The notes beneath the pieces are model-generated. The model saw nothing but the letters and a program-made list of their open reading frames with translations. It was not told the origin of the DNA and searched no databases. A DNA stretch of 42,798 bases, taken from Conexivisphaerales archaeon. Its GTDB lineage: Archaea > Thermoproteota > Nitrososphaeria > Conexivisphaerales > UBA164. The translations under genes were made by a program, and so were the position numbers. The stretch lies in NCBI GenBank assembly GCA_030756715.1, contig JAVBJD010000006.1:1-42798 (forward strand). The letters are read 5' to 3'. This document shows positions 1 through 42,798 of this stretch, piece after piece. Position 1 is the stretch's first letter. The number at the start of each line of letters is the position of its first letter.

Positions 1-96
1 TTTATACATCGTTTTGCATAACGGAGTAGCTCCTGTTAAACGGAATAACCCTCGAAACCCGTGAACCTTCGCCATTCAGGATGGAGAGGAGATCAG
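1..96 (+). mobile_element. Remnant of an IS200/IS605-type element right end (TnpB C-terminal tail plus omega-RNA-like terminal hairpin ending GGAGAGGAGATCAG)
   Basis: Frame 2 reads ...HNGVAPVKRNNPRNP* then hairpin CCTTCGCCAT-tcagg-ATGGAGAGG followed by GAGATCAG, resembling the conserved GGAGGAGGTCAG end seen downstream of archaeal tnpB genes. The rest of the element lies outside the window. Confidence 0.45.
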
Positions 97-308
97 AGTA
101 TAAGTTAATTTTGGAAAAGCTCCATTTTTATTCTTAAATTCATGTAGTATATTTAAGATCGTCGTGTTGTAAATTGCATAGCCAAGCTTACTGAAAAGCG
201 GCATGTGAAAACTAACACCATACGCTCAAATTTTTTAGCGCAAAATAGGTTTATTTAAAATAAAATCAGTAAAGGGTTTTATAGCTGATTTAACTATAAA
301 TCGTTGTA

Positions 309-764
309 ATGTCTAAAAAAGGAGAAGAGGAAGCATTCGAAAATATTACCGAGAATTTAGACTATTATACAAGAACAGAAAAAGGAAAGGAAGAGCTTTT
401 GGAGGCTCACAAAAAAAGGGAGAAACGGTTTATCGAAGAACTGCTAAAATATTATAGGCCTCAAAGAGACGTTATCTGGATGAGCCCTTATTGTAAAGAT
501 TGTATTTATTTTGTAAAAAAGAATAGCGCTGTAGCTAGATGCGAATATAACGACAGCAAACTGGTTAAGCCTTTCTATGGAACCGCGATATGGAAAATCG
601 TAAAAGATTTGGCCAGCGGAAAAACAACTTTAGAAGTAGAAGAGATAAGATGGGATGAAAAATGGATAGACGTTGCAAACGAAGAGATTGAAAATGCAAT
701 GCTAAAAATAAACGAAGGGAAACCATACAATTGTTATGTACCAAAAAGATCATCTGACGCTTAA
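309..764 (+). CDS. Conserved hypothetical protein with Cys motif (CKDC...C...C)
   Basis: 151-aa ORF, codirectional and upstream of the secretion ATPase; YCKDCIYF and later Cys residues suggest metal binding. Confidence 0.7.
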   Translation: MSKKGEEEAFENITENLDYYTRTEKGKEELLEAHKKREKRFIEELLKYYRPQRDVIWMSPYCKDCIYFVKKNSAVARCEYNDSKLVKPFYGTAIWKIVKDLASGKTTLEVEEIRWDEKWIDVANEEIENAMLKINEGKPYNCYVPKRSSDA

Positions 765-820
765 AAAAGTTTAAGTTTTAAGTTTATAAATAAGAAAAAA
801 TAATTTTAATAATCAAGCTA

Positions 821-2371
821 ATGTTCTGGAAAAGGAAGAAAGAAAACAAACCAGAAGAAGAGGAAAAAAGACCTGAATATAACGTACAATTTGTTGATTT
901 AAAAAAGATTGAATCCCTTGGGAACGTATATGTTGGCATAGCAACAGATGAACATGGAGATTATATCTATTATGTTCTAGAACCCACGCTAAGCCCAGAT
1001 GAAATAAAGCTGATTGATGACGTAAAAAAATATTTGTTCGAAAAAATAAATTACAATACAAACGAATCAGAAGATCAAGTCTGGGAAAAGATGAAAAAGC
1101 TCATCGATTCAAGGCTAAAAGAATTAAAAATGCAGGATAAGAGTGAAAAGGTTTATTATTATATTAAACGAGATCTTTTAGGTTATGGCAAAATAGATGT
1201 AATGCTTCATGACGAAGAAATAGAAGACATATCATGTAACGGTCCTAACATACCAGTTTATGTATGGCACAGATTTTATGAAAGTTTACCTAGTAACGTT
1301 CATTTTTCGAGCAAAGAAGAACTCGATTCTTTTATTCTAAAGCTTGCTTATAAAAGCGGCAGGACTGTTAGCTTTTCTAACCCCCTGGTTGACGCAACTC
1401 TACCTGAAGGGCACAGAATACAGATAACCCTTGGAGGAGAAGTTACAGGCAGAGGCACAAATTTTACCATAAGAAAATTCAGGACTGATCCTATTACAAT
1501 AATAGATTTAATAAACTTTAAAACTTTGACAGCGCAGCTTGCGGCATATTTATGGATAGCGATCGAACATAACATGTCTTTGCTTATAGCCGGTGGGACA
1601 GCTAGCGGTAAGACGACTACTCTTAACGCTTTGACTGTTTTTATACCTATAAATTATAAAGTAATTACTATAGAAGACACAAGAGAGCTTAACCTTTATC
1701 GTCAAAACTGGATAGCATCAGTTACCAGAGAAGTACAAACAGAATTTGTCAAGAATATATCCCTTTTCGATCTTCTTAAGGAGGCACTAAGACAGAGGCC
1801 AGACGTTATAATAGTAGGAGAGGTAAGGGGTGAAGAAGCATACACGCTGTTGCAAGCAATAGCAACTGGTCACGGCGGTTTATCTTCAATCCATGCTGAA
1901 ACAATCGAGGCGGTTATAGAAAGGTTATCTACAAAGCCCATGAATATTCCCAAAGATTTCATTGCGAGCACCTTGAACATGATAGGTTTACAGTTAAGGG
2001 TAAGCATGCAAAAAAAGGTAACTAGAAGAATGATAGAACTAGCAGAAATAGTAGGGTATGACAGCAGCACTGAAAACGTTATAATAAAAGATTCTTTCAA
2101 ATGGGACCCTACTGTTGACGATATAAAATACTCAGGGGAAAGCAGAATAGCACAGTTGCTGGAACAAAGATACGGAATCAGTAGAAAAGATTTTGAAACT
2201 GAGCTTCAGAGGAGAGAAATTTATTTAAGATGGATGTCATTAAAAGGAATAAGAAGGATCGATAACGTAATTGAAATGATAAACAACTACAGAAAATCTC
2301 CCGAAGAAAGCTATTATCTGGCATTAAATGAACTTGAATCTATGACAAAAACAGAAAAACAGCTAGTTTAA
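821..2371 (+). CDS. Type II/IV secretion system ATPase (archaeal pilus/TadA-FlaI/VirB11 superfamily)
   Basis: Walker A GGTASGKTTTLNAL, IITIEDTREL-like Asp box, RPDVIIVGEVRGEEA Walker B, ATGHGGLSSIHAE His box. Confidence 0.95.
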   Translation: MFWKRKKENKPEEEEKRPEYNVQFVDLKKIESLGNVYVGIATDEHGDYIYYVLEPTLSPDEIKLIDDVKKYLFEKINYNTNESEDQVWEKMKKLIDSRLKELKMQDKSEKVYYYIKRDLLGYGKIDVMLHDEEIEDISCNGPNIPVYVWHRFYESLPSNVHFSSKEELDSFILKLAYKSGRTVSFSNPLVDATLPEGHRIQITLGGEVTGRGTNFTIRKFRTDPITIIDLINFKTLTAQLAAYLWIAIEHNMSLLIAGGTASGKTTTLNALTVFIPINYKVITIEDTRELNLYRQNWIASVTREVQTEFVKNISLFDLLKEALRQRPDVIIVGEVRGEEAYTLLQAIATGHGGLSSIHAETIEAVIERLSTKPMNIPKDFIASTLNMIGLQLRVSMQKKVTRRMIELAEIVGYDSSTENVIIKDSFKWDPTVDDIKYSGESRIAQLLEQRYGISRKDFETELQRREIYLRWMSLKGIRRIDNVIEMINNYRKSPEESYYLALNELESMTKTEKQLV

Positions 2372-3931
2372 TATCGCAGTTATCCTTCCTATGCCTCTTG
2401 CTTTTCCTTCCCTGAAAACAAATGTATCCCCTTCGTTAATTACAACAGGCCTGTACTTTAGCTGAAAAACTACGCTTCCAAATTCTCCTGTTTTAAGAAA
2501 AGGAGGTTGTGAGCTTATTATCTTTGCAACTTCCTTTATAGTGTTAACTTGTATTACGGGTTCATAACCCACTTTGATGAGCGTTGGATGATGTAATACC
2601 CTTATATCCGCTTTAAATCTCCAGACAGCCCTTACAGAGCTTATATCAGTTGTTAGAACCATTCCGCTTTTTATTTCTTCAGGCGGAATTCTGTTAAGGG
2701 CTACAGTTACGTAATCGCCCGCATAAGCCGAATTGACTGGCACACGGTTTTTATAGATCGAAAATACGCTACTCTTCCTAAAAGAACCGTCAGCTAATGG
2801 TCCTACATATATTTCTTCGTTCTCCTTTATGCTTCCGGTATTTATCAACCCGCTAACAACTGTACCTACGCCTGCAACTCTGAATATATCATCTATATAG
2901 AGAGTAAATTTTTCAGCCCTTCTTTCCTCCCAGTTTATCCTTTTTGGCAAAAAGTTCATGAATTTCTTCAAAAGGTCTAGCCCTTCTCCAGTTTTATTAG
3001 AAACAATGAATATAGGGGCGATTCTCCCGTTAGCTATGTTTTTTGATGCTACTATAAGATCTGATTCATCTTTTACAATAAACGGAATCTTATCTATGCC
3101 GGGCATCTTTAACATCTTGACAACTTCGTTCACGCTCATTTCGGCTATAGGCTTAGGAGCCATATCAGCCTTCGTAAAAACAACTATTATTGGTATTTTA
3201 AGTGCTACTGATATGCCGAGATGCTCTTTAAACGTGCCTATTGGCCCGCTGCTCAACGAAACAACCAAGATATTATAGTCAGGCAGATTCCCCATGATGC
3301 CCTTTAGCGTTGTCTTAAAGTACTTTTCGTGTCCAGCTAGATCTATAAGATAAATTATTTTGCTGCTCTTTAAGTATATCTCGGGTTCATTGTAATTTTG
3401 TAATATATCGTTTACAAGTCTTCCTTCAGAATCATAGCCGATTATATGTACAGATACAGAGGAAGTTCTTCTCATTTTTATCTCGTGCAAGTATCGTGCC
3501 ACAAGCGACATGGCATATCCGTTGCCGTTATCTAAAGTCGAAAACGTTAATACACCCTTTAATGTTGACTTTCCAGCATCCACGTTACCTAAAAGAGCTA
3601 CAGAAACCTCTACTGGCGGATAATTTCTTATTCTTCTGATGTAGACCTCAGCTATTGCTCCTTTTTCTCCCAATACTGTTCTTATTATCTGCATGCTGGC
3701 CCCAGCTTTTTGGGCTATAAGTTTAAGATTGTTTAAAGAATTGTTCAAATCAGAGTCTGAAAGACCAATTGGTTGTCCGTCATCAGAGAGCCCGACAATA
3801 TAAAAAGCTTCTCCGTGCCCTTCATTAAGCCTGTAAAGCATTTGAGCCGCTAGCCTTTCAGCCCTCTCTTCAGTTAGTTTTTCAAGTAATAATTTATACT
3901 CTATGTTTCCTTCATCGTTTTCTTTATTCAT
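2363..3931 (-). CDS. EF-Tu-like translational GTPase, GTPBP1/GTPBP2 family
   Basis: G1 GNVDAGKST, DLAGHEKYFKTT (G3), TKADMAP (G4), N-terminal archaeal GTPBP1-like extension. Confidence 0.9.
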   Translation of the reverse strand: MNKENDEGNIEYKLLLEKLTEERAERLAAQMLYRLNEGHGEAFYIVGLSDDGQPIGLSDSDLNNSLNNLKLIAQKAGASMQIIRTVLGEKGAIAEVYIRRIRNYPPVEVSVALLGNVDAGKSTLKGVLTFSTLDNGNGYAMSLVARYLHEIKMRRTSSVSVHIIGYDSEGRLVNDILQNYNEPEIYLKSSKIIYLIDLAGHEKYFKTTLKGIMGNLPDYNILVVSLSSGPIGTFKEHLGISVALKIPIIVVFTKADMAPKPIAEMSVNEVVKMLKMPGIDKIPFIVKDESDLIVASKNIANGRIAPIFIVSNKTGEGLDLLKKFMNFLPKRINWEERRAEKFTLYIDDIFRVAGVGTVVSGLINTGSIKENEEIYVGPLADGSFRKSSVFSIYKNRVPVNSAYAGDYVTVALNRIPPEEIKSGMVLTTDISSVRAVWRFKADIRVLHHPTLIKVGYEPVIQVNTIKEVAKIISSQPPFLKTGEFGSVVFQLKYRPVVINEGDTFVFREGKARGIGRITAILN

Positions 3932-3934
3932 TTT

Positions 3935-4447
3935 TTAGTACGTTATATTTTTATATGAATCCTTTAGTATTAAGGATTTTCTCCAACTTTCTTCAGCGTA
4001 TTTTCTCTGCTGAGGTTTAACTTCTCCAACTATTTTAGCAGGATTACCCATTACTAGGCTGTTTTCAGGTATGACCATAAATTGTGGCACCAAGCTTCCA
4101 GCAGCAACAAAGCTTCCTCTCCCTATCCGCGCATTTTCAAGTATTATTGATCCTGCGCCTATAATGCTTCCTTCTTCTATGACTACACCTTCTAATATAG
4201 ATCCCTTCCCTACTGTTACCTTTTTACCTATCACGCACGCGCTTTCGTCAGGCTTTATCAAAACGCCTTCGAGCACATTGCTGTATTCACCTAACTCTAT
4301 TGTATTTGTATCCGCTCTTAGAATGGAATTAAACCAAACGCTGGCGTTTTCTTTTATCCTGACATCGCCTATTAATATTGCGGTATTAGAAACGTAACTA
4401 GTGGGGTGTATAAAAGGTTTCTTCCCTTCAAATTCTATAAGCACCAT
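3935..4447 (-). CDS. Gamma-carbonic anhydrase-like hexapeptide-repeat protein
   Basis: Left-handed beta-helix hexapeptide repeats; SVWFNSILRAD motif; MGNPAKIVGEV end. Confidence 0.9.
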   Translation of the reverse strand: MVLIEFEGKKPFIHPTSYVSNTAILIGDVRIKENASVWFNSILRADTNTIELGEYSNVLEGVLIKPDESACVIGKKVTVGKGSILEGVVIEEGSIIGAGSIILENARIGRGSFVAAGSLVPQFMVIPENSLVMGNPAKIVGEVKPQQRKYAEESWRKSLILKDSYKNITY

Positions 4448-4512
4448 GCATATAATTTATTAAACGGCATTAAATTAACATATCCAAAAATATTATAATT
4501 AGGTGGAGGATT

Positions 4513-5289
4513 TTGTTAAAGGAAGACGTAATAAACAGGATTATTAGTAAATTTCCAGATAAAACTATAATTTACGCTGGCTGCCACGTCAAAAAAATCA
4601 ACTTTGATTACTGTTACAACGATCTAGTCATTTTCCCTTCTGAAATATCCCCTTCGATTTTCGATGAGGAAAATAAGGTGATTATATATGGGCTTCAGAA
4701 CGAAAAATCTTTGTTTAAAGAAGATACTATACCCCTTTACGACCCCTATTTTAAATACAATTTAGCGGTTAGCGAAAATAAATCAGCTCTGATCAAAAAC
4801 ATAATAAAAAATTCGCTAAAAGAGTCTATAAAACACTTATCGGAAATTTCCTTTTTTGGGTCGATATCATTTTACGCTTCTGTTGCGCGGCTGATTGAAC
4901 CAGCAGTTGTTTTGTCAGGCACAAGCTTGAGCCCCTCTCATATTTTTAGTCAAATAAATAAAGAAAATTCTGAAATCTTAAAGAAAATATTTGAAATTTT
5001 ACAGATAGATTCTAATCTGGGTTCAATTTTAAAGCAACGGGCATATACGTTGGCATCATTAATGCAAAAAAACAGTTCAATCATATTTTTAAAAAAGATT
5101 GATAATCTGCTTAACAATAAAAAAGATGTTGAAGCAAGCGTGTATTTTTTTCATGAGCTCTCGAAGCTTGAAGGTGAAAAGCTTCAAATGCTTTCAAAAG
5201 ATTTTAAATTCGGCGCTGTGGAGGGCAGAAAAAAGAATGAGGCGCTTGATTTGGTTAAAACATTATCTCAAAAACTAAACGACTTCTAG
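4513..5289 (+). CDS. Hypothetical protein
   Basis: 258-aa ORF with TTG start and upstream AGGTGGAGG Shine-Dalgarno; no family recognised. Confidence 0.65.
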   Translation: MLKEDVINRIISKFPDKTIIYAGCHVKKINFDYCYNDLVIFPSEISPSIFDEENKVIIYGLQNEKSLFKEDTIPLYDPYFKYNLAVSENKSALIKNIIKNSLKESIKHLSEISFFGSISFYASVARLIEPAVVLSGTSLSPSHIFSQINKENSEILKKIFEILQIDSNLGSILKQRAYTLASLMQKNSSIIFLKKIDNLLNNKKDVEASVYFFHELSKLEGEKLQMLSKDFKFGAVEGRKKNEALDLVKTLSQKLNDF

Positions 5290-6609
5290 CTTCTCTTTAA
5301 GCAGGTTTCCTCCTTCTTCTTCAAAAAGATCCTGCAATTCCTGTCTTTTGCGTGCTAAATAGTAATGACCGTCAGAAGACCTGTAGACTATTGCGGGTTT
5401 GACCTGGCTGTGGAAAGGCATGTTAAAAACAACAGAATAAGCACCAACGTTCTTGATCAAAACAAGTTTTCCAACTTCAGCTCCATCTAATTTTGATTCA
5501 GGGCCAACCTGAAAAACATCCATAGAATCGCATAGCCTTCCTGCCACAAGCGGTTTTTCTTCATTAGTTTCGTTAGAGCCTATAACTTCCAGAGGATAAA
5601 CTTGTTGTAATAAAGCAATATCTAACAGATAATGATAACCAGCATCTAAGTAAACTATTTTTTTATTTCCATAATATTTCGAATTGACTATTTTTGAAAC
5701 CATCACAGTTGATTCAGCAACCACATATCTTCCAGATTCAACAGCTAAAGTGAAAAAGTCACCGTTAACGTCAACTAGCTCATTTATCTTTTCTATGATG
5801 GTTTTTACAATATCTTCAGGAGAAGGAACTTTTACTCCATAATTTACTGGTGTTCCGCCTCCTATATCCAAGAAGTTTATTTTGAATTCCCTTTCCTTTT
5901 TGATCTTTAAAATGAGTTGCTTGATTTTTTCTAAAGCTTGGAGATATGCATTGGGGTCTTCGAGCTGAGATCCTAGGTGAAAGTGGAAACCTCCAAATTT
6001 AACGTATGGCTCATCTAACAATACCTTTACCATTTTATAAGCGGACTCGGGGTTTGTACCGTTTAAAGGCACACCGAATTTGCTAATTTTCATGGCTGAT
6101 CTGATTTCTGCTCTTACCTGAACTTCAGGATTAACTCTGATGCTTATTTCAGGTACAACATTTAACGTTTTGCTAGCTTCAATAGCATTATAAAGGCCTC
6201 TCATTGAGCTTACTACGATTCTTCTGATACCCTTTGAAATAACATTTCTGTATTCGTCTTCTGTTTCAGTAACACTTGTGTAAACAACGTTTTCCGGTTT
6301 TCCACCGGATTTTAAAAGAAAGTAAAGCTCCTCCGGTGATGTAACGTCAAAGTGACTGTTCAATTTATTTAGATAATTTAGAATATAAGGATTAAAGTTA
6401 GCCTTTACTGAATAAGCTATTATTGAAGGACCCCTATAGATCGAGTAAGCCTCTTTTAGCTTGTTATAATTTTTTGCTATTGTTTGTTCATCTGTTAAAT
6501 AATATGGTGTACCGACTTTTTCAGCTAGAAAGTTCAAAAGTTGCTCGTCATAAGTAAGTTGTGTAAACGGCGTTTTCTCTTCTTTATAAAGAAGACTGAT
6601 TTTTTCCAT
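5275..6609 (-). CDS. lysA: Diaminopimelate decarboxylase
   Basis: PLP fold III decarboxylase motifs: AYSVKAN, FHFHLGSQ, DIGGGTPVNYG, GRLCDSMDVF. Confidence 0.92.
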   Translation of the reverse strand: MEKISLLYKEEKTPFTQLTYDEQLLNFLAEKVGTPYYLTDEQTIAKNYNKLKEAYSIYRGPSIIAYSVKANFNPYILNYLNKLNSHFDVTSPEELYFLLKSGGKPENVVYTSVTETEDEYRNVISKGIRRIVVSSMRGLYNAIEASKTLNVVPEISIRVNPEVQVRAEIRSAMKISKFGVPLNGTNPESAYKMVKVLLDEPYVKFGGFHFHLGSQLEDPNAYLQALEKIKQLILKIKKEREFKINFLDIGGGTPVNYGVKVPSPEDIVKTIIEKINELVDVNGDFFTLAVESGRYVVAESTVMVSKIVNSKYYGNKKIVYLDAGYHYLLDIALLQQVYPLEVIGSNETNEEKPLVAGRLCDSMDVFQVGPESKLDGAEVGKLVLIKNVGAYSVVFNMPFHSQVKPAIVYRSSDGHYYLARKRQELQDLFEEEGGNLLKEKLEVV

Positions 6610-6731
6610 TTTATTATTTGTATTATCCTTTGCATAGTCCCTTTTTAAACTTATCTGTACAAAATTTCAATCATTTGACAAAGTTTATTTTAGCTCGCTT
6701 AATAAAGTAAACAAAAATAAAAAGGCGTTTT

Positions 6732-7070
6732 CTAACTTGCTGCAGATACTGGCACGTAGATGTATCTGCCGCTTACCCCGCCAACGATTTTTAAGTAACC
6801 TTTTTCTTTAAGCTGTTCTAAAAAATTTTTTGCGACGCTTACTTTAACTCCAGTAGCTTTTGATAACTGGTATGGTGTGATAAAAGGCATTTCTTTAATT
6901 ATCCTCATAACGTCATTGTCGCTCAAAGTCATTATAAACTCTGATTTTGATTTATTCCTTTCTTCTGCCTTGTCCTTTTTCTTTTTCTCTAGCAGACCCT
7001 GTTTTTTAAGCTCCTCCCTCATCTGTTCTTTTTCTATAGCAGCGAGAGTCTTTTTCTTGTTTCCTCCCAT
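6732..7070 (-). CDS. rps25e: 30S ribosomal protein S25e
   Basis: Lys-rich N-terminus plus winged helix; ITPYQLSKATGVKVSVAKNFLEQLKEKGYLKIV...GRYIYVP. Confidence 0.9.
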   Translation of the reverse strand: MGGNKKKTLAAIEKEQMREELKKQGLLEKKKKDKAEERNKSKSEFIMTLSDNDVMRIIKEMPFITPYQLSKATGVKVSVAKNFLEQLKEKGYLKIVGGVSGRYIYVPVSAAS

Positions 7071-7186
7071 GTTTTTTATTGAATTTAATCATGTTAAAAA
7101 ACTTTATTGAAAGATCTGAAAATATTTCTAGCTAGAAATGATTTTCGGTACGAAGCAAAAAATTCTATCCTATTGTATCTTTAAAA

Positions 7187-8416
7187 TTATTGTTTTTGTT
7201 GAGAAAGCGAAGGCGCGATTTTAGCCCACCCAGCAACAGTTATAACGTTCGTTGATATTATAATTAATGAAGCGATAGTTACTATATAATGAGCCATTGG
7301 CAGAGAATAGTATAAAGCTAATGAAGCGAGCACAGCAGGCGTCAATCCCTGCGCCATCATAACATAGTATGCTTTTCCGTATTTTTTGTTTTTTGTAGAT
7401 AATTTTACAGCAATGTATCTATCTCCAAGAAGTATGATAAGCAAAACCCCTAAGTAAATATAAGTTAAAATCGAAAACAGCTTATCAATAAAAAACACGA
7501 GACCTATAAAAAAGAAAAAGTATGTCCTCAAAAAGAACGTGATTTCCTTTTGAAACATTTTTATGTAATTTACTTGCAGATCAATAATCTGTTCGCTTGA
7601 GTTGGTTTTAAAGAAGTTTAAAAACGTCTTGTTGTTCATCAGCATAATACCTAACGTTAACACTCCAAGAATTGCGCTACCGTTTATGAACGATAGAAAC
7701 GCGTAGAGCGCTAATGTGTAGCCTATAGTTGCTATGTAAAAGAATTCTTCAGCCCAAAAATGTCTGGCAAACTCTATCCACACTAAAGCTGCTACAAATC
7801 CTATAACAATACCTATGCTGATTTGAGAGACTAACGAACTAACTATGTTCTCAAAGCCGTATATGTTGAAAGGCACAGATTGTAAAAATGAATTTAAACC
7901 AAATGTAAAGAGTACTATTAAAATCACGCTATTAAGGCTGGCCTCCAGAGTGATGTTAGTGAAAAAATCTTCTTCCTTAAGGCTTTTTGCCAAGTAAGGC
8001 ACTACAGTCGTCGTTGTTTCACCACCTACAACCGTAGCCAGAAAGAATGAAGAGTAACTGCCCCATTCGAAAACATATCTAAAAACGATAAAAGTCAATA
8101 CAACCGACAAAGTAACATATATCAATGTTCTCAATACAGCGCTTGCGCCTTCCTTTAAAAGGTCATCAATCATAAAGCTCATTCCAAGCTCAAGCATTAT
8201 CATCGCTAAAGTTAGCTGTGATAAATAAGGTAATATTTGAACTATTATAGAATATGGAAATATTTTAAAAATCGGTCCAAATAGTATTCCTATCAGTATT
8301 AAGAATATATATTCTGAAAAACCGGTTTTTTTGAAAAACATCTCTCCAAAAAAACCTATGAAAATTAGCCCTGCGGTTATAAAAAAAATCGATATGTAGG
8401 AGAGAGTATAACTCAT
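7187..8416 (-). CDS. Cation/proton antiporter, Kef/CPA2-like
   Basis: About 12 hydrophobic segments; Na+/H+ exchanger-like sequence (LGMSFMIDDLLK, GGETTTTVVPYLAKSL). Confidence 0.8.
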   Translation of the reverse strand: MSYTLSYISIFFITAGLIFIGFFGEMFFKKTGFSEYIFLILIGILFGPIFKIFPYSIIVQILPYLSQLTLAMIMLELGMSFMIDDLLKEGASAVLRTLIYVTLSVVLTFIVFRYVFEWGSYSSFFLATVVGGETTTTVVPYLAKSLKEEDFFTNITLEASLNSVILIVLFTFGLNSFLQSVPFNIYGFENIVSSLVSQISIGIVIGFVAALVWIEFARHFWAEEFFYIATIGYTLALYAFLSFINGSAILGVLTLGIMLMNNKTFLNFFKTNSSEQIIDLQVNYIKMFQKEITFFLRTYFFFFIGLVFFIDKLFSILTYIYLGVLLIILLGDRYIAVKLSTKNKKYGKAYYVMMAQGLTPAVLASLALYYSLPMAHYIVTIASLIIISTNVITVAGWAKIAPSLSQQKQ

Positions 8417-8456
8417 ACAAATAGTTTTAAATATACTATGTATTTAAAATTTTCAG

Positions 8457-9575
8457 ATGTTATCTGATATTGAGGAAACCCTCATAAATAATTTTAACGC
8501 GTGTGATAAGTGTATAAGGCGTTTTGTAAAGAAACCCGATGAAAAGCATTTAAAAAAAGCCAAGCAAAATAGAAAAAAATGCGAACTCTGTAATGGATTG
8601 CTAAGCGACAAAAATTTACTTAAAGATGTCTTAAACAGATTAAACGAGTATTCTGTAAGAAGTTTTAGCGTAGGCGTACGGGTGCCACAATCGTTGCAAA
8701 GTTTAGAAGATAAAATCAGTCTGGAATACGGTTTAATAGATTATCTTCCTTTAAGGAAAGCAATTAAAGACAGGGTTTCAAAATTTTTAATAAAAAAATT
8801 AAGCATAAAACAACACGAATCTGCAGATCTAAACATAATTTTAGATCTAAGCAAAAGTCCAAACAAAGTTATTATAAGTGAAAAAAAGGCAATTTATAGA
8901 ATAAATTTTATCAAAAATAAAGGAGCTAAGACACTTGCTGATAAATGCGATATATGCGGAGGAAGAGGGTGCAGCGTCTGTGAATGGACAGGAAAGAAAA
9001 ACGACGGATCTTTTGAGGCTTATTTACTCTATGACGTTCCAAAAAAGCTTAGTGCATCTAAACCAGAAATTATATGGCCTATAAAAGACATGCCCGAATT
9101 AAGCTTTGTGGGAAATGGATTTCCCGTTTATTTAATTTTTAAAAACATTAAAGAAAGAATAAGGGGGCCTTTTCTGATAGATTTTGACAGAGATGGCATA
9201 AAAATAGTGAGCGTTTATGAAGTTAAAAGCCGTCTCGCTTTAAACAAGCCTTTCATAGTTGGCGGCACAATATGCATAGAATTTAAACAGGGATGCAGTA
9301 CAGAAATTTTAGAAAAAATAAAACGACTTCACAAAATATTGCTTAAAGGAAAAAACGGCTATAAAATATGGGAAAAAAGTTTGGAAATAAGGAAAATTTT
9401 AAAGAATGATAACTTTTGCTGTTTTGATGCTGAATATGATAGCGGAATAAATTTTTATAACCTGTTTAACGTTAAGGAAACTTCAAAAGATAAAGAGATA
9501 ATTGGAAAGCCATTCAAAGAAGGTGAAGTAAATTCATTTTCTCTTGAGTTAAGCTATGTTGATCTGCCTTATTAG
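8457..9575 (+). CDS. Pus10-like (archaeal tRNA pseudouridine-54/55 synthase family) protein, apparently degenerate in the catalytic motif
   Basis: N-terminal CxxC/CxxC region, second Cys cluster CDICGGRGCSVCEWTG, FVGNGFPVYLIFKNIKER corresponding to Pus10 RMLGNGRPFVLEIKNPR, but the expected GREDVD stretch reads IKDMPE. Confidence 0.6.
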   Translation: MLSDIEETLINNFNACDKCIRRFVKKPDEKHLKKAKQNRKKCELCNGLLSDKNLLKDVLNRLNEYSVRSFSVGVRVPQSLQSLEDKISLEYGLIDYLPLRKAIKDRVSKFLIKKLSIKQHESADLNIILDLSKSPNKVIISEKKAIYRINFIKNKGAKTLADKCDICGGRGCSVCEWTGKKNDGSFEAYLLYDVPKKLSASKPEIIWPIKDMPELSFVGNGFPVYLIFKNIKERIRGPFLIDFDRDGIKIVSVYEVKSRLALNKPFIVGGTICIEFKQGCSTEILEKIKRLHKILLKGKNGYKIWEKSLEIRKILKNDNFCCFDAEYDSGINFYNLFNVKETSKDKEIIGKPFKEGEVNSFSLELSYVDLPY

Positions 9576-10379
9576 CGTGTTTAGTTGGCCTAAGCATATG
9601 AACATAGCTTCTTCGGTTCTTACAGTTCTAACTTTTTGTCCCTCTATCATGTTAAGCCAATAACCAATATTTTTGTATTTATCTTCTAAAATTTCTTCTA
9701 AACCTCTTTTTGGAGATCCGAAGAATATTTCGTACCTTCTTTTTTCTTTAAATTCTTTTTTTAAATTTTCCCATTCGCTCGAAATTGGTTTCCCTTCTCT
9801 AGATGTAAATATAATCGCTCCATTAGAATCCATAGCTTTATCCAAAGCTTGTTTAACATTATAAAACTTGACTATTTCGAAACCAGAATAATCGGGAAAT
9901 GGATGCTTTATAGCATAAACTTTTCCTTTTTCTTTGTATAACTTTATGGGTATTATATTTCCTTTTGCAATATTTTCCCTTGATTTAAGTTCAATCGGTT
10001 CTTCTAAACCGGTTTCTACATAGAACTTTTCCCCTTTAACCAAAACGTAACCAAACCTAAGATCCTCGTTTTTCGAAATGATGTGGCTCGGTATGTTTAG
10101 GGGCGGAAGCATCCCAACATACTTAAACTCTTCTTTTAAAGGCATGGCCGCTTTTCTGAGATAAGGCGGCGTTAATAGGTATTGAAGTAAAGAATAAAAG
10201 AGTTCCAAATCTTCGTGGCTGCCGTGTAGGTCGTCATGATATATGTTAAATTCTTCAACACCAAAGATCACGGCAGCGCGTGCTACGAGTCCAACTTTTT
10301 CTGTTTTGCTTAGTAATCCAGACCTTTCGCTAATAACAGAATCTGGCACATAAACTGATAATTTAATTTTTTGAGTCAA
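9549..10379 (-). CDS. SPOUT-family RNA methyltransferase (DUF171/C9orf114-SPOUT1 family)
   Basis: Start SVYVPDSV...KTEKVGLVARAAVIFGVEEFNIY...YLLTPPYLRKAAMPL...LPPLNIPSH is characteristic of the family. Confidence 0.85.
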   Translation of the reverse strand: MTQKIKLSVYVPDSVISERSGLLSKTEKVGLVARAAVIFGVEEFNIYHDDLHGSHEDLELFYSLLQYLLTPPYLRKAAMPLKEEFKYVGMLPPLNIPSHIISKNEDLRFGYVLVKGEKFYVETGLEEPIELKSRENIAKGNIIPIKLYKEKGKVYAIKHPFPDYSGFEIVKFYNVKQALDKAMDSNGAIIFTSREGKPISSEWENLKKEFKEKRRYEIFFGSPKRGLEEILEDKYKNIGYWLNMIEGQKVRTVRTEEAMFICLGQLNTLIRQINIA

Positions 10380-10461
10380 TTTACTGATTTGTTCACCGTT
10401 TTAACTTTTAAAAAATTGCTATAAAAAGATTTAAATTTTCAGCGTTTTGTAAAAAAATAAA

Positions 10462-11709
10462 ATGGATGAACTGATTGAAAAAGCTCTGCTCGCGCGTAAG
10501 GCTTGGTTTGAGCTTGCAGGCTCTTCCGATGCTGTCAGGAAAAAGGCCTTAGAGTCAATGGCCCAGGCTATAATTGAAAACAAAGAAAAAATATTGGAAG
10601 CAAATTCACTGGATGTAAAGAAGTTTAAAGAAGAAAATCCAGAAGACCCGATTATAGACAGGTTGATTTTAAACGAAAAAAGGTTAATTTCAGCTGCAGA
10701 AGGTTTGAAAAAAATATCACAGCTTCCAGATCCTATAGGAGAAATAGTTGAAGGATGGACGACCGGTCACGGCCTTAAAATACAGAAGGTGCGTGTACCA
10801 ATAGGAGTAATAGGCGTTATTTACGAGTCTAGACCTAATGTAACCATAGATATATCAGGGCTTGCATTAAAATCAGGAAATGCTGTAATTCTCAGAGGGG
10901 GATCTGAAGCCATAAATTCAAACAAAATCATAGCTGAAATTTTGAGAGAAAGCATAAAGGATTACATTAGCAAAGAAGTTATACAAATTATAGAAAATAC
11001 AGATAGAAGTGTAGTTGAAAGAATGTTAAAGTTAAACGGATACCTAGATCTTTTAATTCCAAGAGGGAGCTCCTCATTTATAGATTATGTAAGAAAGAAT
11101 GCTTTAGTTCCCGTAATAGAAACTGGAGCCGGTAATAACCACATTTTCGTAAATTATGACGCCGATCTGGACATGGCCACAAAAATAATAATAAATGCAA
11201 AAGTTCAGAGGCCAGCAGTTTGCAACGCTGTAAGAAAAGTTCTAATTCATAAAGATATAGCTGAGAAATACATACCTATGCTTGTCAGCGAACTTAAGAA
11301 ATATGGCGTTACAATTAAGGGCGACGATGCAGTTTTAAGAATATCGCCAGATGTTATTCCTGCTAATGAAAGCGATTGGGACAAAGAATACATGGACTTA
11401 ACCCTCTCGATTAAGGTGGTAAATTCTGTTCAGGAGGCCGTAGAACATATAAATAAGCATGGCACGAAGCATTCTGAAGCCATAATAACCAACAGCTTAA
11501 AAGATGCCCAATATTTTACGTGGAATGTCGATGCTGCTTGTACATATGTCAACGCTTCGATCAGATTCACCGATGGTGAACAGTTTGGATTTGGGGCCGA
11601 AGTTGGAATAAGCACGCAGAAGCTTCATGCCAGAGGACCCATGGGTATTAGAGAACTTACAACTACCAAATATATAATATACGGTGAAGGCCAGATAAGA
11701 GAGATTTAA
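10462..11709 (+). CDS. proA: Glutamate-5-semialdehyde dehydrogenase (gamma-glutamyl phosphate reductase)
   Basis: VRVPIGVIGVIYESRPNVTIDISGLALKSGNAVILRGGSEA; FGFGAEVGISTQKLHARGPMG. Confidence 0.95.
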   Translation: MDELIEKALLARKAWFELAGSSDAVRKKALESMAQAIIENKEKILEANSLDVKKFKEENPEDPIIDRLILNEKRLISAAEGLKKISQLPDPIGEIVEGWTTGHGLKIQKVRVPIGVIGVIYESRPNVTIDISGLALKSGNAVILRGGSEAINSNKIIAEILRESIKDYISKEVIQIIENTDRSVVERMLKLNGYLDLLIPRGSSSFIDYVRKNALVPVIETGAGNNHIFVNYDADLDMATKIIINAKVQRPAVCNAVRKVLIHKDIAEKYIPMLVSELKKYGVTIKGDDAVLRISPDVIPANESDWDKEYMDLTLSIKVVNSVQEAVEHINKHGTKHSEAIITNSLKDAQYFTWNVDAACTYVNASIRFTDGEQFGFGAEVGISTQKLHARGPMGIRELTTTKYIIYGEGQIREI

Positions 11710-11710
11710 G

Positions 11711-13537
11711 CTATTCAACCGTTACAGATTTGGCTAAGTTTCTTGGCTTATCTGGATCTAGGCCCTTGAGAACCGCTGTATAATAAGCTAACAGCTGTAA
11801 CGGAAGAACATACAGAATAGGTGTTATTATGTCTTCAGATTCAGGCATACCAATATAAACGTCAGAAACATCTTTGAGCTCTTTATCTTCAGCATTTCCA
11901 AGCGTTATTATTTTTCCGCCTCTAGATTTAATTTCCATTATATTGCCCAAAATAACTTTTCTAGAGGAATCATTGGGAGCAATAAAGATAACCGGTGTAT
12001 TTTTTTCAATCAAAGCTATAGGTCCATGCTTGCTCTCTCCTGCAGAAAAAGCGCTAGAAGGTATGTAAGCAATTTCAAGCATTTTTAACCTACCTTCAAA
12101 AGCGGTAGCTGTGTTTATTCCTCTTCCCAAGTAAAATATATGAGAAGAATCCTTCAGCATTTCAGCCACTTCCTTTATTTTTTGATCTGTATCTTTTAAA
12201 ACAGATTCAGCGATTTTGGGTATAGACCTGATTTTCGAATAATATTCATTAATTTCATTTTCGCTTATCTTTTCCCTTCTTTTACCTATTTCTAGTGCCA
12301 GTAGCAAATGTATCAAAAGTTGAGAAGTATAAGTTTTAGTAGCAGCAACGCCTATTTCAGGTCCAGCTTGTTGAACCAGGTATAACCTAGATAGCCTAGT
12401 TATAGTAGAACTTACGACATTAGTTAGAGCCATAACGGTGCTAGCTTTCATTCTCGCATAGCTGGCTACTTTCAGAACGTCTGCCGTCTCTCCAGATTGT
12501 GATACTAACAAAAGAGAAGTGTCTGGATCTAGGGTGTTTCCATATTGCTGTATAAATTCACTGGCTACAACAGGTATAGTTGCAAGACCAGCTATTTTTG
12601 AATACATGTAGCTTCCTGCTAAACAAGAATGATAAGATGTTCCAGCGCCAACTAAAAAATTAACCTTGGATCTGTTCATGAGTTCAGATATAGCTTCCAG
12701 ATAGGGTTTTTGAATATTTATTGCATAGTAAAGTGAAGTGGGTTGTTCAAAAATCTCTTTTAGCATAAAATGGGGGTATCCTCCTTTCTCTATCATTTGT
12801 GGTTTTATGTCAATTTGTACCGGTTTTCTTGTAATTTCGGTTTCCGTTTTTAATGAATAAATTTTGTGATCATAAGGTGTAATTACTGCAAGTTCATAAT
12901 CTTCAAGAGGTATCATTAAGTTTGTTCTGTCCACAAATGCAACAGGGTCTGATGAAGCAAAGTTTCCATCACTGCCGATTCCAAGATATAATGGGCTCTC
13001 TTTTTTTACTAACACTATTTTATCGGGCTCTTTTGAATAAATTATAGCTAAAGCATAAGATCCTTCAACCTTTTTGACAGCTTTTAAACAAGCGTCAACA
13101 AAATCTTTTCCGCTTTTGATCTCATCTTCAATTAGATGCGCAACAACTTCAGTATCTGTTCTTGATTTAAACTCATGTCCCTTTTCTATAAGATCTGCTT
13201 TGAGCTCTAAGAAATTTTCAATTACCCCGTTATGCACAACAGCTATGTTACCAGTGCAATCTGTGAGCGGGTGAGCATTTGTAACAGAAGGATAGCCGTG
13301 AGTTGCCCACCTGTTGTGAGCTATTCCTGTTCTACCTTCTAGGCTTTCAAAATTTACCTGTTTATCAACTTCATCTATTTTGCCCACCCCTTTCTTTATT
13401 TCCAGATGTCCATTGTTTATTGTTGCCATGCCTGCTGAATCATAACCACCATACTCTAATCTTTTTAAACCGATTTTCAATATAGGGCTAACTTTACCTT
13501 TTTTAAAAGTAGCTGCAAATATTCTGCACATAGGCAT
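11711..13537 (-). CDS. glmS: Glutamine-fructose-6-phosphate aminotransferase (isomerizing)
   Basis: CRIFAA glutaminase N-terminus, LKRLEYGGYDSAGMA, two SIS domains, C-terminal LAKSVTVE. Confidence 0.95.
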   Translation of the reverse strand: MPMCRIFAATFKKGKVSPILKIGLKRLEYGGYDSAGMATINNGHLEIKKGVGKIDEVDKQVNFESLEGRTGIAHNRWATHGYPSVTNAHPLTDCTGNIAVVHNGVIENFLELKADLIEKGHEFKSRTDTEVVAHLIEDEIKSGKDFVDACLKAVKKVEGSYALAIIYSKEPDKIVLVKKESPLYLGIGSDGNFASSDPVAFVDRTNLMIPLEDYELAVITPYDHKIYSLKTETEITRKPVQIDIKPQMIEKGGYPHFMLKEIFEQPTSLYYAINIQKPYLEAISELMNRSKVNFLVGAGTSYHSCLAGSYMYSKIAGLATIPVVASEFIQQYGNTLDPDTSLLLVSQSGETADVLKVASYARMKASTVMALTNVVSSTITRLSRLYLVQQAGPEIGVAATKTYTSQLLIHLLLALEIGKRREKISENEINEYYSKIRSIPKIAESVLKDTDQKIKEVAEMLKDSSHIFYLGRGINTATAFEGRLKMLEIAYIPSSAFSAGESKHGPIALIEKNTPVIFIAPNDSSRKVILGNIMEIKSRGGKIITLGNAEDKELKDVSDVYIGMPESEDIITPILYVLPLQLLAYYTAVLKGLDPDKPRNLAKSVTVE

Positions 13538-13615
13538 ATTAAAAACGATTTACATTTTAAATTTTATCTGTTTAATTAAGTTGTTTTTATTTCTTATTTT
13601 ATAGGTAATAAGCGA

Positions 13616-14086
13616 TTATTCAGATACCCTGTATTTACTATTTGTAATGAGAAACCCAGAATACACACCCCATTCGTTTAGTATCAATTCTAACTTGTGT
13701 TTACCATCTGTAGAGTTAAAATCTGCTATACCTTTTTTTAATAGCGCTTTGTTCAAGCTTTCAATAGTAAACTCCTTTAATTCTTTAGCTGTTTTAAACG
13801 GCTCTATTCTTTGTAGAGATTCTTTTATTATCTCCTTCCTTTTTTTTAAGTTTGACTGGATGAACTCTAAACCTTTATCAGTTATTATTATGTCACCTAC
13901 TCCAATAGTAACAAAACCAAGTTCATTGGCCATATATACTATTGGCATAAAATCATCCAAATCCACTTCAAGCCGTTCTTCAAGTTCAAAAAGGTCAGTT
14001 TTTCCTCCAAATTCGTTTTTTAAGACAAGCAGTAAGCCCAATAAATCAGCTACTCTTGTTGAAGGGTGTATAACGCTATTGCTCAA
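13616..14086 (-). CDS. Stand-alone AAA-associated C-terminal domain protein (as found fused to nitrate/sulfonate ABC ATPases)
   Basis: HPSTRVADLLGLLLVL...GGKTDLFELEERLEVDLDDFMPIVYMANELGFV...GDIIITDKG. Confidence 0.75.
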   Translation of the reverse strand: MSNSVIHPSTRVADLLGLLLVLKNEFGGKTDLFELEERLEVDLDDFMPIVYMANELGFVTIGVGDIIITDKGLEFIQSNLKKRKEIIKESLQRIEPFKTAKELKEFTIESLNKALLKKGIADFNSTDGKHKLELILNEWGVYSGFLITNSKYRVSE

Positions 14087-14202
14087 CTTTTACATCATTT
14101 GATAATAAAAACTGCTTTTAAAACGTTATTACCGTTATATCTAATCAGCGAAACAGAATAATTATTGTAGAGCATAAAAAAGCTAAGATCGAATTACCGG
14201 GA

Positions 14203-14598
14203 TTATTGTGGCGGATATTTCTGTGAATATCTGTAATTCCTTGGGCTTCCAACTCTTGTTAAAACACCCTCCCTTACCATATCCGTTAACGCATGAGCTA
14301 TAGCGGACCTATCATAGTGATATCCTCTTCTTTGTAACTCTTCATCGACTTCATACAGGCTTCTTTCTTGTGAAAACCAGCCTTCCTTCCAGAGCTGCGT
14401 TAACAGGTCCTTACATGTTACCCCCTTTCTTGTTGATTCTTTATTGAATTCCTGTTGTTGTTGAATAGGTATTGAAGATAAAATTTTAGGTATAATTTCA
14501 TTAATTTTGTCCTCTGGGCATTCAACTTCTATTTCCCAGTCTCCTTTCTTTAATTTTATTTTTATATTGTTGCTGTTGTTGTCCAAATTGCGCAACAT
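14203..14598 (-). CDS. Hypothetical protein with C-terminal winged-helix-like domain
   Basis: 131-aa ORF; SLYEVDEELQRRGYHYDRSAIAHALTDMVREGVLTRVG...YRY resembles a winged helix; Gln/Asn-rich linkers. Confidence 0.7.
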   Translation of the reverse strand: MLRNLDNNSNNIKIKLKKGDWEIEVECPEDKINEIIPKILSSIPIQQQQEFNKESTRKGVTCKDLLTQLWKEGWFSQERSLYEVDEELQRRGYHYDRSAIAHALTDMVREGVLTRVGSPRNYRYSQKYPPQ

Positions 14599-14610
14599 TT
14601 ATATTCTACC

Positions 14611-15645
14611 TTGTCTAACCTATTGTTGATCAAGTTGACCAAACAAATAAACCTTTCTAATACAACAGAAGATCTGTACAATTACTTTGATGAATCTTCA
14701 TTATTTAGTTCGCTGTTGAACGATGCATTAGACATCTCAAAAATAAAAGGCAAGCAAATCATATTCACAGATGATTCAAATGGTGAATTTAGACCCATTG
14801 AAGGCTGGGGCACCAATGTTGCTGTTGACGCGTACGAAATAGATGTCTCAAAAGGCAGAGCGCAGAACTTAGTTGCAGTTGATTCAAGCTCAATTTCAAT
14901 AGCTGAAACCGAAGAAGGAGGCATCTATGCGGTAAAAGGGGGCGCCTATGTTATTAAAAATGGAGAAGTCATGCTAAGAAAGTTAGGCCCCTTGGCTGTT
15001 TATATAGGTTTGAGCAACATAAAGATGATTGAATCTATCATTGGCTCCAAACTTGGTTATGGTATAGTTATAGATAAACAACTAGCGCTAAAGTTTGTAA
15101 GAAACGTTGTTGAAAATATGCTGTTCAAAATGCTAATAAACGAAATAGAAAGCGGAATAGCTTTAGTAGACGGTTCGTTAAAAGACCCACCTTTCTTTCT
15201 CGGCAGGCTCAGTCCAAGATATCTTATGGAAAAGCATAAAGATAAAATTAGTTTTATTGGGATAAGCAAAGGAACAAGCATAAAAGCTTTAAAAGCTTTT
15301 TATAGCTCGTTTTTTGACAATAAGAAAAAATTTGTAAATATAACGGACCTCGTTTACAGTATAGCTAAAAATGAGTTTGGCGATAAATATTTAGTAAAAC
15401 TTGATGAAACGTCAATAGTATTAAGAGCTGATATTTACCATAAAGATCCTAATGAGTGTTTCGCAAGCCTTATAAAATCAGACAAGTTGGTTAAGGGTTA
15501 TCCAGAAAGCTTGATAGGCGCTCATCTCTTGTCTCTCTTTGTTTCAAGCGAGGTTCAAGGAATTAAAGCGCTTGTAGCCCAAAACGCCTCAAAGGTTCTT
15601 CTTGAAGAAAACATGAGGAAATTTCTCCTTGGATACGTGAGGTGA
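14611..15645 (+). CDS. nurA: NurA-domain 5'-3' nuclease
   Basis: VAVDSSSISIAETEEGGIYAVKGGAYV NurA motif, IALVDGSL, VKLDET late motif, 4-bp overlap with herA. TTG start uncertain; a downstream in-frame TTG at 14635 is possible. Confidence 0.85.
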   Translation: MSNLLLIKLTKQINLSNTTEDLYNYFDESSLFSSLLNDALDISKIKGKQIIFTDDSNGEFRPIEGWGTNVAVDAYEIDVSKGRAQNLVAVDSSSISIAETEEGGIYAVKGGAYVIKNGEVMLRKLGPLAVYIGLSNIKMIESIIGSKLGYGIVIDKQLALKFVRNVVENMLFKMLINEIESGIALVDGSLKDPPFFLGRLSPRYLMEKHKDKISFIGISKGTSIKALKAFYSSFFDNKKKFVNITDLVYSIAKNEFGDKYLVKLDETSIVLRADIYHKDPNECFASLIKSDKLVKGYPESLIGAHLLSLFVSSEVQGIKALVAQNASKVLLEENMRKFLLGYVR

Positions 15646-17120
15646 TCTCGTTGAGAATATTATCTAAATCGGGCGATGAAATAAAAATTATTGCCATGCC
15701 CAATGAAAAAGTTGATAGAGGCGAATATCTTCTGATAGAAGATGAAACAACAAAAAATAAAATTCTAACTCAGATATATGAAGTAAGTTACCTTGACCCA
15801 ACCGGCATTGATGAAGAAATTTTGAGGGATGAAGTCTTTTCATCAGAAAAAATTACCCATATAGATCCTAACAACGTAAGTTCTCTATTAACAATGATAA
15901 AAGATGCCAGGGTACTTAGAGGAAAGATAAGAGGAAGCATAGTTGAAAACAGATTCACAAATGAAATAATATGGCTTCCAAGCAGAGTTTTCAGCTCTAT
16001 AAAAAAGGTTAGCTTTTCTGAAATAAGCAAATACCTTGCCAAAAGCCTGATATATCCTTTAGAGATAGGTACTACTTCATTAGGTGAAAAATTTTACATC
16101 GACGCAACTGATTTGGACGGTTCTTTAACTATAATAACCGGCAAAAAAGAATCTGGAAAGTCACACCTTGCAAAATTAATTCTGTCAGAACTCGTTAAAA
16201 TGGGAGCTTACGTTTTTGTTTTTGACCTTAATAACGAATATAGCGGCATGATTTATGATAAAAATAACAACTTTTCTGACATTTATGATAAAATAGTTGT
16301 GCTTGAACCAGGAAACAATTTAGTATTTACTTTAAAGTATATCGGGAAAAGGGTCTTTACAGAGATACTGACACACGCTTTAGATACGCCAGCTATAACA
16401 GTAAGAGAATTCCTTAAAATCTGGGATAGTATGAATGAAGAATCTGACATATCATTAAGGAATTTGTATACAAAGATTTTAGAATACAAGAACAATGAAA
16501 TGGTAAAGGAAGCTCTAATTTCTAGGTATTACTCAATTGTAGCATCCAAACTTTTTGCTAACTCAGACTATGTTAATTTTGATATAAAAAACAATATAAA
16601 TTCAAAGCCAAGAGGAGCTGCATTTATCATGCAAATGGCAAAGGTTTCACCATTGGCAAGAAGGATGCTTGTTCAGATAATATTATCGAAATTAATAAAT
16701 TTGCTAGAAGAAAATCAAATACCCCCAGTTTTTATTTTTGCTGAAGAGGCCCATTTATATTTTGATCAAACATATTGGGAAGATGCAATAACAAGGATGC
16801 GGCATTTCGGTATATACATTACTTTTATAACTAATCAGCCAGATTCTCTTGACCCTACAGTATACAGACAAGCGGACAACATATTTTTGTTTAATTTTGT
16901 AAACGAAAAGGATCTTGAAATGATATCTCAGGCTTCAACTGTTGATACAGAGACTGTAAAGAACCTGGTTAGATCGTTACCACAAAAAAAGTGTTTAATT
17001 ATAGGGAAGGTCGTCAGTAATCTGCCTTTTTTAGTTACTGTTAGAGAAGTAAACTACAGAACTTTAGGCAATACAAAGAAATTTTTTGAAATTAAAAAAG
17101 AAATTGAAAAAATCAAATGA
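15642..17120 (+). CDS. herA: HerA-type hexameric DNA translocase/helicase
   Basis: Walker A GKKESGKS, FDLNNEYSG, VFIFAEEAHLYF Walker B, FITNQPDSLDPTVYRQADNIFLF. Confidence 0.93.
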   Translation: MISLRILSKSGDEIKIIAMPNEKVDRGEYLLIEDETTKNKILTQIYEVSYLDPTGIDEEILRDEVFSSEKITHIDPNNVSSLLTMIKDARVLRGKIRGSIVENRFTNEIIWLPSRVFSSIKKVSFSEISKYLAKSLIYPLEIGTTSLGEKFYIDATDLDGSLTIITGKKESGKSHLAKLILSELVKMGAYVFVFDLNNEYSGMIYDKNNNFSDIYDKIVVLEPGNNLVFTLKYIGKRVFTEILTHALDTPAITVREFLKIWDSMNEESDISLRNLYTKILEYKNNEMVKEALISRYYSIVASKLFANSDYVNFDIKNNINSKPRGAAFIMQMAKVSPLARRMLVQIILSKLINLLEENQIPPVFIFAEEAHLYFDQTYWEDAITRMRHFGIYITFITNQPDSLDPTVYRQADNIFLFNFVNEKDLEMISQASTVDTETVKNLVRSLPQKKCLIIGKVVSNLPFLVTVREVNYRTLGNTKKFFEIKKEIEKIK

Positions 17121-18168
17121 CCGTTAATTCAGTAGTTGTATTAAATAACTTTAGCGGCGTATCCTGTACAATTAAGGAATCTTCAATCCTGACCCCTATG
17201 TTATTTGGATAATATAATCCAGGTTCTATTGTGACAGCGTTGCCGATTTTGATTATATCTTCACTTCTGTATGAAATCGCCGGTTTTTCGTGCACTTCAA
17301 CGCCTATGCCATGTCCAAGTGAATGATTAAAGTGCTCCTTTTCGTTCCCAAAGAAGTTTCTAACAGCGAGGTCTATCTCTTTTGCCTGCGTTCCATTTTT
17401 CAACAATTTTATTCCTAATTCCTGAGCTTCTTTAACTTTAGTATAGATCTCTTTATGTGAAGGTTCTACCTTTTTATAAAAAACGGTTCTTGTAAAATCA
17501 ACTACGTAACCCTTATGCCTTAGCGTTAAATCGAGTAATATCGGGTCACCTTCTTTAAGCTTTACGTTACTAGGAGGGGAATAATGCGGAAAAGCTGTAT
17601 TCTTTCCAAAAGCGACGATTTCTGTTCCTATAGTATCTTCGTATGGTATAACATCGCCATCGAGCTCTATAATGTTTTTAACTATGTGTGCATAAAGTTG
17701 CCTTTCCGTAATACCGTCCTTTATAAAATTTAAAGACTCTTGAAATACCCTATCCATGATTTTGCCACCCTCTTTTAGAACTTCTATTTCATGCTCATCT
17801 TTTATTTCTCGAAGTTTTTCTATAGCGTTGGATAGTTTTAAATCAAGTTTTTTCGATAATGAAGCATATGTTGAAGCGTACGACTCATCTATACAAACTT
17901 TTTTATCTCCAAAAAAGGATTTTATGTCGTCAAGATAAGTGCTGGGGCTATATGCTTCGACCGGTATGTTAGAATTCTCTGAAGCCCTGTTAAATTCTAA
18001 GCTTGATACTAGTAACTTCTGTTGGTCATCCTTAATTAAAGCTAATCCAGCGCCCCAAAAACCGGTCAGATAATAAATATTAAACGCCCTGGTCAAAACG
18101 TAACCATCGCAGCCTGTGTTACGCATCTCTTTAAGCAGAACGTCCATCCTTTTAGAATATTCTTGCAT
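17113..18168 (-). CDS. pepQ: Xaa-Pro dipeptidase (M24 metallopeptidase)
   Basis: ILLDLTLRHKGYVVDFTRTVF, HSLGHGIGVEVHEKPAISY, VTIEPGLYYPNNIGVRIEDS metal-ligand motifs. Confidence 0.93.
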   Translation of the reverse strand: MQEYSKRMDVLLKEMRNTGCDGYVLTRAFNIYYLTGFWGAGLALIKDDQQKLLVSSLEFNRASENSNIPVEAYSPSTYLDDIKSFFGDKKVCIDESYASTYASLSKKLDLKLSNAIEKLREIKDEHEIEVLKEGGKIMDRVFQESLNFIKDGITERQLYAHIVKNIIELDGDVIPYEDTIGTEIVAFGKNTAFPHYSPPSNVKLKEGDPILLDLTLRHKGYVVDFTRTVFYKKVEPSHKEIYTKVKEAQELGIKLLKNGTQAKEIDLAVRNFFGNEKEHFNHSLGHGIGVEVHEKPAISYRSEDIIKIGNAVTIEPGLYYPNNIGVRIEDSLIVQDTPLKLFNTTTELTVI

Positions 18169-18265
18169 CCATAATCACCATCGATCAAACTTTGTATAAA
18201 TGATAATATAAGGATTTAAGTTTAAATTCATTAAATTTAATTTTAAAGTGGTTAATTGTCTTATC

Positions 18266-19522
18266 TTAACTTTTTTGTGGTTCTATGTATTCCTGTCCAT
18301 TCATATAGCTAACTAGCGGTTTGGGTATTTTGATCCTTCCATCTGGCATGTAATTGTTCTCCATAATAGCTATGAGAGCCCTTTCTGTTGCAACTAACGT
18401 AGAATTTAATGTATGTACGTAGACGCTTTCGTTACCTTTTTTATACCTTATCTTTGCCCTTATCGATTGCCATTCAAGACAGTTAGAACAGGAAACGGCT
18501 TCCCTATATTTATTCTGCCCCGGTAACCATACTTCGAGATCATATTTTTTCGCAGCTGGCGCTCCAAGTTCTCCTGAACAAACATTGACAACCCGGTAGG
18601 GGATGCCTAAGCTTTGAAAGAATTCTTCTGCGTTTTTGATCAATTCTTCATGGTATTTCCAAGAATCTTCTGGCCTGCTGTATATGAACTGTTCAACTTT
18701 TTCAAATATGTGCACCCTAAATATTCCTTTAGTATCTCTACCGTGGGCTCCTGCTTCCCTTCTAAAGCAAGGAGAGATCCCTATGTATTTTAGCGGTAAA
18801 CTTTTTTCGTCGAGTATTTCATCATAATGATAACCCAGTATAGCGTGTTCAGATGTTGTTAGCAAATAAAGGTCTTCATTTTCGACTTTATAAATGGCTT
18901 CTTCGAAAGCAGAAAGGTCAACTGCACTCTCTAAAATAGCTCTGCGAAGCATATAAGGAGGTTGTAGAAGCGTGTACCCCCTTTTCATTCCAAAATCAAG
19001 ACCATAAGAAATAAGAGCATAATTTAGCCTTGCCAAGTCCCTTTTTAGATAATAAAACCTTGCGCCGCTTGTCTTTGCAGCTCTTTCTACATCTATAAGG
19101 TCTAGCTTTGATCCTATTTCTATGTGATCTGGTCCAACTTTGCCAGCTTCCCCCCACGTTCTCACGACCTGATTGTAAGATTCATCTGTACCCTCGGGCA
19201 CTGATGGATCTACAAAATTAGGCATGCTTAGCTGTAGTTGATTTATTTCGCTTTCTATTTTAGACAATTCTTTTTCAGCAGCTTTTATTTTGTCATCAAG
19301 CGTTTGGAGCTTTTCTTTGTCTATTTCTAGTGATCCGGACTTTGATTTCCTTGCAATATCTTCTTCTATTTGGTTTTTTTCATGTCTAAGATTGTTAAGC
19401 TCTGCAATCAGCTTCCTTCTTTTTTCATCGAGGTCTAGTAATCTATCTAAAGGAAAGTCAGAGTGTCTTTTTTTGAGCGATTCTCTATATTCTTCTAATC
19501 TGTCCTTTATTAATCTCAGCAA
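18266..19522 (-). CDS. serS: Seryl-tRNA synthetase
   Basis: N-terminal coiled-coil arm; class II motifs PCFRREAGAHGRDTKGIFRVHIFEKVEQF; LNSTLVATERALIAIMEN. Confidence 0.97.
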   Translation of the reverse strand: MLRLIKDRLEEYRESLKKRHSDFPLDRLLDLDEKRRKLIAELNNLRHEKNQIEEDIARKSKSGSLEIDKEKLQTLDDKIKAAEKELSKIESEINQLQLSMPNFVDPSVPEGTDESYNQVVRTWGEAGKVGPDHIEIGSKLDLIDVERAAKTSGARFYYLKRDLARLNYALISYGLDFGMKRGYTLLQPPYMLRRAILESAVDLSAFEEAIYKVENEDLYLLTTSEHAILGYHYDEILDEKSLPLKYIGISPCFRREAGAHGRDTKGIFRVHIFEKVEQFIYSRPEDSWKYHEELIKNAEEFFQSLGIPYRVVNVCSGELGAPAAKKYDLEVWLPGQNKYREAVSCSNCLEWQSIRAKIRYKKGNESVYVHTLNSTLVATERALIAIMENNYMPDGRIKIPKPLVSYMNGQEYIEPQKS

Positions 19523-19767
19523 CCTTTAACACCTCTTTCTACTGTTTTTGCAAGTTCTAAAATTTCGTCGAGCGTATTGAGCATAGACATAAGGCTTCCC
19601 TTATCGCTTTCGCTTACAATTTTTAGCTTGCCGTTTTCATATTTGATTTCCATCTTGACACCTTTCGGAAAATTTATGTTATCTGGCTCTAACGCTTTCT
19701 TAAGGCTAAGTAAATATTGTTCTGAATCCGCTAAATTTATTTCCACTTTTATCATCTCTATCAACAA
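19516..19767 (-). CDS. pcc1: KEOPS complex subunit Pcc1-like
   Basis: 83-aa small alpha/beta protein with Pcc1 pattern (ALEPDN...KGSLMSMLNTLDEILELAK); overlaps serS. Confidence 0.75.
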   Translation of the reverse strand: MLIEMIKVEINLADSEQYLLSLKKALEPDNINFPKGVKMEIKYENGKLKIVSESDKGSLMSMLNTLDEILELAKTVERGVKGC

Positions 19768-19883
19768 ATAACATTAATGAAACGAATTATAAACTTTTAC
19801 CTTTTTAGACACGAAAAGAAAAACGTTGATGATCAGTTCAGAAATTGTTTTGGTTTATTGAAATCGGAGAACAGAGTTCATCT

Positions 19884-19892
19884 GTCTAAACA
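19884..19892 (+). repeat. Target site duplication, left copy (GTCTAAACA)
   Basis: Identical 9-mer directly abuts the other IS end at 20890-20898. Confidence 0.88.
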
Positions 19893-20889
19893 GAGACCAT
19901 CCAGTAATCGGCAAAACTTGATCGTTCATTAGCGCGGGAAGGCACGTTGTTTGTCTGCACAATTGGTTTGATGCCGTTATGCTAGCAGTTTTTTGATCTA
20001 TTAAGCCCTAAAATTAGCCTTTTGGTCACATTTTTGTAAAAATAAAGCACAGGATAAGCTAAGCAAGCTCTGCGCTTTACAACTTTATGTCTTTAAAAGA
20101 ACAGCTCAGTCCACTTCTTTGACTTATAGTATTCTATCATATCATGCTTCAAAGTTAGCACCATTATTCCTTTCAGCCTGCTTTCCCCTGCTTCCGTAAT
20201 AAAGCAATGAGCGCCTCTTCGTTATGTTTCCAAATGGCCTTTCACCAAGCTTCCTGTTCCCGTATTTTGCCTTATCAAAGCTATTGATGCATTCCCTCCT
20301 TATCGCAGATTTTGGAGGAACGTTCCTGGGCTTTACTATGAGCTGTATCCTGTGCTCTTTTGCTGTGAAATAATTTCCATCAACATCGTATTCAGCATCC
20401 ATCAAAAGAGAGGATCCCTCAGGAATAAGCTTTACAGCTCCATCTATCTTGTTGGTGTGCTCAGATACGAAGAGGATCGTGTTGGGAGGTATCCTTGTAA
20501 GGGCGAAGTACCCAGAGCAATCCTCTCGTGTGCCTTCCATACGGTCTCTTCCTTTTATTCCTCAGCAGAGGCCTTTCATGGTATGCTACATCGTTTATTA
20601 TCCTTGAGCTCTCTATCATTACAACCGTGTTGACGGCTTGATCAAAGTTGATGCTGAGTTTGCAGAGCGCTATATATTCAGAAGGTATCCTGTATTTAGG
20701 AAGGAAAGCAGTCATTGCCGGAGCCTGCCTGTCATCTAGAATAACCTTCAGAAGCCAAAATCCGTAAAGATTGGGTACCGGTTTTATATTGCTTTCATAA
20801 TATTCCATCTTGGGTAGCACTCAAAGAGCCATTATAGAGAACATCTATAAGGGCTCTTCTATTTTATTCAGGAATTACTGGATGATCTC
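19893..20889 (-). mobile_element. Complete-ended insertion sequence (~997 bp) with 16-bp TIRs and 9-bp target site duplication
   Basis: Left end GAGACCATCCAGTAAT (19893-19908); right end ATTACTGGATGATCTC (20874-20889), whose reverse complement GAGATCATCCAGTAAT matches 15/16; GTCTAAACA immediately outside both ends (19884-19892 and 20890-20898). Confidence 0.9.
20142..20820 (-). pseudogene. Degraded DDE-type IS transposase
   Basis: Two overlapping minus-strand ORFs in different frames (20461..20820 and 20142..20540). The second carries LLMDAEYDVDGNYFTA...KPRN...RRECINSFDKAKYGNRKLGERPFGNITKR, typical of a DDE transposase. Confidence 0.8.
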
Positions 20890-20898
20890 GTCTAAACA
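20890..20898 (+). repeat. Target site duplication, right copy (GTCTAAACA)
   Basis: Identical to 19884-19892. Confidence 0.88.
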
Positions 20899-21152
20899 AA
20901 AAATCTTATAAGTGAAAAAGGTTAGATGCAAATGAGTGTTCGGCAAATATGATGAGACTTGATAATTCAATAGAAGGGCCAAAAACGATTTTTAGAGATT
21001 TTAAAGTAAAAAAATTATTTCCTAAAAAGATGAACTTTAATTTAAAAACATTGACACGTATTTCAATATCAATGTTAAAATTAAAGCTAAGAGAATTACA
21101 CAATTCTCATTTAATTTTAAATAAACAGCCTTTTGATGAGTGAATTAGTCTA

Positions 21153-22382
21153 ATGTACTTTTACAAAATTGTACCAGTTATTATTCTCATAATCGTTTAC
21201 TCGCTCATAATTAAAAGGCGTATACTGAATCATAACATAGAAATATGGGCAGCGATGGGGATAGGCGCTTTATTAATGCTAATTACAGGCTCAATTACGC
21301 CTTTGGACGCTTTATATTCAATTAACATACACGTTATTGCATATTTATTTGGTATGCTGATCATCGGCGCTGCGCTTTATGAAAGCGGTTTACTCGGTTA
21401 TTTATTTAAAAGCCTATTTATAAAAGAAAACAAATTCACCAGTATATTCTTTAAACTTTTTTTGCTTATAGGAATTGCTTCGTCAGTATTAATGAACGAT
21501 ACCTTAGCAGTTATCATGACACCATTAATGGTTGACCTAAGCAAAAGGTTAAAGATAGACGAAAAGTTTCTGTTGCTTCTTCTCGCATTTGGGGTGACGG
21601 TTGGCAGCGTGATGACTCCCATAGGAAACCCTCAAAACCTGATAATAGGGCTCCAGATGACAGATCCTTTTTATTATTTTGGAAAATACCTAGTGCTCCC
21701 GACTTTGATAAACCTCGTTCTGACTTTTTATCTATTAAAAGTGTTTTTTTATAAAAATGCTAATTTTGATGTAGAAATTAAGGACCTTGAATACAGTATA
21801 AAGGATAAAACGCTAGCTTCTTTATCTAAAGTCTCACTAGTTCTTTTGATAATTATGTCTCTTTTAAACGTATTACTTTACGTTTTGTTAAAGGTTACGT
21901 TTTCATTAGGCTTAATAGCCCTATTGTCTGCAGTACCTGTTTTGTTTACTAAGAATGTAAAAAAGGTGATTAAGAGGTTCGACTGGAAAACCATTGCTTT
22001 TTTCATCTTTATGTTCATAGTTATGCAGGGGGTTTTTAACTCAGGATTTTTCCAGAGCTTTATTTTGTCTTTTTTACAGACACCTTTTGAAATAATGTTC
22101 GCAAGCATAATATTGAGCCAGTTTCTTAGTAATGTTCCTTTTGTAGACCTCTTCATAAAATTTGTTTCGCACACCCCAGTGAACCTCGTTACGTTAGCTG
22201 CTGGAAGCACAATTGCAGGGAACTTTCTGTTGCTAGGCGCAGCTAGCAACATTATAATAATACAGACAGCAGAAGCTCAAGGGGGAAAGGGATTATCTTT
22301 TATGGATTTTGCTAAATACGGAACTATAATAACTATAATAAACGCGTTAGTTTATCTTTTGTTTATATATTTGTATTTGTAA
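21153..22382 (+). CDS. SLC13/ArsB-NhaD-type ion transporter
   Basis: About 11-12 TM segments; ASSVLMNDTLAVIMTPLMVDL and GSVMTPIGNPQNLIIGLQ motifs of the ArsB/NhaD superfamily. Confidence 0.88.
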   Translation: MYFYKIVPVIILIIVYSLIIKRRILNHNIEIWAAMGIGALLMLITGSITPLDALYSINIHVIAYLFGMLIIGAALYESGLLGYLFKSLFIKENKFTSIFFKLFLLIGIASSVLMNDTLAVIMTPLMVDLSKRLKIDEKFLLLLLAFGVTVGSVMTPIGNPQNLIIGLQMTDPFYYFGKYLVLPTLINLVLTFYLLKVFFYKNANFDVEIKDLEYSIKDKTLASLSKVSLVLLIIMSLLNVLLYVLLKVTFSLGLIALLSAVPVLFTKNVKKVIKRFDWKTIAFFIFMFIVMQGVFNSGFFQSFILSFLQTPFEIMFASIILSQFLSNVPFVDLFIKFVSHTPVNLVTLAAGSTIAGNFLLLGAASNIIIIQTAEAQGGKGLSFMDFAKYGTIITIINALVYLLFIYLYL

Positions 22383-22425
22383 TTATTTTGATAATGTTTT
22401 TATTGAATAAAAAAATTGCCATTTT

Positions 22426-22656
22426 ATGCCTCTCAAAAAGATTGGGATTATAATGCATTTGACTAAGAGTAACAACATTGTGATAAAAGCAGAAGAGATA
22501 CCCGAAATAAACGATACTGTTTATTTGAAAAATAAATCTGAAATCGGGCGCGTCGTAGAAGTTTTTGGCCCCGTTTCTTCCCCTTTTGTTTTGGTTAAAT
22601 ATAATGGTAAGCCAGAAGTAGAAGAAGGTAAGGAGGTTTTCATAGAAATAAAATGA
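22426..22656 (+). CDS. gar1: H/ACA RNP component Gar1-like protein
   Basis: Small beta-barrel: VYLKNKSEIGRVVEVFGPVSSPFVLVK. Confidence 0.88.
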   Translation: MPLKKIGIIMHLTKSNNIVIKAEEIPEINDTVYLKNKSEIGRVVEVFGPVSSPFVLVKYNGKPEVEEGKEVFIEIK

Positions 22657-23318
22657 AAGATACAAGATTTATGAAAGAAAGCTATATAAAGGAAGTTTTA
22701 GAATACATCCCTAAGAATAGGAAAATCTTTGAAATAGGCGCAGGGTACGGCAACTTTACTTTTGAATTAGCTAAAATTTCTGAACGCGTGAGGGCATTTG
22801 AAATAAACGACGCTTTGTTCAAATTATCGACAAAAAAGCTTTCGAAAATGAATAATGTTATTTTAATTAAAGACGATGCGTTTAATTACATTCCGGAAAA
22901 TGACGAAATAGTTTTCTCAGACTTGCCTTTCAGCAAGTCAAGAGAGTTCCTGTCTTGGATAGCAAAAAATTATGTCTGGGAAATTTATGCTGTAGTTCAA
23001 TCAGAATTTTATGAAAAACTTGTTAGCAAGCCCGGTTCAAAAAGATACACCGGAGTATCGGTAGTATTCAACATATTGTTTGACAGTAAAAAGCTTCTTG
23101 AAATTCCTAGCGATGCTTATATACCTCCCCCGAGGGTCCACGCTACTTTTTTTATGGCTAAAAGGTTGAAAAACTGTGTATTCAATGAGAAAGACTTAAA
23201 CTCGATAATAACATATATGAGCAAACACAACGAAGAATCTATGTTTTTTCCTAAAAAGAGAAGATTTCAACTGCATCCAGGTGAGGTCTTAAAAGAAATT
23301 GGTCTACAAACCTGCTGA
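22653..23318 (+). CDS. rsmA: 16S rRNA dimethyladenosine transferase (KsgA/Dim1)
   Basis: IFEIGAGYGNFTFELA, DLPFSKS, PPPRVHATFF. Confidence 0.88.
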   Translation: MKDTRFMKESYIKEVLEYIPKNRKIFEIGAGYGNFTFELAKISERVRAFEINDALFKLSTKKLSKMNNVILIKDDAFNYIPENDEIVFSDLPFSKSREFLSWIAKNYVWEIYAVVQSEFYEKLVSKPGSKRYTGVSVVFNILFDSKKLLEIPSDAYIPPPRVHATFFMAKRLKNCVFNEKDLNSIITYMSKHNEESMFFPKKRRFQLHPGEVLKEIGLQTC

Positions 23319-23796
23319 AGATACATATTTTTTACTCGATGCGGTAAAAGACATAGAAGATAATGTTTTAGAATTAGGCTGCGGCAGTTGTTTTGTGCTT
23401 TCAAACATTAAAGCCGGCTTTAAGGTTGGCTGTGATCTTGTTAAGCCTTATGAAATTAAAAATGGAATAGAATTTGTACTGGCAGACTGTAAAAATGCTC
23501 CATTTAGGGTAAATTCTTTTAGTTACATCATTTTTAACCCTCCTTACCTACCATCTGAAAATATTATCGATATAGCAGTGGATGGCGGTAAAGGAGGAAT
23601 AGAAGTTCCTTTAAATTTCTTAAAAACAAGCCTCAGCCTCATAAAGAAAAATGGAAAAATTTACTTTATTGTTTCATCATTATCTGACTATAAAACGGTT
23701 GAATTGTTTTTAGAAAATATGAATTTAGGTTATGTAAAAAAAGAAAAAAAGTTATTTTATGAAATCTTATACCTGTATATTGTTAACTTTGTGTGA
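23299..23796 (+). CDS. HemK/PrmC-like (Mtq2-type) N6-methyltransferase
   Basis: PAEDTYFLLDAV, LELGCGSCF, FNPPYLPSE catalytic NPPY. Confidence 0.88.
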   Translation: MVYKPAEDTYFLLDAVKDIEDNVLELGCGSCFVLSNIKAGFKVGCDLVKPYEIKNGIEFVLADCKNAPFRVNSFSYIIFNPPYLPSENIIDIAVDGGKGGIEVPLNFLKTSLSLIKKNGKIYFIVSSLSDYKTVELFLENMNLGYVKKEKKLFYEILYLYIVNFV

Positions 23797-23872
23797 GATT
23801 TAATTTATTCAGAACTAAATTCGCGCAAAATATTTCGTAAATGTTTTAAACAAGCAAAATTATTTATGAATT

Positions 23873-24244
23873 ATGATAAAAGAGGCCGTTCGCGATATTG
23901 TAAAAAAGGTAAGTGAAAAATCTCGTGACGTATTTGAAGCGATAATGCCTCCTGTAGATATATATGAAGATGGGGGAAATTTGATAGTTGTTGCTGATGT
24001 TGCCGGTTTCTCAAAAGAAGATATAAAAGTAACTTTAAATGAAGATATTTTAACCATTTCAGCAGAAAGAAAAGAAAAAGAAGGCGTTGAATACCTGTGG
24101 AAGCAAAGACCTCTAAAAATAAAAAAGCTAATACCTTTACCCGAAAAGGTAGAAAACGAAAAAGAAATATCAGCTAAATACGAAAATGGCGTTCTAACTA
24201 TCTCACTGCCACTTAAGAAGAAAGTACATATTCCGGTTCAGTAA
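23873..24244 (+). CDS. hsp20: Hsp20/alpha-crystallin small heat shock protein
   Basis: PPVDIYEDGGNLIVVADVAGFSKEDIKVTL...AKYENGVLTISLPLK. Confidence 0.93.
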   Translation: MIKEAVRDIVKKVSEKSRDVFEAIMPPVDIYEDGGNLIVVADVAGFSKEDIKVTLNEDILTISAERKEKEGVEYLWKQRPLKIKKLIPLPEKVENEKEISAKYENGVLTISLPLKKKVHIPVQ

Positions 24245-24252
24245 ATGATCAA

Positions 24253-24975
24253 TTGAAAATAAACGGAATCAAGGATATTTTTTCTTTTTTTACTTTAATC
24301 CCCATTAACGGCGATATTTTTAAGGCGTCAACATCAATCTATTTTTTACCAATAATCTCTTTAATAGTGGGAATTGTATCTGGCTCAATAAAATACTATC
24401 TTGCGATATTTACAAATAATTTCTTGGCATCTGCGGTTGCAGTATTATCAATATATATGATAACTGGCATAATGCATATTGATGGCTTTGCTGATTTTAT
24501 GGACAGCTTGTTCGCTAAAGGTGGGAAAGAACAGAGAATAAAAGTCTTAAAGGATCCTCACGTAGGTGTTGCTTCTGTTTTATCTGTTTATTTTTTATTA
24601 ACGCTGATGATTATTCTGACTTATACGTTAGATAACCATGATTTAATGGACTCTATATTATTTTTTGCCGCATCAGATCTTACGGGCAGAGCATCTGTAA
24701 TCGGAGGTTTGTTTGGGAAAAACTACCATGAAGGATTGGGTAAAATTTTCGCAACTTCTTTCAAGCCTAGGTACGCAATTTATTTTCTTCTTATTTCGCT
24801 TATATTGCTGCCTTTTATCAAATACTTTTATTTACTTATCTTCGTTGGCCTTTTAATAGGTTATTTGTTCTATAAAACTGGAGTAAGATTATATGGAGCC
24901 TCGGGGGGAGACGTTATAGGAACTTCGGTAGAAATCTCTAGGCTTATCGGGATGATTATAGTATGCTTTGTATAA
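24253..24975 (+). CDS. cobS: Adenosylcobinamide-GDP ribazoletransferase (cobalamin-5'-phosphate synthase)
   Basis: Hydrophobic; MHIDGFADFMDSLFAKGGKEQRIKVLKDPHVG; YGASGGDVIGTSVEISR. Confidence 0.93.
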   Translation: MKINGIKDIFSFFTLIPINGDIFKASTSIYFLPIISLIVGIVSGSIKYYLAIFTNNFLASAVAVLSIYMITGIMHIDGFADFMDSLFAKGGKEQRIKVLKDPHVGVASVLSVYFLLTLMIILTYTLDNHDLMDSILFFAASDLTGRASVIGGLFGKNYHEGLGKIFATSFKPRYAIYFLLISLILLPFIKYFYLLIFVGLLIGYLFYKTGVRLYGASGGDVIGTSVEISRLIGMIIVCFV

Positions 24976-25496
24976 TGATGGCAGGGGGGAAAAGTAAAAG
25001 GCTTGGTTTAAACAAATTATTACTAAATGTATGTGGTCTCCCGCTTGTATGGATAGCTTTCCTTAAATATAAGAGAGTATGTTCAAATTTGAAAGTTGCA
25101 ATTTCAAAAAACATGATGAGCGACTTAACGTTTCTAAAGTTTTTGGACGCTGAAATCATAGAAACCCCTGGAATGGGTTATTCCGAAGACGTAAGTTATT
25201 TGTTAAATCGCTTTAAGGAACCAGTTTTATTGCTAAGCGCTGACTCCGTTTATTTAAAAGCAGATCAAATAAAATATTTTTTATCAATAACAAAAGGACA
25301 AAGCATGAGCGCTGCTGTAAAATTAAACGATAAAATAGTTTATGTTGGTATGAATTATGCTGTACCCGGCTGTGATCGGGATATAATAATACTTTTTAAA
25401 GATAAGCTACTCTCATACAGCATAAACGTAATTGATGACCTGGAGGTATTTAAAAAATGGTTGTGGCAAAATGGCTGTTACTCGTTGCTGCAGTAA
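24963..25496 (+). CDS. cobY: Adenosylcobinamide-phosphate guanylyltransferase (CobY-like nucleotidyltransferase)
   Basis: MMAGGKSKRLGLNKLLLNVCGLPL nucleotidyltransferase motif; located inside the cobalamin cluster. Confidence 0.82.
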   Translation: MLCIMMAGGKSKRLGLNKLLLNVCGLPLVWIAFLKYKRVCSNLKVAISKNMMSDLTFLKFLDAEIIETPGMGYSEDVSYLLNRFKEPVLLLSADSVYLKADQIKYFLSITKGQSMSAAVKLNDKIVYVGMNYAVPGCDRDIIILFKDKLLSYSINVIDDLEVFKKWLWQNGCYSLLQ

Positions 25497-26350
25497 TGCT
25501 AGATGCTTTTATAGAATATCCAAATATTGTCCATCCTACTGTTTGGATAGGAAAGATAATCATTTATATGGACAAAAAGTATAAAAGAAAAAATAATGTT
25601 TACGACATAATAGCAGGTTCTTTATCTGTAGTAGTGGCATACATTGCCGCAGGGCTTACGGGTTTTTTAATATGTAAAACTCTTGTTTTTGGGATGTTAG
25701 GTATTCTGCTTTACATCTATTTTTTAAAATCAACGTTTTCTGCCGGGCTTTTAATCAAAAAAGTTTACTCTTGCAGTGCTGAAAACGAAGATGTTTTAAG
25801 AAAAAACGTCTCTGAAATTGTAAGCAGGGATGTAAACATCGGGAAGCAATATCTTTATTCAGCGGCAATAGAATCAGGAGCAGAAAACCTTGTTGATTCT
25901 ATAGTCAGTCCTTTGTTTTATTACATTATTTTTGGTTTACCTGGGGCCATGATTTACAGGGCCGTTAATACAGCAGATAATTTAATAGGATATAACAATG
26001 AAAAGTATAAAAATTTTGGAAAGGTCGCGGCTTTGGTTGATTATGCCGTAAATTATATACCGGCAAGACTGTTTTTGCTTATCGAATACATATTTTACGG
26101 TAACGGTATAAAAAAAGATTTAAAAATTAAAAAAGGCCTCAGAGTAAACGGTAAATACCCGATGCTGCTTTTCGCTAAAATTTTAAATTTAAGGCTCGTC
26201 AAAAAAGGTAGCTATGTTCTAGGTTCAGGAAAGCTTCCGAACTCTGATGATGTAAAAAAAGCTACATTTTATCTAATTTTGGCATCATATGTTTTTATAT
26301 TTATAGTGATAATAACTTCTTATGTTTTCAGTTTACCACGGTGGTGCTAG
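25457..26350 (+). CDS. cbiB: Adenosylcobinamide-phosphate synthase
   Basis: LDAFIEYPNIVHPTVWIGKII, SAAIESGAENLVDSIVSPLFYYIIFGLPGAMIYRAVNTADNLIGY. Confidence 0.93.
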   Translation: MVVAKWLLLVAAVMLDAFIEYPNIVHPTVWIGKIIIYMDKKYKRKNNVYDIIAGSLSVVVAYIAAGLTGFLICKTLVFGMLGILLYIYFLKSTFSAGLLIKKVYSCSAENEDVLRKNVSEIVSRDVNIGKQYLYSAAIESGAENLVDSIVSPLFYYIIFGLPGAMIYRAVNTADNLIGYNNEKYKNFGKVAALVDYAVNYIPARLFLLIEYIFYGNGIKKDLKIKKGLRVNGKYPMLLFAKILNLRLVKKGSYVLGSGKLPNSDDVKKATFYLILASYVFIFIVIITSYVFSLPRWC

Positions 26351-27302
26351 AGAAAACGAAAAAGACTTTATAGATTTCTCCCAGTCAGTAAATCCTTATT
26401 ACCCATTTTTTCTTAAAAAATATCTTAAAACATCTGAAATAAATCGGTACCCTTACTGCGAAGAGACATATGAGAATATGATTAGAGATAAATTAGCTCT
26501 AGGGGAATTTGGGGTTGTCGTAGGGGCTGGAGTTACTGAGCTACTTTACATGGCATTTTATATGATCAAAAACTACGAAGAAGTAATAATGTTTTCACAT
26601 ACATACTCAGAAAATAAAAGGTTAGCTCATTTATTTAACAAAAAAGCTTTCTTTATAGAAAAGCTCGTTCCTGATTTGAACGACATTGTTTTAAAAAGAA
26701 AAACAGCATATATCGTAGTTAACCCGGATAACCCTACAGGCTTATACTATGACTTTCTGAAAAAGCTCGCAAATGAATTGGATCCACTGGATTCAATCCT
26801 TATCATAGATGAATCTTTTATGCCCTTTACTGAGCATGACAATGAATATCTTAAAATCGAAAACGTCGTAGCATTAAGAAGTTTCACCAAGATTTTTGGG
26901 ATTCCAGGGATAAGGATAGGTTTTGCCTATGGACCAAAAGATAAGATAGAAAAAATGAAAGAATATAGAATGCCCTGGTCTGTTGGGGCTTATGGATGTG
27001 CAGCATTAAAAGGTATACTGAACGAAGGAGATGCTTTTTTAGACAAATCTCTTAGAAAGATCAAAAGGGAAAGAGAAAGGTTTTCAAGAGAATTGCATTT
27101 AAAGAGCGATGCAAATTACTTTCTTGCAAGAGTTTATGATGCCAAATCAGTAATAAAATGGCTTCGCGAAAAAAGAATACTTGTCAGGGATTGCGAAAGC
27201 TTTGGTCTAAAGGACATGATCAGGTTTGCGGTTAGAAAAAGAAATGAAAATAATATCTTGCTTAATGCTTTAAAAGATGTACAGATCGCTAACCCTTTCT
27301 AA
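26322..27302 (+). CDS. PLP aminotransferase of the HisC/CobD-CobC type (probable L-threonine-phosphate decarboxylase role)
   Basis: HGGARENEKDFIDFSQSVNP start is typical of CobD/CobC; SFTKIFGIPGIRIGFAYG PLP-Lys motif; last gene of the cobalamin cluster. Confidence 0.82.
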   Translation: MFSVYHGGARENEKDFIDFSQSVNPYYPFFLKKYLKTSEINRYPYCEETYENMIRDKLALGEFGVVVGAGVTELLYMAFYMIKNYEEVIMFSHTYSENKRLAHLFNKKAFFIEKLVPDLNDIVLKRKTAYIVVNPDNPTGLYYDFLKKLANELDPLDSILIIDESFMPFTEHDNEYLKIENVVALRSFTKIFGIPGIRIGFAYGPKDKIEKMKEYRMPWSVGAYGCAALKGILNEGDAFLDKSLRKIKRERERFSRELHLKSDANYFLARVYDAKSVIKWLREKRILVRDCESFGLKDMIRFAVRKRNENNILLNALKDVQIANPF

Positions 27303-27561
27303 GGCTTCTGATTATTCTTCTTTTAATCTTCCTTAACTCGGCAACGCATTCAGAGTATTTATTTTCCAAATAAAGCTTGTAAGCGAGTTTTATATCGCCA
27401 TTACTCTCACTGGTAAATGGTACTTCTATTTCGTGAATCGTTTTAATCAAAAAAATCAACAATTCAATTTCTTCAAAGAGGTTCCTGAGATCAGTTTCTT
27501 TCATAGCTTTTTGAAACAGTTCAATTATTTGATCTTCTGTATGCTCCATTTTAGAGGTCAA
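27289..27561 (-). CDS. Small hypothetical helical protein
   Basis: 90-aa ORF overlapping the archease gene by 11 nt in the same direction; mostly charged/helical. Confidence 0.6.
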   Translation of the reverse strand: MTSKMEHTEDQIIELFQKAMKETDLRNLFEEIELLIFLIKTIHEIEVPFTSESNGDIKLAYKLYLENKYSECVAELRKIKRRIIRSLRKG

Positions 27562-27970
27562 CCAAAAAGCGCAGTTTACATTTTTCTTGATAATTTATTT
27601 CCATTAAATGATAAGTTATTCCTTTTACTTCTGTCTTAAAACCGTGTTTTTTTGGCAAATACTTTTCTCCGTATATAGTTCCCTTAAGACTTATTTTTTC
27701 TTTATTGACTTCTATGTTAAAATATCCGGCGGCAAATTTTTCTGCTGTCAATTTAATTATTAAAAACTCGAGCCATTTATAAAGTAGGTTTTGCAGATCG
27801 AAACCATTAATTTCTACGTTTACGCTTTCTTTTAATTCGACTTTTCTTAAATCGTACACAAGCCTAAGAAGTCCAACAGCGGATCCTTTGAAGCATTCTG
27901 AGAGATTTTCCCCAGTAACTTCGATGTACGCATCACCCATGTATTCTAATTCTCTAATTTTCAAGCACAA
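27551..27970 (-). CDS. Archease (RtcB activator)
   Basis: MGDAYIEVTGENLSECF, LLYKWLEFLIIK, KHGFKTEVKGITYH, RFLVDL. Confidence 0.9.
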   Translation of the reverse strand: MCLKIRELEYMGDAYIEVTGENLSECFKGSAVGLLRLVYDLRKVELKESVNVEINGFDLQNLLYKWLEFLIIKLTAEKFAAGYFNIEVNKEKISLKGTIYGEKYLPKKHGFKTEVKGITYHLMEINYQEKCKLRFLVDL

Positions 27971-27979
27971 TCACCAAAG

Positions 27980-28051
27980 TGGACCGGGGGGGACTTGAAC
28001 CCCCGACCTCCCGCGTGCAAGGCGGGCGTTCTACCCCTGAACTACCGGCCC
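27980..28051 (-). tRNA. tRNA-Ala (anticodon TGC)
   Basis: Minus strand GGGCCGGTAGTTCAGGGGTAGAACGCCCGCCTTGCACGCGGGAGGTCGGGGGTTCAAGTCCCCCCCGGTCCA folds as a cloverleaf; loop CTTGCAC gives TGC; G3:U70 Ala identity pair; no encoded CCA; no intron. Confidence 0.97.
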
Positions 28052-28052
28052 C

Positions 28053-28120
28053 ATTTGTCTGGCTTATCGTTATCTTCATCCCTTCCGGTCAGTCCGCCCA
28101 TCGTAAGACAAGCCATTAGA
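28053..28120 (-). ncRNA. Candidate structured small RNA (possibly H/ACA-like) directly upstream of tRNA-Ala
   Basis: Minus strand TGGCTTGTC ... GATAAGCCA forms a 9-bp stem (one G.U), followed by G-ACA-AAT next to the tRNA 5' end; unusually GC-rich interior; upper stem not canonical. Confidence 0.3.
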
Positions 28121-28205
28121 CTGGGTGATTTAATTTTCAAAAATTTAATATTTTTGTCTTTCGGTATTTATGAAAGCGGCAGCACAATATTCTATGGTGC
28201 GCAAT

Positions 28206-28598
28206 TTAAGATTTTATACGCACTATTTTTATTTTATCCATAACCTTCCAGTATTCTACTTCCTGTCCTTCTTTTATCTTGGGCTTGAGGTCTTCTTCCA
28301 TATATTCGGCCTCAAGCGTCTGGAAAGATTGAAGATCCATGAGCTGAACAACATTTCCTGTTACGCTGAGAACTTGTCCCGAGCCTTTTTCTATTATTGG
28401 CACATCCACCTTTGATTCTGAAGGACCAACATAGCTTTTCTTAGCCCCCGTAAATATGTCTATGCCTACTATTCGAACTTTTGCGCTTCCGTGTTTTCCA
28501 GGTTTGCTCTTTTCAACTTCTACAACTTTGCATGGAGAATTGTCTATCATTATGTATGAACCTTCCTTAATATCGCCTAACTCCATCGGTTTTGTCAT
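28206..28598 (-). CDS. eif5A: Translation initiation factor 5A
   Basis: IMIDNSPCKVVEVEKSKPGKHGSAKVRIVGIDIFTGAK with hypusination-site context KPGKHGSAK. Confidence 0.96.
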   Translation of the reverse strand: MTKPMELGDIKEGSYIMIDNSPCKVVEVEKSKPGKHGSAKVRIVGIDIFTGAKKSYVGPSESKVDVPIIEKGSGQVLSVTGNVVQLMDLQSFQTLEAEYMEEDLKPKIKEGQEVEYWKVMDKIKIVRIKS

Positions 28599-28796
28599 AC
28601 ATCAATGTATACACAGATGGCATTAATTAAATTTTTCAAAAACACGATGCATAGGTTTCAAATACTTGAATACGAAATCAAAATTATAAAAATAGAAAGC
28701 CTTTTAAAGTGTGATTAAAATTTTTATAAATGTATGAAGAAACTGAACTGCGTTGATGGCTTTGCCAAATGAAATGATGCACCTCGGCTGATCTTT

Positions 28797-29897
28797 ATGC
28801 AAACAAACATTGTATCCGAGGGAAATGTTAGAATAATAAAAAAGGTTGGAGGTAGTGAAGCTTTTTACAATCCTCTTGGAGAATTTTCCAGAGATGTTTT
28901 TGTTAAGCTCTTTAGCGCGTATGCTCTAAACAAAGGTGAAAATTTGATTTACGCGGAACCATTTTCAGGAACAGGTATAAAGGGCATTAGACTTTCAGTT
29001 GAGGGTAAAGGTTTTTCCACGTTTATTTTTAACGACATAAATAAGGGAAGTTTAGAAATAGCAAAGAAAAACTGGAACACCAACAACGTAAAAGGAAAAG
29101 GAATATTTTATAATTTAGAAGCAAACGATTTTTTTCAACGTTTAGTTAACTTGGGTAGGGTCGACGGAATTGACGTTGATCCATTCGGTTCATCTTCACC
29201 ATATATTTTTAACGCCATAAGATCAGTCAAGGGTGGAGGTATTATTTCCTTTACCTTTACAGACACTCAGGTTCTTGGCGGAATACATTCAGAAGCTTTG
29301 GAAAAAAGATATCATATAAAAGCAAAAAAAGTTCAATTTCTTAAAGAACTGCAGGCGAGAATCGCGATAACTAACGTTATTTTAGAAGCTTCTACCGTTA
29401 ATATTGCGGCCGTTCCTGTTTTTGCCCACGTTGATAAACATTACATAAGATCTTACCATATAATAAAACCAAAAGCTTCGCTAGCAGGCGAACTTGTTAA
29501 AGATATCAAATACCTAACCATAAGCGATTGCGGATTTGTTTCTTTAGAAGAAAGACCTTATTGCCCTTATTGTGGTGAACCCACAGATACAGTAGGGCCT
29601 CTGTATACTGGAAAAATCTTTGATAAGGATTTGGTTAAAAAGGCTCATTATATTTCTGATGACTGCGAGCGGTGTGCAGATCTTTTTAATGCGGCTCTTG
29701 AAGAATTTGATCGCATTCCATTTTACTACGATACTAAGTATATAGCTTCCATTATTAAAACGTCAACGCCATCAAAAACGTCGTTGATAGATAAACTAAA
29801 TAAATCTGGATTTAGAGCCTCTCGAACGGTATTTTGTCCTACCGGCATAAAAACAGATGCCCCCTTTGGAGTCTTTAAATCAACGTTTTATCAATAA
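28797..29897 (+). CDS. trm1: tRNA (guanine26-N2)-dimethyltransferase Trm1
   Basis: VSEGNVRI, FYNPLGEFSRDV, DVDPFGSSSPYIFNAIRSVKGGGIISFTFTDT. Confidence 0.94.
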   Translation: MQTNIVSEGNVRIIKKVGGSEAFYNPLGEFSRDVFVKLFSAYALNKGENLIYAEPFSGTGIKGIRLSVEGKGFSTFIFNDINKGSLEIAKKNWNTNNVKGKGIFYNLEANDFFQRLVNLGRVDGIDVDPFGSSSPYIFNAIRSVKGGGIISFTFTDTQVLGGIHSEALEKRYHIKAKKVQFLKELQARIAITNVILEASTVNIAAVPVFAHVDKHYIRSYHIIKPKASLAGELVKDIKYLTISDCGFVSLEERPYCPYCGEPTDTVGPLYTGKIFDKDLVKKAHYISDDCERCADLFNAALEEFDRIPFYYDTKYIASIIKTSTPSKTSLIDKLNKSGFRASRTVFCPTGIKTDAPFGVFKSTFYQ

Positions 29898-29942
29898 TTT
29901 TAAGAATAATTATAAGTACGCTGAACCAAAATACTTAAAGGC

Positions 29943-30884
29943 TTGAAAATAGTTTTTTTGGGCACTTCGGCGGCTGTTCCTACAAGAGAAAGGAATACTG
30001 CTTCAATCTACATAATGACAACGAACGGGGCGTATCTTTTTGATGCTGGCGAGGGACTGCAAAAACAGCTTCAGATAGCTGGTTTAAACCCCATAAAGAT
30101 CAAAGCTGTTTTTATTTCTCATATGCACTTTGACCACGTGCTGGGTTTACCGGGACTTTTAATGACAATGGCTCTGTTAAACAGAAAAGAAAAGCTGACG
30201 ATCGTTGGTACAAGAAAGCTATTCCAATTTTTAAAAATGTTCGACAAAGAATTTTATATGGACCTGACATTTGAAATTGAATTCATAGAGGCTCATCAGG
30301 GAAGCGTATACAGAAATAAGGAAATAGAGGTTTTAGCTTTTCCGACGATTCACAGTACAGAATCATATGCATATAGGCTATTCGAATATAAGCTGAAGAG
30401 AAAGTTTCATCCAGAAAAGGCGTTGGAACTTGGAATACCTAAAGGGCCGCTTTGGAACAAGCTACAGTTAGGAGAAAGCATTATCGTTAACGGCAAGAGA
30501 ATAACACCAGAAATGGTTAGCGATTCTCCTCCTTCACCTATTTCCGTATCTATAACCGGGGATACTGCTTATTTTGAGCAGCTAATAGATTTTTTTAAAG
30601 GAACGGACGTGCTTATCCACGAGTCGACATTTTCTAGAGAGCTCACTGACAAAGCGAGCGAAATGCTGCACTCAACCACCGAACAGGCAGCGACTGTAGC
30701 CCTCAAGTCAGGCGCTAAACTTTTAGTGCTTTACCATTTTAGCGAAAGATACAAAGACGTAAGGCTTCTTGAAGAAGAAGCAAAGAAAATTTTTCCAAAC
30801 ACAGTAGCCGCAAAAGATTTTATGTGTGTAAAAATTGAAGATAATGATATAAATGTTATAAATAATATTGAAAAATGTGAGTGA
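29943..30884 (+). CDS. rnz: Ribonuclease Z
   Basis: FLGTSAAVPTRERNTASI, SHMHFDHVLGLPG metal motif, GDTAYFE, HESTFS; TTG start. Confidence 0.95.
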   Translation: MKIVFLGTSAAVPTRERNTASIYIMTTNGAYLFDAGEGLQKQLQIAGLNPIKIKAVFISHMHFDHVLGLPGLLMTMALLNRKEKLTIVGTRKLFQFLKMFDKEFYMDLTFEIEFIEAHQGSVYRNKEIEVLAFPTIHSTESYAYRLFEYKLKRKFHPEKALELGIPKGPLWNKLQLGESIIVNGKRITPEMVSDSPPSPISVSITGDTAYFEQLIDFFKGTDVLIHESTFSRELTDKASEMLHSTTEQAATVALKSGAKLLVLYHFSERYKDVRLLEEEAKKIFPNTVAAKDFMCVKIEDNDINVINNIEKCE

Positions 30885-31692
30885 TTCTCAGGGGACTTAT
30901 CTTTACGTTCGGTGGGATACATCCGATACGATTCTTCTATCATACTATGTCGTAATAGGAGGGGAGGTCAAGGTAAACGGCTATTATTCTTTAAAAGCAA
31001 ACCCAAACAAGGTTCTTAAGTCTCTTGATAGCATAGCTAAAAAGTATGGAATTGAAAGGTTAATAATACAGAATAGTTTGGGCTTAAGTAAAGAAAAGCT
31101 TCAGAAGGACGGACTAGGTTCAACAGAAAGTCAACGATGGATGCTAAAGCTGAGAAAGATTGACCAGATATTTCAATCTCTTACTCAGCTTAACAACGGA
31201 ATAAGTTACGAGATAAAAGATGGCGTTTATTCGCCAGGTAAATGCTATTTGGGCAGGTTTATCAGACTGTATGAAAACGGTGAAGCCTTGTTTGAAAACA
31301 TACAAGTTAGAATACCCAGATCCGTGCTAGAATACGCTGCTTATCTTTTTGAAAATCTGATCGTGCCAGGCATCACATTTATCAGGTACGTTGACGGTAA
31401 AGAAGACAGCTATACGATAAAAATAACAAAAGAAAAAACAATAAATGTACCGCTCGCAAAAAATTTTAAAGGTTACATAATAATCTGGTTAAGAAAAAAG
31501 GGAGATCATTTGTTGGCTAATGTAAGCGAAGGTAAGACTTATTATGAGGCGATGAGGAAGCATAAAAAAATGGTTTTAAAAAAGATGATAGAGTGGATAA
31601 ATGAGACTAAAGAAACCAGCTTTTTAACATCCATAGTATCTCTAGATCATACAAAGATCAATGATCTAATACGTAAAATAAAGGAAAAGTAA
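30868..31692 (+). CDS. Hypothetical protein
   Basis: 274-aa ORF overlapping the end of rnz in the same direction; no family recognised. Confidence 0.65.
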   Translation: MKNVSDSQGTYLYVRWDTSDTILLSYYVVIGGEVKVNGYYSLKANPNKVLKSLDSIAKKYGIERLIIQNSLGLSKEKLQKDGLGSTESQRWMLKLRKIDQIFQSLTQLNNGISYEIKDGVYSPGKCYLGRFIRLYENGEALFENIQVRIPRSVLEYAAYLFENLIVPGITFIRYVDGKEDSYTIKITKEKTINVPLAKNFKGYIIIWLRKKGDHLLANVSEGKTYYEAMRKHKKMVLKKMIEWINETKETSFLTSIVSLDHTKINDLIRKIKEK

Positions 31693-31694
31693 TA

Positions 31695-32702
31695 TTATGC
31701 TACATTTAATTGCAAGCTTTTGATTATGTTATATATTTCAACCGAAGCATCTGGCAATTTAGGAACATTAACCTTTTCTTTAGAATCAAAATATTCTTTA
31801 ATTTTAACGGGATCTGTTTCTTTCTTTATATACCCTTTGTTTAAAAGATAGGCTTCAACATCTGTTTCGTAAGAAAAAACGCTTACTGTTTTTATGCCGA
31901 GAAGTAAGGCTTCTACGTTCATTGTGCCTCCACCTCCGACAAATGCGTATGATCGTTCGAGCACGTTTGGCCCGAAGAATTCTCCGCCGTAAATTACAAG
32001 ATTACCAATTATTTTTTCAATATTATAGTATCTTTTAAGGAGAACAACCTTTTTATCCGGATATTCATTAGCTATATCAAGCGCAAATTTCTCAAAGTCT
32101 ACGTGATCTTTTATGTACGAAGCCAAATATTCGCTTTCTCTGATTACAATGCTACCTGCCGAAAGTTCTTCTATACGGTTTTTAGGGGGCCAAATGTTTT
32201 TTCTGTACAACCAAGACGTTGGATCCAGACTTTTGTATTTTAAAATTCTTTTATTTTCGATTCCATATTTTACAAATTTTTCTTTTTTTATTATCCACGG
32301 CGTTAATAAATAGCTTGATAACGGAACAGTTAGCCTGCATACGAAAGTGCTGTGAGGTGAATCACATACAAGGATATGAGGTATTCCGAGGCCAAAGGAT
32401 ACCCTTGCAGCCTCTGGACTCCCAAATGAAATGCTTATATCGGGTTTTAAATCGCTTATTAAGTTGCTCAATTCAAGTATTCTTTTTCCGCTTTGAACGA
32501 GCTTCTCTCTTAAATCGCCTCCGCCATGAGACCCAACTACAGCATATTTTGAATTTAGAGTTATTCTTGCAAAAACCCTCTGAAGCTCCTCGTATTCCCT
32601 GAGCGTTATAAATAACTCATTACCGTCTTTTAAAAAACTGTCCTCAAGAGCCCTTGTCATCAGGTAATGTTTTGGAGTTAAAGCGTCTATCCATACCTTC
32701 AT
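31695..32702 (-). CDS. DUF354 family protein (glycosyltransferase-like fold)
   Basis: MKVWIDALTPKHYLMTRAL...GSHGGGDLREKL...DISISFGSPEAARVSFGLGIPHILVCDSPHS. Confidence 0.88.
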   Translation of the reverse strand: MKVWIDALTPKHYLMTRALEDSFLKDGNELFITLREYEELQRVFARITLNSKYAVVGSHGGGDLREKLVQSGKRILELSNLISDLKPDISISFGSPEAARVSFGLGIPHILVCDSPHSTFVCRLTVPLSSYLLTPWIIKKEKFVKYGIENKRILKYKSLDPTSWLYRKNIWPPKNRIEELSAGSIVIRESEYLASYIKDHVDFEKFALDIANEYPDKKVVLLKRYYNIEKIIGNLVIYGGEFFGPNVLERSYAFVGGGGTMNVEALLLGIKTVSVFSYETDVEAYLLNKGYIKKETDPVKIKEYFDSKEKVNVPKLPDASVEIYNIIKSLQLNVA

Positions 32703-33487
32703 CTTTCGATTACTCCCATGAGCTTTCTTACGCGTTCTGGGTCTACCGGATTCTCAACCTTACCGTTTACTTTAAAGTAAGTCCCAACTATAGCTCCATC
32801 AGCGTGCTTTAACAGAGTTTTTGCGTTTCCAGGATCAAGTCCGCTACCTATGAGAACTGGAATTTTAACTTTACCTCTTACAGCCTGAACCTCTTCGGCT
32901 AAAGGCGGGCTACCAGTTCTTGAGCCAGTTACTATTATGGCATCTGCAAGCCCTCTTTCTTCAACATCTAAAGCAGATTCTTCAATTGGTCTTTGCAGTA
33001 ACGGATATGAATGCTTTACATGAACATCAGCCAGAACAGCAACATTTGATTTAAGGCTGCTTCTTAAACGCATGAGCGATGATCCGCACCCTTCTATTAT
33101 TCCCTGGTCAGTTACGTATGTCTCATTCAACACGTTAACCCTTATAAAATTTAAATCAAAAGCCTCTGCAAGAGATAGCGCCCCTGTACACCCATTTCTC
33201 AATAGATTCACTCCGATAGGAAGCTTAGCGTTCTTCTTTATTTCGCATAAAACACGTGAATAAGAAGCTATAACCTCAGGATTTGAACTAGGGTCCTTAA
33301 AGTAAGGAACATCCCATAAGTTCTCAACCATTACTCCGTCGACGCCACCTTTTTGCAAGCTGTTTAGATCATTGAGCGCCATTTCTATAACTTGGCTTAG
33401 ACTTGTATATCCTGGGGAACCTAAAAGTGGCTTTAAATGTATCATCCCAATTATGAATGGTCTTTTTTTAAATGGAAGCTTAACCAA
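32699..33487 (-). CDS. BtpA family protein
   Basis: IGMIHLKPLLGSPGY...GGVDGVMVENLWDVP...PIGVNLLRNG...GSGLDPGNAKTLLKHADGAIVGTYFKVNG. Confidence 0.92.
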   Translation of the reverse strand: MVKLPFKKRPFIIGMIHLKPLLGSPGYTSLSQVIEMALNDLNSLQKGGVDGVMVENLWDVPYFKDPSSNPEVIASYSRVLCEIKKNAKLPIGVNLLRNGCTGALSLAEAFDLNFIRVNVLNETYVTDQGIIEGCGSSLMRLRSSLKSNVAVLADVHVKHSYPLLQRPIEESALDVEERGLADAIIVTGSRTGSPPLAEEVQAVRGKVKIPVLIGSGLDPGNAKTLLKHADGAIVGTYFKVNGKVENPVDPERVRKLMGVIER

Positions 33488-33602
33488 TTCGATTAAGAAC
33501 TTTACGCTTTAAAGAATTTAAACCTTTGCAATTTTCAAAATTTGTTGACAGACAAAAAAGAAAGAGTTAAAAACTAACACCTTAACCCATTTATGACCAA
33601 GT

Positions 33603-34655
33603 ATGAGTATAAACTGGAACGCAAATTCAAAGGCTTTTGAAAATCTGCTTGAAGCTATCGGTCGTACACCGCTTGTCAAATTACAGAAGATTCCAAAGGA
33701 CGCTGGCGTAAATGCTACAATATACGCAAAGCTCGATTATCTTAACCCTTCGGGAAGCCTTAAAGACAGAGTTTACTACAGGATGATAACGGAGGCTATC
33801 AAAAGAGGAGACCTAAAGCCAGGTATGGAAATAGTTGAAGTTAGCACAGGAAATGCTGGTATAGCTTGCACTTGGGTAGGAACACTACTGGGTTATAAAG
33901 TGACGATAGTGATGCCCGCGGGCATGTCAGAAGAAAGGAAAAAACTCATAAGGGCTTTGGGTGGCAACATAGTAGAAACTCCCGGGGCAGAAAGCGATGC
34001 TGACATTTCTTATGAAGTAGCAATGAAAATGTACAAAGAGCATCCGGATAAGTACTGGTTCCCGGATCAGTACTCTAATCCTGATGCTATTGCTGCTCAT
34101 CATGACACAACAGGTGCAGAAATATGGGAACAGACGGGTGGAAAAGTAGATGCACTTGTTTTAACCCAGGGGACAGGTGGCACTCTTACAGGAGCTGGTA
34201 AATACTTAAGGGAAAAGAACCCTAAAGTAAAGCTCTACGCAGTAGAACCAACTGAAGCGCCAATGCTTTCCAAGAGAAAATGGGGGAGCCACAAGATAGA
34301 AGGGATAGGGGACGGATTTGTGCCAAGGAATCTTGATGTAAGCATGCTTGACGGCGTAGTGACTGTAAGCTCCAGTGATGCAATATACTATGCCAAGCAG
34401 CTTATGCTAAAGGAAAAAATACTAGCTGGAATATCATCAGGGGCAAACGTAGCAGCTGCTGTGAAGGTAGCTAAGAAACACCCAGAGCTTAAGCACATAG
34501 TTGTCATGATGAACGACTCTGCAATGAGGTACTTTACTACAGAACTCTTTGATGTCAAGAAAGTCGTGGAAATACCTGAAAGAGAACACCCTATGGATGA
34601 ATACACTAAGGAACAGCTTGATAAATATCAATCAAAATGGGAAATAATAGAATAA
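33603..34655 (+). CDS. Cysteine synthase / cystathionine beta-synthase family
   Basis: AIGRTPLVKL, NPSGSLKDRV PLP lysine, STGNAGIA, TQGTGGTLTGAGKYL. Confidence 0.93.
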   Translation: MSINWNANSKAFENLLEAIGRTPLVKLQKIPKDAGVNATIYAKLDYLNPSGSLKDRVYYRMITEAIKRGDLKPGMEIVEVSTGNAGIACTWVGTLLGYKVTIVMPAGMSEERKKLIRALGGNIVETPGAESDADISYEVAMKMYKEHPDKYWFPDQYSNPDAIAAHHDTTGAEIWEQTGGKVDALVLTQGTGGTLTGAGKYLREKNPKVKLYAVEPTEAPMLSKRKWGSHKIEGIGDGFVPRNLDVSMLDGVVTVSSSDAIYYAKQLMLKEKILAGISSGANVAAAVKVAKKHPELKHIVVMMNDSAMRYFTTELFDVKKVVEIPEREHPMDEYTKEQLDKYQSKWEIIE

Positions 34656-34660
34656 AATTT

Positions 34661-34993
34661 TCAAGATATACTTATTTTTGTTTTCTTTTCACGTTTCTTT
34701 GGAATTTCAACCATCAGTATGCCGTTCTTAAAAGTTGCTTTAACGCTTTCCGGATCTATTACAAACGGCAGCGTTATCTTTTTTCTGAATTTGTTTACTT
34801 CAATCTTTTTTCCAAAGCCTTCAAAAGATGACCAGTAAACTTTTTTGTTCATCGTTGCAACTATTTCAACTTCGTTTTCTTTTATGTATATTTCTATTTG
34901 ATTTCTGTCCTTTATAAAAGGCAGGTCTATAGTGATTATGTAACTATCGCTTGTTTCATATATTTCGCTTAAAGGTTCAACGTTGTCTATCAT
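34661..34993 (-). CDS. Hsp20/alpha-crystallin family protein (second copy)
   Basis: PLSEIYETSDSYIITIDLPFI...ATFKNGILMVEIPK. Confidence 0.88.
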   Translation of the reverse strand: MIDNVEPLSEIYETSDSYIITIDLPFIKDRNQIEIYIKENEVEIVATMNKKVYWSSFEGFGKKIEVNKFRKKITLPFVIDPESVKATFKNGILMVEIPKKREKKTKISIS

Positions 34994-34999
34994 TTTCCA

Positions 35000-35740
35000 T
35001 CACCTGTACATTGAAGGTATAGCTTCCATCTTGTTCTGTGTAGTTCTTGCAGATAGATCCTTAAGGTTTAACCTTATTTCATCAGCTTTTTCCAGCAGTT
35101 CCTGAACGTCAATTTTTATGTCTAGCAATTTTGAAAGCGCTTCAAGAGCTGAAGCAGCGGCCCCTGGGTCAGGATAAGTTGGGAAACTCTCAGCTATTAT
35201 AGCGTATGCATCTATGTTTCTATCCTTTAAGAGAGATAATAACTCTGCAAATATTCCCGCAACAAATCCCTCTTCAAGCGGTTTTATCCCCTTTTCTTTC
35301 AAAATTTCTAGTCCTTTCTCAGAATTTGAGACACTCACCACTTCCGGTTTTTGTATTTCTATTCTCCTTTGTGTCGGATAGCCGTTAATTGAAACTGCAA
35401 AGGCTATCCTTTTTTCATAAAACCAGTCTGCTATGGTTCTTGAAAGGTTTTTTACTAGTGCAGCTGGTATAGGCACTTCTGAAGTTATTACGAGGAGCTT
35501 TCCATCAGAATAAGCAGCCAGTGGTTCTTGGATCAACCCCATTTTAACGCTTTGAATGGGCGGTAAAGCTGCGCTTTTGAAATAAGCCACAGGTCTCATG
35601 TGCATTTTTTCTACAAGATGGAACGAAGATATTACGCCAACTAGTCCTATGTCTGGTAAGCCTTCTATCGCTATCAAGTTGGCAGGAAGCGGTTCAAGCT
35701 CAACGACGTCTACATCGTAATATTCAAGATGCACAACCAT
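35000..35740 (-). CDS. PAC2 family protein (proteasome assembly chaperone-like)
   Basis: LIAIEGLPDIGLVGVISSFHLVEKMHMRPVAYF; GFVAGIFAELLSLLKDRNIDAYAIIAESFPTYPDPGAAASALEALSKLL. Confidence 0.92.
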   Translation of the reverse strand: MVVHLEYYDVDVVELEPLPANLIAIEGLPDIGLVGVISSFHLVEKMHMRPVAYFKSAALPPIQSVKMGLIQEPLAAYSDGKLLVITSEVPIPAALVKNLSRTIADWFYEKRIAFAVSINGYPTQRRIEIQKPEVVSVSNSEKGLEILKEKGIKPLEEGFVAGIFAELLSLLKDRNIDAYAIIAESFPTYPDPGAAASALEALSKLLDIKIDVQELLEKADEIRLNLKDLSARTTQNKMEAIPSMYR

Positions 35741-35805
35741 GTTTGTTATTATTCATGAGCTAAGATTTAAGCTTTTTAACAATTTGCTGCAACGCTTTTT
35801 AAATT

Positions 35806-36732
35806 TCAATGCATCACAGCAATTACAAAAGCAATAAACAGCGTTATAGCGAGTATCCAGTCAACAGGTTTCATTTTAAAATCATGATAGTATGTTCTCT
35901 TTTTATTAGCTCTAAAACCTCTTATGTCGGCTGACAAGGCTATGTTTTGAGAGGATCTTAGAACATCTATTACAAAATCAGCAATAATTATCCCGCTACT
36001 GTAAATGTAAATCCAGAACCTCTTTATAAAAGTTTTAGCAGGTAACAGTTTAAATCCACCTATAAATCCTCTACTTCTTAAAACTTCGGTTAAAGATGAA
36101 AAAGCATCTAACACTTTTGGTATAGAAACCAGCGCGAGTGTCATTGCAAAAGCGAGCTCATAAGGCACTTTAGATTTAACCATGCTTGTAAGCATATCTG
36201 AAGGCGATGATGTAAAGACAAGTATAAAAACCGAAGCTACTTCAAGAGCTGCTGGCACAGAAACCATTAATCCAAATAATAAACCCAAAAGTGAAACTCC
36301 CCTTATACCCATTGAAGGAGGTACAAGTGCGATTAAAAGCTGGCCTTTTAACCTACGAAAACCCGAAAAAGTTATGCTATCTATCCATGCTGAAGGTATT
36401 ATTATAGACAGCATCAAAAGAATTACGAATCTTAAGTTTTTAGTGGGGTTTGTCATAAAAAGATAAAGTAATAGCGTAAATGCAAGAAGCGATATCCCTA
36501 CATAAAAACCAAACGCGCTCGCAAGCGCTGGAACGGCTATAGCATAAAGTAATTTTACACGAGGATCTAGCTTGTAAAGAAAAGTTTTGCCATCCGAATA
36601 TGCGAATATAGATGCATAGCCCTTAAACCCTATAGCTTTCCACAGAAGGAAAAAGGCTATAATAGGACCTATTAAAATTAGGATTACAGCTACAAGGATT
36701 GATAAGGAAGCCGGCAAATAAACGATTAACAA
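35806..36732 (-). CDS. ECF transporter transmembrane (T) component, EcfT/CbiQ family
   Basis: LYKLDPRVKLLYAIAVP; VLRSRGF and LSADIRGFRANKKRTYY coupling motifs; multiple TM segments. Confidence 0.88.
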   Translation of the reverse strand: MLIVYLPASLSILVAVILILIGPIIAFFLLWKAIGFKGYASIFAYSDGKTFLYKLDPRVKLLYAIAVPALASAFGFYVGISLLAFTLLLYLFMTNPTKNLRFVILLMLSIIIPSAWIDSITFSGFRRLKGQLLIALVPPSMGIRGVSLLGLLFGLMVSVPAALEVASVFILVFTSSPSDMLTSMVKSKVPYELAFAMTLALVSIPKVLDAFSSLTEVLRSRGFIGGFKLLPAKTFIKRFWIYIYSSGIIIADFVIDVLRSSQNIALSADIRGFRANKKRTYYHDFKMKPVDWILAITLFIAFVIAVMH

Positions 36733-36836
36733 ATTTTAACCACCTATTACGCGCAAAAAATTAAATAACAAAGGACGCTTAAAAGGATTACTGGCATAAG
36801 ATAATCAAAACAAATTATAGATAAAAGAAATAGATA

Positions 36837-36847
36837 AATTTATAAGC
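36837..36847 (+). promoter_or_regulatory. TATA box of the thermosome gene
   Basis: AATTTATAAGC about 43-53 bp before the ATG at 36890; Shine-Dalgarno GGAGGTG at 36874-36880. Confidence 0.6.
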
Positions 36848-36889
36848 AGTAACCATATATTCATCATGGTTTTGGAGGTGAAATTGTAA

Positions 36890-38533
36890 ATGGCTGATGC
36901 TACTGCTATTCCAGCGGTTACTTCCACGGGACAACCAGTATTAATACTTAAAGAAGGAACTACAGAGAAAAAGGGAAAAGAAGCTCAGAGAAACAATTTT
37001 GAAGCAGTAAAAATAGTAAAAGACATAGTAAAAACTTCCTTAGGACCAAAAGGCATGGACAAAATGCTAGTTGACAGCCTCGGAGACGTAACGGTAACTA
37101 ACGATGGAGCTACAATATTAAAGGAAATGGACATCCAGCATCCAGCAGCAAAGATGATGGTAGAAATCGCAAAAGCTACAGACAACGAAGTTGGAGACGG
37201 CACTACATCTACAGTCGTTCTCGCAGGATATCTTATTGAAAAAGCAGAAGAACTGATAGACAAAGGGATACATCCGACCATAATCATTGATGGTTACATG
37301 AAAGCGTCTCAAGAAGCACTGAAAGTTCTTAAAAATATAGCTGAGAAAGTTAACCCTGATGATAAAGAGGTTTTAAAGAAAATAGCGAAGACTACACTTT
37401 CAACCAAGATGGTCTCCACTGAGGCCGAATATCTTGCGGACCTCGTTGTAAATGCAGTTTTGCAGGTAGCTGATAAACTAAACGGACAGTACAAGGTGGA
37501 CATAGACAACGTAAAGGTAGAGAAAAAACCAGGAGGATCTATAACAAATACCCAGCTTATCAAAGGAGTTGTTATTGACAAGGAAGTCGTTCACGCAAGT
37601 ATGCCTAAGTTAGTGAGGAACGCTAAGATAGCTTTGCTTAATGCGCCACTTGAAATAGAAAAGACAGAAATAGACGCTAAGATAAACATAACAGACCCAG
37701 AACAGATGAAGGCTTTCTTAGACGAAGAGACAAAGATACTCAAACAGATGGTCGACAAAATCAAATCAGTTGGAGCTAATGTAGTACTATGCCAGAAAGG
37801 AATAGATGACATGGCCCAGCATTATCTTGCTAAAGAAGGCATTCTCGCTGTAAGAAGAATAAAAATGAGCGATATGGACAAGCTTTCAAGGGCTACAGGC
37901 GGAAGGATAGTTACCAGCATAGATGATCTGTCTTCTGAAGATCTTGGATTTGCAGAGCTAGTTGAAGAAAGAAAAATCGAAGAGGACAAATGGGTTTTCG
38001 TAGAAGGTTGCAAGAACCCGAAAGCTGTAAGCATACTCGTCAGAGGCGGTGCGCAAAGAGTAGTGGATGAGGCAGAAAGGTCAATCCACGATGCGCTTAT
38101 GACAGTTAAGGACGTTCTTGAGAGACCATTGATAGTAGCAGGCGGAGGCGCTGCTGAAATAGAGGTCGCTACTCAATTAAGAAAATGGGCTCAAACCTTA
38201 GAGGGAAGGGTGCAGCTAGCAGCACTGGCTTTTGCTGAAGCTCTAGAAATGCTGGCCCTAACTTTAGCAGAAAACGCAGGCTTGGAACCGTTAGACATAT
38301 TGCCTGAGCTTCAGGCAGCTCACCAGAAGGGCGATAAATGGGCAGGGATAAACGTTCTAAAAGGAAAAGTAGATAACATGATGCAGAACAACGTCATAGA
38401 GCCAGAAATAGTTAAAGAACAGATAATCAAGGCCGCTACTGAAGCCGCTAGCATGATAATAAAGATAGACGATCTTATAGCCGCCAGCAAACCTGCAGAA
38501 AAAGAAACGCCTAAGTCATCTGAACAATATTAA
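36890..38533 (+). CDS. thsA: Thermosome (group II chaperonin) subunit
   Basis: VKTSLGPKGMDKMLVD, TNDGATILKEMDIQHPAAKM, GDGTTSTVVLAG. Confidence 0.98.
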   Translation: MADATAIPAVTSTGQPVLILKEGTTEKKGKEAQRNNFEAVKIVKDIVKTSLGPKGMDKMLVDSLGDVTVTNDGATILKEMDIQHPAAKMMVEIAKATDNEVGDGTTSTVVLAGYLIEKAEELIDKGIHPTIIIDGYMKASQEALKVLKNIAEKVNPDDKEVLKKIAKTTLSTKMVSTEAEYLADLVVNAVLQVADKLNGQYKVDIDNVKVEKKPGGSITNTQLIKGVVIDKEVVHASMPKLVRNAKIALLNAPLEIEKTEIDAKINITDPEQMKAFLDEETKILKQMVDKIKSVGANVVLCQKGIDDMAQHYLAKEGILAVRRIKMSDMDKLSRATGGRIVTSIDDLSSEDLGFAELVEERKIEEDKWVFVEGCKNPKAVSILVRGGAQRVVDEAERSIHDALMTVKDVLERPLIVAGGGAAEIEVATQLRKWAQTLEGRVQLAALAFAEALEMLALTLAENAGLEPLDILPELQAAHQKGDKWAGINVLKGKVDNMMQNNVIEPEIVKEQIIKAATEAASMIIKIDDLIAASKPAEKETPKSSEQY

Positions 38534-39405
38534 ACAGGATAGATTTTAGCTATAGTGTCTTTTTCAAATTTTTCTTTTATGCTGTTTTTAATGCCAGTGA
38601 AAAGCTTCTCATAAACCTTTAATATTTCTATTACATTCATGGCATTTTCATCTGAAAATTTAGATAACTCAAAAATGTTAGTTATATAGATCAGTTTTAT
38701 AGATAGCAGGTCAAAGTTTGGCTGAGTTTCTATGTTATACTTTTTTGACAGATAAGTTGCGGCCTCTTGCAGATCTCTGCATTTGACTTTTTGCTTAATA
38801 AACAAAGATTCTGATGCTGGAGTTTGACCAGCTAGAGCGCACACTTTATAATTGTGAAGATCAATCAAAGCCTGGGTTGCCATGTTATAGCCAGCATCTT
38901 TAATTATTTCGATCAGTTCTATTTTCTCAAAGGCGAAATTTAGCAATCCGATGTCCTTGTAGCTTTGCCAAATTTCAAGAGGAAATTTTATTTGCATATC
39001 CAGGCTATAGCTGCCAAGCTTTATCTTTGTAAGATCGCTTGTATTTTCTACTTTTTTTATCTGATCTTCAGCAAGAGGCTTTGACTGGTATGTATAGTAA
39101 TATAACTTTTGTCCTGTTACATTTTTTAACATCGCATTTTTTATATTTTCTAAAACTAACGAGTTAAACTCGCCCAAAGCTTTACGTGTTTCTTTAGATA
39201 GCTCATAAGCAAAACGGCCTACAAGCTCTTTAAAGTATTCTTCAACTGTGTTAACTTGAATTGGATAATTTATCTTTCTGCTAATTCTTTCCAAAAGTTC
39301 CTTTTCGTTGTTCAGCTCAATATATCTTTCCGCTTCCGCTATCGATGGTAATTTGGATAGAAATGCCCTTGATCTGGATATCGCATATATAACGCTACCC
39401 TTCAA
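38530..39405 (-). CDS. atpC: A/V-type ATP synthase subunit C
   Basis: YAISRSRAFLSKL start and helical V-ATPase d/C pattern; adjacent to an H/G-like subunit. Confidence 0.7.
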   Translation of the reverse strand: MKGSVIYAISRSRAFLSKLPSIAEAERYIELNNEKELLERISRKINYPIQVNTVEEYFKELVGRFAYELSKETRKALGEFNSLVLENIKNAMLKNVTGQKLYYYTYQSKPLAEDQIKKVENTSDLTKIKLGSYSLDMQIKFPLEIWQSYKDIGLLNFAFEKIELIEIIKDAGYNMATQALIDLHNYKVCALAGQTPASESLFIKQKVKCRDLQEAATYLSKKYNIETQPNFDLLSIKLIYITNIFELSKFSDENAMNVIEILKVYEKLFTGIKNSIKEKFEKDTIAKIYPV

Positions 39406-39721
39406 TTTTTTTCTCTAACTCCTGTTTGATGACTTCCTTTAAAAGTTCCCAGTTATTTTTAAAAATCGTTTCGATGCGTTCAACTTCTTCGCTGTATTTA
39501 TTTTTTATATCTTCGCATTCATTCTCTATGAGCGGCTTCGAGTCGTCTAAAATTTTCTTTGCCTCAGCTTTTTTGTTTTCCAAATATTTCTTTTTCGCTT
39601 CCTCTCCCAGCTTCTCAGCATAATTTTTTAAATCTTCAGAATAACCAGAAGCCTTGTTCTGCAGTTCATCAAGCTTTTGATTGATTTCTTTAACATAATT
39701 TAAAAGCTCATCAGCTTGCAT
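39395..39721 (-). CDS. A/V-type ATP synthase peripheral-stalk subunit (H/G- or E-like coiled coil)
   Basis: 108-aa charged coiled coil immediately upstream of subunit C, with an 11-nt overlap. Confidence 0.6.
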   Translation of the reverse strand: MQADELLNYVKEINQKLDELQNKASGYSEDLKNYAEKLGEEAKKKYLENKKAEAKKILDDSKPLIENECEDIKNKYSEEVERIETIFKNNWELLKEVIKQELEKKIEG

Positions 39722-39782
39722 CGTAATAATTATCTATTTATTAATATAAATTTATTATGCCATATCTTTCTATAATAAAAGC

Positions 39783-40295
39783 ATGGGTAATGAACGAGAA
39801 ATAAAACTTAAAGTCCCAGATGATTTTAATTTGGAAGATTATTTGATTAATAACGGAGGTAAATTAATTAAAAAGGAAAAACAAATAGATATATATTTGG
39901 ATTTTGACGATTTAAGAATTAAAAGCTCCGGTTCAGCTCTAAGGCTTAGAATTTCTGACAAAAACTATTTTATAACTTTTAAAGGGCCGCAGAAAAAAGA
40001 CATAGTTAAGAACAGAGATGAATACGAGGTAAAGGTCTCTGATTACGAACAGACCTTAAAAATTTTTGAATCAATAGGGATTAAAGAAAAATTTAGAATA
40101 ATAAAAAACAGGTCAACGGTTCGCTTTAATGGTTTGAACTTTGAAGTTGATGATGTAGAAGGGTTAGGAAAATTTGTAGAAATTGAAGTAAAATCCGATA
40201 AAGAAATAGAGCAGGTGAAAAAAATAATAGAAATAGCCGGTATTGAATGGAATCCAATATTAAAAGGTTACGCTGAGCTGAAAGTCAAGAAATAA
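39783..40295 (+). CDS. CYTH domain protein (class IV adenylate cyclase/thiamine triphosphatase family)
   Basis: EREIKLKV (ExExK), IDIYLDF, ALRLRIS, ITFKGP, DDVEGLGKFVEIE. Confidence 0.93.
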   Translation: MGNEREIKLKVPDDFNLEDYLINNGGKLIKKEKQIDIYLDFDDLRIKSSGSALRLRISDKNYFITFKGPQKKDIVKNRDEYEVKVSDYEQTLKIFESIGIKEKFRIIKNRSTVRFNGLNFEVDDVEGLGKFVEIEVKSDKEIEQVKKIIEIAGIEWNPILKGYAELKVKK

Positions 40296-40361
40296 TATTT
40301 AAAGTTTGTTAGTAATATTTATATAGAGGATATATACATATTTTTATGAGGCAATTTTAAT

Positions 40362-41300
40362 ATGTCATACAAAAGGGTTTCTCCATCGGATATAGATAAC
40401 ATAGACAGGTGTCCGAGATGTGGATCAAAGGATCTTCTGATGGACGTAAACACCGGCGAAATAATCTGCGCTAACTGTGGTTTCGTTATAAAAGAGAAAG
40501 TTGAAGACTTAAAACCAGAATGGAGAGCTTTTTCAAAGGAAGAAAAAGAGGACAGAAGCAGGGCAGGCATACCTTTGTCTATAGCAATGCATGACATGGG
40601 ACTTTCAACAGTCATGGACCAGTCTGATAAAGATGCTTCTGGAAAATCCCTCACTGGTTTTAACAAAAGCACCTTTGACAGGCTCAGGATGTGGGATAGC
40701 AGAAGCCAGATTCATGAGCCTGCAGAAAGAAACCTCAGACAGGCTTTTAACGAGCTCGACAGGCTTGCTGATAAGCTCAGCGTTTCAGAAAATGTTGTGG
40801 AAAGAGCCGCGTACATCTATAGGAAAGCTCTTGAAAAAGGCTTGGTAAGAGGCAGAAGCATAAGTGCTCTGATTGCTGCATCCCTTTATGCGGCTTGCAG
40901 AGCGCTCGAAATACCCAGAACTTTAAAAGATATAGCGGCTGTTTCCAGCATTAAGAAAAAAGACATAGCTAGATGCTACAGGCTTATTTTAAGGGAATTG
41001 GACATTAAGATGCCAATAATAGATCCAATAAAATCGGTTAGCAGGATTGCTGCCAAGGCAGGCCTCAGTGAAAAGACTACGAGGAAAGCAATAGAAATAA
41101 TCAAAAAAGCTATGCAATCCGGCATATCTGCGGGTAAAGATCCTATGGGTCTAGCTGCTGCGGCCCTTTATGTTGCTTGTGTTTTAGAAGGGGAGAACAA
41201 GACTCAAAAAGACATAGCTGAAGCAGCTGGAGTAACAGAAGTTACCATTAGAAATAGATACAAAGGCTTGAAGGCAACGCTTAATTTACCAGAGCTCTAG
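40362..41300 (+). CDS. tfb: Transcription initiation factor B (TFB)
   Basis: N-terminal Zn ribbon CPRCGS...CANCG, B-finger region GIPLSIAMHDMGLSTVM, two cyclin-like repeats. Confidence 0.97.
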   Translation: MSYKRVSPSDIDNIDRCPRCGSKDLLMDVNTGEIICANCGFVIKEKVEDLKPEWRAFSKEEKEDRSRAGIPLSIAMHDMGLSTVMDQSDKDASGKSLTGFNKSTFDRLRMWDSRSQIHEPAERNLRQAFNELDRLADKLSVSENVVERAAYIYRKALEKGLVRGRSISALIAASLYAACRALEIPRTLKDIAAVSSIKKKDIARCYRLILRELDIKMPIIDPIKSVSRIAAKAGLSEKTTRKAIEIIKKAMQSGISAGKDPMGLAAAALYVACVLEGENKTQKDIAEAAGVTEVTIRNRYKGLKATLNLPEL

Positions 41301-41342
41301 AATTTTTAATTAAGATTTCCATAAAATTTAAATTTTTATTTT

Positions 41343-41358
41343 TGTTAACATGTTAACA
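41343..41358. promoter_or_regulatory. Perfect 16-bp palindrome TGTTAACATGTTAACA (candidate autoregulatory operator)
   Basis: Equal to its own reverse complement, made of two TGTTAACA octamers; ends 1 nt before the ATG of the Lrp/AsnC gene. Confidence 0.6.
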
Positions 41359-41359
41359 T

Positions 41360-41821
41360 ATGCAAAAATCTTTAAAAATAGACGATAAAGATATTAAAAT
41401 TTTAACTGAACTTACTCGAGATGCAAGTCAGAGCATTCCTAAGCTCAGCAAAAAGCTAAATCTTGATCCAAGCGTTGTTTATTCGAGGATAAGAAGGTTA
41501 CAAAAGCTTGGTTATATTCAAGGCTTTACAACAGTAGTAAATGATGAGCTTCTAGGATGGAAGGTTTTAGCTATAATAGGCATAAATGCAGAATCGAAAA
41601 AGAGAGATTTGGTTTATGAAACACTTTATAAAATGCCAGAAGTTAGAACCGTAATAGAGGTTACGGGAAGATACGATTTTCTGGTTTTCCTTAAAGCAAA
41701 ATCTATAGAAGACCTTCACTCGCTCATCACAGATAAAGTAGGGGCTATCGATGGCGTAACATATACCGAAACATTCATATCTTTAAGGTCAAAGGCTAAA
41801 ACCTTTGAGCTTCTTATTTAG
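41360..41821 (+). CDS. Lrp/AsnC family transcriptional regulator
   Basis: DDKDIKILTELTRDASQSIPKLSKKLNLDPSVVYSRIRRLQKLGYIQGF HTH plus RAM domain. Confidence 0.95.
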   Translation: MQKSLKIDDKDIKILTELTRDASQSIPKLSKKLNLDPSVVYSRIRRLQKLGYIQGFTTVVNDELLGWKVLAIIGINAESKKRDLVYETLYKMPEVRTVIEVTGRYDFLVFLKAKSIEDLHSLITDKVGAIDGVTYTETFISLRSKAKTFELLI

Positions 41822-41823
41822 GT

Positions 41824-42747
41824 TTGATGAAAGGCTATATTATTTTAAAAACTAAAAGCAAAGAAGAGGCATACTGTATAAAAAAACTAATTAAAGAAAA
41901 AAGCACAGCGTTTAATAATTACCTGGTAATTAAGCCTAGGGATTTAGATTCATTCGAAAATTATCAAAGACTATGCGGTGTTGATAAAGCATATTATGCG
42001 TTCAGGTTTAATTCAACAAATGATGTTGCAGCTTACATAGAAAAAACCGCGAAGACTAAGCCCATCAACTTTGTTTATGAAGAAGGTTCTCAAGAAGATC
42101 TTTACAAACTTATAGAAGATTATTTGCACATATCTGAAAATGGGAGGGTCAGCGAAATTGAACCCAAGGAAATATTTAAACTTCTCGAGATAAATGGTTT
42201 ACACTATTTGGTTCAGTATGAAACGTATGGGCCTGGTGGGTTTTGTAACGAAAAAGGAGAACGTTCGGTGTTTATAGATGGGAGTTACGAAAGTTATTGT
42301 TTAGCTTATAAGTTTCTTTATAATGGTCAGAATTTACTTGCAATAATACCTTTTAATAAATCCGAAAGTGAGTTGAGAAATATTCTGATAAATTTAATTA
42401 TGCTATCTAGGAGTTGCCAAAACAGAAAAGTAAATTTATACATATGCCGTTTAGATTCACCTGCTACTTATGATAACAAAATCGGAGTAAAAATTTCGAG
42501 TCCAATTTTTATGCCTGGAGGCAGCATATATAATGAAAAAATCATAAGTATACCTATAGAGCTGCTAAATGATATTAAAATTCCTGCAGAAATAAAACAA
42601 ATTAAATCAGAAACAATTTTCCACGATCCTTTAAAATGCAACCTTAAAGCTGGAGTATATATTATTGATGCACAAAATAAACCGGTTAATTCTATAATTG
42701 ATAATGTATTAGAAAAGTTAAAGGTCAATAAAAATTCAAAATTTTGA
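41824..42747 (+). CDS. Hypothetical protein, possibly a degenerate ThiI-like THUMP/PP-loop protein
   Basis: 307-aa ORF; YGPGGFCNEKGERSVFIDGSYESYCLAYKFLYNGQNLLAIIPF parallels ThiI [32 protein letters not shown], but without SGGxDS. Confidence 0.55.
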   Translation: MMKGYIILKTKSKEEAYCIKKLIKEKSTAFNNYLVIKPRDLDSFENYQRLCGVDKAYYAFRFNSTNDVAAYIEKTAKTKPINFVYEEGSQEDLYKLIEDYLHISENGRVSEIEPKEIFKLLEINGLHYLVQYETYGPGGFCNEKGERSVFIDGSYESYCLAYKFLYNGQNLLAIIPFNKSESELRNILINLIMLSRSCQNRKVNLYICRLDSPATYDNKIGVKISSPIFMPGGSIYNEKIISIPIELLNDIKIPAEIKQIKSETIFHDPLKCNLKAGVYIIDAQNKPVNSIIDNVLEKLKVNKNSKF

Positions 42748-42798
42748 ATAAGAAAAGTTTATATAGTATTTATGGTTGAATAAAATACGAATGAACAA

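Follow-up and report, generated by a model that had tools for sequence, protein, structure and literature searches.

A probable internal-deletion derivative of an IS5-like insertion sequence, with a conserved leader hairpin, in an uncultivated archaeon

We asked whether a 1-kb segment of a Conexivisphaerales genome is a complete insertion sequence whose transposase has suffered a simple frameshift, as a first-pass annotation had proposed, or the remnant of a larger element. The segment lies in a window of 42,798 nt (the whole stretch of DNA analyzed), which is contig C50 of the 1.26-Mb genome G000, an assembly in 138 contigs. The insertion sequence spans 997 bp (19893–20889), a length and limits that agree with the annotation. 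Its terminal inverted repeats (TIRs) are GAGACCATCCAGTAAT at the transposase-distal end (19893–19908, plus strand) and GAGATCATCCAGTAAT at the transposase-proximal end (20874–20889, minus strand), complementary at 15 of 16 positions (94%), as had been claimed. Directly outside both TIRs lies an exact 9-bp target-site duplication (TSD), GTCTAAACA (9/9), with its left copy at 19884–19892 and its right copy at 20890–20898, both on the plus strand. The 9-mer occurs twice in the window, compared with 0.46 occurrences expected, and both are the TIR borders; the chance of an exact 9-mer at precisely both borders is about 4e-6 (4^-9, our own arithmetic). The TIRs, the TSD and the lost catalytic center described below bear out a genuine insertion sequence whose ends are intact and whose transposase is dead. 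The description of this element as complete at about 1 kb does not hold, as its full size in relatives is about 1.4–1.5 kb.

The insertion separates a divergent pcc1-like/serS pair (19516–19767 and 18266–19522, both on the minus strand) from a permease gene that begins at 21153 on the plus strand, the genes being named by eye. The small pcc1-like ORF, by name a KEOPS subunit, overlaps the serS start slightly, by a few bases, as it also does in relatives. The nearest named relatives of serS, at 89–91% identity, come from the metagenome-assembled genomes Thaumarchaeota archaeon UBA160, Nitrososphaerales archaeon KMA_Bin22 and Thaumarchaeota archaeon EvPrim.Bin21. KMA_Bin22 is also the sequence at the orthologous site of G001 (L038), a member of the same genus. 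There, the intergenic region does not contain the element, and its length is about 405 bp, compared with about 380 bp in the window after subtracting the element and one TSD copy. A congener therefore lacks the insertion, its site being too diverged from the window for a single copy of GTCTAAACA or the exact target to be recognizable. Alignments of the site with G002–G004 run into contig ends or are poor.

A 132-aa fragment from the window matches ORFs of 394 and 406 aa in G012, a single-contig genome of 1.59 Mb from another genus of the same order. When the intact relative P0001 is searched back against the window, it matches in three separate pieces on the minus strand, and the same is found with P0002. 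Residues 8–101 of P0001 correspond to 20518–20796, residues 243–360 to 20190–20558 and residues 359–391 to 20096–20194, while residues 102–242 have no match in the window. The N-terminal fragment (20518–20796) has not kept the relatives' ATG, which is replaced at the aligned position. The fragment that follows (20190–20540), identified by profile and protein matches, carries the second catalytic Asp and the Glu, and the C-terminus (20096–20194) lies in a third frame behind a second frameshift near 20190. That C-terminal sequence, HDMIEYYKSKKWTELFF, had been noticed as an out-of-frame fragment; it is present and out of frame, and its alignment identifies it as the genuine end of the protein. 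Between the first two fragments, alignment to the intact relatives places a putative deletion joint at 20518–20536 (minus strand), where ..GRHTRG runs into ..DCSGYFAL. Downstream of the transposase, a noncoding tail (19909–20095, minus strand) corresponds to a tail of about 230 bp in the intact relatives; its outer 133 bp, including the TIR, are 75% identical to a copy in G001.

The missing middle amounts to about 150 codons (P0001 residues ~101–252), or about 450–456 bp. Restoring ~456 bp to the window copy gives ~1450 bp, which falls inside the relatives' range of 1370–1521 bp. By eye, the catalytic residues of the intact relatives are D229, D294 and Y336-R339-E343 in P0001. The first Asp, D229 (FAGDNSA), whose catalytic role is read from motif and position, falls within the missing part; what survives is LLMDAEYD, with the second Asp, and YGNRKLGE, with the Glu of the Y-x2-R-x3-E motif. 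The window copy does not encode the complete D-D-E transposase of an autonomous element, and, judged by these alignments, its main transposase defect is an internal deletion rather than a frameshift. The first-pass annotation was right that two minus-strand frames overlap (20461–20540), but a simple +1 or -2 shift does not relate them when ~150 codons with the first Asp are missing in between. The TGA that it noted upstream is present, and should not be counted as damage, since in the intact relatives, too, a stop codon shortly precedes the ATG.

Two overlapping frames are what a working element with programmed ribosomal frameshifting would present, as in the IS1 and IS3 families. This reading is extremely improbable: the intact relatives encode their protein in a single frame, the window copy has lost its start codon and carries another frameshift, and we rejected this reading because the catalytic core with D229 is missing from between the frames. 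It is also improbable, to a lesser degree, that the middle was lost through collapse of the assembly and that the real copy in this metagenome-assembled genome is full length. The assembly is in 138 contigs, and contigs of G001 and G004 end inside or near family copies, a sign of repeats breaking assembly; however, the joint is clean, the assembly holds no full copies elsewhere with which this one could have been merged, and the start codon and the second frame are damaged independently.

We conclude, with a probability of about 85%, that the element is a non-autonomous internal-deletion derivative of a ~1.45-kb IS5-like DDE element, and that it entered between pcc1-serS and the permease gene by a 9-bp staggered cut, because it has intact TIRs and TSD, matches full-size relatives in three pieces and has smaller relatives with the same ends. 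It lacks a functional transposase, has kept its ends and has relatives of autonomous size in G012. A full copy of the family would have supplied transposase in trans, acting on the TIRs of the window copy and making the 9-bp staggered cut at the target, and the copy was probably already damaged when it moved. Mobilization of a damaged copy in trans by a full element's transposase is the usual route to miniature inverted-repeat transposable elements (MITEs). Judged from its coding remnant, the window copy is now incapable of moving itself, and it could move only if a complete relative provided the transposase, a possibility that the annotation had also raised. The helper copy is not seen because the G000 assembly, from which repeats may be missing, contains no full-length copy.

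The order of events is a separate matter. An intact, autonomous element may have inserted first and acquired its deletion and frameshifts later in place, an account that differs from ours in the order of events only and that we consider possible, if somewhat unlikely. Neutral decay would be expected to leave several independent lesions, such as the deletion, start loss and second frameshift seen here, and the copies in G004 and G006 also contain stops. Yet the TSD is still 9/9 and the TIRs 15/16 despite heavy coding damage, and the existence of shorter derivatives in both G000 and G012 shows that damaged forms of the family get inserted, although sequences this short cannot settle the order. 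We lean towards damage before insertion, since the TSD is perfect although the gene next to it is badly damaged, and since these shorter derivatives were themselves inserted.

The family occurs in full-size, internally deleted and miniature forms. The two full-size elements of G012 are 1489 and 1521 bp long, with uninterrupted transposase ORFs and a nearly identical TIR; no obvious TSD was seen around either. The annotation had proposed looking for intact copies with a shared TIR, and none was found in the G000 assembly itself. A search for the TIR across the genome, as had been suggested, found it elsewhere in G000 and in relatives, with unrelated flanks. A second derivative in G000 (C20, L105 1344–1704) is 361 bp long, its TIRs match the window TIR at 15/16 and 13/16 positions with a decayed right end, and its flanks TTCAACGCC and TTCAACATC form a TSD at 7/9. 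The miniature derivative in G012 (L102 642–804) is 163 bp long with an exact 9-bp TSD, TCGCGTCGG, and the broken copy in G006 is 1370 bp long with another, GGTAATGTG. Duplications of 9 bp thus recur in the window, G006 and G012. G012 contains further partial copies, and partial copies in G004 and G001 lie near contig ends. The contigs at L034 (start of C52 in G001) and L033 (end of C43 in G004) stop in a family copy or no more than a few hundred bases from one, suggesting that repeated copies there are breaking the assembly. We also observed an 1888-bp segment of G012 (L101 722–2609) whose inverted ends resemble the family's miniatures and enclose a long transporter-like ORF; no TSD was seen around it, and it is possibly a composite element.

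The proposed assignment to an IS5/IS4-like DDE group holds as IS5-like. The best profiles for both the fragment in the window and its intact relatives are NCBIfam NF033579 (transpos_IS5_2) and NF033580 (transpos_IS5_3), which cover the C-terminal catalytic part with scores below the curated cut-offs (21.7 versus 140 bits and 27.8 versus 110 bits). Scores against Pfam DDE models are also below cut-off, and one PHROGs transposase family matched at E 9.4e-7. By motif and profile the element is thus placed in an IS5-like DDE group, and is not filed as an IS5 member because the profile matches fall far below cut-off. It shares with the IS5 family the D-D-E residues with Y-x2-R-x3-E and short TIRs, whereas the N-terminal ~250 residues are essentially unmatched and the TIR starts GAGACCATCC. 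A 9-bp TSD is also made by the IS903 group. The element resembles MITEs and internally deleted prokaryotic insertion sequences in keeping TIRs and TSD while the transposase core is gone, and in having smaller derivatives in the same or related genomes; it differs from MITEs in its length of 997 bp, its low copy number and the persistence of most of the coding remnant.

A search with P0002 matched 4 of 400 genomes of the class, all within the archaeal order of the window. Apart from the window's own genome, the 398 genomes sampled from the phylum gave just two remote matches, fragments in G419 and G294, which yielded no family name. Among the genomes searched, close relatives by sequence were therefore found only in this order. 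No transposase relatives were found in the scan of named genomes or among viral contigs and plasmids, the PDB holds no sequence relative of the transposase, a single Rfam match far below the gathering score was taken as chance, and no paper describing the element was found among titles and abstracts. What these searches identify is a scarce group of insertion sequences, nearly confined to one order of Nitrososphaerota-type archaea, together with one candidate for RNA-level control of archaeal transposase expression. Otherwise, the element is an ordinary decayed insertion sequence, a common type of genetic parasite, of a rarely seen family in an uncultivated archaeon.

The candidate control is a hairpin in the leader, lying shortly inward of the transposase-proximal TIR (20823–20859, minus strand). 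It recurs at the matching ends in L030, L031, L032 and L033, between the TIR and the transposase start codon. We aligned the six copies having the transposase-proximal end by sequence alone, and RNAalifold returned a long hairpin shortly past the TIR, with compensatory changes in five pairs. Its covariation term is slightly unfavorable (+1.86) because eroded copies break pairs. The structure folded from one copy, G012a, pairs in 87.9% of cells across the alignment. Double-sided pair changes number 7, compared with 2.8 in shuffles (0 of 500 reach 7) and at most 3 when the structure is slid, a comparison drawn from six related sequences and the structure of one of them, computed without a tree. 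Of four sequences folded singly, two gave folds that do not stand out (z about -1.5).

In the relatives, an outer stem extends over the start codon, pairing GGGCCATGG with CCATGACCC in G012 and GCGCCATG with CATGGCGC in G006. These pairings, and the state of the hairpin in the two G000 copies, are consistent with a role in transposase expression, perhaps silencing read-through transcripts; the hairpin may instead act at the DNA level, through transposase binding or a promoter. Leader structures of the IS10/IS50 type block translation of read-through transcripts, and the present leader resembles them as an inverted repeat between element end and start codon that covers the start codon in relatives; it differs in belonging to an archaeal family and in being known here from sequence. 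We tentatively suggest a dual-use leader, where the outer stem would silence translation of transcripts from neighboring genes and a promoter within the hairpin would yield a translated short-leader or leaderless message. If true, this leader would do in archaea what the IS10/IS50 structures do in guarding against outside transcription, and would do so in an insertion-sequence group without a family assignment. The window copy has kept the core hairpin (-19.3 kcal/mol, z -3.2) and has lost the outer stem along with the start codon, and in the 361-bp derivative on C20, which has no coding part, the hairpin is eroded.
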